Below are positions 1-64,000 of a DNA stretch of 64,000 bases, in pieces (the first letter of the stretch is position 1; each line of letters starts with the position of its first letter). The DNA is from Desulfobulbaceae bacterium (GTDB taxonomy: Bacteria; Desulfobacterota; Desulfobulbia; Desulfobulbales; Desulfurivibrionaceae), in assembly GCA_004332195.1 (NCBI GenBank), contig SJBG01000001.1, positions 186,001 to 250,000 of the forward strand, in the 5' to 3' direction. Below the pieces are notes generated by a model. The model did not search any database, was not told the origin of the DNA, and was given only the letters and a program-made list of their open reading frames with translations. Made by a program: the position numbers and the translations under genes.

Positions 1-579
1 GGAAGCAGCGAGGATCGGCGTTTGCTTGAAGATATCCGAGCCATCACCGACGCCAGTTTGTTGGGGGCGGGGTCTTTGCGGGCGGAGAATGCCGAGATGC
101 GGGGACCAGGTGGGTCTCTGCCGGTCGCCAGGATTCGAGCGTTGATTACGGCATCTGGACAACTGCCTTGGCGCGAGCGCAAAATTTTCCGACTCGGCCC
201 TCGTCCTCTGGTTTTTACCGCGGCTCATCGGGTTGCCGCCCTGGTCGAAGAGCTGGAGGAGCGGGCTGAAATTATCGGGTTGCCAGCCGACGGTCAGGCG
301 CTGGATCTCACTGCCGCCTGCCGATACCTGTCCCAACAACGGGGAGTAAAAAAACTGTTGCTTGAGGGTGGCGGGGGGTTAAATTATCAGGCCCTGCGCC
401 AGGGCATCGTCGATGAACTGCTGATTACCATCGCCCCCAAATTATCAGGAGATCGTCAAGCCGCCACGTTGTTGACTGGGGATGGCCCACTAGGGTCACC
501 TTTTCTTGGTCTGGAGCTCATGTCCTGCCGCCCAGCCGAGAACGGTGAGCTTTTCTGCCGCTACCGGGTCAGGAAATGA
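1..579 (+). CDS. RibD C-terminal (dihydrofolate-reductase-like) domain protein, 5' partial
   Basis: The frame is open from base 1, so the start lies outside the window; 192 residues are visible. The fold resembles the reductase half of RibD, which reduces the ribosylamino-pyrimidine in riboflavin synthesis using NADPH. Seen: an N-terminal segment like the family's 'DA.L.GaGT.R.D.P' (DASLLGAGSLRAENAEM), the phosphate-binding LLLEGGGGLNYQAL, and VDELLITIAPKLSG near the end. Whether a deaminase domain precedes it cannot be seen, so it may be full RibD or a stand-alone reductase-like protein. The next gene begins about 70 bp downstream on the same strand. Confidence 0.75.
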   Translation, partial: GSSEDRRLLEDIRAITDASLLGAGSLRAENAEMRGPGGSLPVARIRALITASGQLPWRERKIFRLGPRPLVFTAAHRVAALVEELEERAEIIGLPADGQALDLTAACRYLSQQRGVKKLLLEGGGGLNYQALRQGIVDELLITIAPKLSGDRQAATLLTGDGPLGSPFLGLELMSCRPAENGELFCRYRVRK

Positions 580-648
580 TGATGTTCTTGTTAGGAAGCC
601 CTAAGTAACCAGGCTTTGACCTGAGTGAGTCCTAAGGAGAAACCTAAT

Positions 649-1392
649 ATGCATCGACAGGAACTTGCCGTTATGTTCTCCGGTGGCACCGATTCCCTGG
701 CCGTCTACGCCCTGGCCGCCGTTGGTCGTCACCCGGATTTGCCCCGACCAACCATGATTCACCTGTTGCACATGCTTAACGGGATGAGCCGCTTGCACGA
801 ATTTCCCCGACAACGTTTTAACGTTGCCCAGGAAATTCTTGCCACCAAGAGCAGTTCGTCGGAACAACTGCCCGCAACCGTGATGGTGGAACTGGATATG
901 GGTCGTCTCTTCCAGGGCCTCTGGCTTGATCGTTTCGAAGAGCTGATGCCGCGCTATCACGGCAAAAACCTGGTGTGTGTGGCCTGCAAGCTGGCCATGC
1001 ACACCAAGGCGATCATCTACTGTGTCGAGCATTTGGTGCCGGTGCTAGCCACCGGTTACGCCCGTAGGCAGGAGTATTATCCCGAACAAAACCCCACCTT
1101 TATGGATCGGATTGCCGCCTTTTCCGAACACTTCGGGATTCGCACCATCTTTCCGGTTTTTGATCAGTTCGATGACGCGCAGATTACCCGTCACGTTTTA
1201 GAAGACTTCGGCTTGCCCTCCACCGGCGGCGGCGAACGCAAGTGCCTTTTTTGTCAGACCCTGACCACCGCCGGCGCCGCCGAAATCGGTCAATATCTTG
1301 ACGACATGATTCCCCGGGCCGGGGAATACATCGAACATAAACTTCACGGTCGAGTGCGGGAAGCGGCCCAGATCTTTCCTCCGGGCCGTTGA
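649..1392 (+). CDS. PP-loop ATPase-family protein with two CxxC motifs
   Basis: 247 residues. The N-terminus carries a PP-loop, [13 protein letters not shown], the ATP-pyrophosphatase signature shared by tRNA-modifying and 7-deazaguanine enzymes, which adenylate a substrate. Two cysteine pairs, CVAC near residue 112 and CLFC near residue 203, could bind a metal or Fe-S cluster or hold sulfur. I chose ATG 649 because AAGGAG lies 9 bp upstream; a GTG at 625 is also in frame. The PP-loop is SGGTDS rather than the SGGLDS usual in QueC, so I do not call it QueC although queE and queD lie 4 kb away. The stop nearly abuts mdh. The exact substrate is unknown. Confidence 0.7.
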
Positions 1393-1406
1393 GGATCTCA
1401 AAAAAA

Positions 1407-2339
1407 ATGAAACGACCAAAAATTACCATTATCGGCGCGGGCAACGTTGGGGCCACCGCCGCTCATTGGGCCTTGAGCCGTAACCTTGGCGACGTGGTAC
1501 TGCTGGATGTGATGGCAGGCATTCCCCAGGGCAAGGCTTTGGATCTGCTGCAGGCCGGGCCGGTGGACGGCTTTTGTTGGCGGGTGGTTGGCAGCAATGA
1601 TTATCGTGATTCGGTGGACTCCGATGTGGTGATTATCACCGCTGGTCTGGCCCGCAAGCCCGGGATGAGTCGAGATGATTTGTTGGCCAAAAACGTCGAA
1701 ATCGTCAAAAGTTGCGCTGAACAGACAGCCCGTTTTTCCCCCAACGCGGTTCTTATCGTAGTGACCAACCCCATTGATGCCATGGTGTATACTGCTTACC
1801 GAATTTCCGGTTTTCCCCGCCAACGGGTACTCGGCATGGCCGGGGTCCTGGATTCGGCCCGTTACCGGACCTTTCTGGCCGCGGCCTTGGGGGTAGCCCC
1901 CCGGGATGTCAACGCCATGGTGATGGGGATTCATGGTGATAATATGCTGCCTCTGGTTCGCCTGGCCAACGTGGCCGGGGTACCGGTCAGCGACCTGCTC
2001 GATGCCGAAACCTTGGCCGAAATTGTCCGCCGGACTCAGCATGGCGGAGCCGAGATCGTCAATCATCTTAAAAGCGGCAGTGCTTTTTATGCCCCGGGGC
2101 TGGCGGCGATTGAGATGGCCGAGGCGATCATCAACGACGGCAAGCGGGTGCTGCCCTGCGCCGTTTGGCTGGAGGGTGAGTTTGGAATCTCTGAATGTTT
2201 CCTGGGAGTACCGGTGGTGCTCGGCTCGGCCGGGGTGGAGCGGATCGTTGAGTTTTCTTTGACTGATGAGGAACGAGCGGCTTTAGGCGAATCGGAAAAA
2301 ATTGTGCGGGCCCAGATGCAGGCCACCGGCATTGGTTGA
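1407..2339 (+). CDS. mdh: Malate dehydrogenase (LDH-like type)
   Basis: 310 residues, the normal length for the LDH-like bacterial and archaeal malate dehydrogenases. It interconverts malate and oxaloacetate with NAD in the TCA cycle. Seen: the Rossmann motif [12 protein letters not shown] at the N-terminus, the mobile active-site loop with arginines ([14 protein letters not shown]), [10 protein letters not shown], and the catalytic histidine region [12 protein letters not shown] (most relatives have GGHGD). ATG 1407 is chosen because the family begins a few residues before GAGNVG; an upstream in-frame TTG at 1389 would add six residues. It starts 14 bp after the PP-loop gene and ends 11 bp before the CofD-like gene, so the three are probably cotranscribed. 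Confidence 0.93.
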
Positions 2340-2350
2340 GACTGGTTGTA

Positions 2351-4750
2351 ATGTCTGAGCAATCGCTAATCAGTGAGCAACTGGCGCAACTGGCGGCCTC
2401 CTCCTGGCGGCCGCTCGATCATTTGCCCTACCAGGAAATCCCGGAGAAACTTTTAGCGTTGGCGCTTAACGGCTTGCCCGACGCGCCGCCCCAAGTAGTT
2501 TCCGGGCTGGCCGGGCTGGCCGCGACCTTGCGACAAGAGCCGTGTTCCGAGGTGCGGGTTGTGGTTTTGGGGGGCGGGACCGGCCTGTCAAATATCGTCG
2601 GGGGGGACAGTCGTCATCCCGCCTGGCCCACTGCTCCCTTTTCCGGACTAAAAAGCGTTTTTCCCCGACTTATTTCGGTGGTCTGCGTCACCGATGATGG
2701 CGGGTCCACCGGAGAACTGCTCAGGGATCTGCCCTTGCTGGCCGTTGGTGATCTGCGTCATGTGCTCCTTTCCTCGATTCGTCGGGACAAATTGCAGCAG
2801 CAGTATGAGTTGAGCGCGGCTGAAGCCCTAGCCACGACGGGGCTTTTGCACCGGCTTTTTAATTGCCGTTTTACGGGTTGTTTGCCGGCAAACGCGGTGG
2901 CAGTGCTGGAGCATTGCGGAGTGAAACTTACCGATTTACCGCCATTTATGGCGCGTTCGCTCTTTTGGTTGATTGATGAGATTTTCAGCAACCCACATTT
3001 GCAGCCATTGCGCAAGCGGAGTCACTGCCTGGGTAATCTGTTGCTGGTTGCGGCGATTTATCAGCAACCAGCTATGAAAATGGCAGAGATAGATGCCGCA
3101 TCGCCATTGCCACCACCACCGGCGGCGATTATGGGCGGACTGCGTTTTCTTGCTGACCTACTGGGGGCCTCGCCGGAGGCAGTACTACCCTGTACCACCA
3201 CGCCGGCCTCCCTCAAGGTGCTTTATGACAACGGAGTGCTGGTCAGCGGTGAGCTTAAATCGGCCCTGGCCCGACGCAATTGTCCGGTGAATCGGGTTTT
3301 TGTTGAATTTGCCGATTCCCCCGAAATTCCTTCCGAGGTTTTTGCCGCCATTGCTGAGGCTGACATCATTTTGTTTGCCCCCGGCAGTCTTTTTACCAGC
3401 CTTATTCCCATTTTACGGGTTCCTGGTCTGGCGGCGGCCTTGCGGCAAAACAATAAAGCCCTTAAGTTACTGCTGGCCAATCTCTGGGTTCAGGCCGGTG
3501 AAACCGACCTGGTAACTGGAGAGTGGGAGCGCCGCTATCATGTTTCCGATTTGTTGCGGGCTTACAGACGCAATATTCCCGGCGGGATCGCCGGGCTGTT
3601 TGAGCAGGTACTGGTAGTAGGAATGCGGGAGATTCCCGGCAGTATCCTCCAGAGTTATGCCCTTGAAAACAAGGTGCCGATTTATCTCGACCGGAAACTG
3701 GTGCGAGAATTGGGACTGACCCCTCTGGAAGCCGCGATCTCTTCCCAGTATGACTTGGCTGGCGAGCGGGTGGTGCAGCATGATCCGGAGGCGGTGGCCG
3801 TGGCCGTCCGCACCTTGTGGGCCTCGCGCTTTCAATCGTTTCAGTCGCCGCCATCACCGCCTCAGCGATCGCTCTTGCCGCCATCACCTTCCTTGGCCTC
3901 AAGATCGCGTCAGTCTCAATCGTTGCGCCAAGCCTCAAGGTCGCGGCAAGCTCAGTCGTTTCATCAGCCACAATCGTTGCCGCGAACGCAACCGCTAACT
4001 AATCCCCTAATCAACCCCCGTCGCCAGACTTTGAATGCCCGTTACCGACAATTCAGGCAACGATTGGCCCAACTGGATTTCCAGGCTGATTGGTTACCAT
4101 TTTTAACCGAAATTTTCTGGTGGCATCGGGATATCCTGTGGGAGCATCTTGATCAGGTGGCCGGTATGCAACTGGTGGCGGTCAATGACTGGCGCCGTTG
4201 TCAGGAGTGGGATAATGTTTTTTCTTTTTATGATCCCGTCGACCGGATGATCAAGGTTCGGGCCGATATCGCCCCCGGTCATCACCTTTTTGAGGTGGCC
4301 TTTCTCGTGGCCTTGGGTCAATCCTTGTTGGGTAATTATGCCGCCGCCAAAGCCAAGGTGCCGGTCCAGTGGTCGGGCGGAGAGGAGATCGGCTATATCT
4401 TTTCCCTGACCATGCGCCCAGCCGCTGATCGGCGCTCATTTTTCAGCGCCGAAGAGTTGGAGTCCTACCTCGAACTGGCCCGGATGAGGCAAGCGCGCTT
4501 AAACCCTCTGCTTTTCACTCGAGTGATCAACGGTCGGGAAGGTTTCACCCCGCCGGGCCTGCTTTTTGGTCTTATTTACGCTTGGTATTTAGATAACCGC
4601 TTCGTCCCCAGCATCGAGTACAAGATTTCCATCACCAAGGCCCAGCCTTCAGATCTGGTTCCCGAACAGACCCGCATTACTCAGCGTTGTCAGGGCCTGA
4701 TTAACTTTTTTCGCCAAAGGGTTTTTCGTAGTCATCCCCAGACTTCTTAA
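2351..4750 (+). CDS. CofD/YvcK-like protein with an extra C-terminal domain ('GAK system' CofD-like)
   Basis: 799 residues, about twice a YvcK or CofD protein. Residues about 65-480 hold the CofD/YvcK fold: VVVLGGGTGLSNIVGG, then CVTDDGGSTGELLRDLP and GDLRHVLLS, the nucleotide and substrate loops of this family, and FAPGSLFTSLIPIL. Residues about 493-556 are a low-complexity linker rich in Ser, Gln, Arg and Pro built from short DNA repeats. Residues about 557-799 form a separate domain I do not recognise (WWHRDILWEHLDQVAGMQL). YvcK-like proteins act in cell-wall and carbon control, CofD in F420 synthesis; neither role is shown here. The stop codon TAA is part of a TTAA directly abutting repeat R1-A. 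ATG 2351 is used; TTG 2336 is an alternative. Confidence 0.75.
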   Translation: MSEQSLISEQLAQLAASSWRPLDHLPYQEIPEKLLALALNGLPDAPPQVVSGLAGLAATLRQEPCSEVRVVVLGGGTGLSNIVGGDSRHPAWPTAPFSGLKSVFPRLISVVCVTDDGGSTGELLRDLPLLAVGDLRHVLLSSIRRDKLQQQYELSAAEALATTGLLHRLFNCRFTGCLPANAVAVLEHCGVKLTDLPPFMARSLFWLIDEIFSNPHLQPLRKRSHCLGNLLLVAAIYQQPAMKMAEIDAASPLPPPPAAIMGGLRFLADLLGASPEAVLPCTTTPASLKVLYDNGVLVSGELKSALARRNCPVNRVFVEFADSPEIPSEVFAAIAEADIILFAPGSLFTSLIPILRVPGLAAALRQNNKALKLLLANLWVQAGETDLVTGEWERRYHVSDLLRAYRRNIPGGIAGLFEQVLVVGMREIPGSILQSYALENKVPIYLDRKLVRELGLTPLEAAISSQYDLAGERVVQHDPEAVAVAVRTLWASRFQSFQSPPSPPQRSLLPPSPSLASRSRQSQSLRQASRSRQAQSFHQPQSLPRTQPLTNPLINPRRQTLNARYRQFRQRLAQLDFQADWLPFLTEIFWWHRDILWEHLDQVAGMQLVAVNDWRRCQEWDNVFSFYDPVDRMIKVRADIAPGHHLFEVAFLVALGQSLLGNYAAAKAKVPVQWSGGEEIGYIFSLTMRPAADRRSFFSAEELESYLELARMRQARLNPLLFTRVINGREGFTPPGLLFGLIYAWYLDNRFVPSIEYKISITKAQPSDLVPEQTRITQRCQGLINFFRQRVFRSHPQTS

Positions 4751-4890
4751 GGCTACCTTGAAAAATTAGCTATTTTGTTCGAGCTCAAGACATGCGAAAA
4801 AATTACCGCAGGCATATGGTTGATATTCCGAGGATAATTTTTTGAGTATAACGCAGAAATCGCGCGAGAGAGCAATTTTTCAAGGTGGCC
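4751..4890 (+). repeat. Repeat R1, copy A (MITE-like)
   Basis: 140 bp bounded by imperfect 17-bp inverted ends, GGCTACCTTGAAAAATT and AATTTTTCAAGGTGGCC. It has the same interior as the five other copies in this window. The left flank is TTAA, which also supplies the stop of the preceding gene; the right flank (AGTG) does not match, so a target duplication is not intact here. Confidence 0.9.
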
Positions 4891-4937
4891 AGTGTCTGGC
4901 TTGAAATAAATTTTATAGTGATTAGGTTTTAGCCGCT

Positions 4938-5069
4938 ATGCGCCAGCTCGACGCGATCAAACATTCGGGCCCAAATCGGAGTCAACACTTTAAGTTGTGT
5001 AACGACGCGGTGTTGAAGCAAGGTGAAACCGGCTGGGCGATTGAAGGCGATCCCACTGAGGGCGCGTTA
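4938..5069 (+). pseudogene. Remnant of a cation-transporting P-type ATPase (N-domain fragment)
   Basis: A short frame whose translation contains CNDAVL and, 15 residues on, GDPTEGAL. This pair, with this spacing, is diagnostic of the nucleotide-binding domain of Ca2+/H+/K+-type P-type ATPases. The similarity ends after GDPTEGAL and nothing of the phosphorylation site, actuator or membrane segments is present nearby, so this is a decayed scrap about 45 codons long. It lies between repeat R1-A and queE, in a patch that has clearly been rearranged. Confidence 0.6.
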
Positions 5070-5107
5070 AATGAGTTCGAAAACCATAAAAAAAATCGCA
5101 TAAAAGT

Positions 5108-5764
5108 TCAGCGGCCCCGTCGGTTTTGGGGCCAGAGCAGGGTGTGAAGCTGGAGTTGGAGTCGGACTGGCAGGGCATCGGCCAAAAGCCAGGCGGCAAG
5201 CTCTGCCGGGTTGAGACGGCCGGTGGCCGGGGAGAAGATGAGGTGGTTACGATTGGCCAGTTGTTGACGGCTGATAATCTCGCCGGCCCAATCGTAATCG
5301 GCCCGATTGCTTAAAACAAACTTGATTTCATCTCGACTGGTTAATCGGCGGAAATTTTCCCAGTCCAGGTGGTGGGCCATGCCGCTGGCGGGGCATTTGA
5401 CATCCATGATGCAGTGAACGGCGGGCGGCAGCCGGGCCAGCGAAACACTACCGTTGGTTTCCAGTAAAACTCGGCGGCCGCGGGCCAGCAGTTTGTCGAT
5501 CAGAAGATAAACCCCTTCCTGCAACAAGGGCTCCCCGCCGGTGATTTCCACTCGTTCCACGGCGGGCCAGCGGTCGATGGCGGCCAGCACTTCGCTTAGT
5601 CGCCGCGCGATCCCGGGCTTTTCGTAGGTATAAGAGGCGTCGCAATAGGAACAGCGCAAGTTGCAGCCGGCCAGGCGGACAAAAACGCAAGGGTACCCGG
5701 CATGGCTGGATTCCCCCTGAATGCTGTAAAATAATTCGGAAACCAGCAGGCTGTTGGATTCCAT
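5108..5764 (-). CDS. queE: 7-carboxy-7-deazaguanine synthase (radical SAM)
   Basis: 218 residues. QueE rearranges 6-carboxytetrahydropterin, the QueD product, to 7-carboxy-7-deazaguanine in queuosine synthesis. Seen: the substrate motif FYSIQGESSHAGYPCVFVR, the cluster-binding CNLRCSYC (CX3CX2C) and the SAM-binding ITGGEPLLQ. I start at ATG 5764, giving MESNSLLVSELFYSIQGES as in relatives; an in-frame TTG at 5806 would add 14 unlike residues. The 5' side holds a fragment of repeat R3 and repeat R1-B, which separate it from queD, so joint transcription with queD depends on read-through of these repeats. Confidence 0.92.
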   Translation of the reverse strand: MESNSLLVSELFYSIQGESSHAGYPCVFVRLAGCNLRCSYCDASYTYEKPGIARRLSEVLAAIDRWPAVERVEITGGEPLLQEGVYLLIDKLLARGRRVLLETNGSVSLARLPPAVHCIMDVKCPASGMAHHLDWENFRRLTSRDEIKFVLSNRADYDWAGEIISRQQLANRNHLIFSPATGRLNPAELAAWLLADALPVRLQLQLHTLLWPQNRRGR

Positions 5765-5822
5765 CGTTGCTAAACTCTCGGAAAAATCTTCAAAGTCCGC
5801 CCCCAAGCTCTGCTATCTCAAC

Positions 5823-5854
5823 ATTACGACATCTCAGCCTTGACACGACACTAG
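5823..5854. repeat. Truncated end of repeat R3
   Basis: 32 bp matching one end of the R3 element at 25961-26126, including the terminal sequence CTCAGCCTTGACACGAC and the flanking CTAG. The rest of R3 is absent. It sits between queE and repeat R1-B. Confidence 0.8.
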
Positions 5855-5866
5855 CGATTATCAGTA

Positions 5867-6039
5867 GGCCACCTTGAAAAATTGCTCTTTCGCCCGATTT
5901 CTGCGTTATGCTCAAAAAATTATCCTCGGAATATCAACCATATGCCTGCGGTAATAAGTTCCCTTGTTGACCGGCATCGGTCAACCATTTTTTTTACGTG
6001 CCGTAAATTCGAACAAAATAGCAATTTTTCAAGGTAGCC
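5867..6039 (-). repeat. Repeat R1, copy B, with an internal 32-bp insert
   Basis: Reverse orientation relative to copy A. The ends are GGCCACCTTGAAAAATT and AATTTTTCAAGGTAGCC. Flanks are AGTA and GGTA, a 3 of 4 match. It is 173 bp rather than about 141 because of an extra segment at 5956-5987 containing a perfect 8-bp hairpin (GTTGACCG, loop GCAT, CGGTCAAC). It lies between queE and queD. Confidence 0.88.
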
Positions 6040-6044
6040 GGTAG

Positions 6045-6419
6045 TTAGTCAGTCTCGGAATAGCTGACCCCGCAGGCGTCGGTTTCCCAAACAGTTACTT
6101 GGTGTGGTCGATAACGTTCGGTGACCAGGCTTTTTTTTAGTTCCTGAAAGATATGGCGGGCAATGTTTTCCGATGAGGGGTTGACCTGCTTGAATGCCGG
6201 CAGCTCGTTGAGGTCGCAATGATCAAGATCGTCGATGATCACTTTGAGGGCCGCCTTGAGTTCGCGGAAATCCAGGCCCATTCCTAGCTGATTCAACTCA
6301 TCGGCCCTGATACTGACCTTAATTTTCCAGTTATGGCCGTGAGGTTTTTCGCAATTGCCGGGATAGTCGCGCAGGTGGTGACCCGAAGAAAAGTGAGTGG
6401 TAGTGAATATCTCGAACAT
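6045..6419 (-). CDS. queD: 6-carboxy-5,6,7,8-tetrahydropterin synthase
   Basis: 124 residues, normal for QueD. It converts dihydroneopterin triphosphate to 6-carboxytetrahydropterin, the first committed step of the queuosine pathway. Seen: zinc-binding histidines in FSSGHHL and HGHNW, the catalytic cysteine in NCEKPHGHN, LDFRELK, the LDHCDLNELP segment and the substrate-anchoring glutamate in WETDACGVSY. ATG 6419 has AAGGAG 7 bp upstream. The stop lies 5 bp from repeat R1-B. The leader at 6420-6674 contains an imperfect inverted repeat but no recognisable preQ1 riboswitch. Confidence 0.94.
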   Translation of the reverse strand: MFEIFTTTHFSSGHHLRDYPGNCEKPHGHNWKIKVSIRADELNQLGMGLDFRELKAALKVIIDDLDHCDLNELPAFKQVNPSSENIARHIFQELKKSLVTERYRPHQVTVWETDACGVSYSETD

Positions 6420-6674
6420 TAATAACTCCTTTTATTTCTTGTCATTGGTAAGATGCAACCCGCAGGGGGGCGTCGCCCGAGATGAGTTGCCTTGGGGTTA
6501 CCTTGATCTCCGACGGCGCCTATCGACAAAGACCGCTTGCTTTGTGGCGGAATTTTGAATATGGATAGCAACTCGTCTTATACTTCATATCGTTGGCAAA
6601 TAACAGGGAAATAAGGCCCCCTGACCCTTTGCCCGAAGGGCAATATGCCCCCAACAAATAAGGAGCTGATTGAG

Positions 6675-8030
6675 ATGGCCGTTATCGCCCCCTTTCGCGC
6701 CGTGCGTTACAACCTGGAACAGATCAGTTCGATTGAAAATGTGCTTTCCCCCCCTTACGATATTATCGATGCTCAGACTCAGGCGGCCTTGTTTACCAAA
6801 AATCCTTACAATATGATTCGGCTGGACTTGAGCAAAAATGTAAAAGCCGCGGGGATGATCGCGGAGCGTTACGCCGGGGCGGCCGAGCTTTTCGCCCGCT
6901 GGCAAAACGATGGGATCTTATTGCGGGAAAAGCAGCCAGCCCTTTACCTCTACGATATTGATTATCTCCGCCCTGGTCAGGCTACAACCATTACCCGGCG
7001 TGGTTTACTGGCCCGGGTCCAACTGGCGGAATTCGCCGAGGGGATCGTCAAGCCCCACGAAAAGACTTTTTCCGGGGTAACCTCCGACCGCTTGCAGCTT
7101 TTGGCCGCCTGCCAGGCCCAGTTCAGCCCAATTTTTTCTATTTATTCGGACCCGCAAGCTGAGGTAATGCGGTTGCTGGAGCAGGCCCGAAGCGCAGGTC
7201 CTCTGTACAGTACCATCGATTACGATGGCTGCGAACATCGGCTTTGGGCGATGAGCGATACGACGGCGCTGGCGGCAGTTCAAGCTTATTTCCGCGACAA
7301 AGCCCTTTATATTGCCGATGGCCATCACCGTTACTCCACCGCTCTTCAGTACCAGGCTTTGGTCCGGGAGCGAGAAGGAGGTCGATTGCCGCCGAAAAGC
7401 TCGGCCAACTACACTATGATGTATCTGTGTGCCATGGAGGATCCTGGCTTAAGTGTCCTGCCCACCCATCGCTTGCTCCGTCTGCCTGGTCACAAGACGG
7501 TGGCCGATTTGCTGCCGGGGCTGGAGCAATATTTTGTAGTGGAGGAAGTTGTCGCCGGCAGCCGGGAAAGCCTGTTGATTGAAACTTTCGGTAAAATGAC
7601 GGAGGGGGGAGACGGCAACCAAAACACCCGTTTCGGCTTCTATCACCCCGGCGAAGATCGCTCCTTTTTATTAACCTTAAAAGATGGAATGATGGATCGG
7701 GAGGCCGCCCATCGGCCGACCGCCCTGCGTGATCTGGACGTGGTCGTACTCTCCGATTTGATCATCGACCGCCTGCCAAATCTTGATCAAACCCGCTGTG
7801 TTCAAGGGGATCTTATCGATTACTTCAGCGACCCCGATGAAGCCCTGGACGTGGCGGTCAAGGAGGCCCTGCGGGCAACGGCGTACACCCCGTTGCTCTT
7901 CCTAATGAACGCGACTTTAGTAGAGCAGGTCCGGCGGGTGGCCGATGAAAACCTGGTGATGCCCCATAAGTCCACCTTTTTCTATCCAAAAATCCTCACC
8001 GGCCTGGCCATTAACCCCCTGGTTGACTGA
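6675..8030 (+). CDS. DUF1015 family protein
   Basis: 451 residues, normal for DUF1015. Seen: the N-terminal MAVIAPFRAVRYN, LSPPYDIID, the conserved IVKPHEKTFSGVTSDRLQLL, and the signature IADGHHRYSTALQY near the middle. The biochemical function of most DUF1015 proteins is unsettled; archaeal serine kinase SerK is a distant relative, and in many bacteria the gene lies near serine or amino-acid genes. ATG 6675 is chosen because AAGGAG ends 9 bp upstream and the family begins there; an earlier ATG at 6645 is in frame. It is divergent from queD and convergent with leuB. Confidence 0.88.
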   Translation: MAVIAPFRAVRYNLEQISSIENVLSPPYDIIDAQTQAALFTKNPYNMIRLDLSKNVKAAGMIAERYAGAAELFARWQNDGILLREKQPALYLYDIDYLRPGQATTITRRGLLARVQLAEFAEGIVKPHEKTFSGVTSDRLQLLAACQAQFSPIFSIYSDPQAEVMRLLEQARSAGPLYSTIDYDGCEHRLWAMSDTTALAAVQAYFRDKALYIADGHHRYSTALQYQALVREREGGRLPPKSSANYTMMYLCAMEDPGLSVLPTHRLLRLPGHKTVADLLPGLEQYFVVEEVVAGSRESLLIETFGKMTEGGDGNQNTRFGFYHPGEDRSFLLTLKDGMMDREAAHRPTALRDLDVVVLSDLIIDRLPNLDQTRCVQGDLIDYFSDPDEALDVAVKEALRATAYTPLLFLMNATLVEQVRRVADENLVMPHKSTFFYPKILTGLAINPLVD

Positions 8031-8078
8031 TACGACCCCAAATTTTGCTATATTTAATAGCTCTGGCAAGAGAGAAGT

Positions 8079-8167
8079 GGTTAAACCTCCAGCATCCAAT
8101 CAACGTAGAATCGCAGGTTGGATTGAATATACGTCAATTCGTTAACTGGATGCTGGAGGCTTGAACC
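8079..8167. terminator. Long inverted repeat between convergent genes
   Basis: Arms at 8079-8098 and 8147-8167 share CCTCCAGCATCCA and its exact complement, extended by GGTT/AACC at the outer ends, with a 48-bp interior. It lies between the stops of the DUF1015 gene and leuB, so it may terminate both, although it lacks a clear T-run and could instead be a small palindromic repeat. Confidence 0.5.
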
Positions 8168-8181
8168 CGAGTATGCTTGCG

Positions 8182-9261
<1,080 letters not shown>

Positions 9262-9521
9262 TCAACTCCTTTAATGACTAACGGCAAAAAATTTCATTTG
9301 AATTCCTTTAGCCCAAGATGTTATACTGCGGGTGTGCTTACGCTAACATACCGGATTGGTGCCGACTTGTTCAAGCAGCTTGTGGGTTCAGGGCCGGAAA
9401 GAGCGGAATGATTAAAATGATTAATTTGATTTTTTATCATTTTTGTGAGATAAGTGTCCTATCAGACATTGATCTGGGTGATTAGTAGACTTTAATTTCA
9501 ACAAGTAAGGAGGTATGGGTG

Positions 9522-9860
9522 ATGAAAAAAGTTACAGCGGTTACCGCGATGGTTTGCGGGATTTTTCTGTTTTTAGCTACTGGTTGCGCCACCACTAGGT
9601 ATGTCGGTGAACGGGTGGGCTTGCTTGAAACCCGAATCAATGCGATTGAGTTACGCTTGGATGCGATGGAATCTCAGCTCAATAGCCTGAGTGGCGACGT
9701 TAGCACGATGCAAGGGGAGTTGCGGGATGTTCGCGGTATGACTCAGGATGCCCGGGATGCCGCAGCCCAATCGGCAGCGGCGGCCAATGCCGCGGCAGCT
9801 CGGGCGGAGGCAGCTGCGGATCGAGTACAAAAGATTTTTGAACTTAAGCAGCGAAAATAG
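9522..9860 (+). CDS. Small coiled-coil lipoprotein
   Basis: 112 residues. A short basic start, a hydrophobic stretch and the lipobox LATGC with Cys22 indicate a lipoprotein signal. The mature part is heptad-patterned (LLETRINAIELRLDAMESQL) and then alanine-rich, like Lpp-type envelope lipoproteins, but I cannot assign a family. ATG 9522 has a strong AAGGAGG 8 bp upstream. The 260-bp AT-rich region before it is shared with divergent leuB and probably holds both promoters. Confidence 0.8.
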   Translation: MKKVTAVTAMVCGIFLFLATGCATTRYVGERVGLLETRINAIELRLDAMESQLNSLSGDVSTMQGELRDVRGMTQDARDAAAQSAAAANAAAARAEAAADRVQKIFELKQRK

Positions 9861-9941
9861 GTGAGTTTAGCTGCATGGACGAGATGGAGGGGGTGTAAAT
9901 GTTTTGCGTAAGCGACCATAGATCCCCACCGCGGGCGGTGA

Positions 9942-10332
9942 AAATATCCTGAACTCAATCTTAATCGCAAAACGGTATTGTTTTCTGCGTGCTTTATCTC
10001 GGCCGCGCCTGCGCAGTTCACCGGCCCGACCCATGCAGGAGGCGTAAGCACCGTGAAGGAGGCCAAAACCGCCCGTTTCGGTGCCTACATCACGCTCACC
10101 GGAAAAATAGTTGCCCACATTCGAGAGGAATACTATTTGTTTCGCGACGAAACCGGGGAGATCCGGGTCGAGATTGAAAACGAGTTTTGGCGAAACAGTA
10201 GTAGAAATTGATCATGAATATTTCAGGGGCGCAGTTGTCACACCCAAAACTAAAATAAGGATTGTTGGTGAAGTGGACAGGAATGGGGACAGAACATACG
10301 TAGACGCATATTACTTAGAAATCGTGAAATAA
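9942..10332 (+). pseudogene. Frameshifted, apparently chimeric YgiW-type OB-fold protein
   Basis: The first part (frame of 9978) reads FSACFISAAPAQFTGP, a degraded signal peptide end, then VSTVKEAKTARFGAYITLTGKI and YYLFRDETGEIRVEI, typical of the YgiW/YdeI periplasmic OB-fold family. It hits a stop at 10209. The rest of the domain continues in the +1 frame from about 10190: VVEIDHEYFRGAVVTPKTKI, IVGEVDRNGD to a stop at 10332. The motif VEI.(N/H)E(F/Y) occurs at both sides of the junction, and the second part is AT-rich with AGG, AGA and ATA codons while the first is GC-rich. No good start codon or ribosome site is visible. Confidence 0.65.
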
Positions 10333-10846
10333 CCAAGTCAGTCGGGCAGCCGGTGTTTTTTCCCCAATCACAACGCTCCGCACGCGGCTTCGCGCGGGGC
10401 GTTTCACCGTAAGGTTACCGAACCGTAGCCAGGCAATGAATTTTCGACCACTGTTCTTTCAGTGGTCGGTCGTCAGTTCCGTAACTTTCCCGGGTACGCC
10501 CACGGGGGCAGCATTGGTCTTCAGCGCAAGCCGCGCGTTATCCGAAGTCAGTCAGAGACCGCGGCTCTTTTCGCCGGGCGTAACAGCCCTTTACGGAGAC
10601 TCGGGAAAACCCTGCTTGGGCAGGGGGCAGGGACAAGAGGCGGGACGATCGTGCCCGTTATCATCACGTGCCCGGCGGTGACTTCTCGACAAAGTACTAA
10701 AGTGTGCGGCCGCTTTTCCTTAGGACGTCGCGCTCTATCTTGTTCGACGGCCATCGGGGCGACGAGTACGTGGGCCAAGTCGACGGCCGCCAGGCAGGCT
10801 GGTTCAAAACTCTCTCATTCGATGGCTGCGGGCCGCCCATAGCTCA
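10333..10846. other. Gene-free stretch with a strong GC stem-loop
   Basis: I see no convincing gene here on either strand. It contains a near-perfect stem-loop at 10372-10403 (AACGCTCCGC pairing with GCGCGGGGCGTT, TTCG-like tip). There is no T-run directly after it, so it is not a classic terminator on the plus strand. Confidence 0.4.
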
Positions 10847-11086
10847 ATGGGATTTGCCGTTGCAGTGCTATGTGTCGTTCACGGTTGGATAGGTTTCTTT
10901 TACAGTGAGAAACCGCTTGGCATTACCGAATGGTTTGGAATCGGCGCCTTCTTGTTGATGGTCCCTGCTTTTGTCTGGGGTGTTGTGCTTTGGAAAAAGA
11001 AACGTTTTTCCCCGGCGCGCAATAATCACGTAGGCATGTTTCTTGTCGCAAGTTTACTGGCGGGAATGCACGTTCTTTTTTCCTGA
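10847..11086 (+). CDS. Hypothetical small membrane protein
   Basis: 79 residues predicted to cross the membrane three times: around residues 1-17 (GFAVAVLCVVHGWIGFF), 28-49 (WFGIGAFLLMVPAFVWGVVLW) and 62-79. Basic residues (KKKR) follow the second segment. I do not recognise the family. No ribosome site is obvious before ATG 10847, and the upstream region carries no gene, so it could be the intact end of a longer, decayed gene. Confidence 0.4.
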   Translation: MGFAVAVLCVVHGWIGFFYSEKPLGITEWFGIGAFLLMVPAFVWGVVLWKKKRFSPARNNHVGMFLVASLLAGMHVLFS

Positions 11087-11262
11087 AAAGCTTTTCGCGC
11101 TATTTTTATTAAAAAAATCGGGGCCTATAAAGAACTTTAGATAAGTGGCTTTGTTTTCAATTGGCGGTAAGTCGGGGACCGCTTGATCGCTTTGAAATGG
11201 TTCAAAGTTTGCCCATACAGGGTTTGGGTGCGGCTTTGAAAGGCTGAAGGCCGGGCCCCTCC

Positions 11263-12312
11263 TTATTCACCGGGGTTTGGTTTTTGTTTCATCTGACCAA
11301 TCGGCACCGCCATTCCTTGTCCCCGGCGAATTGCCTCCGCCAGTTTTTGCTCATCGATTTTTTGTTCCAAGCCTTTTTCCTGCAGGATTTTTTCGGCCTC
11401 TGCCCGGTAGTCATGCCACCGCCGACCATCATGATCATCCATTTTGTCATGATGGACCTCGATATAGATGGCTCCTTCCCGCCAGCCTATTTTTATCGCC
11501 TGATGAACAATCCGCACCGGCGTGTTCGGTGGAGTCATGGCAAAAAGTATCGGAATGTCTTCGGGATACATGCGGACGCAGCCGTGGGTAGCCCGGCGAC
11601 CGATGGACCATGGACGGTGAGTGCCGTGGATAAAGTAACTACTGCGGGAAAGCTGTAAGGCGTGGGAGCCCATGGGATTTTCCGGTCCGGGAGGGATCAC
11701 CGCCGGCAGATATGGTCGTTTTTCCCTGATAGACGGCGGGACGGTCCAACTGGGATTGACCAGTTTGGTGGTAATGGTGAAATCCCCCGTCGGGGTATTG
11801 GCGTCAGTCGTGCCAATCCCTACCGGAAAAGAGACAACCAACCGCTTCTCGTTTTGCCGGTGGAAATAATAGAGTCTTTTTTCCGCCAGGTTAATCACGA
11901 TCCCCTGATCAAACGGAACCACGGGCAAGACCCTGGCGGTGGGAATCAGCGCTTTGACCCCTGCGCCGGGCAAAAAAGGATCAAGATCGGGGTTGGCCCG
12001 GACGATTTCGTGATAGCCCAGCCCGTAGTCCCGGGCGATTTCTAGTAAAGATTCGTAGCCTTGGACGCGGTGCTCCCGGATGGAACCTACAACATTCCAA
12101 TGGTCCCAGTCGTAGGACTGAGTAACCGCGGCAGAAAAGCGGGGAGGGGAGGGGAGAGCAACAGCAGCATCGACTGGCTCGACCGCATAGGTGGTGGCAG
12201 CGGGGAGCGACAGACAGACGGTCAGGAAGAGCGGTCGAGTTAAGACCGAAAGGGCGTTATGGCCGAGGAAAAGCCATCGGCAAACACCACGGCGGGCAAA
12301 GAGTTGGCTCAT
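11263..12312 (-). CDS. L,D-transpeptidase (YkuD domain) with LysM-like segment
   Basis: 349 residues, exported. A hydrophobic signal near residues 24-43 is followed by a LysM-like stretch (ESLLEIARDYGLGYHEIVRAN, quoted in part) and the YkuD catalytic domain at about 135-260, with FIHGTHRPWSIG and the active-site THGCVRMYPED. This family (ErfK/YbiS/YcfS) makes 3-3 crosslinks in peptidoglycan or attaches lipoproteins to it. The C-terminal tail is charged and helical. The start lies 3 bp after the epimerase stop, so the two genes are coupled. Confidence 0.9.
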   Translation of the reverse strand: MSQLFARRGVCRWLFLGHNALSVLTRPLFLTVCLSLPAATTYAVEPVDAAVALPSPPRFSAAVTQSYDWDHWNVVGSIREHRVQGYESLLEIARDYGLGYHEIVRANPDLDPFLPGAGVKALIPTARVLPVVPFDQGIVINLAEKRLYYFHRQNEKRLVVSFPVGIGTTDANTPTGDFTITTKLVNPSWTVPPSIREKRPYLPAVIPPGPENPMGSHALQLSRSSYFIHGTHRPWSIGRRATHGCVRMYPEDIPILFAMTPPNTPVRIVHQAIKIGWREGAIYIEVHHDKMDDHDGRRWHDYRAEAEKILQEKGLEQKIDEQKLAEAIRRGQGMAVPIGQMKQKPNPGE

Positions 12313-12315
12313 GGC

Positions 12316-13248
12316 TTATTTTTCTACCATGAATCGGGAAGCGGTCATCAGGTGATCCAAAGCCTGATCTATCCGGGGAAAGGTAAAAATAAAACCATGT
12401 TTTTTCAGGACTGCCGGGATTATATTGACCCCGTTCAACAAGACGGTGCTCATTTCACCCAAGAGCAGGCGCAGGATAAAGTCCGGCACGGGCAACACGG
12501 TGGGACGGCGCAGGGCCTGGCCCATGGCTAGAGTAAACTCTTTGTTGTTGATGGCCTGGGGGGCCGCACAGTTTACCGGCCCGGCAATTTCTGGATGTTT
12601 GAGCAAAAAGGCAAAAATCGCCGTCAAATCATCGAGGTGAATCCAGGGAAATGGTTGACGTCCCGACCCGATTCGTCCCCCCAGTCCCCAACGGAAAGCC
12701 GGGAGCATCTTGGCCAGGGCCCCGCCGCCTCGGCCCAACACCACCCCCAGTCGAGTTGTAACCACCCGGTGGCCGTGTTGCTTGGCCTTAAAGGCCTCGC
12801 GCTCCCAGTTAACACAAACCTGGGCGAGAAAATCATCCCCGGCCTCGGCATCTTCCTCTTTGTCGGTATCGTCTTTTAAGCCGTAGTAACCGGCGGCACT
12901 GGCATTAATCAGAGTTTTGGGGCCGCTGCCGGTGGCGGATAACATGGCATCCACCAGGAGACGGGTGGCAATAATCCGGCTGGTCTGGATGCTTTGTTTG
13001 GCTGCGGGACTCCAGCGGGTCAAGATGCTGGCCCCGGTGAGATTGATGATTGCCTGGGCGGCGGCTACCTCTTGCCGCCAGGGGCCAGGTTGGGTGGGAT
13101 CACCCATGACGATTCCAACTTCCCGGGGTAAAATCGCAGCTTTTTGCGGATTACGAACCAGCACCTTGAGTTGGTGACCCGCGGCCAACAGGTGAGGAAT
13201 CAAGGCGCTTCCGATAAATCCGGTGGTCCCTGTCAGCAAGATATTCAT
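12316..13248 (-). CDS. TIGR01777-type NAD-dependent epimerase (SDR family)
   Basis: 310 residues. The N-terminus has the Rossmann motif LLTGTTGFIGSALIPHLL. Other family marks are INLTGASI, the YYG active-site-like INASAAGYYG, TRLGVVLGRGGGALAKM, FPWIHLDDL and a DUF1731 C-terminal segment (PVPDFILRLLLGEMS). Members such as YfcH and SDR39U1 bind NADP; their substrate is unknown. It is followed within 3 bp by the L,D-transpeptidase gene. Repeat R2 lies about 65 bp upstream. Confidence 0.88.
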   Translation of the reverse strand: MNILLTGTTGFIGSALIPHLLAAGHQLKVLVRNPQKAAILPREVGIVMGDPTQPGPWRQEVAAAQAIINLTGASILTRWSPAAKQSIQTSRIIATRLLVDAMLSATGSGPKTLINASAAGYYGLKDDTDKEEDAEAGDDFLAQVCVNWEREAFKAKQHGHRVVTTRLGVVLGRGGGALAKMLPAFRWGLGGRIGSGRQPFPWIHLDDLTAIFAFLLKHPEIAGPVNCAAPQAINNKEFTLAMGQALRRPTVLPVPDFILRLLLGEMSTVLLNGVNIIPAVLKKHGFIFTFPRIDQALDHLMTASRFMVEK

Positions 13249-13312
13249 GCTTTTAACCTACCAGTATCATAACTATTTAGGTGAGGCCACCAAATTGGCT
13301 TAACCATGTCCC

Positions 13313-13420
13313 GTAACTGTTCAGGAGTGCTCCATCTTGGTTCATTTGGAACCTCGAAGCATACTTGTGCTATTTAAGAAGGCCAAAATGGGACAAGATG
13401 GAGCACTCCTGAGCAGTTAC
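13313..13420. repeat. Repeat R2, intact copy (MITE-like)
   Basis: 108 bp with 27-bp terminal inverted repeats differing at one position: it starts GTAACTGTTCAGGAGTGC and ends with the complement GCACTCCTGAGCAGTTAC. The centre reads GCATACTTGTGCTATTTAAG. A second copy at 53534-53788 is interrupted by an R1 element. This copy lies between the epimerase start and the stop of the HMA/TM gene. Confidence 0.88.
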
Positions 13421-13429
13421 CCGGTATCT

Positions 13430-13870
13430 TCAGATTCGGTGACGATACACCCAGAGATGACGACTGAGTAAACCCAGGAAAATGGTGCCCATCATGCCGT
13501 GGCCGTGTTCTCGCCCCTGGGCAAGTAAGGCTAGAGCAGCTAACAGGGAGACTATCATCCCACGTTTAATCCAGCTCATCGGTGGCCAGCGCAAGAGTGG
13601 TTGGCAATGGCTGGTCTTAACATTTTTTGGCGGCTGCCTGGCTTGATGACTTGTTGCTTGGTCGGCGTCAGCAAAAAGGGCCAGGATCGCGGTGTTTTTT
13701 TCCTTTTCCCCGAAAAGAATTAATATGCTGCCGGTTTGCGGGGTGTACTGCAGTACGGCGAACGGAACAATGCTTTTGATCTTTCGGATTAACTCCTCAA
13801 GGGCCGGGGGTGCCAGAGGTTCTGGGTAGCGCAGACGGATGCGTCCGGGGATTGCGTGGGTGATGACCAT
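13430..13870 (-). CDS. HMA2-type metal-binding domain protein with C-terminal membrane segments (FezC-like)
   Basis: 146 residues. Residues about 1-75 are an HMA-like domain of the cysteine-free type: HAIPGRIRLRYPE at the start and the strand motif TPQTGSILILFGE. Residues about 105-140 hold two hydrophobic segments (MIVSLLAALALLAQG and GTIFLGLLSRHLWV). The gene starts inside the ATPase stop (TAATG), with GGAGG upstream, so the two are translationally coupled. Proteins of this make accompany ferrosome-type P1B ATPases, which is why I compare it with FezC; that is an inference from context. It could also bind or guide another metal. Confidence 0.75.
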   Translation of the reverse strand: MVITHAIPGRIRLRYPEPLAPPALEELIRKIKSIVPFAVLQYTPQTGSILILFGEKEKNTAILALFADADQATSHQARQPPKNVKTSHCQPLLRWPPMSWIKRGMIVSLLAALALLAQGREHGHGMMGTIFLGLLSRHLWVYRHRI

Positions 13871-15993
13871 TATTTGCCTCCTGTGGCGGGCGCCAGAGAT
13901 TGAGGTAGAGTATAGGGACGAATGGCGTTGATCGCCGCGGCAATAGTCGCCGAATTGTGGAGCAGTGCCCCAAGGGCCGGCGATGAGACACCCACAAGGG
14001 CGCCTGCCAGCAAAATTGAGTTGACCCCGACGATGAAGGCGAAGTTGTAACGAATTCGGGAGAGGGATGCGGCGGCCAGAGCGCGCAGGGTGGGCAGGGC
14101 CATGAGGTTGTTGCTGGTCAGCACGATATCGGCAATGTCACGGGCCATGTCAGCCCCTTTATGCATGCAGCAACCTACCGATGCTTCAGCAATAGCCGCG
14201 GCATCATTGAGCCCATCTCCCACCATGACCGTTATATGGCCAGCCTCCTTGAGACTTTTGATATAATTAACCTTATCATCGGGCAGAGCCTGGGCCATCC
14301 ATTCAGTTACCCCGAGCTCCTCGGCGCTGCGGGCCGCCATCCCGTCTAAGTCGCCGGTAAGAATGATAACTCGCCGCACCCCCATGCCGCGGAGGGTGGA
14401 AATCACCTGAGCCGCTTCGGGGCGGGGGGGGTCTTCCAAGGCAAAGCCGGCGACCAGTTTACCCCCTACCGTTAGGTAAATAATGGTTTGTCCCAGATCT
14501 TCCCAGCGCTGGGTATGGGACTGAAGCGGGGAAATATCTATATTTTCGTCATCTTCTATAAAATGCCGACTACCAAGCAAGATACGATGTCCCTCAAGGC
14601 AGCTTGCTACCCCGTGGGCGGTTACGTATTCCGCGGCGAGGTGGTGTTCCTCATGTTCCAATCCCTCGATATCGGCCTGATGCACTACGGCTTTAGCCAC
14701 CGGATGGGGGAAGTGTTCCTCCAGACAGGCGGCCAAGCGCAAGGCCTGGTGGCGAGTCCAACCGTTGCAGGGAACAATATCATGCACCGAAGGAGTGGCC
14801 ATGGTCAGAGTTCCGGTTTTGTCGAAGATAAACACGTCGGCCTTGGCCAAGTCCTCAAGATGACGACCTCCACGCACCATTGCGCCCAGGGAGGTCGCCT
14901 GGCGCATGGCAGACAGCACGGCCAGCGGGGTGGCCAACTTGATGGCGCAAGAGTAGTCTACCAGCAGAACTGCCGCGGTTCGACGCAGATCACGGGTAAT
15001 CAGGAAAACCAAAAGGGCCAGGCCCAAAGAGAAAGGGGCTAGGCGCCCGGCCAGACGTTCGGCCTGACTCTGGATTCCCGCCTTGCGTTGATCAGCATCT
15101 TCAAGCAGCAACAGGGTGCGACGCCAAACGGTTTTGTCCCCATCCTCGGTGGCCTGAATGAGCAGCTCGCCTTCTTCTAGTACTGAGCCGGCAAATACGG
15201 CCTTACCGGGGCGTTTTTCTTGAAACTTGGCCTCGCCGGTCATCAGGCTTTGGTCGACCATGCCTTCTCCTTGCTTAACCACACCATCGGCGGGAATGAA
15301 ATTGCCTTGGCGGACAACGACCATGTCGCCGACCCGCAGGGCGGTGGCGTCCACCAGCTTTTCTTGCTTGCCTTGGCGCACGCGGGCTTTGATCGCATGG
15401 CGGGCCAGGGAATCGGCCAGATCTTCCGCCGAGCGTTTTTTGGTCCAGTGTTCGAGCGATTCGCCGATAGCAAGGAGTATCGTGATCGCGGTGAGACTGC
15501 GAAAATCTCTGAGGATGATGCAGATAGCAATGGCCGCCGCATTCAGCACATTCACGTCCAAAATGCGATGCCATAAGTTACCCAGACCCCTACGCAACCT
15601 GGGCCAGGCTCGCTTGATGGCTAATACCCGATTCAGGCCCGAAGGCAGGAAAGGTTGCAAGGCCAGAGTAGCCATGATTTCCGTCATGCCGGGGGGTGTC
15701 TCTGATGGTGGCGACTTGTCCGGAATAGCGAGCAGACCGCCTCCCTCTTGGCTTCCTTCCTGGCCGGTTTGTCCCCGAGTCACGACCGTATCAAGGGTCA
15801 GCAGCAAATCGTTACGATTAATCACCCCCGGATCGTAGCGCACCAACAAACTCGCGGCCATAGGTGAAAAAAGGACGTCAAACACGCCGGGGGATGAGCC
15901 GACGGCCATGCCCCGAGACAGAGCAGCGGCCTCCCGACGGGTAGCGCGGAGTCGCATTCGCCCGGGCAGCTCATGAACGATGGTGATTACCAC
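13870..15993 (-). CDS. Heavy-metal P1B-type ATPase with N-terminal HMA2 domain (FezB-like)
   Basis: 707 residues. It opens with an HMA2-like domain (HELPGRMRLRAT, residues 1-70), then membrane segments, the actuator TGEAKFQEKRPG, the transport-site helix SCAIKLATP in place of the usual CPC, the phosphorylation site DKTGTLT, the EEHFPHPVAK histidine-proline pair and GDGLNDAAAIAEA. These are all the catalytic parts of a P1B pump. The SCA-type helix, the HMA2 domain and the neighbours fit the subgroup that includes FezB, which loads iron into ferrosome compartments. Start GTG 15993 has GGGAG upstream. Substrate iron is inferred from its place behind feoAABC; Mn, Zn or Co remain possible. Confidence 0.9.
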   Translation of the reverse strand: MVITIVHELPGRMRLRATRREAAALSRGMAVGSSPGVFDVLFSPMAASLLVRYDPGVINRNDLLLTLDTVVTRGQTGQEGSQEGGGLLAIPDKSPPSETPPGMTEIMATLALQPFLPSGLNRVLAIKRAWPRLRRGLGNLWHRILDVNVLNAAAIAICIILRDFRSLTAITILLAIGESLEHWTKKRSAEDLADSLARHAIKARVRQGKQEKLVDATALRVGDMVVVRQGNFIPADGVVKQGEGMVDQSLMTGEAKFQEKRPGKAVFAGSVLEEGELLIQATEDGDKTVWRRTLLLLEDADQRKAGIQSQAERLAGRLAPFSLGLALLVFLITRDLRRTAAVLLVDYSCAIKLATPLAVLSAMRQATSLGAMVRGGRHLEDLAKADVFIFDKTGTLTMATPSVHDIVPCNGWTRHQALRLAACLEEHFPHPVAKAVVHQADIEGLEHEEHHLAAEYVTAHGVASCLEGHRILLGSRHFIEDDENIDISPLQSHTQRWEDLGQTIIYLTVGGKLVAGFALEDPPRPEAAQVISTLRGMGVRRVIILTGDLDGMAARSAEELGVTEWMAQALPDDKVNYIKSLKEAGHITVMVGDGLNDAAAIAEASVGCCMHKGADMARDIADIVLTSNNLMALPTLRALAAASLSRIRYNFAFIVGVNSILLAGALVGVSSPALGALLHNSATIAAAINAIRPYTLPQSLAPATGGK

Positions 15994-16043
15994 TGTTTCT
16001 CCCTTGAAGTAGCGTTGACGGCTGAAAGATGGAACGGTGAGGC

Positions 16044-16376
16044 CTATTTTTTGCCGCCGGTTTTTTGGGCGGTGGCGACTTTAGGGTCAGTATCAGCTTT
16101 GGCGGCTGTACTCGTTGCAGTCTCGGCCTCGACATCCCGCCCCTCGGCCTTGGTCGCCCGCGCGTGCTCGACCTCGGCGAAAAAATCGCTCACGTCCTCC
16201 TGGGTCCGCTGGAGGATGCCTGCCGCCTTGTCGCGCAGTTCCAGAGCTCCGGCAGTTAAACCCACCAAGGCGGGACGCAGATCCGCCGGGTCTTTTTTCG
16301 ATAGGGCGATAAACGCTAGGGAGCCCATGGCGGCTCCGCCCAGGAACAATAAAATTTTTTCCGTTACATCGTTCAT
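16044..16376 (-). CDS. YtxH-like single-pass membrane protein (possible FezA-like)
   Basis: 110 residues. A hydrophobic N-terminal helix with small residues (ILLFLGGAAMGSLAFIAL) is followed by a helical, charged region and an Ala/Thr/Lys-rich tail ending in KTGGKK. It has AAAGGAGAG 6 bp before ATG 16376 and lies between the HMA pseudogene and the P1B ATPase in the same operon. Ferrosome loci encode a small protein with a hydrophobic GxxxG-like N-terminus next to the ATPase; the resemblance is in architecture and position only. Confidence 0.7.
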   Translation of the reverse strand: MNDVTEKILLFLGGAAMGSLAFIALSKKDPADLRPALVGLTAGALELRDKAAGILQRTQEDVSDFFAEVEHARATKAEGRDVEAETATSTAAKADTDPKVATAQKTGGKK

Positions 16377-16419
16377 TGCGTCTCTCCTTTAGCTTTGAGA
16401 TTGGTGGAGAGCAGGCGAT

Positions 16420-16777
16420 TCAACAACTCACCGGCTCGATCAACGCTGGGGCTGCGAAAAAAGCATCCACCAGCGTAAACGGCATAATTTCGGGGTCGTA
16501 TTCAAGCAGTATTGAGCCGGTGAGAGGACTAGTCTGAACGGAGCGCATCCCGGGCAATTGTCGCAGGTGCGATTCCAACGCAGCGCCTGCGCAGCGCCTG
16601 CCCCCATATCTTCCACAAAGCGCAAGGCCCGCAATGCCGCCACCCCCGGTCGAAGTCTCACCCGCATTCGCGGCCGGGCAGGTGATGGATTAAACCCAGA
16701 TGAGGCCACAAGGCCAGCAGTGCCCGCCGCGACTGGAGGGCATCAGGCGAGTTGATCACCGGCCCGGATGGTGGCAT
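16420..16777 (-). pseudogene. HMA2-domain protein gene broken by two frameshifts
   Basis: From ATG 16777 the first frame gives MPPSGPVINSPDAL, then LGLIHHLPGR, the standard HMA2 opening. The domain continues in a second frame as MRVRLRPGVAALRALRFVED and in a third as ESHLRQLPGMRSV, TSPLTGSILLEYDPEIM to a stop at 16420. The second shift coincides with an 11-bp tandem duplication, CGCAGCGCCTG at 16579-16589 and 16590-16600; with one copy removed the second and third frames join into a good HMA2 sequence. The first shift needs a further 1- or 2-base change near 16670. The gene begins 5 bp after feoC, so it is part of the iron operon. Confidence 0.8.
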
Positions 16778-16782
16778 CCGAT

Positions 16783-17010
16783 TCACTTTCCCAGCCACTC
16801 ATAGGCCACGAGTGACGCAGGATCACAGCGGCAACACCCTGAACAGGCAGTTTCGACTCCGTCAGCATGGCGCCTCGCCTTACCTTTGTTCACCCAGATC
16901 TCAAGTAGCGGTTTAACCGTATCGACCTCCACCTTGAAGTGAAGGGCGATTTCCTGCAGGGAGGCAACCCGGCGCTCTCGCAGGTAGTGTTTCACCTGAA
17001 TCAGATCCAT
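16783..17010 (-). CDS. feoC: FeoC-type winged-helix regulator
   Basis: 75 residues, normal for FeoC. It is a small winged-helix protein that accompanies FeoB and is thought to control FeoB activity or stability. Seen: MDLIQVKHYLRERRVASLQE with the helix-turn-helix core (LHFKVEVDTVKPLLE) and a C-terminal cysteine cluster CSGCCRC that could bind an Fe-S centre. I start at ATG 17010 since the family begins a few residues before the winged helix; a longer frame runs up to 17097 but crosses a stem-loop. A 14-bp hairpin lies between feoB and this gene. Confidence 0.85.
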   Translation of the reverse strand: MDLIQVKHYLRERRVASLQEIALHFKVEVDTVKPLLEIWVNKGKARRHADGVETACSGCCRCDPASLVAYEWLGK

Positions 17011-17027
17011 TATAACCCCCGTTATCA

Positions 17028-17060
17028 CAAGAAAGTGGGCGAGATGCGCCCACTTTCTTG
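17028..17060 (-). terminator. Perfect 14-bp stem-loop between feoB and feoC
   Basis: Arms at 17028-17041 and 17047-17060 (CAAGAAAGTGGGCG and its exact complement) with a 5-base loop. On the minus strand it follows feoB by about 70 bp and precedes feoC by 17 bp. There is no T-run after it on the minus strand, so an attenuating or RNA-protecting structure within the operon is more likely than full termination. Confidence 0.65.
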
Positions 17061-17128
17061 TATCCTTTGGGTCTCGGCGACGATAGTGTACAATCACTGA
17101 GCGTTCTTGTAAAGACGGAACTGATTTT

Positions 17129-19483
17129 CTATCTCATTTCGCTTGGAACCGGAACTGGTTCCCCGATCCTGATCGACCGGGTTTGGGCCCGAACTCGGCC
17201 CAACAGGGCCAGGCCGGCGACCACGGCGATAAAGGTGCCCAGACCGGCGCCGATAACGGTCAAAGCATAGCTCGGATTGGCGGCGAAATTGACCGTCTGA
17301 TAGTAGAGAGTCGCGGCCAGATAGGCCATAAAGGTAGTCCAGAACCCGGCAAAGGCGGTCCAGGCAAGGTTGGTCTCGCGGTAAACCGCGGCAATCGCCG
17401 CGACACAAGGAAAATAGAGGAGCACGAAGAGCAGGTAGGCAAAGGCCGCGCTCTGGCTGGCAAAAAGGGTGGCCATTGAGCCGAAGATGGCCGCATCGAC
17501 CCCCTGTTCTTCCGCGGCCAAAGTGGCATCGCCGATATCGCCTAAAGAGATGCCCAAGGGATCGGTCAGGGTCTCAAACACCCCCAACAGGTTTTCCGGA
17601 ATACTGGCAAAGGCGGCAGCGATTCCGGCAAAGAGGCTAAAAGGTTCTTCCTGGGCTTCCAGGCCGACTTCCGCTTGGCGGTCGATTCCGGCATAAAGCG
17701 CGTTTAGGGTGCCGACCACCGCTTCCTTGGCAAAAAGTCCGGTGAAGATCCCAACGGTGGCCGGCCAGTTTTCTTCGCTTACCCCCATGGGTTTAAACGC
17801 CGGGGTGATCACCTTGCTCACCGAAGAGAGCGCCGACTTGTCGGTATTCTCATTGCCAAAACTGCCGTCGGTTCCAAGGGAGTTCATAAAGGAGAGGACG
17901 ACGATTACCGGAATCAGAATCTTGCCCGCCCGAAACATGAAGGTCTTGAGCCGGTCATAGGCCCTGAGAAGCACCGTGTGGGCGGTGGGCATCTGGTAGT
18001 TGGGCAGCTCCATGACAAAAGGGGTGGATTTCCCTTTGAGCAGGGTGTTTTTGAGGACCAGCCCGGTGAGAACCGCAAAGCCGATTCCGATGAGGTAGAG
18101 CAGGAAAACCAGGTTTTGGCCGCCGACCGGGAAAAAGGCCGCGGCAAAAAGTGCGTAGACCGGCAACCGGGCCCCACAGGACATGAAGGGGTTCATCATG
18201 ACCGTCAGGGTTCGGTCACGCTCATTATCCAGGGTCCTGGTCGCCATGATCGCCGGCACATTACACCCAAAACCGACCAGCATCGGCACGAAGGCTTTGC
18301 CCGGCAAGCCGATAAAGCGCATGAAACGGTCCATGACGAAAGCGGCCCGGGCCATGTATCCCGAGTCTTCAAGTATAGAGAGAAAAATAAACATGAAGCC
18401 GATGGGCGGAATAAAGGTCGCTATGGTCTGGATGCCGCCGCCGATGCCGCCGGCCAGGACGACGATCAGCCATTCCGGGGTATGGACCACGGCCAGCAAC
18501 GCCGCAAAGCCGTCAACGAAAATGGTCCCGAAAAATTGATCAAAAAAGTCGATGAAGGCCCCGCCGAGATTGATGGTGAACATGAACATCAGATACATCA
18601 CCAGCAGAAACAACGGGATTCCGAAAAACCGGTTCAGCACGATGTTGTCGATCCGGTCGGACAGCGTGACGTTGATCTGACCCCGTTTTTTGACCAGGTC
18701 TTTGGTCAGCCAGGAGATAAACCCATACCTGGCCGAGGCAATGACAATATCGACTTCCTCATCTTCCCGTCGTTCAATTTGTTCTTGGGCGGCGGCGACT
18801 TGGGTCATGATTTTCTTGTCGACCGCCGCCTGGGCCAACTCATCCCCTTCGAGTAGCTTCAAGGCAAGCCAGTGGGGATCGGTTTTTTTGCTGGGGTCGA
18901 TCTTCGTGAGTTCCCGCGCCAGGCTTGATCTTGCCTCTTGCACCGGGGCGGGATAGATGATCTCGGCGACCGGCAGGCTGATCCCGCGGTCGGCACGGAA
19001 AATTGCCTCCTTAAGCTCCTTTATCCCCTTGTTTTTTGCGGCGGTAATCGGGATGACCGGGCATCCCAGGCGTTGGGCCAGGCCCTGGACATCGATGGTC
19101 AGTTGTCGTTGTTTGGCCATGTCCATCATGTTCAGGGCGATGACCATGGGAACCCGCATTTCCAGGAGCTGGCTGGTGAGGTAGAGGTTACGTTCGATGT
19201 TGGAGGCATCGACGATATTGACGATGAGATCGGCCTCCTGGGAGAGAACAAAATCGCGGGCAATTTTCTCGTCCAGGGAAGTGGCGGAGAGGGAATAGAT
19301 GCCGGGGGTGTCAACCACCTCCACCATCATTTCCCCGAAGCGGTAGTTCCCGATTTTTTGATCCACCGTTACCCCAGGCCAATTACCCACCCGCTGTTTG
19401 GCCCCGGTCAGGCTGTTGAATAACGTGGTTTTCCCACAGTTGGGGTTGCCGACTACCCCGATGATCATCATTTTGTCTTTCAT
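17129..19483 (-). CDS. feoB: Ferrous iron transporter FeoB
   Basis: 784 residues, normal for FeoB. The N-terminal GTPase has G1 GNPNCGKTTLFNSLTG, G3 DTPGIYSLS and G4 NMMD. The membrane part shows the Gate motifs, for example SCGARLPVYALF and PCVAAIAAVYRE, with many transmembrane helices. It imports Fe2+ across the inner membrane. Its ATG overlaps the feoA stop (ATGA), indicating translational coupling. The order feoA-feoA-feoB-feoC on one strand continues into the HMA/ATPase genes, which ties iron uptake to the putative storage pump. Confidence 0.97.
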   Translation of the reverse strand: MKDKMMIIGVVGNPNCGKTTLFNSLTGAKQRVGNWPGVTVDQKIGNYRFGEMMVEVVDTPGIYSLSATSLDEKIARDFVLSQEADLIVNIVDASNIERNLYLTSQLLEMRVPMVIALNMMDMAKQRQLTIDVQGLAQRLGCPVIPITAAKNKGIKELKEAIFRADRGISLPVAEIIYPAPVQEARSSLARELTKIDPSKKTDPHWLALKLLEGDELAQAAVDKKIMTQVAAAQEQIERREDEEVDIVIASARYGFISWLTKDLVKKRGQINVTLSDRIDNIVLNRFFGIPLFLLVMYLMFMFTINLGGAFIDFFDQFFGTIFVDGFAALLAVVHTPEWLIVVLAGGIGGGIQTIATFIPPIGFMFIFLSILEDSGYMARAAFVMDRFMRFIGLPGKAFVPMLVGFGCNVPAIMATRTLDNERDRTLTVMMNPFMSCGARLPVYALFAAAFFPVGGQNLVFLLYLIGIGFAVLTGLVLKNTLLKGKSTPFVMELPNYQMPTAHTVLLRAYDRLKTFMFRAGKILIPVIVVLSFMNSLGTDGSFGNENTDKSALSSVSKVITPAFKPMGVSEENWPATVGIFTGLFAKEAVVGTLNALYAGIDRQAEVGLEAQEEPFSLFAGIAAAFASIPENLLGVFETLTDPLGISLGDIGDATLAAEEQGVDAAIFGSMATLFASQSAAFAYLLFVLLYFPCVAAIAAVYRETNLAWTAFAGFWTTFMAYLAATLYYQTVNFAANPSYALTVIGAGLGTFIAVVAGLALLGRVRAQTRSIRIGEPVPVPSEMR

Positions 19484-19719
19484 TGCGGCACTTCCTTGAC
19501 TTGCAGCACTTTGGCCTCTTCCTTGCGCAAGGTGAGGCTGAAACCCCGCACCTTGATCTCCACCGGATCGCCCAGGGGCGCCACTCGGGCGACCTGGAAT
19601 CCGGTTCCCTTGATCAGCCCCATCGCCAGCAGTTTTTGCCGGTAGTGGGAGGCGCCCCTATTGAAGCCGATCACCTGCCCCATCTCCCCGACCACAAAAT
19701 CGGCCAATGTCTTTTCCAT
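19480..19719 (-). CDS. feoA: FeoA domain protein (proximal to feoB)
   Basis: 79 residues. An SH3-like FeoA protein that supports FeoB at the cytoplasmic face. Seen: the typical core QKLLAMGLIKGTGFQVARVA, PLGDPVEIKVRGFSLTLRK. ATG 19719 follows the preceding feoA stop by 2 bp, with AGG about 8 bp upstream; a GTG at 19728 would overlap the upstream gene. The stop overlaps feoB. Confidence 0.93.
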   Translation of the reverse strand: MEKTLADFVVGEMGQVIGFNRGASHYRQKLLAMGLIKGTGFQVARVAPLGDPVEIKVRGFSLTLRKEEAKVLQVKEVPQ

Positions 19720-19721
19720 TT

Positions 19722-19991
19722 TTAGCACCTGATTACGTTAATTTTGTGGGCCATTCCGCTGCCCAGGATAATCCGGTCATGGTCGTGCGCAAGCAGTATC
19801 GCCCCGCCGTCCTGCTTGCGCACGATCATGACCTTGTTGTCAAGGTGAATCCCCAGGCCCAGCAGGCGTTCTCGCAGTGATCTGCCCCGAATCAGCACGA
19901 TCTTCACGGTTTCACCCTCGGCGGCAAAGGCCAAGGGGAATGAGGAGCGCGGAATCCCATTCTTCCCCTGTGGATTCAAACCTGTTTGCAT
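19722..19991 (-). CDS. feoA: FeoA domain protein (first gene of the operon)
   Basis: About 89 residues. The second FeoA-type SH3 domain of the operon: EGETVKIVLIRGRSLRERLL, LGIHLDNKVMIVRKQDGGAI, ending with the family's metal-independent RIILGSGMAHKINV. Double FeoA genes before feoB are common in Desulfobacterota. The start is uncertain: ATG 19991, ATG 20003 and GTG 20009 are in frame, and none has well-spaced ribosome site. No Fur box could be placed confidently in the 300 bp upstream. Confidence 0.88.
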   Translation of the reverse strand: MQTGLNPQGKNGIPRSSFPLAFAAEGETVKIVLIRGRSLRERLLGLGIHLDNKVMIVRKQDGGAILLAHDHDRIILGSGMAHKINVIRC

Positions 19992-20022
19992 CTTCCTCTG
20001 CATCCTCACGCTAAAACCGATA

Positions 20023-20292
20023 CTACAGATGCGATTTGATCACCTGGTAGCTCGCGGTTGCGTCATCATGGCTGACCTTGGCGTAAACCACCCCCAAACC
20101 ACCCCCAGGCCAGCCCCTTGGCGACTGAAGTCCTGACTCAGCCACCGCCAACTGCAATCCTCCCTTCCACACAATAACTCTTCCTTTGGTTTTGCCGAAC
20201 AGTTTTGCTCTCCAAATATTGTATTGTCGCCCTTTGCCCTTTCTAGGTGTTTTTTTTGCGTTGTCAACATTTATTTTTGGGTGACTTACCAA
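20023..20292 (-). CDS. Doubtful hypothetical ORF upstream of feoA
   Basis: A possible 89-codon frame from TTG 20292, lysine-rich at first (NAKKTPRKGKGRQYN) and ending GVVYAKVSHDDATASYQ. I do not recognise it. It fills the 310-bp gap between tsaB and feoA; the gap may simply be leader and promoter for the feo operon. No ribosome site is visible, so treat it as weak. Confidence 0.25.
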   Translation of the reverse strand: MVSHPKINVDNAKKTPRKGKGRQYNIWRAKLFGKTKGRVIVWKGGLQLAVAESGLQSPRGWPGGGLGVVYAKVSHDDATASYQVIKSHL

Positions 20293-20320
20293 TGGAGGCT
20301 GCCATAATTTAACAGTTATT

Positions 20321-21310
20321 CTAGGGAAGAACAACGTCGGAAGGACGGACGTAAATGGGGGTAATCCGGGCGGGGTCTGGGAATTCACCGCGTTGGTATT
20401 GTTCCTGAGCCAGCAGGCCGATGGCGGCGGCCCGGGCGAAATGGAGCTGAGGCGGGGCAAATATCGCCAGTTTCCCCAGTTGATCCTGGAGCAAACGGCG
20501 ATAAAGATCGGCTCCGCTGCCCAGCAGCAGAGTGGGTTTTTGACGTTTTTTGATTAGGGCGCTCAAGGCATCGGGGGTCAGGGCTAAAAATTCGCTGGTG
20601 CGTTTTAATCCGTCACGACTTTTTCCCTCCGTTGGTGGGTCTCCCGTTACTGGTCTTTCCGCTGGTGGGCCTCCCGTTGCTAAGATCATGGTTGATCTAC
20701 CGTCGGTTAATCTGTCGTCTGTTGCTTTGAATGCCGCGCAGTCGTCCCTTTCATCTTGCGCTTCATTTTGCGGGGATGTCGTCTGGTAGAAAGCGGCGAA
20801 GACCTCTTGTTTGCGGGCGTCGATCAGGGCGCAGATCGGCAGGGACTGATGGACGCACTGCACCGCCAGGCCGTCGAGCGAGCTGACCCCGATCAGGGGT
20901 TTGCCGGTCGCCAGGGCCAGGCCTTTGGCGCTGCTCAAACCGATGCGCAGGCCGGTGAAACTGCCTGGCCCCAGGGCTACGGTGATGGCATCCAGTTGCG
21001 ACCAAGCGGTTTCGCTGGCGGCCATGATTTTTCCCACCGCGTCAAGCAGACGTCGGGAGTGGGTCCGACTGGACTTCAAAGAGTATTCGGCCCGACAGCC
21101 GTGGTTATCCAGCAGGGCCACACTGCCCCAGACCCCGGAAGTTTCCAGGGCCAGTATCAGAGGAGAATCGGCGCTGGCCGTGTTTTTTGTGGGGGTGTCA
21201 GTGGGGAAATAGGCGCCGATCTGGTTTTTTGGGGGGTTATCGGTAGAAGCATCGGCGCCGAGCTGGTTTTTCGGGGGCTTGTCAGCGTAACCAGGCGTTT
21301 TGCTAACCAT
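20321..21310 (-). CDS. tsaB: tRNA threonylcarbamoyladenosine synthesis protein TsaB, with repeat insertions
   Basis: 329 residues, about 100 more than usual. TsaB pairs with TsaD in making t6A on tRNAs that read ANN codons. The core shows LILALETSGVWGSVALL, the TsaB/TsaD-type TVALGPGSFTGLRIGLSSAKGLAL (shown in part) and GVSSLDGLAVQ. Two unusual segments are present: an N-terminal extension of three 14-residue repeats (each with PPKNQ or PTKNT) and an internal low-complexity insert near residues 183-236 (ATGGPPAERPVTGDPPTEG). The ATG overlaps the end of rseP by 8 bp. An internal start near residue 47 would restore normal length but has no clear ribosome site. Confidence 0.9.
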   Translation of the reverse strand: MVSKTPGYADKPPKNQLGADASTDNPPKNQIGAYFPTDTPTKNTASADSPLILALETSGVWGSVALLDNHGCRAEYSLKSSRTHSRRLLDAVGKIMAASETAWSQLDAITVALGPGSFTGLRIGLSSAKGLALATGKPLIGVSSLDGLAVQCVHQSLPICALIDARKQEVFAAFYQTTSPQNEAQDERDDCAAFKATDDRLTDGRSTMILATGGPPAERPVTGDPPTEGKSRDGLKRTSEFLALTPDALSALIKKRQKPTLLLGSGADLYRRLLQDQLGKLAIFAPPQLHFARAAAIGLLAQEQYQRGEFPDPARITPIYVRPSDVVLP

Positions 21311-22376
21311 TAATTAATCGCATAATATCGTTGTAAAAAACGAATAACATCAGGGCGAGCAGCAGAATAATCCCGACTTGCTGGGCAACTTCCCGCACCT
21401 TGATGCTTACCGGCCGACCGGTAATGGCCTCCACCGTGAAAAAGACCAGATGACCACCGTCCAGCACCGGGATCGGCAGCAGGTTGAGAATGCCGAGGTT
21501 GATGCTGATTAAAGCGATAAAGAAAACAAAGCTGACCCAGCCCACCGCGATCTGCTGGCCCGCCAGTTGGGCAATCAGGATTGGTCCACCTAACTCCGAG
21601 GCCGGGATGATCTGTTGCAACATTTTGCCGATGGCGACCAAGGTCAGCCAAGTCAGATTCCAGGTCTGTTCGAGGCCGGCGCTCAGGGCTCTTGCCGGGG
21701 AGATGGACTGATACTCCACTTCGGCGCTGCGGGTTATTCCCAGCATGTAGCGTTGGCCCACCACCTCGCCGAAGATGTTTTTGACCTCCTGCTTGACCGG
21801 GGTGACGATAGCGCTGAAGACCTCGCCGTCGCGGCGGATATCCAGTTTCACTGGCTGGCCTGCGCTGTCGCGAATTAGCAAGGAAACCTCCTCCCACTCT
21901 GAGGTGGCAATCCCGTTGATCGCGATGATGCTGTCGTCTTTTTGCAGTCCGGCTAAAGCCGCGGGAGAATCCGCTGCAATCTCGCCAATTGTGGTTCCCG
22001 GTATCAGTTGGGGCAGGCCGATTGTGGCATAGACCATAAAAAAGAGGAGAACCGCAAACGCCAGGTTGAAAAATGGTCCGGCGGCGACGATTAAAAAACG
22101 CTGCCAGACTGGTTTGGCGGTAAAGGAACGCGCCTGATCTGCGGTGGGCATTTCCTCAGCGGGGTTTTCTCCGTGCATGCTCACATAGCCTCCCAAGGGA
22201 AAAGCGCTGATCCGGTACTCGGTTTCCCCCACCGTGCGCGCAATCAGTTTGGGACCAAACCCCAGGGAGAATGTCAAAACCTTGACTTTGAATAGTTTGG
22301 CAACCATGAAATGCCCGAGTTCATGGACAAAAATCAAAACTCCTAAAACGATGATAAAAGAGACGATTGAACTCAT
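21303..22376 (-). CDS. rseP: Site-2 zinc metalloprotease RseP (M50)
   Basis: 357 residues. An inner-membrane intramembrane protease that cleaves anti-sigma factors and signal-peptide remnants. Seen: the zinc motif [14 protein letters not shown] in the first membrane segment, one PDZ domain at about 115-200 ([19 protein letters not shown]), and the third ligand in [11 protein letters not shown] in a C-terminal segment. Its start overlaps the dxr stop (ATGA), as is usual in the dxr-rseP pair. Confidence 0.95.
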
Positions 22377-23572
22377 ATTTTAACCTTCTTGGTTTTTTGG
22401 TTGGTTTTAATCATCAATGTCTCGATCACTGACTCGGCCAGCATTCTGGCGGTTAGATCGACGGCCAGGATGGTGGTGATTTTGTCGGCCGGTTGGTGTT
22501 CGACCCGGTTTACGGTCTCGGCCACCACCAGGGATATTTCTGGAAAGCGGATTTTGCGGGCGAGAAAGGCCTCCACCGCCACCTCGTTGGCAGCATTGAG
22601 TACCGCCGGCATGGTTCCTCCCCGCTTGCCGGCTTTGTAAGCCAGCGTCAAGGCCGGAAAACGGGTGAAGTCCGGAAGAGAAAAATTAAAGTCGCCAGTC
22701 TTCATGAGATTAAGCCGGGGTAAACCGAGAGGCAAACGTTCGGGGTAGGACAAGGCATAGACGATGGGAATTCGCATATCGGGAATGCCCAACTGGGCCA
22801 TCACCGAGCCGTCGATATATTCCACCATGGAATGGACGATACTCTGAGGGTGGATCAGGACTTCGATCTGTTCAACCGGGATGCCAAACAGCCACTGGGC
22901 CTCGATGACCTCCAGTCCCTTGTTCATCAAGGTGGCGGAATCAATGGAAATTTTACGGCCCATGGACCAGTTGGGATGTTTCAGGGCCTGCTCCGGGGTT
23001 ACATCCCAAAGCTCGCGCGCGGTTTTTTTTAGGAAAGGGCCGCCCGAGGCGGTGAGGATCAGGCGGTGAATGTCTTGGTGGCGGCCGGCCCCCAAAGCCT
23101 GGGCGATGGCGTTATGTTCGCTGTCGATGGGCAGCATTTGCACGCGATGACGGGCTACCGCGTTCATCACGAGCTCACCGGCCATGACCAGGGTTTCCTT
23201 GTTAGCCAGAGCCACATCTTTGCCGGCCTCGATGGCGGCCATGGTGGGAGTCAGACCGGCGGCGCCAACGATAGCCGAAACCACCTGATCGGCTTCTTGT
23301 AGGCGGGCCACCTCTTGGTTGCCGGTCCGACCGATCACTATTCGCCGGGCCCAACCCGGTGATAGGCTCTGGATTAAATCTCCGGCTCTGGTTTCGTCGG
23401 CGATCGAGACCAGCAGGGGGTGAAAAGCTTCGATCTGTTCCTTGAGCAGCTGGATATTGTTGCCCGCCGCAAGCCCCACCACCCGAAAACGGTCGGGATA
23501 TTGGCGGACCACTTTCAGAACGTTACGGCCAATGGAGCCGGTGGAGCCAAGCAGGGAAATGTTTTTGGCCAT
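22373..23572 (-). CDS. dxr: 1-deoxy-D-xylulose 5-phosphate reductoisomerase
   Basis: 399 residues, normal for Dxr. It makes 2-C-methylerythritol 4-phosphate in the non-mevalonate isoprenoid pathway using NADPH. Seen: [28 protein letters not shown], the substrate and metal site [20 protein letters not shown] and [20 protein letters not shown] (within 20). I start at ATG 23572, giving [15 protein letters not shown] as in relatives; an in-frame TTG at 23650 would add 26 residues and overlap cdsA. The isoprenoid link continues with uppS upstream. Confidence 0.95.
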
Positions 23573-23642
23573 GATATGCTCAACGGGAATAACATGAATA
23601 GTTGCCGAAGTAGGCAAAGCTGTCGTCGACGATGATAACCCC

Positions 23643-24470
23643 TTAAGCAAACCAGACTATGTGGTGTTTTGCAAGATTTTTCAATAACAGCAGGTAGTAA
23701 AGTAACGGGACTATCAGCGCCAAAGAGTCGATACGATCCAGGAGTCCACCGTGGCCCGGCAATATTGACCCGGAATCCTTGACCATGGCTCCACGTTTGA
23801 GCAAAGATTCAAGCAGATCCCCAAACACGCCGACCAGCGCAAGGATAAAGACAAAAAACAGTGCCGTCAACAGGTTGATAGTAGGGAAAAACAACCAAAC
23901 GGTCAGGCCCACCACCACCAAGGCGGCGCTTACTCCCCCGATCAATCCTTCCACGGTTTTGCCGGGACTTAAGGTGGGGCAAAGTTTATGGCGTCCCAGT
24001 CGGGTTCCGGCATAAAAGGACCCACTGTCGACGGCAACCGCGACCAACGATGCGATAATCAACCAGTCGCGACCTTGCTCCATGGCCATGAGCAGAGGAA
24101 AGTGGGCCGGCAGCAGTCCGAGGTAGAAAATCCCGAAACTCCCGCTCAGCAGAAAAAACAGCGGCCTTTTAAGGCGTTTGTAGCAAATAATGGCCAGCAG
24201 AGCCAAGGCGCAAAGACCAACAACCAGGGCGGCGAGGATCAGCTCAGGGGGGTTATCAGCGCCGGCGGCCAGCACCGGCAACAACCCCAGCATAACCAAG
24301 AGGGGACGCAATGGGGGCTCGCCATCTGCGGTCAGCAGCATTGCGCTGTATTCCCGCAGAGCGAGCAGGGCCAACATGCAGATCACCAGCCAGAACAAGC
24401 CGGGGGGGCCGTAGAGCAGCAGCAACAGCCAGGCCCCACCAAGGATTATGCCGGTCAACAGTCGTTGCAT
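23643..24470 (-). CDS. cdsA: Phosphatidate cytidylyltransferase
   Basis: 275 residues with about eight membrane segments. It makes CDP-diacylglycerol from phosphatidate and CTP, the branch point of phospholipid synthesis. The C-terminal signature is present: [20 protein letters not shown] followed by [10 protein letters not shown]. The N-terminal half is very leucine-rich. It lies between uppS and dxr in the conserved translation/lipid cluster. A short hairpin (CTAAGGGC, 24504-24526) spans the uppS stop. Confidence 0.94.
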
Positions 24471-24515
24471 ATCGTGATTTTTCGAGTTTCCATTCAGGCG
24501 CTACTAAGGGCGCAT

Positions 24516-25307
24516 TCAGCCCTTAGCCCTGGTCATTGTCTGTTCACCAGTTTTGCCGAAACGCCGTTGACGATGCTGAAAATCGGCGAGGGCCGCCAGA
24601 AAATGGCTGCGGCCAAAATCGGGCCATAGGGTTTTAGTGAAATACAACTCGCTGTAGGAGAGTTGCCAAGGCAAGAAATTGCTTAAACGAGCCTCGCCGC
24701 CGGTGCGGATCAGCAGGTCGGGATCGGGCAGACCGACGCTGTCCAGTTCCGCCGCCAGGCTGTTCTCGTCAATCTCCGCGGGACTTAACACACCGGTGGC
24801 AATTTTATCGGCCAATTTGCGCACCGCGCGAATCAGCTCGTCGCGGCCACCGTAGCTTAAGGCCAGATTTAGAATCAGACCGCCGTTATCAGCCGTTTGA
24901 CTGATGATATCTTTAAGTATCTGGCGGGTCTTGGCCGGCAGCAGATCGATCCGGCCACAGGCTCGGAGACGCACCTGGTTTTGGATCATCTGGTCCAAAT
25001 GGTTTTTAAGATAGGTCTGCAACAGGACCATTAGGCCCTCCACCTCAGGACCGGGTCGTCGCCAGTTTTCGGTGGAAAAAGCGTAGAGGGTTATGGCCTC
25101 AAGGCCTAGTTCGCGGGCGCAACGCACCACCTCCTGGACAGTTTGCACCCCGGCTTGATGCCCGATGATTCGGGGTTTGCCCTGTTGCAATGCCCAGCGA
25201 CCGTTGCCGTCCATGATGATCGCGACATGGCGAGGTAGGGTCGCGGGGTCCAAAATCGGTTCGCGGTCACCAGCAGTGGTACGGTGATCGGCTGCGCCCT
25301 GAGTCAT
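24516..25307 (-). CDS. uppS: Undecaprenyl diphosphate synthase (cis-prenyltransferase)
   Basis: 263 residues. It builds C55 undecaprenyl diphosphate, the carrier for peptidoglycan and LPS sugars. Seen: IIMDGNGRWALQQG with the catalytic Asp, GHQAGVQTVQEVVR, ITLYAFSTENWRRP, and LLIRTGGEARLSNFLPWQLS. Residues 1-25 before the first motif are a variable extension. Its ATG overlaps the frr stop by one base (TGATG), so the two are coupled. Confidence 0.95.
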   Translation of the reverse strand: MTQGAADHRTTAGDREPILDPATLPRHVAIIMDGNGRWALQQGKPRIIGHQAGVQTVQEVVRCARELGLEAITLYAFSTENWRRPGPEVEGLMVLLQTYLKNHLDQMIQNQVRLRACGRIDLLPAKTRQILKDIISQTADNGGLILNLALSYGGRDELIRAVRKLADKIATGVLSPAEIDENSLAAELDSVGLPDPDLLIRTGGEARLSNFLPWQLSYSELYFTKTLWPDFGRSHFLAALADFQHRQRRFGKTGEQTMTRAKG

Positions 25308-25861
25308 CAAACCGCCATCATTTCTTTTTCTTTCTCGGCCATGATTCGATCGATTTGCTCAATAAAACGGTCGGTTTCCTGCTGGGCGTCATCCTGGAGA
25401 CGAAAAAAATCATCTTCGGGCAGTTGCTTGGCGTTTTTCAGGCTTTTGAGGGTGTCAATGGCTTCGCGGCGAGAGTTGCGCACCGCCACCCGATATTCCT
25501 CGCTGATCTTTTTGACTTGCTTAACCATTTCCTTGCGGCGCTCTTCAGTGAACTGGGGAATCACCAGGCGAATCACTTTACCGTCACCGCTGGGGTTTAA
25601 ACCGATATCGGAGGCATGAATAGCCTTCTCGATAGCGCTCAACTGTTGGGTGTCCCAAGGTTGAATGACAATCATTCGGCTTTCCGGGATGGTCAGAGTG
25701 GCCACCTGGTTTAAGGGCATGGAACTTCCGTATGCTTCCACCTTGATACCATCGAGCAGGCTCAGCGAAGCCCGGCCGGTGCGAACTCTGGTTAGTCCGT
25801 GGCGATAGGCCTCAATACTCTTCTCCATCTTCTCGGACATTGCGAGAATTACTTCATCCAT
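25307..25861 (-). CDS. frr: Ribosome recycling factor
   Basis: 184 residues, normal for RRF, which with EF-G splits the ribosome after termination. Seen: MEKSIEAYRHGLTRVRTGRA, the hinge region GSSMPLNQVATLTIPESRMI and the C-terminal helix pair (RLVIPQFTEERRKEMVKQVK). I start at ATG 25861, which has AAGGTGAT about 8 bp upstream and matches the family start; the frame extends five codons further. Between frr and pyrH lies repeat R3. Confidence 0.95.
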   Translation of the reverse strand: MDEVILAMSEKMEKSIEAYRHGLTRVRTGRASLSLLDGIKVEAYGSSMPLNQVATLTIPESRMIVIQPWDTQQLSAIEKAIHASDIGLNPSGDGKVIRLVIPQFTEERRKEMVKQVKKISEEYRVAVRNSRREAIDTLKSLKNAKQLPEDDFFRLQDDAQQETDRFIEQIDRIMAEKEKEMMAV

Positions 25862-25960
25862 AACGATCACCTTCAAAGAGTGAGCTTGATAATTTCGAGA
25901 ACATTAGAGCTTTCGGACAAAAAGAATTGCATTATTGATCCGCAGATTACGCAGAGTTAT

Positions 25961-26126
25961 CTAGGGTCGTGTCAAGGCTGAGATGTCGTAATATCGCGCC
26001 GTCATTTTTTACGCCTGCCAGGCACGGCTTGATGAGCATAGCTGGGCTATGTGAGTCAAGTCGTAACGCAGCAGGCGTGAAAAAGGGCAAGCGAGATGCG
26101 TCATCTCAGCCTTGACACGACACTAG
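25961..26126. repeat. Repeat R3 (MITE-like)
   Basis: About 158 bp between CTAG duplications at 25961-25964 and 26123-26126. The terminal inverted repeats are about 21-24 bp with one mismatch; the shared core is TCGTGTCAAGGCTGAGATG. The right end runs into pyrH and encodes its last residues and stop codon. A 32-bp piece of the same end is found at 5823-5854. Confidence 0.88.
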
Positions 26127-26952
26127 GGACGCCGATCAAAGTACCGATCTGTTCGCCGCTTACCGCTTTGCCCATATTCCCGGGAACATTCATATCGAAG
26201 ACCACGATGGGCATGGCGTTGTCCATGGCCAACGCAATTGCCGTCGAATCCATAACTTTGAGCCTGCGGGTCAGTATTTCCGCAAAACTTAAGCGATCAA
26301 AGCGGACGGCCGCGGGGTGGCGCAGAGGATCTTGGTCGTAAACCCCGTCCACTCGGGTGGCCTTGCAAACCAGATCAGCCCTGATTTCCAAAGCTCGAAG
26401 GATGGCGGCGGTATCGGTGGTGAAGTATGGGTTGCCGGTGCCGGCGGCGAAAATCACCACCCGCCCTTTCTGTAGATGATGCCGCGCTTTTTGGCGGGAA
26501 TAACTTTCACAGACAACCGGCATGGCAATGGCCGAAAGCACCCGGGCCGGAACTCCGCGGCGCTCCAGGGCGTCATGCAGGGCCAAGGCGTTGATGGTCG
26601 TGGCCAGCATTCCCATATTGTCGGCGGTGGTCCGATTTATGCCGACGGCGGAACCGGCCATGCCGCGAAAAATGTTGCCGGCGCCGATTACCAGGCTAGT
26701 CTGGACGCCAAGAGAGACAACTTCGCGAATCTCCTCAGCCAGGAAGTCAAGGACTTTGGGGCTGATCCCGTGGGTCCGTCCGCCCATCAGGGCCTCGCCG
26801 CTTAATTTCAGCAGGACCCTTTGGCAGCGCCTCTTGCCGGCCAAGATGCCTCCTTGTGTGGTTGTCGGGACTACCTCCAGGCCCACCCCACCCCCGACGA
26901 TGGTCGTCTTATCTGCGGCCGGGGTGTCTCCCTTCACGGTTGAGTCACTCAT
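26101..26952 (-). CDS. pyrH: UMP kinase, 3' end rewritten by repeat R3
   Basis: 283 residues versus about 240 normally. It phosphorylates UMP to UDP. Seen: [71 protein letters not shown] and [14 protein letters not shown] 40-residue N-terminal extension precedes the kinase core; ATG 26952 is 9 bp from the tsf stop, so the extension seems genuine, though an internal start is possible. The normal end (SGEQIGTLI) is followed by [10 protein letters not shown], of which the last residues and TGA stop lie inside the terminal repeat of R3. The enzyme core is unaffected. Confidence 0.94.
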
Positions 26953-26961
26953 CTTAACGTT

Positions 26962-27555
26962 TTAAGCGCCAATTTGAAAACGGGCGAAACGCTTGACGGA
27001 AATATTTTCCCCCAACTTGGCGATCAGTTCGTTAAGCAAATCCTGCACGGAAAGATCGGGGTTTTTAACGTACTTTTGCCCCATCAGGCAAACCTCGGCG
27101 TAAAATTTAGCTGTTTTGCCGTCGAGCATCTTTTCCACGATGTTTGCCGGTTTGCCGGAATCCAAACCCTGCTGACGAAAAATATTACGTTCACGCTCCA
27201 GGACATCTTTCGGCACTTCCTCGGGCTTGATCGCTATCGGATTGGCGGCGGCGATATGTATGGCAACGTTTTTGGCAAAAATCCGGAACTCGCTGTTTTT
27301 GGCTACGAAGTCGGTCTCGCAACCAACCTCCACCATGACTCCGATTTTGCCGTCGGCATGAATGTAGGTTTCAATCATCCCCTCGCTGGTGGTTCGGTTG
27401 GCCCGTTTACGGGCAACCGCCAGCCCTTTTTGCCTTAACAGGTCGATCGCTTTTTCCGACTCGCCCCCGGTTTCGGCCAAAGCCTTTTTGCAATCCATCA
27501 TCCCCGCGTTGGTTTTATCGCGAAGTTCTTTGACCATCTGGGAAGTAATTTGCAC
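26962..27555 (-). CDS. tsf: Elongation factor Ts
   Basis: 197 residues, the short EF-Ts form. It exchanges GDP for GTP on EF-Tu. Seen: VKELRDKTNAGMMDCKKALA, LRQKGLAVARKRANRTTSEG, EVGCETDFVAKN and the C-terminal LLNELIAKLGENISVKRF. ATG 27555 has GGTGAGG about 6 bp upstream. It sits between rpsB and pyrH as in most bacteria, with repeat R4 in the 220-bp gap after rpsB. Confidence 0.96.
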   Translation of the reverse strand: MQITSQMVKELRDKTNAGMMDCKKALAETGGESEKAIDLLRQKGLAVARKRANRTTSEGMIETYIHADGKIGVMVEVGCETDFVAKNSEFRIFAKNVAIHIAAANPIAIKPEEVPKDVLERERNIFRQQGLDSGKPANIVEKMLDGKTAKFYAEVCLMGQKYVKNPDLSVQDLLNELIAKLGENISVKRFARFQIGA

Positions 27556-27636
27556 GTCCTCACCTTTTTTGTGGTTTGTTTTCTGCCGATACTTTCAAAG
27601 AGTGTTGTAAAGTGTCGCGTGTTTTGTTGGGGTATG

Positions 27637-27710
27637 GTTGTTTTGTTTTGAAAAGTTGTTTCGCTGTTTTCGGCCTAATTACAGGTAGTTACGGCGATCC
27701 TTACAATACC
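27637..27710. repeat. Repeat R4, copy 1
   Basis: About 74 bp resembling 49701-49774 at roughly three bases in four; the best shared stretch is TTCGGCCTAATNACNNGTAG followed by TTACGGYGATC. It lies between rpsB and tsf. I see no clear inverted ends. Confidence 0.55.
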
Positions 27711-27775
27711 ATTTCTTTTTGCAAGATCCCAAGATCCCTTGACAAGAATAAAACCAAACTGCTGCCGTTGCTCTC

Positions 27776-28546
27776 TTATGCCACGGTTTCAGCCGCGGCT
27801 GCGGTCTCCTGCTTGTCGGCTGCGGCCTGTTGCTTGTCGGCTGCGGCCTGTTGCGCCATGGCGTGGCTTTCCTTGCCAGCCAGGATAACATCGGCCAGTT
27901 TGGCGCTGACTAGCTGGATAGATCTGAGGGCATCGTCATTCCCGGGAATCAGGTAGGCGATATCGGAGGGGTCGCAATTGGTGTCGGCGATGGCTACCAC
28001 CGGAATACCTAACCGTGTGGCCTCGGTCACTGCAATGTTTTCTCGTTTAGGGTCAACGACGAAGATGGCGGCGGGCAGAGATTTCATGTTTTTGATTCCG
28101 CCAAGATTGCGCTCCAGCTTGATGGTCTCTTTTTGGATCATCAAGCTCTCTTTTTTCTTGTAGAGATTAATAGTGCCGTCTTCTTGCATGGTGGTATAGT
28201 TCTTGAGGCGCTCGACACTCTTTTTGATGGTTTGATGATTGGTAAGCATGCCGCCTAGCCAACGATGATCGACGTAGTGCATCCCGCAGCGTCCCGCCTC
28301 TTCCCGGACGATCTGCTGGGCCTGGCGTTTGGTTCCGACGAAAAGGATGCTGCCACCCTTGGCGACAACCGAGCCGATGAAATCACAGGCCTTATTAAAC
28401 AGCGGCAAAGTTTTATCGAGATTGATGATGTAGATCCCGTTTCTGGCCCCAAAGATATAAGGCTTCATTTTGGGGTTCCAACGGTGGGTCTGGTGGCCGA
28501 AGTGAAGACCGGCTTCAAGCATTTCTTTCATCGTTACGTGCGACAT
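27776..28546 (-). CDS. rpsB: 30S ribosomal protein S2
   Basis: 256 residues. Seen: [62 protein letters not shown] and [20 protein letters not shown]. The C-terminus carries a repeat of AADKQ units ([20 protein letters not shown], quoted in part) from a 21-bp tandem DNA repeat, beyond the normal end of S2. ATG 28546 has GGAG upstream. First gene of the rpsB-tsf-pyrH-frr cluster. Confidence 0.96.
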
Positions 28547-28881
28547 GGTTTCTCCTTAGCGCTGATTTTTGGTTAATCCTCCATTCCAATTTCCCAACCC
28601 GAATAAGTCTCGTCCGGCGGCAACGGCGCGCCTGATCACCTTGCTGCAGGCAAGGATCGCGGCGCGCCCTTGTCAGCCATCGGTGGCCAGCTCGGGCACC
28701 AGGGGGATGTTCGGGCAGGCCCGCATCAAAGCGCGGACCAGGCCCGATAGGAATGTGTGTAGTTGTAAAATCGAGTAAGTTTACAGCAAAGTTAAACGTT
28801 TTGCAAGCTTGAATTGTGAGAGGGTAGCCCCAGGGTCGGCGACCTTACTTGGGGAACCGGTAGCGCTTCCTCGTTTTAAGC
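28547..28881 (-). promoter_or_regulatory. rpsB leader region with a GC-rich stem-loop
   Basis: 335 bp without a gene. A strong imperfect stem-loop occupies 28625-28668, with GGCGCGCC at the base of both arms and CCTTGC/GCAAGG near the tip. It lies about 80-120 bp before the rpsB start and could be a leader structure for S2 control or a terminator for pepF, whose stop is at 28882 on the same strand but upstream. Confidence 0.4.
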
Positions 28882-30654
28882 CTACTCCACCCCCCGGAGC
28901 ATTTCGTCGATAACTCTGAGCCCACCGTGCCAGAAGGCGGGATCATCGAGATTGACTCCGAAGGGTTTGACCAGTTGGTAAGGACCAGATGATCCCCCGG
29001 CCCGGAGTAGGTCGAGGTACTTAGGGACAAAGGCCCGCGGGTTTTCCTGATATAACTGGTAAAGAGCCAGAACCAGAAGTTCGCCGAAGGCGTAGGAATA
29101 AACGTAGCCGGGAGTATTGAGGAAATGAGGGATATAGGACCACCAGATGTCGTAATCGCTGCTCAGATGCACGCTGTCGGCAAACATCTCTTCCTGGGTG
29201 GCTCGCCAGTGGCCGGAAATTGCCTCAGCACTCAACTCTCCTTCCTGGCGACGGGCCTCATGAACCCGGTTCTCGAAACGGTTCATCGCAATTTGACGAA
29301 AAACGGTGGCGAAAATTGATTCCAGTTTTTGGCAGGTGAAGGCCCGGCGGGATTCCGGGGAGTCAAGCAGGGCCAGTTGGCGCTGAAAGAGTAGTAATTC
29401 AGCAAAAACCGAAGCGGTTTCAGCCAAGACCAGAGTGGTGGAGCTGTGATAATAACCCTGGGCCGCCGCGAGATATTGATGGATGCCGTGACCGAGTTCG
29501 TGGGCCACCGTTGAAACATCCCGCAGCTTACCGGTATAGTTGACCATGATATAAGGGTGAACCTGGGGGACCGCCGGATGAGCAAAAGCTCCGCCCCGCT
29601 TGCCGTCCTGCAGAGGGGCATGAATCCAGCCCCGATCGAAGAAAAGCGCGGCGTTTTTGGCCATTTCCGGGCTGAAATCGCTAAATGCCTGCTCTACCAG
29701 CCCTCGGCATTGTTGCCAACTGATGGCGGTGGTTGATAGCTCGGGCAGGGGGGCGTAACGGTCGTAATCCCGCAGCTCGTCGAGGTTCAGCAGGCGCCGT
29801 TTAAGCTGATAATAGCGCTGGGAAATGTCGTAACGACTAGTTACCGTGGTGATCAGGGTTTGCACCGTGAGGTCGCTCAGTTCGTTATGGAGATTCATCG
29901 AGCTGAGCCAGTGGGGGTAGTCGCGCAGACGATCGTCGATCATCTTGTCGGCCAGCAGGGTGTTGAAAGTGTGAGTCAGCGCGTAGAGTTGAGTGTTTAG
30001 GCCGTCGGTCAACGCAGTGGCGGCTTGACGACGCGACGCTCGGTCCGGGAGATAGAGATCGCTCAAAACCTCCTCCGCGCTGCGACCGGATTGGCCGAAA
30101 CGCAGGTGGCCCATGATTTTGTCGAAAAGAATGGTCCAACTGGCCCGGCCAGCGGGGGCTTTTTCAATCAGTAGAACTTCTTCGGCGTCGCTGAGCAAAT
30201 AAGGGGCGTAACGGCGCAGCCTGGTCAGGTGGTGGCGATAGGGCGCGATTTCCGGGGCGGCCAAGAGCTCTTCGGCTCTGGTGGCTTCAAGCCGATTCCA
30301 TTCCAGTTCAAAAAAAACTGCTTCTTTGTCAATCCGGCTCCCCGCTTCACGGACTTTTTGCAGCAAGGCCCCAGCGGCGGCATCTTTGGTGCCGGTGGCG
30401 AAATTGAGATAGGCAAAGGCGGCAGCTCGGCCAAATTGAGCTGCCATGATTTCCAAACGCCGTACCAGCTCAAATAACAGTGAGGGGTTTAATCCAGCTA
30501 GGCCCCCGGCGAATTCGACCCGGATAGCCTTAGCCTCTTCCTCGCAGGTGGTCAGGTCAGAGGCCAGAGCCGGGTCGTCGATCCCTTGATAAAGGTCTGC
30601 CAGATTCCAGATTACTTCCCCGGTGCCCAGTTCGGCGTTAAGTTTTTCGCTCAT
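28882..30654 (-). CDS. pepF: M3-family oligoendopeptidase (PepF type)
   Basis: 590 residues, usual for PepF/M3B. A cytoplasmic zinc peptidase that cleaves short peptides. The zinc site is VAHELGHGIHQYLA with the downstream glutamate in TLVLAETASVFAELLL. C-terminal marks YAFGELLVLALYQLY and YLDLLRAGGS also fit. ATG 30654 has GGAGG about 6 bp upstream. Repeat R1-C lies 45 bp upstream. It transcribes towards rpsB. Confidence 0.93.
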   Translation of the reverse strand: MSEKLNAELGTGEVIWNLADLYQGIDDPALASDLTTCEEEAKAIRVEFAGGLAGLNPSLLFELVRRLEIMAAQFGRAAAFAYLNFATGTKDAAAGALLQKVREAGSRIDKEAVFFELEWNRLEATRAEELLAAPEIAPYRHHLTRLRRYAPYLLSDAEEVLLIEKAPAGRASWTILFDKIMGHLRFGQSGRSAEEVLSDLYLPDRASRRQAATALTDGLNTQLYALTHTFNTLLADKMIDDRLRDYPHWLSSMNLHNELSDLTVQTLITTVTSRYDISQRYYQLKRRLLNLDELRDYDRYAPLPELSTTAISWQQCRGLVEQAFSDFSPEMAKNAALFFDRGWIHAPLQDGKRGGAFAHPAVPQVHPYIMVNYTGKLRDVSTVAHELGHGIHQYLAAAQGYYHSSTTLVLAETASVFAELLLFQRQLALLDSPESRRAFTCQKLESIFATVFRQIAMNRFENRVHEARRQEGELSAEAISGHWRATQEEMFADSVHLSSDYDIWWSYIPHFLNTPGYVYSYAFGELLVLALYQLYQENPRAFVPKYLDLLRAGGSSGPYQLVKPFGVNLDDPAFWHGGLRVIDEMLRGVE

Positions 30655-30699
30655 CGAAATCCTCCTGAGTTATGAGCTTTTTGTGAAAATCTCTCTTAG

Positions 30700-30841
30700 G
30701 GCTACCTTGAAAAATCAGCTATTTTGTTCGAGTGCAAGGCCTGCGAAAAAAAATTACCGCAGGCATATGGTTGATATTCCGAGGATAATTTTTTGAGCAT
30801 AACGCGGAAATCGGGCGAAAGAGCAATTTTTCAAGGTGGCC
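30700..30841 (+). repeat. Repeat R1, copy C
   Basis: 142 bp, same orientation as copy A, ends GGCTACCTTGAAAAATC and AATTTTTCAAGGTGGCC. Perfect 4-bp duplication TTAG at 30696-30699 and 30842-30845. It lies between divergent pepF and parE; the remaining leader of parE (30846-31129) holds no gene I can support. Confidence 0.92.
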
Positions 30842-31129
30842 TTAGGTGATTGGTATTGGTTCACCTCCCGCTCCCTCAAGGTCAACGATGTTTACGCCTG
30901 CTGTTGGGGGAGACTGTCGGAAAAAGTTAGGGGAATAATGGTAAACGGTCAAGGGAAAAATAAGCATCATAAATTCAGGAGAGCGGTTAATTGGCGAAAA
31001 AATTACAAAAAATGTCGTTGCATGCGGAGGGCAAGCACGATATACAAGGCGGTCGCTCTTGGGCTGATGACCGCCCGTTATGACCATCGTCACCACTTTC
31101 CAAACTTGTTTCGCCTGGTTTTGTTACTT

Positions 31130-32956
31130 ATGTCCAGTTCACCTGCCGTATACGATGAAAGCAAGATTAAAACCTTAAGCTCACTGGAGCATATCCGGAT
31201 GCGACCGGGTATGTACATTGGGCGTTTGGGTAATGGTTCTCATCCCGATGATGGGGTTTATATCATGCTTAAGGAAATCATTGACAACGGGGTGGATGAG
31301 TTCATCATGGGGGCTGGCAAAGCCATTGATATCGCAATTACCGAAGAGGGAGCGGTAACGGTGCGCGACTACGGCCGGGGCATTCCTTTGGGTAAGTTGG
31401 TGGAGTGTGTCTCGGTGATTAACACCGGGGCTAAATACAACACCGACGCCTTTCAGTTCTCGGTGGGACTCAACGGGGTGGGAACCAAGGCGGTCAACGC
31501 ACTTGCCAGCCGTTTTGTCGTGAACTCTTTTAGGGACGGTGTATTTGCCCGGGTTGAATTTATCGCCGGGGTCTTGCGCCGGGAAGAACAAGGAAGTACC
31601 GAGAAAAAAAACGGGACTCTGGTGGAGTTTTGCCCCGATTCGACAATGTTTCCCGATTATAGCTTTGACCGGGATTTTGTGCGCAAGCGTCTCAAACGCT
31701 ACGCTTATCTCAATGCCGGCCTACGGCTCAATCTGGATGGGGAGAGCTTTTACTCGGAAAACGGTCTGCTCGATTTGCTGGAGGCCGAAACCAGCGGCAC
31801 CCAGCTTTATAAGCCCATCTATCACCGCGATCAGATTATCGAACTGGCCTTGGTCCATACCGACAACTACGGGGAGAGTTATTTCTCCTTTGTCAACGGC
31901 ACGTACACCAACGAGGGGGGCACCCATCTTTCCGCCTTCCGCGAAGGGCTGCTCAAAGGGGTCAACGAATTTGCCGGCAAAAAATTTGACGGCGAGGATG
32001 TGCGGGACGGGGTGGTTGGGGCGGTGGCGGTTAAAATCCGCGAGCCGATTTTTGAGTCCCAGACCAAGAACAAGTTGGGCAATACCGATATTCGAGGCGA
32101 AATTGTCGGGATAGTGCGGGAGGCGGTTAGCGCCTTTTTGTACAAAAACACCGATATCGCCACGACCATCATCGACAAAATTCAGCAGAGCGCCCGGGTT
32201 CGTAAGGAGTTGCAGCACATCCGCCGGGAGGCCAAAACCAAGGCCAGGAAGGTATCCCTGAAAATTCCCCAGCTCAAGGATTGCAAGTATCACCCCGCCC
32301 CCGGCAAACCCTCGCCGCCGGGCCAGGGCAACATGATCTTTCTCACGGAGGGCCAGTCCGCCTCCGGCTCCATTGTCAGCGCTCGCGATCCTATGACTCA
32401 GGCGGTTTTTTCCCTCAAGGGCAAGCCTTACAATGTCTACGGTCAACCCCTGACCCTGCTTTACAAAAATGAGGAGATGTACAGCATCATGCGGGCCCTG
32501 GATATCGAAGAATCAATGGGTCGCCTGCGCTTTGATAAGATCATCATCGCCACCGACGCCGATGTTGATGGTCTGCATATCCGCAATCTGATCCTAACTT
32601 TTTTTCTCCGCTATTTTGAATCGCTGGTCAAGTGCGGCCATATTTATATCCTTGAAACCCCGCTTTTTAGGGTTCGCAACAAGGAAGAAACCATCTATTG
32701 CTACAGCGACAAGCAACGGAGTGAGGCGGAAAAGAAACTCGCCGGTCAGGGCAAGAACCGGCGGCCGGTGGAAATTACCCGTTTCAAAGGCTTAGGCGAA
32801 ATTTCTCCTAAGGAGTTCAAGCAATTCATCGGCCCTCAGATGCGGCTCAAACCCGTGGATATCGACACTCTAAGCGAAGTCCCCAGAGTCCTGGAGTTTT
32901 ATATGGGCAAAAATACCCCGGCCCGTCGCGATTACATTATGTCTCATCTGGTGTAG
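31130..32956 (+). CDS. parE: Type IIA topoisomerase ATPase subunit (ParE/GyrB-like)
   Basis: 608 residues, shorter than GyrB. The GHKL ATPase domain shows HIRMRPGMYIGRLG, EIIDNGVDEF and VRDYGRGIPLG; the transducer has GLNGVGTKAVNALAS. The TOPRIM domain has LTEGQSASGSI, where most relatives have EGDSA, and the metal-binding ATDADVDGLHIRNLI. C-terminal RFKGLGEISPKEFKQFIGP is typical. I start at ATG 31130 (MSSSPAVYDESKI); the open frame runs upstream to 30836 with unlike residues. Its stop overlaps the next start, so it forms an operon with parC. Calling it topoisomerase IV rather than gyrase rests on the short lengths and the pairing. Confidence 0.88.
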   Translation: MSSSPAVYDESKIKTLSSLEHIRMRPGMYIGRLGNGSHPDDGVYIMLKEIIDNGVDEFIMGAGKAIDIAITEEGAVTVRDYGRGIPLGKLVECVSVINTGAKYNTDAFQFSVGLNGVGTKAVNALASRFVVNSFRDGVFARVEFIAGVLRREEQGSTEKKNGTLVEFCPDSTMFPDYSFDRDFVRKRLKRYAYLNAGLRLNLDGESFYSENGLLDLLEAETSGTQLYKPIYHRDQIIELALVHTDNYGESYFSFVNGTYTNEGGTHLSAFREGLLKGVNEFAGKKFDGEDVRDGVVGAVAVKIREPIFESQTKNKLGNTDIRGEIVGIVREAVSAFLYKNTDIATTIIDKIQQSARVRKELQHIRREAKTKARKVSLKIPQLKDCKYHPAPGKPSPPGQGNMIFLTEGQSASGSIVSARDPMTQAVFSLKGKPYNVYGQPLTLLYKNEEMYSIMRALDIEESMGRLRFDKIIIATDADVDGLHIRNLILTFFLRYFESLVKCGHIYILETPLFRVRNKEETIYCYSDKQRSEAEKKLAGQGKNRRPVEITRFKGLGEISPKEFKQFIGPQMRLKPVDIDTLSEVPRVLEFYMGKNTPARRDYIMSHLV

Positions 32957-32958
32957 TG

Positions 32959-34938
32959 ATGAAAGCAACCCAATACGGCAGCCTGCATCGGCTTTTTGAT
33001 GAAAATTTTATTGATTACACTTCGTACGTAATTCGTGAGCGGGCCATTCCCGATGTCGCCGATGGGCTCAAGCCGGTGCAGCGGCGGATTCTTCAGACTC
33101 TGCACAGTGTCGATGACGGTCGTTTTCACAAGGTGGCCAATGTGGTGGGGGAGACCATGAAGCTTCACCCTCATGGTGACGCTTCGATTTTCTCCGCCCT
33201 GGTCAACCTGGCCAATAAGGGTTATCTCATTGACCGCCAAGGAAATTTTGGCAACATTTATACCGGCGATTCGGCCTCGGCCGCCCGTTATATCGAGTGC
33301 CGCTTAAGTCCCCTGGCCCGGGAGAGTACGTTCAACCGGGATCTGACCGAATTTGTCGACTCTTACGATGGCCGATTGCGGGAACCGGTCGCACTGCCCG
33401 CCAAACTGCCGCTTTTGCTGCTGCAGGGGGTGGAGGGAATTGCGGTGGGGATGGCCACCAAGATCATGCCCCACAATTTCTGTGAGTTGCTTACGGCCCA
33501 GAAAAAGATCCTCAAGGGCGAGGAGTTTGCCGTTTTTCCCGATTTTCTTCAAGGCGGCCTGCTGGATGTCTCCGCTTACAATGAAGGCAATGGCCGCCTG
33601 CGCTGTCGGGCCCGAATCGCGCAAAAAGATGATCAAACTATTATCATCCGGGAAATTCCTTACGGGACCACAACCCAGGGCCTGATTGAAAGTATTGAAA
33701 AGGCGACTCGGGCCGGCAAGTTCAAAATTCTCTCGATCAATGATTATACCGCCGAAGAGGTGGAGATCGAGATCAAGCTGGCCCGGGGGCTTAAGATCGA
33801 GGAGACCGTCAAGGCCTTGTATGCCTTTACCGACTGTGAAATATCCATCAGCCCCAATCTCACGGTAATCCGCGACAACACCCCGGCGATCCTGACGGTA
33901 AGCGAAGTTTTACGGGAAAACACCGCCCGTCTGAGCAGTCTCCTGGAAAAAGAGCTACAAATTGAACTGACTCGGCTCAAGGAGCGCCTGCAAGGCCATT
34001 TGCTGGAGAGGATTTTCATTGAGCATCGGCTCTACCAGCAGATTGAGGAATGTCCCAGTTATGAGCTGGTGATCACCACGGTCGCTGAGGCTTTGCTGCC
34101 TTTTGCCGCTGATCTAATTCGGCCGGTAAGTCAAGAGGATATTGAAAAACTGCTGGAAATCAAGATCAAGCGCATTTCCCGCTATGATATCGAGCGCAAG
34201 AAAAAGGAGATCAAGGTCGTAGAGCAGCAGATCAAAAAGGTGAAAACCCGCCTTCGAGATATGGTCGGCTTCACCCTTTGTTTTCTCGATGATCTGTTGG
34301 CCCGATACGGTCAAGAATACCCTCGCCGCACCGAGCTGACGGCCTTCGCCGAGGTCCAGGCCCGTCAGGTGGCCCTGGCAAATCTCAGCCTGGGCTACGA
34401 CCGGAAAAGTGGTTTTTTGGGGGTTCAGATCAAGGCCACCCCGGAAAACACCGTGGCCTGCTCCGAGTACGACAAAATTCTGCTGATTGCCAAAAGCGGT
34501 TGGTACAAAGTAATCAACGTCCCGACCAAGATTTTCATTGGTCACGACCTGCTCTGGTGGGGTCGGGTGGCTGAAAAGACGATCTTCAATCTGGTTTATC
34601 GCGACGGCAACCGGAACTTCAGTCATCTCAAGCGTTTTGTCACCCCCAAGTTTGTCATCGACAGGGAGTACCGCCTGTTTGCCGAACATCGGCGCTCGGA
34701 GATTATTTTTTTCAAGACCGGCGAGGGCATCAATATCCGGGTGTATTTTACAGCTTCGTCCCACACTCGCAGTAACCGGGAAATTTTCCGCTGCGATAAT
34801 TTTTCACTTAAAGGGGTGACGGCCATCGGCAAACGCCTCTCGGCTCGTCCCGTGCGTCGGGTGGAGGATGTCAGTGACGCGGTGGCGGCCAAGGCGGAGG
34901 AGTCCAGCCCGCAGTCAGCTTTGTTCAACAAGTTATGA
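32959..34938 (+). CDS. parC: Type IIA topoisomerase cleavage subunit (ParC/GyrA-like), short form
   Basis: 659 residues, shorter than ParC or GyrA. Seen: RAIPDVADGLKPVQRRIL, HPHGDASIFSALVNLAN, GNFGNIYTGDSASAARYIEC with the catalytic Tyr at about residue 111, and IMPHNFCELLTAQ. A long coiled region (KIKRISRYDIERKKKEIK) follows. The C-terminal part is a reduced propeller-like region. A GTG at 32956 overlaps the parE stop; ATG 32959 is the next codon. Transcription ends at a strong terminator at 35040. Confidence 0.88.
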   Translation: MKATQYGSLHRLFDENFIDYTSYVIRERAIPDVADGLKPVQRRILQTLHSVDDGRFHKVANVVGETMKLHPHGDASIFSALVNLANKGYLIDRQGNFGNIYTGDSASAARYIECRLSPLARESTFNRDLTEFVDSYDGRLREPVALPAKLPLLLLQGVEGIAVGMATKIMPHNFCELLTAQKKILKGEEFAVFPDFLQGGLLDVSAYNEGNGRLRCRARIAQKDDQTIIIREIPYGTTTQGLIESIEKATRAGKFKILSINDYTAEEVEIEIKLARGLKIEETVKALYAFTDCEISISPNLTVIRDNTPAILTVSEVLRENTARLSSLLEKELQIELTRLKERLQGHLLERIFIEHRLYQQIEECPSYELVITTVAEALLPFAADLIRPVSQEDIEKLLEIKIKRISRYDIERKKKEIKVVEQQIKKVKTRLRDMVGFTLCFLDDLLARYGQEYPRRTELTAFAEVQARQVALANLSLGYDRKSGFLGVQIKATPENTVACSEYDKILLIAKSGWYKVINVPTKIFIGHDLLWWGRVAEKTIFNLVYRDGNRNFSHLKRFVTPKFVIDREYRLFAEHRRSEIIFFKTGEGINIRVYFTASSHTRSNREIFRCDNFSLKGVTAIGKRLSARPVRRVEDVSDAVAAKAEESSPQSALFNKL

Positions 34939-35039
34939 TGCCGGGATCAACAATCCTGGTAATCTCTCAAGAGCGAGCGTGGAAAAATCTTCATGATAAT
35001 TTCAGATTCCAATCACGAGACGGGGAGCATGAAACAAGG

Positions 35040-35083
35040 CGGGAACTCTTTGACCCTGTACCAAGATGATCAAAGAGTTCCCG
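35040..35083. terminator. Bidirectional terminator after parC and the symporter gene
   Basis: Perfect 14-bp stem (CGGGAACTCTTTGA at 35040-35053 with its complement at 35070-35083) and a 16-base loop, followed by GTTT on the plus strand. It lies between the stops of convergent genes. Confidence 0.8.
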
Positions 35084-35150
35084 TTTACCGCCGACGCACC
35101 GTTTACGGATATGCCGAATTTAAAATTTGAGATTGAGTGCGGCCAAACCA

Positions 35151-36788
35151 TCACGCCTTGCGATGAGCCACGGCCATGAATTTTTCCACATCCCCTTGAT
35201 TGCTGGTGTAGTAACTTACCACAAATATGGTCAAAAAAGCCACCGGAACACTGTATAGCGCCGGGTTGACGAGCACGGGGATGCCGAACACCGACGACAT
35301 TTCAAGAAATCGAGCGAAGGTGAAGATCAGAGAAAATACCAGGCCCACCACCAGCCCGGACACCGCCCCCTCTTTAGTCAAACCTTTCCACCAAATGGAG
35401 AGAATCAAGATGGGGGCAAAAGTGCTGGCTGCAATCCCAAAACACATGCCAACCAAGACCGCAACGTTTTGTTCCCTGAGCCAGATCGATGCGACAATAG
35501 CTATTACTGTAAAAACGGCCGCTCCCACTTTGGCAAAAACAACTCTTTCCCGGTCGCTGCTTTCAGGCTTGATAATACCGGCATAAACATCGTGGGCCAG
35601 GCTGGTGGTCATTGAGATCAGAAGTCCCACCGAGGTGCTGAGCATCGCGGCCATCGCGCCGGCGGCAATGATGCCTAAAAACACCTCTCCTCCCAGCTCC
35701 ATTCCCAAAAAGGGCACGGCCATGTTGGTCGCCACCCCTATTTCTCCGGCGGCTAATAATTCCATAAGAGTTGGATACAGGATCATCATAGCGGCCAGAC
35801 CAGCAAATAACACGGCGATATAAAAAATTGCAAGTCCGATTATGGTCACCTCAACGCTCTTTTGCGCAGCTCTGGCATCTTTTACCGTATAAAGCCGGAT
35901 CAGAACATGAGGTAGTCCTGCGGTTCCCAGCAGCAGACCGAGAACCAGACTAAGTTGATTCCACATCCCCGGGACTGCCACTCCGGGAGTCATGGCCGTT
36001 GGGGTTTCAGGGGCCATCTCTCTGATGGTCTGGGCCAGGGCAAAGGCATCTTCAACCGTTTCGGTTGGCGCTGTGGCTAAAAGATCCCGGCCGATTTTTA
36101 CGGCCTCGGTAGTTGAAACCGTCTCTTTCGCCTGGGCAATGATCCTTAAAGGGTTTCCGTCAAAATAGATGGAGGAGGCGACAATTACCAGAGCGAACAT
36201 GGCGACAATGAGGATTAAGCCTTGGAGCGCCTGGTTGTACGTCGTTCCTCTCATCCCGCCGATAATGACCATCATGGCCATAAAAGCGCCGGTTACAAAT
36301 ACCGTTGTCATGTAATCCCAGCCGAGCAGCAGATTGAACAGGTGACCGGCGCCAACTATTTGCGGAACCAGATAAAGAGTGCCAATCACTACGGTTCCAA
36401 CCATGGCGATGAGCTTAAGACTGCGGCCACCAAATCTACCGACCAAAACATCACCTACGGTGAACTTGCCGGCACTTTTCAGGGGGCCGGCTAAGACGAG
36501 TAATAAAACTATCCAGGCACCGAAAAAACCGATGGCAATCCACCATTTGTCGACGCCGCTCAGGGCTATGGCTCCGGCAATTCCCAGAAAACTGGCGGCA
36601 CTGCAATAGTCGCCAAACATCGCCGCCCCATTAAGTTTCCACGGTATTTTACCGCTAGCCACATAAAAATCGGTGGTGGTTCTCGTCCACCTGATACTCA
36701 AATAACTGATTAAAAATGAAATCGCGATAGTGAACAAAACAATGCTTACCGCAACTGGATTATCAAAGCCCACAAGGCCCCCTCCCAT
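35151..36788 (-). CDS. Sodium:solute symporter, acetate-permease (ActP) type
   Basis: 545 residues with about 13 membrane helices. Members move acetate or other short monocarboxylates with Na+ or H+. Seen: TTTDFYVASGKIPWKLNGAA (within 20), FLGIAGAIALSG, a periplasmic insert around residues 225-265 and the SSS signature-like GLPHVLIRLYTVKDARAAQ. It starts 3 bp after its small partner gene; the pair resembles yjcH-actP. The DUF294 proteins further upstream in the operon often accompany this transporter. Substrate acetate is inferred. Confidence 0.9.
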   Translation of the reverse strand: MGGGLVGFDNPVAVSIVLFTIAISFLISYLSIRWTRTTTDFYVASGKIPWKLNGAAMFGDYCSAASFLGIAGAIALSGVDKWWIAIGFFGAWIVLLLVLAGPLKSAGKFTVGDVLVGRFGGRSLKLIAMVGTVVIGTLYLVPQIVGAGHLFNLLLGWDYMTTVFVTGAFMAMMVIIGGMRGTTYNQALQGLILIVAMFALVIVASSIYFDGNPLRIIAQAKETVSTTEAVKIGRDLLATAPTETVEDAFALAQTIREMAPETPTAMTPGVAVPGMWNQLSLVLGLLLGTAGLPHVLIRLYTVKDARAAQKSVEVTIIGLAIFYIAVLFAGLAAMMILYPTLMELLAAGEIGVATNMAVPFLGMELGGEVFLGIIAAGAMAAMLSTSVGLLISMTTSLAHDVYAGIIKPESSDRERVVFAKVGAAVFTVIAIVASIWLREQNVAVLVGMCFGIAASTFAPILILSIWWKGLTKEGAVSGLVVGLVFSLIFTFARFLEMSSVFGIPVLVNPALYSVPVAFLTIFVVSYYTSNQGDVEKFMAVAHRKA

Positions 36789-36791
36789 CGC

Positions 36792-37055
36792 TTATTGGTT
36801 TTTAACTAAACTAATTCTGGTCACTACTATACCCACGATAAATACCAGCATGCCAAGATAAACCGCTAACGGCATCCCCATTATTTCGAGTGCCGCGATG
36901 TCCTTTAACTCCCTGGTCGTAATGATTGCTGCGAGAAAATAAGTGACAGTGAAAACTAAAAGCAGGGTAAACGAAAGTTTTAATTTTTTCCGGTAGTGTT
37001 GTTCGTCGAAGACAGGTTCTTGATCCATCGCATTTTCCATCTTGCTTTCTTCCAT
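36792..37055 (-). CDS. Small membrane partner of the symporter (DUF485/DUF4212-like)
   Basis: 87 residues with two membrane helices (LSFTLLLVFTVTYFLAAII and MPLAVYLGMLVFIVGIVVT). Such two-helix proteins precede ActP-type symporters. ATG 37055 is chosen because AAGGAGG lies 6 bp upstream; the frame continues 21 codons further. Its stop is 3 bp from the symporter start. Confidence 0.85.
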   Translation of the reverse strand: MEESKMENAMDQEPVFDEQHYRKKLKLSFTLLLVFTVTYFLAAIITTRELKDIAALEIMGMPLAVYLGMLVFIVGIVVTRISLVKNQ

Positions 37056-37131
37056 AGTTTCCTCCTTGTTTTTCATTGATAATTTGCACCTCCACTGAGG
37101 GGTCCCCGTAAAAAACACCAGGTGGAGGCGC

Positions 37132-39045
37132 TTAATGCCGCGCCAACATGAACATAGGTTCGTAGCGCCGGGTTATGGCATCTTGAATTTTCGATATTAC
37201 ATGAAAAGACTCCGTAAGTGTTTTCTTCTCTAAACCGCTTAGCATATCAAGATGAATGTGATTATCCGGCTGTTTCCCCGCCGTTATTTGTGCGGTTTGA
37301 TGGCGAATTCTGAGTGAGGCGACGAACTCATAAGCGTCCTCAAGTTCTTTGGCATAATTCTGCAAAATATAGTGTTTATCTTTGAGCAACTTTATTCGAT
37401 CAAGTGTTGCGGTTTCGGCGATTCCGGCTTCTATGGCAAACAGCCTGGCAATATCCACCATGGGGGCGATGGCTCGGAGCTTCATGTCTAATTTGTTTTT
37501 ATGTTCGCCGGTTTTTGCCACGATTATGTTGTTGAGTATGCTCAGCGGCGGCCGATTTTGGGTTATGGTATAAGCCATCTCGAAAAAAAAATCTTTTTGC
37601 CCTTTACTGGCAAGGGCCAGATGGTTTTTCAACTCGTCGGCCAGGCCGCAGTCCCCGTATAGACCTCTGAAATCAAAAAATATGAGCGACCTCAGGGTGG
37701 CTTCAGTTGACGGAATGTTGATCCACCTGGAGAAATAGCCCTTCCAGACCCGAAGAGGTTGGCACCACTTCGGGTTGCTGGCCATAAAGTTGGCGGGACA
37801 CAAAGCGAAGCCGCATTTGACCAGGCCGTCGCACACAAAAGTTGCGAAGTTGGCGAAATATTTTTTAATCTTCTTATCGTCTTCAGAAGATAGCGGGTCG
37901 GCGTAGATGATGGCGTTATCTTGGTCGGTTTTCAGCGACTGTTCTTTCCGGCCCTCACTGCCGTAGGCAATCCAGCAATATGCGACCGGAATTTGACCAA
38001 ACTTTTGTTCGGCGATGGTCAAAATTTTTCTAGTGATGCTGTCGTTTAGTTCAGTGATGAGTTTGGTGATATTGCTCGCCTTGGAGCCTTCTTTTACCAG
38101 CGGGATTACAATTTTATTTATTTTTGTTGCTACCGACGCCAAGCCTTCTACGCTTTGTTGCCTTTCTACATCTTTGGCAAAAGAGAGCGGAGATGCGCCC
38201 TGAAAAAGCAGCAGATCATGATTGGTGATCATCCCTTGCAGCTTGCCGTACTTTGACACCGGAATATGGCGGATGTTGTATTCTATCATTTTCAGCATAA
38301 CATCAGAACAGGAAACTCCGGCATCTACCCAGATCAAAGGTTGGCTCATAATACTGTCAACCGATGCCTTGGGATCGCGACCAGGCGCAATAAACCTGGT
38401 TCTCAGGTCTTTATCGGTTATAATGCCCAGCGGGCGACCTTTTTCGTCGGTAACGATCAATGAGTCTACCTGGTTGCTGGTCATTTTCAAAGACACTTCA
38501 TGAATTGATGTTGTGCTCGGCGCAGTGACCACATTTCGCGTCGCTATATCCCCAATTTGCGTGACAAACAAAAAATGCTCATTGCTGCCGTAAAAAGCAC
38601 TGTTGTCCTGATTTTTTAAGTAAGCTTCGTGCTGGCGCTGGGTGATGTATATTTTAAGAAAATGGGCGGTAAACTCTGGGTTTGTCCCCAAAAGCTCCAA
38701 AACTTTTTCACGGCCCAACAAATAGCAGTTGGTATCTTCGGTCGCGACAACGGTAGTCTCGTGTTTATCTTCACTGATAACCGACAAAAAACCAAAGTTG
38801 TCATGCTCTCCACGATAACCAACGATCGTCTCTTGCCCGTCTGCTGATTTTACCGATAATTTAACTGTGCCTTTTTTGATTATTATGAGGGCGTTACAGA
38901 CATGGACGTCCTGTTGTAAAATTACGGCGTCTTTGGAGTAAAACTGCTCTGACAACTGACTTATGAGGTTTTGCCGTGATTGATCGGCGAGAAGATGAAA
39001 AGGTGGGGTGGCGGCAAAAAAGGTTGAAACATCTTCAGGTTGCAT
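37132..39045 (-). CDS. cNMP-binding / CBS / DUF294 nucleotidyltransferase-like protein (paralogue B)
   Basis: 637 residues. Order: cyclic-nucleotide-binding fold at about 15-140 (GTVKLSVKSADGQETIVGYR), a CBS pair at about 170-290 (TDEKGRPLGIITDKDLRTRF, NHDLLLFQG), then a DUF294 nucleotidyltransferase-like domain with GSEGRKEQSLKTDQDNA, and a helical C-terminal domain. The GS and D.D residues of the transferase fold are present. This family is related to the GlnD uridylyltransferase fold and is thought to regulate the adjoining transporter or acetate use. It shares its layout with the protein at 40089-42023; the exonuclease lies between them. Confidence 0.9.
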   Translation of the reverse strand: MQPEDVSTFFAATPPFHLLADQSRQNLISQLSEQFYSKDAVILQQDVHVCNALIIIKKGTVKLSVKSADGQETIVGYRGEHDNFGFLSVISEDKHETTVVATEDTNCYLLGREKVLELLGTNPEFTAHFLKIYITQRQHEAYLKNQDNSAFYGSNEHFLFVTQIGDIATRNVVTAPSTTSIHEVSLKMTSNQVDSLIVTDEKGRPLGIITDKDLRTRFIAPGRDPKASVDSIMSQPLIWVDAGVSCSDVMLKMIEYNIRHIPVSKYGKLQGMITNHDLLLFQGASPLSFAKDVERQQSVEGLASVATKINKIVIPLVKEGSKASNITKLITELNDSITRKILTIAEQKFGQIPVAYCWIAYGSEGRKEQSLKTDQDNAIIYADPLSSEDDKKIKKYFANFATFVCDGLVKCGFALCPANFMASNPKWCQPLRVWKGYFSRWINIPSTEATLRSLIFFDFRGLYGDCGLADELKNHLALASKGQKDFFFEMAYTITQNRPPLSILNNIIVAKTGEHKNKLDMKLRAIAPMVDIARLFAIEAGIAETATLDRIKLLKDKHYILQNYAKELEDAYEFVASLRIRHQTAQITAGKQPDNHIHLDMLSGLEKKTLTESFHVISKIQDAITRRYEPMFMLARH

Positions 39046-39356
39046 ACCGGCGCCTGTCCTCGCATTCTAATTCGATCGGGCTTATCGCCCGGGGACTCGA
39101 TGTTCTCGGGCTCTCTCCTAAGACCGTAAAGTGGCCACAAAACGGTGGCTCATCCCCATGATTACTCGTGGACATATTGCCCTCCAGGCAAAGGGGACCC
39201 GGGTTAGGGGTTAAAAACAATCAAGCTTTGCCGGCAAAAAACACAGAAAAAGCGAAAGTCCACTTTTTGGATACTGGCCCGTTTCTGAGTTGTCAACACT
39301 AAAATGTGGAAATGAGACACAGCAGTGAATTGTTGCATTGAATTTTCAAGAAACCC
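39046..39356 (-). promoter_or_regulatory. Intergenic region before paralogue B
   Basis: 311 bp without a gene. It is likely to hold the ribosome site and perhaps a separate promoter for the gene at 37132-39045. I see no clear terminator for the upstream exonuclease gene and no repeat. Confidence 0.3.
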
Positions 39357-40076
39357 TTAAAAGAAAATCCGCCAAGTTTGGCCAATTTTGAGAAAATCCC
39401 GAAGGCTTATCACCCCTTTGGGTTTCATTTTTTTTACCAGAAAAATAAAAAGATAAGCCGTTTGTAGGGCATCTTCGTAGGCGTTGTGGTGGGTGAATTC
39501 CGGTAATTTATATCGAGTATTGAGGGCCGCGAGGCTGTAGGAGGCGGATGCCTCGGTCTGCAAATGATCGAGATGCAGTTGCCACTGCATCTCGGTGTAA
39601 GTCTGGGCCATTCGCATGGTGTCCAGACAGAAGTTTGAGACTGGAGCGCCGTAGTGGTGACGATAAGCCTGGTTAAGATAAGCGATATCCAGCCCTATAT
39701 AGTGGCCCACCAACAAAGATTTGCCGCAGTAAGCGATGAACTTCGGCAATACGGTCGAAAGTGGTGGGGCATTTTCGATTTCCTGGGGGGTAATCCGATG
39801 AATCAAAGTAGTTTTTTTGGGTAGTTTTTTTTGCGGCTTAACCTTAACATAAAAGGTATCCCCCACCATGATTTGCAAGTTGCGAATCCGTACCGCCCCA
39901 ATGGAGACGATTTCATCGTGGCGCTCAAGCCCGGTCAGCTCAGTATCGAAGACAATGAACTCGTAATCGGCAAGGGGCTTGTTTAAGCTCAGCTCCTTAA
40001 AATACCGCCAGTTCTCGGCAAAGGTCGGGTGAGCTGGCGGGGCAAGGCCCAAATGACCCAATAATTTCCTGAGCAT
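39357..40076 (-). CDS. 3'-5' exonuclease, DnaQ/DEDDh family
   Basis: 239 residues. Exo I motif FIVFDTELTGLERHDEIVSI (D.E), Exo II region LVGHYIGLDIAYLNQAYRHH and Exo III HNAYEDALQTAYLF with the His and Asp of the DEDDh type are all present. Relatives include DNA polymerase III epsilon, but an isolated copy between two DUF294 proteins suggests a role in that signalling unit, possibly on small nucleotides or RNA. It starts 12 bp after the upstream paralogue. Confidence 0.88.
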   Translation of the reverse strand: MLRKLLGHLGLAPPAHPTFAENWRYFKELSLNKPLADYEFIVFDTELTGLERHDEIVSIGAVRIRNLQIMVGDTFYVKVKPQKKLPKKTTLIHRITPQEIENAPPLSTVLPKFIAYCGKSLLVGHYIGLDIAYLNQAYRHHYGAPVSNFCLDTMRMAQTYTEMQWQLHLDHLQTEASASYSLAALNTRYKLPEFTHHNAYEDALQTAYLFIFLVKKMKPKGVISLRDFLKIGQTWRIFF

Positions 40077-40088
40077 AGTGGATCTGGC

Positions 40089-42023
40089 CTAATGTTCAGA
40101 TAAACGAAATTCAAGCTTGATCTGGTGCTGCAGGCGACTAACTACCGCAAACGATTCCTTGAGCGTCTGCTTTTCCAGGTCGGAGATGTTGCTGGGGTTG
40201 ATATAGTTGTCCGGTTGCCGACCCTCCTCCGTTTGGTGGAGCTGGTGAACCAAACGGAGTTGCATGAGAAACTCATAAGCCTTGACCGTTTCGTCGTACA
40301 GCTCAGTTTTGATCTGCCCCCTTTCGTGCAGCACTTGCAGACGGGACAGGGTATTGCTCTGCCTAATCCCGTTTTTTAAGGCGAAAAGGCGGGCAAAATC
40401 GACAATGGGCAGCAAACCATTGGCTTTGATATTGAGAGAGTTACGATGTTCGCCATTTTTTTCCACAATAAAGTTACGGAAAAAAGAGAGTGGCGGTTGG
40501 GCCTCCAGGGCATTTTTGGCTAGGAGGTAGAGGAAAAGACCATGGTTGGGAATGCTCTTGATCAAGTGCTGACGCAACTGGTCGGCCAAAGAAAAATCGC
40601 CGTAACCTGGGCGAAAATCAAAGAAAATGGTTGAGCGTGGCCCATCTTGGGGTTTTGGCTTGCTGATCCAAGCATCAAAGGTTTTTTGCCACTCGAACGT
40701 GGACTTACGCCATTTGGGGTTAGAGGCCATGATCTCGCCACGACAGAGGGGATAGCCGCACTGAACCAGATTGTCGACGGCCTTGACGCTCAGATTTTCG
40801 AAATATTTTGCGGCGGAAGTCATCTTTGCCTGATCTTCGGCCTCAGCGTAGATCAGGGCGTTGTCCTGGTCGGCCTTGAAGATCTGCTCGCTGCGACCCT
40901 CGCTACCCAGCATTAGCCAGCAAAAGGGCAGGGGGGGCGGCCCCAGCTCTTCAATCAGCAAGGTCAACAGTCGCTCCAGAATCCGATCGTTTAAAACCGT
41001 GATCATTTTGGTGATATTGTCGGCTTTGGCTCCCTCCTCAATCAAGCTGCGAACCACCCTCTGCACCTTGTGGGCCAGGGAGTGCAGGCCTTTTAAGGTG
41101 CGTTCGGCTACGATCTCCCGAAAAAGGTAAAAGGGCGAGGTGCCTTGGAGGAGCATGATATCGCGAGAGGTAACCATCCCGACAATTTCCCCTTGCTTTT
41201 CCACAGCCAGGTGGTGAATACGTTGGCGCACCATCCGCAGCATGGCATCAAAACAGACGGCATGGGCCGGAATGGTCTGAACCGGACTGGCCATGATTGT
41301 CGTGATCTGCGTCTGATAATCGAGTCCGGCGGCCACCACCTTGGTTCGCAGGTCCTTGTCGGTGACAATCCCGATGATCTTGCCGGTGGGGTTGGTAACC
41401 AGGAGCGAACCAACCATCTTTTCCGACATTTTGGCAGCAGCTTGACGAACCGATGCCTCAGCCGCGATGGTTTGCAGTTGACCTTTGATGGCCGTGCCCA
41501 CCTGGGTAGAAAAAAGATAAAGCGCGCTTTCGCTGCGGGGGCTGATCCGGTGACGACGCAACTCGGCATACGCGGTGTTGACCAATTTCTCCGAGAGACT
41601 GCGCAGAAAATAATGACTGATCTTAGGTGAAGATTCCAGCAATTTGAGGAAGGCGGTTTTGGGAAAGAGAAAGCAGAATGTGTCTTCAACCGTGGCTACG
41701 TTGAGATTAGCTCGGGTGTTTTGCATAATCGGCAGGGCGCCAAAGTATTCGCTTTCGCCGCGAAAATCACTAAGAGTGATCTGGCCGTGGTCGTCTTCAA
41801 GATATAGTTTGACTCCGCCCTTTTGGATCAGGTAGAGATGCTCAATCTGGGTTTCCCCTTGACGAAAGATGACGACGCCCTTGGGGATGAAGTCGATGAT
41901 GCAATGGCGGGCCAGCTCTCGCAAGGCCTGGTCGTCCAATTCGTTGAAGGGGAGGGTGTGATGGAGAAAATCCAGGACTGTTTCCGGGGCGATATTGGAG
42001 ACGGGGTTTTTCGAGGTCATCAT
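40089..42023 (-). CDS. cNMP-binding / CBS / DUF294 nucleotidyltransferase-like protein (paralogue A)
   Basis: 644 residues, same layout as the protein at 37132-39045: cNMP-type domain (LYLIQKGGVKLYLEDDHGQI), CBS pair (NPTGKIIGIVTDKDLRTKVV and TSRDIMLLQG), and the transferase domain GSEGRSEQIFKADQDNALIY. Both keep GSEGR and D.DN. The start ATG 42023 has CGGAG about 6 bp upstream. tRNA-Cys lies 42 bp upstream on the same strand, so it may share that promoter. Confidence 0.9.
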   Translation of the reverse strand: MMTSKNPVSNIAPETVLDFLHHTLPFNELDDQALRELARHCIIDFIPKGVVIFRQGETQIEHLYLIQKGGVKLYLEDDHGQITLSDFRGESEYFGALPIMQNTRANLNVATVEDTFCFLFPKTAFLKLLESSPKISHYFLRSLSEKLVNTAYAELRRHRISPRSESALYLFSTQVGTAIKGQLQTIAAEASVRQAAAKMSEKMVGSLLVTNPTGKIIGIVTDKDLRTKVVAAGLDYQTQITTIMASPVQTIPAHAVCFDAMLRMVRQRIHHLAVEKQGEIVGMVTSRDIMLLQGTSPFYLFREIVAERTLKGLHSLAHKVQRVVRSLIEEGAKADNITKMITVLNDRILERLLTLLIEELGPPPLPFCWLMLGSEGRSEQIFKADQDNALIYAEAEDQAKMTSAAKYFENLSVKAVDNLVQCGYPLCRGEIMASNPKWRKSTFEWQKTFDAWISKPKPQDGPRSTIFFDFRPGYGDFSLADQLRQHLIKSIPNHGLFLYLLAKNALEAQPPLSFFRNFIVEKNGEHRNSLNIKANGLLPIVDFARLFALKNGIRQSNTLSRLQVLHERGQIKTELYDETVKAYEFLMQLRLVHQLHQTEEGRQPDNYINPSNISDLEKQTLKESFAVVSRLQHQIKLEFRLSEH

Positions 42024-42065
42024 TATAGGCTCCGTCGGGTATCACTGCTTCCCCTGGAAATTTTT

Positions 42066-42140
42066 TGGAGGCGGCGACCGGATTTGAACCGGTGAATAAT
42101 GGTTTTGCAGACCACTGCCTTACCACTTGGCTACGCCGCC
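42066..42140 (-). tRNA. tRNA-Cys (GCA)
   Basis: The minus strand gives a complete cloverleaf: 7-bp acceptor stem GGCGGCG/CGCCGCC, D-loop with AGTGGTAAGGC, anticodon loop TCTGCAAAA (anticodon GCA), T-arm CCGGTTCAAATCCGG, U73 and an encoded CCA. U73 is a cysteine identity element. Confidence 0.95.
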
Positions 42141-42202
42141 ATTTAAGTGAAGAGCAAAGTAATAAACATATCCGCGTTGTTTGACAAGAAAAATATGAAA
42201 AA

Positions 42203-42940
42203 ATGATCAAGCTGAATCAGTTGGTGGAGCATATTTTCGGTTTGGGCTATCGATTCAAAGACCCGGCCCTGTTGCGGCAGGCCATAGCGCATAGCTCTTA
42301 CGCTTTTGAACGGGAAGAGATAGGTGAAAAACTTAAGTCGGGACGACTAGATGCGGAATGGCCCGATAATGAACGGCTGGAATTTCTTGGCGACGCGGTT
42401 TTGGGTCTAATCGTCGTGGACCTGCTTTTTACCCGTCATCCCCTCATGCGGGAGGGCGATCTTTCCCGGAAGCGAGCGGACATGGTCAACGAGGCCCACC
42501 TGGCCCTGATGGCCCGAGAAATTGGCCTGGATGATTTTATCCTTTTGGGCCGGGGTGAGCAAAAAAGCGGGGGCCGGGCCAAGCCCTCGATTTTGGCCGG
42601 AGCGTTTGAGGCGGTGGTCGGGGCGGTATATCTTGACGGTGGCTATCCGGCCGCTTTCGCGCTACTGCAAAAGCTGTTTAAGCCCTGGCTGGCGCGGGAC
42701 TTGTCGATCTGCCACGGCGATGCCAAAACTACTCTGCAGGAAACCCTTCAGCAGCGGCATGGGCAGTCGCCGGTTTATGAGCTGGAAGAGGAGAAGGGGC
42801 CGGCCCATGCCAAAGTTTTTGCCATGGCCGTCTATTTTCATGGTCGGGTCTTGGGCCGGGGCACGGCCGGCAGTAAAAAGGAAGCGGAACAAAGGGCGGC
42901 GGCAATGGCTCTGGGCAATTTGTCGGCCAAAAAAATGTAA
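42203..42940 (+). CDS. rnc: Ribonuclease III
   Basis: 245 residues. It cuts double-stranded RNA, including rRNA precursors. Seen: the signature NERLEFLGDAVLGLIV, the second acidic cluster AGAFEAVVGAVYLDGG, and a C-terminal dsRNA-binding domain (DAKTTLQETLQQRHGQSPVY, then KKEAEQRAAAMAL). ATG 42203 lies 62 bp from divergent tRNA-Cys; the ribosome site is weak. An insertion between helices (GEKLKSGRLDAEWPD) is slightly long. Confidence 0.96.
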   Translation: MIKLNQLVEHIFGLGYRFKDPALLRQAIAHSSYAFEREEIGEKLKSGRLDAEWPDNERLEFLGDAVLGLIVVDLLFTRHPLMREGDLSRKRADMVNEAHLALMAREIGLDDFILLGRGEQKSGGRAKPSILAGAFEAVVGAVYLDGGYPAAFALLQKLFKPWLARDLSICHGDAKTTLQETLQQRHGQSPVYELEEEKGPAHAKVFAMAVYFHGRVLGRGTAGSKKEAEQRAAAMALGNLSAKKM

Positions 42941-43140
42941 CTTGCCGGCAGTTGCTTGCGATCTTGCCCCGGGGAAATTTATGCTGTAAGCTTGGTGCCC
43001 TGCGGGTTGCGCATGGTCTTTGCTGTGAGGCCGCCGTTGCGCGGTTGACTCCGTGGGCGCGAGTGATTTTCGGGTTTTTATCAGCGTCGAGCTATCATAT
43101 AGTCATATCATCGATCAAATCTTTTGCCGAGAGGTGTGTC

Positions 43141-44583
43141 TTGAAGAAGAAAATATTGGTCGCCAACCGTGGAGAAATCGCGCTGCGGGTCATTCGAGCC
43201 ATTCAGGAATTGGGCTATAGCGCCGTAGCGGTTTATGAGTCTCCAGACAATGAAGGCCTCCATATTCGCACCGCTGATGAAGCGGTCTGGTTAGGAGACG
43301 GCCCCCGTTGTGATTACCTTGATATTGAAAAGGTGATTAAGGCCGCCCAGAAAACCGGGGCTGAGGCCATTCACCCCGGTTACGGGTTTCTGGCCGAAAA
43401 CCCCGATTTTGCCAAGGCTTGCGAAGATAATGGGATTATTTTCATCGGTCCACCAGCCAGTGTCGTCCGATCTTTGGGTGATAAAGTGATGGCCCGCAAG
43501 ATCATGGCCGAAGCTGGAATTCCGATGGTGCCCGGCACGCCCAGTCTGGCTCCCGGTGAAGCTGGAATGAACGTGGCCGTGGAATTTTGTCAAAAACATG
43601 GCTACCCGGTGATGCTCAAAGCCACCGCCGGCGGTGGTGGTCGAGGCATTCGCCAAATCGACAATGAACAGCAGTTGCAAACAGAAATTCCGATAGCCCG
43701 GGCCGAGGCCAGGGCCGCCTTCAACAACGATGCGGTTTTCATCGAAAAACTGGTGCTTAATCCCAAGCACATCGAGGTCCAGATCATGGCCGACCAAGCG
43801 GGGACCACCATTCATCTTGGTTCTCGCGACTGTTCGATTCAGCGGCGCAATCAAAAACTGATTGAAATCGCCCCCTCGTTGATTCCCGATCAGGAGCTGG
43901 TGGATCAAATATGCCGGACCGCGGTCAAGGCCGCCAAGGCCGCCGGTTACGTTAACGCCGGTACCGTCGAATTTCTGGTGGATGATGATCACAACTTTTA
44001 TTTCATGGAAATCAACACTCGGATTCAGGTGGAGCATACGGTTACCGAGATGGTCACCGGCATTGATATCGTCCGCACCCAGATCAAGCTGGCTTTGGGC
44101 AAAAAGCTGGCTTTTGCTCAAGACGATGTGCAAATCCGTGGATATGCGATTGAGGTGCGGATTAATGCCGAGGATCCTCAGAACAACTTCATGCCCGAGG
44201 GCGGCAAAAAGATTGCGGTTTACCGTTCACCCGGCGGTCACGGGGTGCGTCTGGATGGTTTTGCCTACCAGGGATTCACGATCCCCGAGGCCTACGATTC
44301 CTTGCTGGTCAAGCTCACCGTCCACGGTTTTTCCTGGAATGAAACGGTGGACCGCCTGCGACGTTGTCTGAATAATTTCGTCATTATCGGTCCCAAGACC
44401 ACGATTCCTTTTTACCTGCGGGTAATTGATAACCAAGAATTCAGGCGGGGTGATTTCAACACCGCGTTTCTTACGATTCACGACTACTTGCTGGAATACG
44501 AAGATGTGACGTCGGAGTGCGACAAACTGGCTCGCCTGATTGCCGAAATTCATTATCGCAAACAAAACTCCTATGCCATTTGA
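43141..44583 (+). CDS. pycA: Biotin carboxylase subunit (pyruvate carboxylase subunit A type)
   Basis: 480 residues. It carboxylates biotin using ATP and bicarbonate. Seen: KKKILVANRGEIALRVIRAI, HPGYGFLAENPDFAKACED, the ATP-grasp glycine loop KATAGGGGRGIRQI and the signature EINTRIQVEHTVTEMVTGID. The start is TTG 43141 with GAGAGGTG about 6 bp upstream; the frame extends back to 42952 but those residues are unlike the family. It is followed 34 bp later by the carboxyltransferase subunit. AccC for fatty acid synthesis is the alternative; the neighbour argues for pyruvate carboxylase. Confidence 0.9.
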   Translation: MKKKILVANRGEIALRVIRAIQELGYSAVAVYESPDNEGLHIRTADEAVWLGDGPRCDYLDIEKVIKAAQKTGAEAIHPGYGFLAENPDFAKACEDNGIIFIGPPASVVRSLGDKVMARKIMAEAGIPMVPGTPSLAPGEAGMNVAVEFCQKHGYPVMLKATAGGGGRGIRQIDNEQQLQTEIPIARAEARAAFNNDAVFIEKLVLNPKHIEVQIMADQAGTTIHLGSRDCSIQRRNQKLIEIAPSLIPDQELVDQICRTAVKAAKAAGYVNAGTVEFLVDDDHNFYFMEINTRIQVEHTVTEMVTGIDIVRTQIKLALGKKLAFAQDDVQIRGYAIEVRINAEDPQNNFMPEGGKKIAVYRSPGGHGVRLDGFAYQGFTIPEAYDSLLVKLTVHGFSWNETVDRLRRCLNNFVIIGPKTTIPFYLRVIDNQEFRRGDFNTAFLTIHDYLLEYEDVTSECDKLARLIAEIHYRKQNSYAI

Positions 44584-44617
44584 TGGCAGAGTGAGCAGAT
44601 TGTAAGGAGACATGAGC

Positions 44618-46531
44618 ATGGAACGCATTATCCATGGCATGAGTCCCGGTGAGGCACTGGCCATTTTACGCCGGGCGGATGGCTACTACGTCACCAATAC
44701 CGCCCGTGATTTATCCCAGTCCGACTACAAAAACCGGATTTTGCTCAATACCGACCTGCTGGCGGCCAAGCATCGAGAACAGGCCGGTTATTTTTCCCTG
44801 GAGATCACTGGTGGGGCCTCAATTCACGTCGATATCCTGCGCAAGCAGGTGGATCCCTTCCTTAAACTGGAACTGTTGCGGGAGAAAATGCCCAAAACCA
44901 TGTTCCAGACCTTGTGTCGGGGGATCAATCTCTTTGGCTACCGGCCCTACCCGCAAAATGTGATTCGCCTGGTGGTCCGGGAGTTTGCCAAGTACGTCGA
45001 TGTCTGGCGGGTTTTTGACTTTCTCAACCATGTTTCCAATATGATCGCCGTTTTCGAGGAGGTTCAACGGGCCGGGAAAATTCTTGAGCCATCCCTATGT
45101 TTTTCCACCGGTCCGGAACATACCGATGAGTATTATCTTAAAAAAGTAGGGGAAATTCTTGACGTCACCGGTTCGGATGTGGTGCTCTGCTTTAAGAACC
45201 ACGGAGGACTAGGCACTCCCAAACGAATCGGGAATCTGGTTGATGCTGTTTTGCAACAATACCCCGACTTGATCATTCATTATCATGGTCATAATACCGA
45301 CAGCAATGATATAGGTCGAATCACCGCCGCGGTCCGGGCCGGGGCTAAAATTATTGATGCCTCCGATCACGCCCTCTCCGGTTTTTACGGACCCCCTCCG
45401 GTCCTCACCGCCGTCCATACCCTTAATGAGTATGGTTACAAAGCCGTAGGAATCGATGAGGAGGCGGTGATTGCAACATCCGAGGCTCTGCGCGGCCAGC
45501 GCAAATATTACGAATACTTTGAGTCCCAGTTTAAGGGATTTGATCCCACCGTGCAAATTCATAAACTGCCGGGTGGCGCGGCGGGCAGCAGCTTCGAGCA
45601 GGCCACCAAGGGCGGGTTTTTGGAGCAAGTGCCCGCCATCCTGCACCGGGAATTGCCCAAGGTGCAAAGAGAATTGGGCAATTTTTGGAGTGTAACCCCC
45701 GGCTCCCAGATTCTCTGGACCACGGCGATATCCCATGTCCAAAGCGGCGAACGTTACGCCAATCCCTCCGGTGATTTGAAAAACTTGCTATTGGGCAAAT
45801 ACGGACCATTTCCCTTTTACCAGCCCCCGGACTGGATTTATGAAAAAGTTTTCGGGGACCAGTGGCGGGAAATTCTGCGAGAAGAAGGCGGAATGGACCA
45901 AATTGCAGATATGGATATTGAGCAAGAGTATCGAACCCTGGCCGATAAGTTGGGCTACGAACCGACGCAACAGCAACTGGTTTCCTACCTTCAGCACCCC
46001 AACGATACCGTGGCCTTCTTTAAGTTCGAGGAGAAATTCGGCAAGGTCTACGTTTTGCCGCCGGGTGTTTTTTTCCGCCGGGGTGGTTTCAAGCTTGGTG
46101 AGATTATCAATTTTCGCGATCACTACGGCAAAGAACACGTCGTCGAGATTGGGCCCATGCAGCGTGACGAGACCGGCAAGACCCACGTTTATCTTAATGT
46201 TGATCACCATGAAAGGCGTTATGAGTTCGAACCGGAAGAAGAGTCGGGTGTTCAGGCCTGCGGAGTCAAAGCGGTTAAGCTTAACAAACAAGAGATCAAT
46301 AAACTGGCCAAAATCGGTGATATCCGCGCGCCCTTTGGGGCCAATGTTTGCGAGGTGGAAATCAAAATCGGAGATCAGGTCAAAGTCGACGATCGCCTGC
46401 TGATTCTTGAGGCGATGAAAATGCAAACTCCCATCAACAGCCAGGTGGCCGGCAAAGTGGAAAGCATTGCGGTCAAGGTGGGGAGCGCGGTTAAACCCGG
46501 TGACGAGCTGGTGAAAATCATCGTTACCTGA
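44618..46531 (+). CDS. pycB: Carboxyltransferase/biotin carrier subunit (pyruvate carboxylase subunit B type)
   Basis: 637 residues. It should transfer CO2 from biotin to pyruvate, giving oxaloacetate. The N-terminal barrel shows ARDLSQSDYKNR, FKNHGGLGTPKRIG with the lysine of the KDM site, and the metal ligands in HYHGHNTDSND; these are divergent from the usual RDAHQS, KDMAG and HTHDT. The C-terminal carrier domain has LEAMKMQTPI with the biotinylated lysine. ATG 44618 is preferred, 8 bp after AAGGAG; ATG 44612 is only 2 bp away from it. A terminator follows directly. Confidence 0.85.
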   Translation: MERIIHGMSPGEALAILRRADGYYVTNTARDLSQSDYKNRILLNTDLLAAKHREQAGYFSLEITGGASIHVDILRKQVDPFLKLELLREKMPKTMFQTLCRGINLFGYRPYPQNVIRLVVREFAKYVDVWRVFDFLNHVSNMIAVFEEVQRAGKILEPSLCFSTGPEHTDEYYLKKVGEILDVTGSDVVLCFKNHGGLGTPKRIGNLVDAVLQQYPDLIIHYHGHNTDSNDIGRITAAVRAGAKIIDASDHALSGFYGPPPVLTAVHTLNEYGYKAVGIDEEAVIATSEALRGQRKYYEYFESQFKGFDPTVQIHKLPGGAAGSSFEQATKGGFLEQVPAILHRELPKVQRELGNFWSVTPGSQILWTTAISHVQSGERYANPSGDLKNLLLGKYGPFPFYQPPDWIYEKVFGDQWREILREEGGMDQIADMDIEQEYRTLADKLGYEPTQQQLVSYLQHPNDTVAFFKFEEKFGKVYVLPPGVFFRRGGFKLGEIINFRDHYGKEHVVEIGPMQRDETGKTHVYLNVDHHERRYEFEPEEESGVQACGVKAVKLNKQEINKLAKIGDIRAPFGANVCEVEIKIGDQVKVDDRLLILEAMKMQTPINSQVAGKVESIAVKVGSAVKPGDELVKIIVT

Positions 46532-46551
46532 CCCCTGACCCGGATCAGGGG
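46532..46551 (+). terminator. Terminator after pycB
   Basis: CCCCTGA at 46532-46538 pairs with TCAGGGG at 46545-46551, directly after the stop codon and followed by TTATTC. Confidence 0.65.
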
Positions 46552-46574
46552 TTATTCGTCCAACCATAACTTAA

Positions 46575-46716
46575 GGCCACCTTGAAAAATTGCTCTTTCG
46601 CCCGATTTCTGCGTTATGCGAAAAAAAATATCCTCGGAATATCAACCATATGCCTGCGGTAATTTTTTTTCGCATGCCTTGAACTCGAACAAAATAGCTA
46701 ATTTTTCAAGATAGCC
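46575..46716 (-). repeat. Repeat R1, copy D
   Basis: 142 bp, reverse orientation. Perfect TTAA duplication at 46571-46574 and 46717-46720. Together with the terminator it accounts for most of the 46532-46858 gap; the rest shows no gene. Confidence 0.92.
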
Positions 46717-46858
46717 TTAAACAAAGCGCAACTTTGTTTTTTCGATACAACGAACACGAGGCCGGGCATTGACGGCACTCACCGCTGAGTCCGGCAGGCC
46801 TGCTGTTTTTGCCGACTCGTCCAGCACGGGTCTTGGTGAGGCGTTTATCAGCCGATCT

Positions 46859-47233
46859 TTATATCTCCAGTACGGAGTTGTCTTCGCCATAGGCATTACG
46901 GCAACGCTGTTCATTGGTCGGGTCGGTCCACCAATGACCATCGACGATAAAGCGGTACTCGTAGCGACCGGGTTTAAGCATCATGTCTTTCTTGTGCAGT
47001 CCGCTTTTGAGTTTGCGCATTTTGTCTTTATCGTGTTGCCAGTCGTTGAAGTCGCCCACCAGGTAAACCTCGGCGGCCTCGGGAGCCATCAAGCTGAATT
47101 GTTGGTTAATACCTTGGCCACACCTTCGGCGGGCGGTGGTTGGGGTCGCCTCTTTTATGGCGGTTCGGGTTTTACATCCTTTCCCTTTCCCTTTTCCTTC
47201 TTCTTTCTGAGCGCCGGTGAACTTGGTTGTCAT
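46859..47233 (-). CDS. Stand-alone CBM48/AMPK-type glycogen-binding domain protein
   Basis: 124 residues. A basic, low-complexity N-terminus (KEEGKGKGKG) leads to a CBM48-like domain at about 45-124: QFSLMAPEAAEVYLVGDFND, WQHDKDKMRK, GRYEYRFIVDGHWWTDP with the tryptophans that stack on sugars. Such proteins bind glycogen or starch; some are fused to enzymes, but here no enzyme is attached. ATG 47233 has GAGGG about 6 bp upstream. The 299 bp between it and darP contain nothing I recognise. Confidence 0.85.
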   Translation of the reverse strand: MTTKFTGAQKEEGKGKGKGCKTRTAIKEATPTTARRRCGQGINQQFSLMAPEAAEVYLVGDFNDWQHDKDKMRKLKSGLHKKDMMLKPGRYEYRFIVDGHWWTDPTNEQRCRNAYGEDNSVLEI

Positions 47234-47532
47234 GGTTATCCCTCATTGGTTGAGCGTTGGCATAGAGCACCCTGAAACTTATTGGTTGTCTTTGGCCATC
47301 CTGGTAAAAATCGGCAGACTTTGTCAATAAAAAATAGCCTCATCAAATTGTTTATTGTCGAGACTCCTGCAGAAGTCTGAAAAGTAGTCTTGTTTATCAT
47401 TCACCCACGAAAATGAAAATCCAGTATTGCAAGTGGGTTACGTAACGCTCTGGATTCCCGTTTCCTGCTTATTGCCTGTCGGGACAGTCTTCACGATAAT
47501 AACGATTTTTGCAAGGGGTTCTGTCATCAGGA

Positions 47533-48078
47533 TTAAGCCCGCAGGCGTTGCTGGTCTTGCAGGCCTTTCAGTTGGCGAAAAATTTCCCGACTGTAGGCAA
47601 CTTTACGGCTACGAGCGTAGCGACCGGCCAGGACACGGATGTTGGCGCTGTCCAGGTCGGGGAACGCGCGCTGCGCCCGCTCCAGGCCGGAACTGGGCCA
47701 ATCGTTAAGCAGGGGCAGATCGAGAGCGCGAGCCTCTTCCATGGCTACGATGGCCTCGGTGATGATAGCCTGACGCAGGCTTTCTAATTCGTGGAGTTTT
47801 TCCTCTTCCCGAATTCGCGAACCTTTGCGTCGAGCGAGAAATTCTCCCAATTTATGGTGGTCATCCTCGCAACCGCGTAACTCTTTGGCGATGAATTTGA
47901 TTTGCCGCACGCGCGCGCCGCCGCTAAGGGGGCCAGCGGCCAGAATTTCCCTTTTGGTAAAATCATCAATCGGCAGAGTCTTGATTTCGCCCGGTGATAG
48001 TGCGACCAGTTCCTCGGCCAGCTTTTTCACCCGGCCCGCCTGTCTCTTTTTTTCCGACCTGCTAATATTCGGCTGCAT
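47533..48078 (-). CDS. darP: Ribosome-associated protein DarP (YjgA/DUF615)
   Basis: 181 residues, normal for the family. It helps 50S subunit assembly. Seen: SRSEKKRQAGRVKKLAEELV, LPIDDFTKREILAA, ARVRQIKFIAKELRG and the C-terminal RQLFRELK-like REIFRQLKGL. ATG 48078 is the family start. The upstream 370 bp hold repeat R1-E and the start region of divergent kdnB. Confidence 0.9.
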   Translation of the reverse strand: MQPNISRSEKKRQAGRVKKLAEELVALSPGEIKTLPIDDFTKREILAAGPLSGGARVRQIKFIAKELRGCEDDHHKLGEFLARRKGSRIREEEKLHELESLRQAIITEAIVAMEEARALDLPLLNDWPSSGLERAQRAFPDLDSANIRVLAGRYARSRKVAYSREIFRQLKGLQDQQRLRA

Positions 48079-48224
48079 CTTTTACGTGTGTTCCAAGGTG
48101 AGTTGCGGTAGAGTTGATGGTTAAGCAACACTAACAGCCGCTTGTTTTTTTTACAAACAAAAAAAACCTTGAAGCAAAACCACAACCCAATTATGAAATC
48201 CGGAATTTACAACTTAAGAGTGTA

Positions 48225-48365
48225 GGCTATCTTGAAAAATCAGCTATTTTGTTCGAGTTTACGGCATGAGCAAAAAATTACCGCAGGCATATAGTTGATA
48301 TTCTGAGGATAATTTTTTGAGTATAACACAGAAATCGGGCGAAAGAGCAATTTTTCAAGGTGGCC
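48225..48365 (+). repeat. Repeat R1, copy E
   Basis: 141 bp, same orientation as copy A. Perfect TGTA duplication at 48221-48224 and 48366-48369. It ends 83 bp before kdnB, so it could affect that gene's promoter. Confidence 0.92.
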
Positions 48366-48448
48366 TGTAGAATTCACGATTCACAACTCGGCCTTCAGAG
48401 GCATACCCAGCTTATTCAAGCAAAACAATCAGCGAAGAGGAAGATAGG

Positions 48449-49621
48449 ATGAATGGAAAAAGTTTTACCGTTAACCAGCCGACCCGGATTCACTTTGGCG
48501 TTGATAGTGCTAATGACTTGGCCGCGCTGGTACGGGAACTGGGGGGTAGTCGGGTTTTTCTGGTTATCGACCCCGGGGTGGTGGCTGCCGGTTTACTGGA
48601 GATTATCACCGCTTCGCTCCAAGTGGAAAAAGTGCCGTTTACCGTTTATGATCGGGTTGATCCGGAGCCGGGCCTGAAGCTGGCCGATAATGGCGCCAAG
48701 CTGGCCAAAAAAGCCAAATCTGACTGTGTGGTCGGGGTAGGTGGTGGTTCGGCTATGGATGTGGCTAAAGCGGTGAGTATTCTGTTGACTAACGGGGGTG
48801 CGGCTGAGGATTATATTGGTCTAGGTAAAATTGCCAAAAAAGGAATGCCAAAGATCATGATCCCCACCACCGCTGGAACCGGAGCCGAGGTTACTTTTAC
48901 CGCGGTTTTTGTCAACGAAAAAACCGGTTCCAAGGCAGGGATCAATGGTGATCCTCTTTATCCTGAGGTCGCCATCCTCGATCCGACCCTCACTATCAGT
49001 ATCCCCCCCCAGGTCACCGCCGCTACCGGCATTGATGCCTTGACTCACGCTATTGAGGCTTATGTCTCCACGCAGGCTCACCCCATTTCCGACATGTACG
49101 CCCTTGAAGCCATCGACCTGATCGTTGCCAACCTAAGCAAAGCTTACGCCAACGGTGGGAATATCGAGGCCCGTTCCGCTATGCTGTTGGGCAGCCTGCT
49201 GGCCGGCAAGGCCCTGGCTACGGCTGGAGTCGGTTTGGTGCACGCCATGGCCTATCCCCTGGGCGGAATCCACAAAATTCCCCACGGTTTGGCCAACGCC
49301 GTACTCCTGCCTTACGTGATGGACTACAACCTGATTGGCGCCCCGGAACATTTTAGGACCTTGGCGAAAATGTTGGGGGTGAATATCGGGGTCATGACGC
49401 GACGGGAGGCAGCCCAAGCTGCGGTGTCGGCGATTCGACATCTCAATGATGATGTGGGGATTCCCAAGAGTTTGCGGGACCTAGGAGTTCCCGGTGATGA
49501 TATTGCTAAAATGGCGAAAATAGCCCTGACCGTAACCCGCCCGGTGGCCAACAATCCCCGTAAGCCAAGTCGTGAGGATGTAGAGGCTATCTACGCAAAA
49601 GCCATGAACGGTTGGGAATAA
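48449..49621 (+). CDS. kdnB: Iron-containing alcohol dehydrogenase, predicted Kdo 8-dehydrogenase
   Basis: 390 residues. Group III Fe-ADH with NAD-binding GVGGGSAMDVAKAV and metal ligands in DALTHAIEAYVS, GLVHAMAYPLGG and HKIPHGLANAVLLPY. On its own it would be a general alcohol dehydrogenase. Its neighbours, a DegT-type aminotransferase and kdsB, match the Shewanella kdnB-kdnA-kdsB set, in which KdnB oxidises the C8 hydroxyl of Kdo. I therefore assign that role by context. A ribosome site GAGGAAGATAGG precedes ATG 48449. Confidence 0.78.
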   Translation: MNGKSFTVNQPTRIHFGVDSANDLAALVRELGGSRVFLVIDPGVVAAGLLEIITASLQVEKVPFTVYDRVDPEPGLKLADNGAKLAKKAKSDCVVGVGGGSAMDVAKAVSILLTNGGAAEDYIGLGKIAKKGMPKIMIPTTAGTGAEVTFTAVFVNEKTGSKAGINGDPLYPEVAILDPTLTISIPPQVTAATGIDALTHAIEAYVSTQAHPISDMYALEAIDLIVANLSKAYANGGNIEARSAMLLGSLLAGKALATAGVGLVHAMAYPLGGIHKIPHGLANAVLLPYVMDYNLIGAPEHFRTLAKMLGVNIGVMTRREAAQAAVSAIRHLNDDVGIPKSLRDLGVPGDDIAKMAKIALTVTRPVANNPRKPSREDVEAIYAKAMNGWE

Positions 49622-49700
49622 CCGACGGTGGCGAAATTAAGCCATGCGGGAGAATGGTCTGCGCTCAGTGTCCTTTTTTGTTGGGATACCTTGGGACACC

Positions 49701-49774
49701 GTTATTTTGTCCTGAAAAGATATTTCGCCGGTTTCGGCCTAATCACGAGTAGTTACGGTGATCTTTGCAATAAC
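49701..49774. repeat. Repeat R4, copy 2
   Basis: Resembles 27637-27710 over about 74 bp. It occupies part of the 178-bp gap between kdnB and kdnA. Confidence 0.55.
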
Positions 49775-49799
49775 CTCATAAAGAGTTAAGGAGGGGCTT

Positions 49800-51005
49800 A
49801 TGCCTGGTTTTGAAGTATTTGGCGTCGAGGAAAAAAAGGAGATCGATGAGGTTTTAGCTACCGGGGTTCTGTTCCGCTATGAATTTCCTCAGGAACGCCG
49901 GGGAATCTACAAGGTTCGTCAGTTTGAAGAGGACTTTGCCCGTTATTGCGGAGTGGCTCACGCCCAGGCGGTAAGCTCTGGCACCGCCGCTCTTAAGGTG
50001 GCCTTGACGGCCATGGGAGTGGGGCCAGGTGATGAGGTAATCACCCAGGGTTTCACCTTTGTCGCCACCTGGGAGGCGATTTTCGATGTTGGAGCACTCC
50101 CGATCTTTGCCGAGGTTGATGACACCTTGAATCTGGATCCGGCGAATCTGGAGAGTAAAATCACGGCCAAGACCAAAGCGATCATTCCGGTTCATATGCT
50201 AGGGGCGCCGGCCCGAATTAAAGAGATCAAGGCCATTGCCGACCGGTATCAGATCCCGGTTTTAGAGGATACCGCCCAGGCGCCGGGCGCGGGAATCGAC
50301 GGGCGCAAATGCGGTTCTTTTGGTCTGTGTGGCACTTTTTCCTTTGACCCGGTCAAAACCTTAACCACCGGTGAGGGCGGGATGATCGTCACCGATGATC
50401 AAGATCTTTGGCGGAAGATGAGCGAATATCACGATCATGGTCATGACCATATCAAGAACCCCGGGGGACGGGGCGGTGAGCGCCGCAGCTTTATAGGTTT
50501 CAATTTCCGGATGATGGAACTCCAGGGGGCCATCGGTTTGGCGCAACTGGCCAAGCTCGACGGAATTGTCGCCGCCCAACGACGCAACAAGGAGACTCTT
50601 GCCAAACTGGTGGCCGAACTGCCGGGGGTGAGCTTCCGCACGGTGCCTGATCCGGCCGGCGACAACGCTTCCTTCCTGGCCTTTTTCCTGCCCGATGAGG
50701 TCACGACCAAACAAGTCAATGCAATTCTCGGACAAAACGGTGCCGGGGCGGTCTATTTTGCCAATAATACCTGGCACTATTATCCCAAATGGGAACATCT
50801 TCTGGCCGCCTCCACCCTGGCTCGCTCCGGCTGGCCCTTCAAGGAAGCCGATGGTCGCCGCCGGGTTCATTACGACCCCAAGGCCCTGCCTCAATCGGCG
50901 GCCCTGATTGATCGGCTGCTGGTTTATCCGGTGCCGGTCAAGCTGACCGACGAACGTCTGGAACAAATCGCCAAAGCCGTTAAGGCCGCCAAGGCCGCTG
51001 GTTGA
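49800..51005 (+). CDS. kdnA: DegT/DnrJ-type PLP aminotransferase, predicted 8-amino-Kdo synthase
   Basis: 401 residues. The sugar-aminotransferase family is shown by AQAVSSGTAALKVALTAMGV, GDEVITQGFTFVATWEAI, DTAQAPGAGIDG and the PLP lysine in FDPVKTLTTGEGGMIVTD. With kdnB it should convert the 8-aldehyde of Kdo to 8-amino-3,8-dideoxy-manno-octulosonate, taking nitrogen from glutamate. ATG 49800 has AAGGAGG 8 bp upstream. Other DegT products (perosamine, aminosugars) remain possible; the kdnB and kdsB neighbours favour KdnA. Confidence 0.8.
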   Translation: MPGFEVFGVEEKKEIDEVLATGVLFRYEFPQERRGIYKVRQFEEDFARYCGVAHAQAVSSGTAALKVALTAMGVGPGDEVITQGFTFVATWEAIFDVGALPIFAEVDDTLNLDPANLESKITAKTKAIIPVHMLGAPARIKEIKAIADRYQIPVLEDTAQAPGAGIDGRKCGSFGLCGTFSFDPVKTLTTGEGGMIVTDDQDLWRKMSEYHDHGHDHIKNPGGRGGERRSFIGFNFRMMELQGAIGLAQLAKLDGIVAAQRRNKETLAKLVAELPGVSFRTVPDPAGDNASFLAFFLPDEVTTKQVNAILGQNGAGAVYFANNTWHYYPKWEHLLAASTLARSGWPFKEADGRRRVHYDPKALPQSAALIDRLLVYPVPVKLTDERLEQIAKAVKAAKAAG

Positions 51006-51032
51006 TACGGCTTGAGTACCCTGGCTTGGCGA

Positions 51033-51875
51033 TCAGCCGGGTTTTGCGGTCAAATAGATATCAAAGCGACTGCTTTTGCCGCTTAAAGAAAAACTGGGGG
51101 ATTTATTGACCAGAAACGGAGCCAAGCGGGGTCTTTTAACCACCACCCGCCGCTGGGCCTTGCTCAGAGCCAGGGTCAGCAACTTATCGGCATCGGGGTC
51201 GCTGCCGATAAGTTGGCGCAGTACCTGCGACTCTTTTTTAACCAGGGAGCTTTTGTCCTTTTTGGGAAACATGGGGTCCAGGTAGATTACCTCAGCTCCG
51301 CGAAAGTCAAACTGAGCCAGGAAGCCCTGAGCGTCCCCAGAAATCAAATGCATTCTAGCCCGAACTATCGCGGCAATTTCTGGAACGGCCAGAGCCCGGT
51401 GTAGACCGTCGGCCAACAGAGCATGAATCAATGGGGAACGTTCGATCAGTCGGACCTGGCAGCCTAGAGAGGCCAAAATAAAGGCATCCCGGCCCAAGCC
51501 GGCAGTAGCGTCAATAACGGTAAGCGCCGGTTGGCCCTTGATTCCCACCGCCCGGGCCAGGCTTTGTTGTCGCCCCCCGCCGTGGAGTCGGCGGTGCTTA
51601 AGTTTAGCGCTTGAAAAATCGACATAAATTGGCCCCGGAGAATTTTTGCCGGTTTGGTGCAGCTCCAGACGTTCCGGGGTGAGCAACAGTAAAAATGGCG
51701 GCGGCGACTGGCAACTGTCAGCCAGGGGCAGACGCAGGCGACGGGCCAAGTGGATGGCTGTCGTTGTTTGAGCCGGCTTGGCAGCCGCCACCGCAATTAA
51801 TGGCGAAAGCTTTTGCTCGCCTTGATCGAAGCGGGGTGGGGCGCTGCCTGAGTTGCCGAGGGGTGGTTTTTTCAA
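51033..51875 (-). CDS. rsmJ: 16S rRNA (guanine-1516-N2)-methyltransferase
   Basis: 280 residues. SAM motif I is DATAGLGRDAFILASLG; the catalytic motif is YLDPMFPKKDKSS and the C-terminus has RRVVVKRP, all typical of RsmJ/YhiQ. The N-terminus is longer than in E. coli. The start is TTG 51875 in the open frame without a clear ribosome site, so the true start is uncertain. It lies on the opposite strand between kdnA and kdsB. Confidence 0.88.
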   Translation of the reverse strand: MKKPPLGNSGSAPPRFDQGEQKLSPLIAVAAAKPAQTTTAIHLARRLRLPLADSCQSPPPFLLLLTPERLELHQTGKNSPGPIYVDFSSAKLKHRRLHGGGRQQSLARAVGIKGQPALTVIDATAGLGRDAFILASLGCQVRLIERSPLIHALLADGLHRALAVPEIAAIVRARMHLISGDAQGFLAQFDFRGAEVIYLDPMFPKKDKSSLVKKESQVLRQLIGSDPDADKLLTLALSKAQRRVVVKRPRLAPFLVNKSPSFSLSGKSSRFDIYLTAKPG

Positions 51876-51945
51876 TGTACAGTAAAAATAAAGTTTTGTT
51901 TTTAAAAATATGTTTCCACTTTTGTTGGCGCGAGGTTATAGGATA

Positions 51946-52704
51946 ATGGATTTTGGGACAAAAAAACAGCCTGAAGTGGTAGCCGTTATTCCGGCCCGCT
52001 ATCATTCCAACCGTTTTGAGGGCAAGCCTTTGGCCTTGATCAAGGGCAAACCGATGATTCAGCGGGTTTATGAGCGCACCCTGACGGCACCGCTACTTTC
52101 CCGGGTGGCAGTGGCCACCGATGATCAGCGGATTGCCGATTGCGTTCAGGCCTTTGGCGGCGAGGTGGTGATGACTCGTCGCGATCATGTCTCCGGGACC
52201 GATCGCTTAGCCGAGGCCGTCGACATTATGGGGATCAACGAGCAGGATGTGGTGGTCAATATTCAGGGAGATCAGCCGCTGTTTGCCCCCGAGGTTGTGG
52301 AGCAGGTGGCCGACCCACTGCTGAGAGATCCCGCCCTGGTCATGGCCACCTTGATCTACCGAATCAATCGGCCCGAGGAGATCAACGACCCTAATCATGT
52401 GAAAACGGTCTTCGATCATCACGGTCGGGCTCTCTATTTTTCCCGTTCCCCCATTCCGCACCAGCGTGACCTCGCCGGTTCTACTCCCACTTACTACAAA
52501 CACCTGGGGTTTTATGCCTATCGCAAAAGTTTTTTGTTAACTTTTGTCGACTTGCCGGAAGGAGAATGGGAGCACTTTGAAAAACTCGAACAATTGCGGG
52601 CCCTGGAATATGGTTACGCTATTCAGGTGATACTCACCGAACACGACTCAGTTGAGGTTGACACCCCCGCCGATTTGCAGCGGGTGATTGAGTTGCTGGC
52701 GTGA
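51946..52704 (+). CDS. kdsB: 3-deoxy-manno-octulosonate cytidylyltransferase
   Basis: 252 residues, normal for KdsB. It couples CTP to Kdo, or to 8-amino-Kdo in strains with kdnAB, before transfer to lipid A. Seen: VVAVIPARYHSNRFEGKPLA, VVMTRRDHVSGTDRLAEAV, VNIQGDQPL and ALYFSRSPIPH. I start at ATG 51946 (MDFGTKKQPEVVAVIPAR), since the longer frame has no family match. Confidence 0.95.
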   Translation: MDFGTKKQPEVVAVIPARYHSNRFEGKPLALIKGKPMIQRVYERTLTAPLLSRVAVATDDQRIADCVQAFGGEVVMTRRDHVSGTDRLAEAVDIMGINEQDVVVNIQGDQPLFAPEVVEQVADPLLRDPALVMATLIYRINRPEEINDPNHVKTVFDHHGRALYFSRSPIPHQRDLAGSTPTYYKHLGFYAYRKSFLLTFVDLPEGEWEHFEKLEQLRALEYGYAIQVILTEHDSVEVDTPADLQRVIELLA

Positions 52705-52729
52705 ACCAAAACCGGCTCTTGGTGATCTT

Positions 52730-53492
52730 TTAGGCCTCCCACAGGCATTTGCGGGAGTGGACATCTCGCTGGAGCAGGTGGCGGCTGTAGTAGTCGAGAA
52801 AGTTTGCGGCCTCCTTGCCGTTTGTTGGCGATAATTGGAGGCGGGCAAGCTTGTTGGTGGTCAGATCCTGAGCTTTGGCCAGGATTCTGGCCGTGGCTAC
52901 CGATAGGGGAATCAGGCCGTGGTGACGGCGTTGGTTGCAGGCCCGGCAGAGCAGGCCGCCGTTGCCGAGACTGAAATGGTAAGGGCGAGCCGCGCTATCC
53001 ATGGTGCCGCACCCCAGGCAACCACCGAGATTGGGGCGGTAGCCCCAAATATCCAGCAGTTTTATTTCAAAGAAAATAACCTTTTGGGCCAGTTCTTGGT
53101 GCGCGACTACGGTATTTATACCAGTTAAACCCCAAACCAGCAGAGAGAAAATGCGAGGATCGGCATCAACCTCCCTGGTCCATAGCTGGACCAGTTCCCC
53201 CACCAGACTAGCGGCGGCGTAACAAAGATAATCATTACGAATGGCGGGAAACGATCGCAGCAGCTCGGCTTGGTCGACGCGCACCAGGGGCGCTGCGTCG
53301 GCCTTCCTCGTAGTCAAGATCCAACAGGGAAAAAAGTTCCAACTTGTTTACGAAGCGAATGAGGCTGCGCTTAGCGCCCTTGGCGATGCCATTAAATTTG
53401 CCGGTTTCCCGGCCGTAAAAGGTGACAATTTTGTCGGCTTCGCCGTAACTTTTTACGGCCAGCACTACGGCTCTAGTTTGTTTAACCGGCAT
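52730..53492 (-). pseudogene. recO: recO, split by a frameshift
   Basis: From ATG 53492 the N-terminal OB domain reads VKQTRAVVLAVKSYGEADKI, TGKFNGIAKGAKRSLIRFVN, LLDLDYEEGRR, then runs out of frame. The remaining domain (PLVRVDQAELLRSFPAIRND, CLGCGTMDS) continues in another frame to 52730. The switch lies near 53295-53305 and needs one inserted or two lost bases. RecO loads RecA with RecR at gaps. The C-terminal zinc cysteines (CLGC ... CRAC) are intact. Either the gene is inactive or the sequence has an error. Confidence 0.85.
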
Positions 53493-53533
53493 AGCCTGGG
53501 GCAAGTTTAGGGGTTGAGTTAGGTGGCGCTGGT

Positions 53534-53788
53534 GTAACTCATTCAGGAGTGCCCCATATTGGTTCATTTGGGACTTCGAAGCATACTTATTGCCACCTTG
53601 AAAAATTGCTCTTTCGCCCGATTTCCGCGTTATGCTCAAAAAATTATCCTCGGAATATCAACCATATGCCTGCGGTAATTTTTTTTCGCATGCCTTGAAC
53701 TCGAACAAAATAGCTAATTTTTCAAGGTGGCCTTATGCTATTTAAGAAGGCCAAAATGGGATAAGATGGGGTACTCCTGAATAGTTAC
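53534..53788. repeat. Repeat R2, copy interrupted by R1-F
   Basis: Left half begins GTAACTCATTCAGGAGTGCC and right half ends ACTCCTGAATAGTTAC. Removal of R1-F and one TTAT gives GCATACTTATGCTATTTAAG, matching GCATACTTGTGCTATTTAAG of the intact copy at 13313-13420. The gap between recO and the RodZ-like gene contains little else. Confidence 0.9.
53591..53732 (-). repeat. Repeat R1, copy F, nested in R2
   Basis: 142 bp, reverse orientation, with first base T instead of G. Perfect TTAT duplication at 53587-53590 and 53733-53736. The uninterrupted host sequence is known from the other R2 copy, so the boundaries of the insertion are exact. Confidence 0.94.
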
Positions 53789-53833
53789 GGTCGCTTAATA
53801 AGGCTACCGGGGGAACGACCGGGGGGTTGGGGG

Positions 53834-54310
53834 TCAGAAGTGGTTGGTGTAGGCCCAGTAGGTGAAAAAAATCAGCATTACTAACAGAAGCAGCAGGCCA
53901 AAGACCCGTATAACGGTTAAGCTACAGGGAATTTCCGCCATGTTTCCCGTGGTTATGGTTTCCCTAATGTCAATTGTTTCAGTGACTACGGAGTTTGGCA
54001 AACCCTGTTCCTTGAGGTGCAAACGGAGAGCATCTTTCGGGTCAAGCCCAAGGTGAGCGGCGTAGACCCGGACAAAACCGCGAACAAAGTTTGCAGCGGG
54101 TAAGGTGTGAAGATGGTTTTCCTCCAGGGCCTTAAGGGTTGAGGCCTTGATCCGAATCGCTGCGGCTACTTCCTCCAAAGACCATCCTTGAGCCGTACGG
54201 GCGCTTTGCAGTCTCCGACCCAAGGGTTCCTGATCGTCACCGGAGTACTTGGGGCCATTCCCGGAAGCCTCATCAATACCGGGTTGCCTGGTCGCTGTCT
54301 GATTCCCCAT
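53834..54310 (-). CDS. RodZ-like helix-turn-helix membrane protein
   Basis: 158 residues. A Cro/CI-type HTH at about 30-105 (LGRRLQSARTAQGWSLEEVA, KALEENHLHTLPAANFVRGF) is followed by a single membrane helix near the C-terminus (VFGLLLLLVMLIFFTYWAYT). This is the RodZ N-terminal and membrane layout, but without the periplasmic domain, so it is a short RodZ-like protein. RodZ links MreB to cell shape. It follows the SurA-like gene by 57 bp on the same strand. Confidence 0.8.
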   Translation of the reverse strand: MGNQTATRQPGIDEASGNGPKYSGDDQEPLGRRLQSARTAQGWSLEEVAAAIRIKASTLKALEENHLHTLPAANFVRGFVRVYAAHLGLDPKDALRLHLKEQGLPNSVVTETIDIRETITTGNMAEIPCSLTVIRVFGLLLLLVMLIFFTYWAYTNHF

Positions 54311-54367
54311 TTATTTGGTGGTCATGGAAAATTATCCCGCTTACTGGTCACCATAAGCCGATCATCC

Positions 54368-55375
54368 CTACAGCATAATTTTGATGTAGGCCCCTGCGCG
54401 CAGATTTTCAACCCATTTTTCAAATTGTATTTCCAGGGCTTGACGATAAAGTTTTTCCCTGATTTCTTCCTTGACCTCCTCGTAGGCGCGTGGGCTGCGG
54501 ACCACGCCCTGGTCGGAGAGCAGTTGGAAAAACTGGAAGAAAGTTGCTGTTTCCAGCACCGAGGTAAGGTCCCCCGGAGACAGGGCCGATATGTATCGTT
54601 GTATTTCCGGGGATAGTTTGTTCTTTTTTAGTACCCCTAAATCCCCACCGAGGGAGCCGGAAGGTAGATCGGAAAGCTCGCGAGCCAATTTTCGGAAATC
54701 ACCCCCGGCCAAAACTTGCTCTCGAGCCCTCAGGGCCCGTTGGCGCGCCTCCTCTTTGGCTTCGGCGCTTGGTGATGACCATACAAAGCCCATCTGAAGG
54801 AGGTGATAAGCTTTGGGGTCGATCAGTCCGGCGTAGTTTTGCTCGTAGTACTCGCGAATGCTTTTTTCGGGAATAATAACCCGTTCCCGGACCTCAAGAC
54901 TAAGCAGGCGGGACTGAAGTATATGAAAGCGCAGGGTCTTGCGATAGTCGGCAATGGTCATTCCGACTCGTCGCAAATCACGTTGAAGGTATTCCTTGGT
55001 TATCTGATTTTCCGCCAACAAACTATCCAGGGCCTGGTCAATCTCCCTTTCATCGACGAGAATTCCTCGGTTGACGGCCTGCTGCTCTACCAGTAAATTG
55101 TCGATCATCCCGGAGAGTATTTGCCGTCGGATCTCAGCCCGGGCCCTTGCCTGTTCGGCTTCCGGCACCCGGTGGAGCAACTGCTGTTCCCGGTGGCCCA
55201 GTTCGCGGTCAAGTTCGGATAGAGTGATGATTTCGCCATTAACACTGGCCACCACCCGGTCCACAACTTGGGCGGCGACAACTGGCGCCCCACCCAGGGT
55301 CGCCAACAGCAAGCAGCCGGTTATTACGGCCCGGAGGCTAAATCGCAGCGATTTTAAGATGTTGTCGGTGATCAT
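54368..55375 (-). CDS. SurA-like periplasmic peptidyl-prolyl isomerase
   Basis: 335 residues with a signal peptide ending near residue 35 (VAA-Q). The SurA N-terminal chaperone domain is seen in VDRVVASVNGEIITLSELDR and LLVEQQAVNRGILVDEREID. A parvulin domain occupies about 175-285 (AYHLLQMGFVWSS, GGDFRKLARELSDLPSGSLG quoted in part). Proteins of this type bring outer-membrane proteins to BamA. The start ATG 55375 is 3 bp after the mfd stop. bamA lies 4 kb upstream in the same direction. Confidence 0.86.
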   Translation of the reverse strand: MITDNILKSLRFSLRAVITGCLLLATLGGAPVVAAQVVDRVVASVNGEIITLSELDRELGHREQQLLHRVPEAEQARARAEIRRQILSGMIDNLLVEQQAVNRGILVDEREIDQALDSLLAENQITKEYLQRDLRRVGMTIADYRKTLRFHILQSRLLSLEVRERVIIPEKSIREYYEQNYAGLIDPKAYHLLQMGFVWSSPSAEAKEEARQRALRAREQVLAGGDFRKLARELSDLPSGSLGGDLGVLKKNKLSPEIQRYISALSPGDLTSVLETATFFQFFQLLSDQGVVRSPRAYEEVKEEIREKLYRQALEIQFEKWVENLRAGAYIKIML

Positions 55376-55378
55376 TTT

Positions 55379-58300
55379 TCAAGGGATATCATTGTTTTCG
55401 AGTGCATGCAACAACTTTTTGATTTCATGAAATACGGTGGCCGCGGTGGGCTTGGATGGTAAAGGACTGATCAGCCGGCCCTGGGGGGTAAAACGCCGCC
55501 CACTTTTATTTTTGTTGGCCTTGCCGCCCTTGCGGTCAAAATCAACCAAGCTCAGAATCCGCTGCGGCGGCACTGAAGTGGAGGAATGAAAACTGAAAAC
55601 CAGGGCCACCGGGCCTTGTTCAAGTCGGCTGACCCCCAAGGTTGCCAGGCGGTTTTTTAAAGCGATAATTTCAAAGAGATTGACGGCCTCCGGAGGTAAG
55701 GGGCCAAAGCGGTCGCTGAATTCATCCTTCATGTCGGCCAGCGCTTCATCGTTTTCGGCCGCCGTGATTTTACGATAAGCCAGATAGCGCTGATTAACGT
55801 CATTAATATAGTTTGCCGGGAGATGGGCAGCAATTCTCAGTTTGATTTCCGGCTCGATTTCCTCTTCCTCAGCCACCGGCAAAGTTTCCAGCGCGGCATC
55901 TCCCAATTTTTCAGGATTTGCCGAATCAAAGCTTGCGGGCCTTGAACGAAGTTGCCAATCTCGACGTTTCAAGTCTAATACCGTTTTCTGCAGCAACTCC
56001 AGGTACATGTCATAGCCAACGGCGGCAATATTGCCGCTTTGGTTTTCTCCCAAAATATTGCCGCCGCCCCGAATTTGCAAATCGCTCAAGGCCAGTTTGA
56101 AACCGCCGCCCAGTTCGTTGTAGTCAATCAAGGCCTGAAACCGCCGCCGGGCTTCTCCGGTCACCTCCTCCAGGTTGGCGACCAGTAGATAGGCGTATGC
56201 CTGTTCGCTGCTGCGGCCCACCCGGCCCCGCAACTGATAAATTCCGGCCAGACCCAGGCGCTCAGCCTGAGTGATGATGATGGTGTTGGCGCTGGGAATA
56301 TCCAGGCCCGATTCAATAATCGTAGTGCAGACTAAAACATTGATTTCCCGGCGGACGAAGCGGACCATAATTTCTTCAAGCTGACGACTCGGCATTTGGC
56401 CATGGGCCACCGCCACCTGCGCCTCCGGGACCAGTCGCTGGACTTTGGCCGCCATCTCGTGGATAGTCCGCACTTGATTGTGGACCAGAAAAACCTGGCC
56501 GCCGCGACCCAACTCCCGATGAATTGCCTCTCTAATCACCAGGTCGTCATGGCGGGCGATAAAGGTTTTGACTGTGCGCCGCAGGCTGGGTGGGGAACTG
56601 ATCACCGAAAGATCCCGAACTCCCAGCAGGGAAAGTTGCAAGGTGCGGGGAATGGGAGTGGCGGTTAGGGCGAGGACATCGACCCCGCTGCGCAGTTTTT
56701 TCAGGCGCTCCTTGTGGCCGACCCCAAAACGATGTTCCTCGTCGACGATTAGCAGGCCCAGTTTTTTGAACTTGACATCGGAGGAAAGCAGGCGATGGGT
56801 CCCGATGATGATATCCACCTGGCCAGCCGCGAGGTGGGCGATAATTTCTTTTTGCACCCTCGGGCTGCGAAAACGGTTGAGGCTTTCCACGCGCAAAGAA
56901 AACCCGGTCAATCGCTGGCGAAAGGTGGCGACGTGCTGTTCGGCCAGCACGGTGGTCGGCACCAACAGGGCCACCTGGGCGCCGTCTTCCACCACCTTGA
57001 AGGCGGCCCGGATGGCAACCTCGGTCTTGCCGTAGCCCACGTCGCCGCAAACCAGCCGATCCATAGGCCGTTCAGAGCAAAGATCGGTCAAGACCTCGTC
57101 GATCGCCTTAAGCTGATCGGGGGTTTCATCAAAAGGGAAAGATTCCTCCAGCTCATGGAACATCTCGCCAGGCGCGGTGAAACTGGTGCCGGCGGCCAGT
57201 TGACGCCTGGCGTAAAGATTAAGTAAGTCCTGAGCCACCTGCCAGACCGCCTTTTTAACCCGGTTACGGGTGGCCAGCCAGGACTTATCGCCCAGCTTGT
57301 CCAGGTTTGGTTCTTGCTCGCTAACCCCTTGGTATTTGCCGACATGGTTAATCTGATCCACCGGAATAAAGAGCTTGTCATCGCCCCGGTAGCGAATGGA
57401 GAGATAATCATTGGTGATTCCATTTAGTTCAATCGGGGTCAACCCCTGATAAATTCCGATTCCATGTCGACGGTGAACCACCAGATCACCATGGTTTATT
57501 TCATTAAAATTAGTCTTTTTCCCCGCTGGGGCCCGTTGACGGGTTTGGGCTGGACCCAAACGACGCTCACCAAAGAGTTCGGTCTCGGAAAGCCAGTGAA
57601 TTTTTTCCTCGATCAAATCAAAACCACCGCTTAAAGGACCAACCTCTAGGCTTAAGGTAGGGCTGGAAGTTGGTCGGTGTTTCTTGGCAGAATCACCGGC
57701 AACCGTCGCGGTGTCTGGTGCGGCTTTCGACGTGACGCTTGGTGCGGTATCTGGCGTGGCGCCTGGTGCGGTTCCAGACGCAGAGCTTGACGTGGCGCTT
57801 GGCGTGGCGCCGGGCAAGTGGCAGGTTGCCGGGTGAGTCGGTTTGGCAGTGGTGGTGGGTAGGCGCTGCCCGGCCTCGCGGGGATGGGCGCGGTTGGCTG
57901 AAATTTGACAGTTGATATCATGGGTGGCCAGCATTTCCGCCATTTGGGTGGCGTGACGGTGGGAGCGACAAGCCAGAAAGACTTGGTCGCCTTGTTCATG
58001 CCAGTGCTTGATCCGGTGGGCAAGGGGCAAGATCAGTCCCTGGATGGGACGGGCCAGGTCCAGTTCCTGTTTAAGCAGGACATGGTTATTGACCCTAATG
58101 GCGAAACTTTGGCGATTGTCGGCTGAGGTGGGGGCCAGAGGATGAAGACGGCCCCCGGGCCTGGATGTCAGTTGAGTGAGAAAGTCTGCTGGATCAAGAA
58201 AAAGCTCTTGGGGAGGCAGGGCCGGTTTGGCCGCGGTTACCATTTCCTGAAAGTTGACCTGAATGCGCTGGTCATGTAGCGCTAAAGATGATGATAGCCG

Positions 58301-59188
58301 GGGAAAGTCCAGGGTCAGGGTCAAGGTGTCGGGGGGTAGATAACTTAAAGGGGAAACCGCGGCGGGTTGGAATAGTGGCAGCCAAAAGAGACTGCCGGCA
58401 AAGGAGCGTCGGGTCCGCAGGCAATCAAAGACACGGGAGCTCTCGGTTTGGTCCCAGACAAGTTCGTCGCTTAAGCGGCGAAAACGATTGAGCATGATTC
58501 GATGGGTGGGGGATTCGGCCGGGGGATACAGGATATCGCTGACCGGCAGCACAATAACCTCCTGCACCTCTTCGATCGAGCGCTGGCTGATGGGATCAAA
58601 ATGACGGATCGACTCGACGGTGTCACCGAAAAAGTCAAGGCGCAGAGGAACTTCGCGGCCCGGGGCGAAAATGTCGATGATTCCTCCGCGAACGCTATAT
58701 TCGCCAACCTCCTGAACCAGGGCTGACGGTTCATAACCCCCGGCTGCAAGTCGAGCAAGTAGTTGACGGGAGTTGGTTTCCTCACCGCTGATCAGCAGCT
58801 CGGCCAACGAGTCAAGTTCTTGGCGGGGCATGGTTTTAGTGAGTAAAGAGCTAGCCGAGGCCACGAAAATAAAGGGCATATCGGCGCTCAAGACTTGATA
58901 AAGGGCGGCAAGGCGGGCCGCGGCCACGGTCGGATCAGGTCGCAGGGAAGCGTAGGGCGGCACTTCGAGGTCGGGATAGAACAAAACCGGCAAGTCAGAG
59001 AACAGTTTAAGGTCAGCGGCCAGCCGTCGCCCATCCTCTTCGTTGGGGCAGACCACCAGCAGTGGTCGGCCCAGAGTGCTGATTTGTCCGGTAAACCAGG
59101 CGGCGGCCCCGCTTTGCAGACCAAAAAAATCAGGAGCAACGGGAGAGCGCGCTATGACATTAAGAATGTGGTCTATTGAAGATTTCAA
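55379..59188 (-). CDS. mfd: Transcription-repair coupling factor Mfd with a repeat insertion
   Basis: 1269 residues versus about 1150 usually. It removes stalled RNA polymerase and recruits UvrA. Seen: an N-terminal UvrB-like region, the RNA-polymerase-interacting segment GDLVVHRRHGIGIYQGL, the translocase with GDVGYGKTEVAIRAAFK (Walker A), LLIVDEEHRFGVGHKERLKK (DEEH), TATPIPRTLQLSLLG and LRGRVGRSSEQAYAYLL. The extra length is partly an Ala/Thr/Pro/Ser-rich insert at about residues 446-516, built from imperfect DNA repeats. Start TTG 59188 lacks a clear ribosome site. Confidence 0.95.
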   Translation of the reverse strand: MKSSIDHILNVIARSPVAPDFFGLQSGAAAWFTGQISTLGRPLLVVCPNEEDGRRLAADLKLFSDLPVLFYPDLEVPPYASLRPDPTVAAARLAALYQVLSADMPFIFVASASSLLTKTMPRQELDSLAELLISGEETNSRQLLARLAAGGYEPSALVQEVGEYSVRGGIIDIFAPGREVPLRLDFFGDTVESIRHFDPISQRSIEEVQEVIVLPVSDILYPPAESPTHRIMLNRFRRLSDELVWDQTESSRVFDCLRTRRSFAGSLFWLPLFQPAAVSPLSYLPPDTLTLTLDFPRLSSSLALHDQRIQVNFQEMVTAAKPALPPQELFLDPADFLTQLTSRPGGRLHPLAPTSADNRQSFAIRVNNHVLLKQELDLARPIQGLILPLAHRIKHWHEQGDQVFLACRSHRHATQMAEMLATHDINCQISANRAHPREAGQRLPTTTAKPTHPATCHLPGATPSATSSSASGTAPGATPDTAPSVTSKAAPDTATVAGDSAKKHRPTSSPTLSLEVGPLSGGFDLIEEKIHWLSETELFGERRLGPAQTRQRAPAGKKTNFNEINHGDLVVHRRHGIGIYQGLTPIELNGITNDYLSIRYRGDDKLFIPVDQINHVGKYQGVSEQEPNLDKLGDKSWLATRNRVKKAVWQVAQDLLNLYARRQLAAGTSFTAPGEMFHELEESFPFDETPDQLKAIDEVLTDLCSERPMDRLVCGDVGYGKTEVAIRAAFKVVEDGAQVALLVPTTVLAEQHVATFRQRLTGFSLRVESLNRFRSPRVQKEIIAHLAAGQVDIIIGTHRLLSSDVKFKKLGLLIVDEEHRFGVGHKERLKKLRSGVDVLALTATPIPRTLQLSLLGVRDLSVISSPPSLRRTVKTFIARHDDLVIREAIHRELGRGGQVFLVHNQVRTIHEMAAKVQRLVPEAQVAVAHGQMPSRQLEEIMVRFVRREINVLVCTTIIESGLDIPSANTIIITQAERLGLAGIYQLRGRVGRSSEQAYAYLLVANLEEVTGEARRRFQALIDYNELGGGFKLALSDLQIRGGGNILGENQSGNIAAVGYDMYLELLQKTVLDLKRRDWQLRSRPASFDSANPEKLGDAALETLPVAEEEEIEPEIKLRIAAHLPANYINDVNQRYLAYRKITAAENDEALADMKDEFSDRFGPLPPEAVNLFEIIALKNRLATLGVSRLEQGPVALVFSFHSSTSVPPQRILSLVDFDRKGGKANKNKSGRRFTPQGRLISPLPSKPTAATVFHEIKKLLHALENNDIP

Positions 59189-59224
59189 GAAATGACAAAT
59201 TAGGAAATAATGGACGAACCCTGC

Positions 59225-61927
59225 TTAAAATACTCCGCCGATGCTGAAATCCCATACCGTTGTTTTTTCGTCCGGCTCGGGGTCGAGGTTGTGACCCCAT
59301 TCCAGGCGCAGCGGGCCCAAAGGCGAGAGCCAGCGGAAGCCGAAACCGACGCTTTTTCTGATGCTACCTAGGTTCCAGGTTTCCGGTTGAGCATAAACCT
59401 GACCGGCATCGAAGAAAAGCAGGCCCTTAAGGCCGATATCCGGGGCCAGGGGAAAAATCCACTCGCTGTTCATATACCACATTTTCTCGCCCCCAATTCT
59501 GTCTCCGGTAACCGGATCTCGAGGGCTGATGGTCCCGGCTTCAAAGCCGCGAACGGTGCGCAGGCCGCCCAGGAGGAATTTTTCAAAGATGGGCAGACGC
59601 CCGTCTTCGTTTTCCCGGATATAACCAGCGGAACCCTTAAGGCGAAAGGTGGTTGCTTTAAGCCATTTGCTGTCGGTCTCTTTGAGTACGGGCAGCTCGT
59701 CCCAGGGGAAAAACCAGGTGGTGGATGCCTCCAGGCGGGTAAAGGCGGTGTCGCCCCCGAGCCAACCCCCGGCGTGCCTGACGCCAATATCATGCAAAGA
59801 GCCCCGGGTTGGAGCCAGGCGGTCATCGCGGGTATCGCGGACTACCCCTAAACGTACGAAACTGTTGATCCTGAGATCGATGGACTGCATGATCCAGATG
59901 GAGGCGTTGGCGCTGACATCACTTAGGGTGTTGGTTTCGTATCCATAACCCCAGTGAGCGTGCCACTTTTCCCAGATTGGATAACTAAAGCGCACGGCCC
60001 CGCCGGTAGATTGCTTAGTATAGTCGATAAACTCTCGCTCCCAGTTATAAAGATCGAAGCCAAGCGCCAGGTGGGAGTCGTCAAGACGAGGTTCGGTGAA
60101 GCTCAGGTTGTAACGGGTGGCCCTGGAACTTAAATTGGCCTGCAGGTCCAAGCGCTGCCCCCGGCCCATGAGGTTGTCCTGACTGATCTGGCCCATGAGC
60201 ATCATGTTATCAACGGAGCTGTAACCCGCGCCAATACTGAAGGTGCCGGTGGGTTGCTCCTTGACCTCGATCTGGATATCCATCAGGTCTTCACGGCCCA
60301 GGGCGGGCTCGGGACGAATGTTTACCTCTTCAAAGAAATTGAGCCGCTGAAGATTTTGCATACTGGCGCGAATCGCGCTGGTATCGAAAATGCCACCCTC
60401 ATGCACCATAATCTCCCGGCGAATAACGTTGTCCCTGGTTCGGGTATTGCCGCGGATTGTGATTCGGTTGATATGCACCAGGAAGTTTTTTGTCAGTTCT
60501 AAGACGACATTCATCTGTTTGGTTTCGTCATTACGACTGACCAGGGGAATCACGTCGGCGAAGGCGTAGCCGGCCTGGGCGTAGCGGTCGGTGAGACGGG
60601 TAAGGTCTTCCCGCAGGATATCGCGACTGAAATATTTTTCCCGGTTCAATTCGATCAGGGCCATCAGCTCGTCGACCGGGGCGATGAGTTCACCACTCAG
60701 GCTGACCTCGCCCACGGTAAAGCGAGGACCTTCCTCAATATTGAAAGTTATGGTCAGGCGATTGTCCACCCGGGTGATTTTCGGTTCGCCGACTCGGGCG
60801 TCAATAAAGCCTTGGTTGTGATAAAAAGCGACGATTCGGGACCGGTCCTGCTCCAAGAGTTCCGGTTGCAGACGCCCGGATTTGGTAATCCAAGAAAAAA
60901 ATCCTTTGGTTGTGGTGTGCATGAGTCTGCGCAGTATCCTGGGGCGAAAGTTCTCATTGCCGACAAAGTTGATGGCCTGGACATGAACGCGTTGTCCCTC
61001 CTCGATAGCAAAGTGGACATTGACCATACTGGGGCTGATCGCAATTATTTCGGTGCTTATCTGGATGTCGTGGTAGCCTTTGCCTTTGTATAGCGCGCGG
61101 ATATTGTCCGCCGCCCGGTGAACCAATAGGGTGTTGATGATGGTGTGCGGCACTACCGCAATACTCTCACGAATCTCTTTTTCCTTGATTCGTCGGTTAC
61201 CGCTGATGATCACTTGACCGATTATCGGCTTTTCGGTGACCACGAAGGTGATTTTAGTTCCATCGGCTTCGACCTCGGTTTTAACTTGAACATCGTCGAA
61301 AAAACCCATGGCAAAAATCGAGCGTATGTCCTCCCGCAGACGCTTGGGACTCAGCCGTTCGCCCGCCCGGCTGGAAACCCGATGGAGAATGGCGCCGGCT
61401 CCAGTTTTATCGTTGCCGGAGATGTGGACGCTGCTGATGATCAGCGTCGGCTCGGTATAGGTAATGATCTCGTTAACGAGCTGGGTCAAAACCGGGGCAA
61501 GCCGGTCTTGGTTGTTTGCTAAAGTCGAAAAGTGACGAGGGTCGACTTTACTCGTTAAATCGAAAACCACGGTGTCGATACTGAATTGTTCGCCCAGCCG
61601 GGTCAGACTACCGGTCACCAGGAAACGGGTGTCCGCGGGTAGTGGCAGGGTTTTCAGGGTTGCTAATGACGGTGGCCAAGCAGTCGGGTCACGCAGTAAT
61701 TGCCGGAGGTGTTCCCTGGCAAACAGGGAAATTGCCGGTTCAAAATCGATATTTATCAGAGTGCGGTCAACCAGTTCGGCCAGTTCATCCTGGTGATCGG
61801 GGCTAATGATTCGTAAAGGCAAAAAAAGGGTGGTTCCGGGGGAGGTCGCACTGACGGCTTTAGTCGGCGCGAAGGCCACCAACATCACCAGGAAGAAAAC
61901 GATGCCGAGCATTAAGCGCAGGCGCAT
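59225..61927 (-). CDS. bamA: Outer membrane assembly factor BamA with an extra N-terminal domain
   Basis: 900 residues from ATG 61927. It inserts beta-barrel proteins into the outer membrane. A signal peptide (MLGIVFFLVMLVAFAPTKA) is followed by a domain of about 140 residues not found in E. coli BamA (LFLPLRIISPDHQDELAELV, ADTRFLVTGSLTRLGEQFS) that looks like the TolB/CsgG-type N-terminal fold. Five POTRA repeats follow (for example VVTEKPIIGQVIISGNRRIK) and then the barrel with the RGF motif in LRTVRGFEAGTIS. An upstream ATG at 62029 is in frame but would place the signal peptide internally. Confidence 0.93.
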   Translation of the reverse strand: MRLRLMLGIVFFLVMLVAFAPTKAVSATSPGTTLFLPLRIISPDHQDELAELVDRTLINIDFEPAISLFAREHLRQLLRDPTAWPPSLATLKTLPLPADTRFLVTGSLTRLGEQFSIDTVVFDLTSKVDPRHFSTLANNQDRLAPVLTQLVNEIITYTEPTLIISSVHISGNDKTGAGAILHRVSSRAGERLSPKRLREDIRSIFAMGFFDDVQVKTEVEADGTKITFVVTEKPIIGQVIISGNRRIKEKEIRESIAVVPHTIINTLLVHRAADNIRALYKGKGYHDIQISTEIIAISPSMVNVHFAIEEGQRVHVQAINFVGNENFRPRILRRLMHTTTKGFFSWITKSGRLQPELLEQDRSRIVAFYHNQGFIDARVGEPKITRVDNRLTITFNIEEGPRFTVGEVSLSGELIAPVDELMALIELNREKYFSRDILREDLTRLTDRYAQAGYAFADVIPLVSRNDETKQMNVVLELTKNFLVHINRITIRGNTRTRDNVIRREIMVHEGGIFDTSAIRASMQNLQRLNFFEEVNIRPEPALGREDLMDIQIEVKEQPTGTFSIGAGYSSVDNMMLMGQISQDNLMGRGQRLDLQANLSSRATRYNLSFTEPRLDDSHLALGFDLYNWEREFIDYTKQSTGGAVRFSYPIWEKWHAHWGYGYETNTLSDVSANASIWIMQSIDLRINSFVRLGVVRDTRDDRLAPTRGSLHDIGVRHAGGWLGGDTAFTRLEASTTWFFPWDELPVLKETDSKWLKATTFRLKGSAGYIRENEDGRLPIFEKFLLGGLRTVRGFEAGTISPRDPVTGDRIGGEKMWYMNSEWIFPLAPDIGLKGLLFFDAGQVYAQPETWNLGSIRKSVGFGFRWLSPLGPLRLEWGHNLDPEPDEKTTVWDFSIGGVF

Positions 61928-62309
61928 TGATTCCCAAAACGATGAATGGGCGAATGACCTGCCGGAGAAATCGACAAGGTGGGTACGTGAAATCGGACAG
62001 CCGGAAGATCTCCGCAACTTCAATTTCATGAGATACCTAGCACGCTCGGGTTAAAGGGTGGCTGGAACAAGTCGTAATCGTCCAACCAGGAAAATGAAGT
62101 CCTTAGCAGACATCGCTGAAGCTGTCAAGAGTTGAGCTTGAACTGAAAAGTTCTGTTCGATTAATATTGGCCTTAATACGACAGTTGTTCATTTTTAACG
62201 CCTCAGAGGCCTCTAAGAGCGCACCCAGACCTGGTCAGGTCAATTTGGTGGCCTAAATATGTAAATTTATTTCTGAGTGAGCCCTAAGGGGGGGGAGTGA
62301 AGCCGGCCC
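61928..62309 (-). promoter_or_regulatory. bamA upstream region
   Basis: 382 bp between bamA and lolD. If ATG 62029 were used, about 280 bp remain. I see no gene or clear repeat; it probably holds the bamA promoter and leader. Confidence 0.3.
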
Positions 62310-63041
62310 TTAAGCAGCTTTGACGTTTTGCCGAAACGGGTCGGGGATGATCAACTGGTCGGCGGCAATTTCGTCGAGCTTGCCGTCGGCCAAGCGTAGA
62401 ACCCGGTCCATCCGGGCGGCCAACTGATAGTTGTGGGTAACCACGATCATGGTCAGGCCCAGCGAGGTGTTGAAGCGGCAGAGCAATTCAAAGACCGCTT
62501 CGCCGGCCTGAGGATCGATATTGCCGGTGGGCTCGTCGGCCAGCAGCAACTGGGGTTTCATGACCAGGGCGCGGGCAATGGCCACTCGCTGTTGTTCACC
62601 GCCGGATAGTTCCCCAATCCGATGCGCGGCCCGGGCTGTAAGGCCGACATCGGCCAGCAGGATGGCTGCTCTTTTGGCAGTGATCGCCCGATCTTGGCCG
62701 GCAATCAGGCCGGGCAGAAGCACGTTTTCCAGGGCGGAAAACTCCGGCAGCAAATGATGAAATTGAAAAACAAAGCCGATCCGGTGATTACGAAAGGCGG
62801 CTAGACGATCTGGGGGTTGGCTAAAAACATCTTCGCCGCGGTAAAGTATTTTACCGGAAGTGGGCCGGTCCAGGGTCCCAAGAATATGGAGCAGGGTGGT
62901 CTTGCCGTTGCCGGAGCTGCCTACCACCGCAATGGTCTCGCCGGCGTTAATAGTTAAGTTTACCCCCTTTAGGATCTCCAGCGGCCGAGGTTCAGGGAAA
63001 CGCTTGCCGATATTCCGCAATTCCACCAAGGGAGTATTCAT
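62310..63041 (-). CDS. lolD: Lipoprotein-releasing ABC transporter ATPase LolD
   Basis: 243 residues. Walker [20 protein letters not shown], the Q-loop [18 protein letters not shown], signature [15 protein letters not shown] and Walker [13 protein letters not shown]. The LolD motif around [16 protein letters not shown] fits better than other MacB-type ATPases. It frees lipoproteins from the inner membrane with LolC/E. It starts 13 bp after the permease stop. Confidence 0.94.
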
Positions 63042-63054
63042 TTTCTTGTAGCCT

Positions 63055-64000
63055 TTATTCGTAGCGCAGCGCTACCGCCGGATCAACTCTGGCCGCCCGC
63101 CAGGATGGATAAATGGTGGCGGCGAAAGTGATCAGTATGGCGGCTCCAGCGATCATGAGGACATCAAGCGGCAGCGCCAATACCGGCAAGGTGGAGATCG
63201 GATAAATATCGGGCAGGTCGATAATGAGGTAGCGGCTGAGAATTTCACACAAGCCCAAACCCACCGCGACCCCCAATCCGGTTCCCGTGGCACCGATCAC
63301 CAAACCTTCGTAGATGAAAATTCGCATAATACTACGGTCGGTGGCCCCCATGGCCTTCAATATGGCGATATCCTTGGTTTTTTCCATGACCACCATAATC
63401 AGGGTGCTGACGATATTGAAGGCAGCCACCAGCACCACCAACGTCATGATCACCGACAGGGCTGCCTTTTCCAGAGCCAGAGCGGTGAAAATTTGGCGGT
63501 TCATGCTCATCCAGTCCCTGGCATAGTAAGTTGGCCCCAGTTTTTGGTTGATGGCCTGCGCAACCTGGTCGGCCCGGTTAATATCGCTAACCCGAACCTC
63601 AAGGCCGTGAACCCCTGATTGACCGAGGTCCAGAAAGTCGCGGATCGTATCAAGATTGAGATAGGCTAGTGAAGAATCGAACTCTACCATCCCGGTATAG
63701 AAAAGGCCCACTACCCTGCAGGTCTTGATTCGCGGGAGTATGCCCATGGGAGTTAGCGGCCCGGCGGCAGAGATCAATTTAATCCGATCCCCTGTCTCCA
63801 CCCCCAGGTGGGCCGCCAGCTCCTTGCCGAGAATGATGCCTGGCGCTGGATGGCGGTTATCTGGGGATTTGAGCTCGGCCAGTTGACCGCTCTCCATAAA
63901 GTCGTCAAGTTTAAGGACTGTGCCCACGGTGGCCGGGTCAATGCCGCGGATAATCGCCCCGACCCCGCCAGCCCCGCCGCTGATCATGGCCTGGCCGTGA
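63055..64000 (-). CDS. Lipoprotein-releasing ABC transporter permease (LolC/LolE), 5' partial
   Basis: 315 residues are visible; the frame runs off the window edge, so the N-terminal helix is missing. A periplasmic MacB-like domain ([40 protein letters not shown]) is followed by the three C-terminal helices ([20 protein letters not shown]) and the [20 protein letters not shown] motif that contacts LolD. It ends [16 protein letters not shown] cannot tell LolC from LolE or a fused LolC/E. Confidence 0.92.

Follow-up and report, generated by a model that had tools for sequence, protein, structure and literature searches.

The stretch of DNA analysed here (the window, 64,000 nucleotides) comes from a host of the genus Desulfurivibrio, and from position 20009 down to 13430 its minus strand carries, in this order, feoA, feoA, feoB, feoC, a broken HMA2 gene, fezA, fezB and fezC. 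Three pairs overlap (FeoA/FeoA, FeoA/FeoB and FezB/FezC), and the remaining intergenic gaps are short. A first-pass annotation had proposed this gene content, on one strand with overlaps or short gaps, and it is borne out by Pfam and NCBIfam, in which the feo genes are recognised as such and the ATPase as a heavy-metal P-type pump. In the following lines RS-1 is D. magneticus RS-1, and held-out profiles are those built without the window's own rows.

19722..20009, minus strand: feoA, first copy (PF04023, E 1.5e-12)
19480..19728, minus strand: feoA, second copy (PF04023, E 1.5e-16)
17129..19483, minus strand: feoB, ferrous iron permease (PF02421, E 6e-68; TIGR00437, 641.9 bits)
17027..17061: perfect 15-bp hairpin between feoB and feoC (dG -25.9 kcal/mol, z -6.85)
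16783..17097, minus strand: feoC (PF09012, E 4.4e-20, alignment beginning at residue 32)
16420..16779, minus strand: broken HMA2 gene with two frame changes (third piece PF19991, E 5.7e-4)
16044..16376, minus strand: fezA-type small membrane protein, DUF6110/PacL-like (38% identity to RS-1 FezA, E 4e-17; held-out profile E 2.9e-16)
13870..15993, minus strand: fezB, P1B-6 ATPase that begins with an HMA2 domain (43% identity to RS-1 FezB over the full length; clade support 100/100)
13430..13870, minus strand: fezC-type HMA2 and two-helix membrane protein (23% identity to RS-1 FezC, E 6e-8; held-out profile E 7.2e-28)

The fezA, fezB and fezC genes and all of the feo genes are intact. FeoB has the PF02421, FeoB_C and Gate domains (Pfam), and the true start of feoC is probably near 17010 rather than at 17097. 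The coding sequence of the first feoA contains, at 19775-19833, an inverted repeat of 22 nt (95%) around a 15-nt loop. When the held-out profiles were run against all 407 open reading frames of the window, they picked out fezB (E 9.5e-251) together with fezC and fezA, and the only further matches among these frames were the HMA2 domains of the cluster itself; because the three genes are recovered and no frames outside the cluster are, the cluster is not a product of chance.

FezB is reportedly a P1B-6 ATPase, according to the abstract of a 2022 ferrosome study. The window FezB scores 479 bits against the heavy-metal P-type ATPase family TIGR01525 (NCBIfam), carries DYSCAIKLATP in TM4 and LLHNS in TM6, and retains every column that is invariant in an alignment of 40 FezB-type pumps; its AlphaFold model has a complete P-type domain chain and an N-terminal HMA-like domain (pLDDT 82.6). 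P1B6 pumps are characterised by an HN motif that is conserved in TM6 and by neighbours of the DUF6110 family (PMC9374683), and as read from its sequence the window pump has the P1B-6 hallmarks, with SCA in TM4, HN in TM6 and a DUF6110-like neighbour. A FezB protein has been described as a putative Fe(II) transporter (PMC11334425).

Phylogenetic placement of the ATPase, a check set beforehand, used a tree of 37 rows built under a mixture model, with references that include RS-1 and Rhodopseudomonas sp. BR0M22 but leave out the Shewanella and Clostridioides pumps; a scan of named genomes gave relatives of the Azospirillum-type pump alone. The P1B-6 pumps all fall in a single clade of 28 rows (100/100), and nested within it is a clade of 18 that holds the window pump, RS-1 FezB and 16 others (100/100), so the window ATPase does not fall outside the FezB-type pumps. 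Its sister is the pump of locus L217 (genome G536; 52-53% identity, 100/100). The wider P1B-6 clade takes in the six-gene-type pump of Rhodopseudomonas sp. BR0M22 (L133), and the window pump is therefore flanked in the tree by pumps from organisms that are known to make ferrosomes or are closely related to such organisms.

The two small partners of the pump had also been suggested to be fez-like, and they do match RS-1 FezA and FezC both in sequence and in position. The window FezA has no Pfam or NCBIfam match, and family profiles were needed to recognise it; elsewhere in the FezA family DUF6110 is matched by the proteins of L220 (3e-8) and L217 (2.5e-5), and weakly by that of RS-1 (0.049). 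It is 43% identical to the L217 FezA and consists of one helix with a GxxxG motif followed by an acidic helix, with no His/Asp metal-binding motif at its C-terminal end. The residues common to FezA-type proteins are G14, G18, E60, D64, A67 and E68. A FezA-type gene lies directly upstream of 132 of 139 P1B-6 pumps (139 genes in 136 loci), and the window FezA occupies this same position.

FezC has been described as a DUF4405-like heme-b cytochrome (PMC11334425). DUF4405 is matched weakly by 21 of 40 FezC family members, and the window FezC has no DUF4405 match and falls below the Pfam cut-off for HMA_2. FezC-type proteins have in common G9, R10, R12, R14, S48, H124 and H138, the two histidines being putative heme-b ligands in the window protein. 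The H-x13-H pattern is present in 87 of 103 FezC-type candidates, which is a fair count as this set was chosen without the pattern, whereas its presence in alignment A4 is partly due to selection; the other 16 candidates appear by eye to be HMA2-only proteins or wrong frames. AlphaFold predicts an HMA-like domain together with a hairpin of two helices that is modelled with confidence (pLDDT 82.8), and a search with this fold against the PDB gave no significant match.

The closest characterised cluster is fezABC of RS-1, which makes ferrosomes. The reference genome used for it has a contig that is 100% identical to plasmid NC_012797.1 (Solidesulfovibrio magneticus RS-1) over the 2,000 bases compared, and a search with the P1B-6 alignment yields a single match in this genome, at locus L212 (fezA 7456-7716, fezB 7732-9963, fezC 9944-10384). 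The RS-1 and window clusters share the fezA-fezB-fezC order, the fezB/fezC overlap, the same fixed FezA and FezC residues, and an N-terminal HMA2-like domain in FezB. They differ in what precedes them: the window genes stand behind feoA-feoA-feoB-feoC and the broken HMA2 gene, whereas the genes upstream of RS-1 fezA look by eye to encode a cytochrome bd oxidase together with a regulator of the Rrf2 type. The nearest relative, L217, has the same A-B-C order as the window, but no feo genes were found within 7 kb of it. The L220 locus (G523) has feoA-feoB-fezA-fezB-fezC on one strand, matching the window order including feo, although its FezB is nearer to the Desulfovibrio-like feoA-fezA-fezB group.

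In R. palustris CGA009, ferrosomes are built by a set of six fez genes (PMC12016538). Like the window, the six-gene operons of Rhodopseudomonas, Azospirillum and Magnetospirillum have FezA beside FezB, a FezC-type protein and an HMA2-only protein, and some are linked to feo as the window cluster is (for example L113, L114 and L130); they differ in having two extra small hydrophobic genes, a FezC-type gene in first position and a FezB of the sister clade. The two small hydrophobic genes are absent from the window, whose HMA2-only gene is broken, and with just fezA, fezB, fezC and this remnant the window was rejected as a six-gene (Rhodopseudomonas-type) operon. Among other Desulfobacterota loci (L089, L090, L094, L216, L218, L219 and L221-L225) a P1B-6 pump is in some cases accompanied by another pump that has ACPCAT in TM4, these additional pumps forming their own clade near P1B-6; and some of L219, L221, L222, L224 and L225 have a third, diverged P1B-6-like pump with an altered TM4 (DYACAVKFPTP and DYVCSVKLPAP, for example).

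The first-pass annotation had one partner of the pump damaged. The HMA2 gene is indeed broken by two frame changes, the second coinciding with an 11-bp tandem duplication (16579-16600) that looks like a real slippage mutation, but the damaged gene is neither FezA nor FezC. Nor is it FezB; its pieces line up in the correct order (weakly for the first, at E 0.5, and otherwise at E 6e-6) with a profile of HMA2-only proteins with an HHxPGR start, a family found in six-gene clusters and other loci. The gene resembles a remnant of the accessory HMA2-only protein of other fez clusters, and no HMA2-only gene is found beside fez at the RS-1, L217 or L220 loci.

A direct coupling of fez to Feo had been proposed as well, and the gene order on which it drew is real and recurrent. 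Of 130 other P1B-6 loci, 24 (from several classes) have a feoB gene on the strand of the pump and no more than 5.5 kb away, 17 of them among the 80 named loci and 7 among the 50 from Desulfobacterota, although these loci were drawn by similarity and the fractions are not frequencies in nature. The Feo link is therefore not unique to the window but recurs, for instance in Magnetospirillum (L113, L114, L130), Rhodoblastus (L115, L118), Thauera, Azotobacter and L220. That uptake and storage form one transcribed unit is unproven, because the strong terminator-like hairpin at 17027-17061, with fully complementary (100%) A-rich and T-rich arms, separates feoB from feoC-fez. Transcription arriving from either side could end at this hairpin, and feoAAB may be transcribed separately from feoC-fezABC or with attenuation between them. 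In three upstream stretches no Fur box match was better than those in shuffled sequence. In most of the loci L063-L072 (genus g94, family f54) a lone feoA, with no feoB, precedes fezA-fezB and fezC is divergent, an arrangement that suggests FeoA acting with the storage pump.

Among the 58 relatives searched, a pump of the FezB kind was found only in one genome of another family (G036), and there is none in the four genus mates (two of them at least 99% complete) or in the rest of the family. A close match to the window FeoB is missing from three of these genus mates, and the fourth has a distant one (39%); in two of the four (G002 and G003) no such feo or fez gene follows tsaB, where the window has feo-fez. 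These absences suggest that feo-fez was gained by horizontal transfer, and the source may have been Desulfovibrionaceae-like. The host genome has one other ferritin-family gene, a weak match.

Several other readings of the locus warrant consideration. It is unlikely, in our estimation, that the genes serve plain metal efflux, with FezB exporting iron (or another metal) to the periplasm from FezA-organised patches, much as in a PacL/Ctp effluxosome and with no internal compartment. There are points of likeness: in Mycobacterium tuberculosis PacL/CtpC the gene for a small one-helix protein immediately precedes that for a P1B6-like pump (PMC9374683); DUF6110, whose members are called PacL-like, is matched by the FezA family; and the FezA helix has invariant G14 and G18, while PacL2 clustering needs transmembrane glycines (PMC13043812). 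PacL/CtpC nonetheless differs from the window in its DUF1490, its C-terminal metal motif, its CPC pump and its lack of a FezC; the window pump has SCA rather than CPC in TM4, its FezA has no His/Asp tail and relatives of that FezA match DUF6110, and the window was rejected as an effluxosome of this type. FezC is present, the closest characterised cluster makes ferrosomes, and storage fits a placement beside iron import better than export does.

The broken HMA2 gene, with its two frame changes, and the absence of the pump from the four other genomes of the genus might instead mark a system on its way out, in which no ferrosomes are formed. We regard this as very unlikely, since fezA, fezB, fezC and the whole feo set are intact and retain each residue that is invariant in the family, and RS-1, L217 and L220 are likewise without an HMA2-only gene beside fez. 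It is harder still to credit, and we think it highly improbable, that the pump moves another metal (Zn, Mn, Ni or Co) and stands beside feo by chance: specificity is not readable from sequence alone, and CtpC, a P1B6-like pump, moves zinc (PMC9374683), but the recurrence of a linked feoB across several classes speaks against coincidence.

We therefore consider it very probable that fezA-fezB-fezC, which in the window comes immediately after an operon for ferrous iron uptake, is a ferrosome (fez) cluster of the type seen in D. magneticus RS-1. The original fez assignment holds by gene content and order, homology to RS-1, clade and conserved residues, with ferrosome formation putative. In such a ferrosome system FeoB would import Fe(II) into the cytoplasm, and FezB would move it across a membrane that goes on to enclose an internal vesicle. 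FezA would be a small scaffold gathering FezB into membrane patches through its GxxxG helix, an idea prompted by the description of DUF6110 proteins as PacL-like and the role of transmembrane glycines in clustering (PMC13043812). FezC, as a two-helix cytochrome, would pass electrons across the vesicle membrane and set the redox state of iron for storage or release, and co-expression of these genes with feo may occur. It is possible, if rather doubtful, that FezA and the mycobacterial PacL scaffolds are one family, so that a single membrane-patch device would serve in both ferrosomes and effluxosomes; at loci that join fez to feo, Fe(II) may then pass from FeoB to FezB within one patch, physically joining uptake to storage.

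The ferrosome fez system is already known, and the Desulfurivibrio cluster is an added member of it, with a Feo link that is also seen in other bacteria. It places a putative ferrosome cluster in a genus whose four other genomes are without the pump, and it narrows the minimal set, as the HMA2-only gene is broken and fezA, fezB and fezC keep all of the residues that are fixed in their families. The recurrent adjacency of fez and feo makes uptake and storage directly testable as a joined function.
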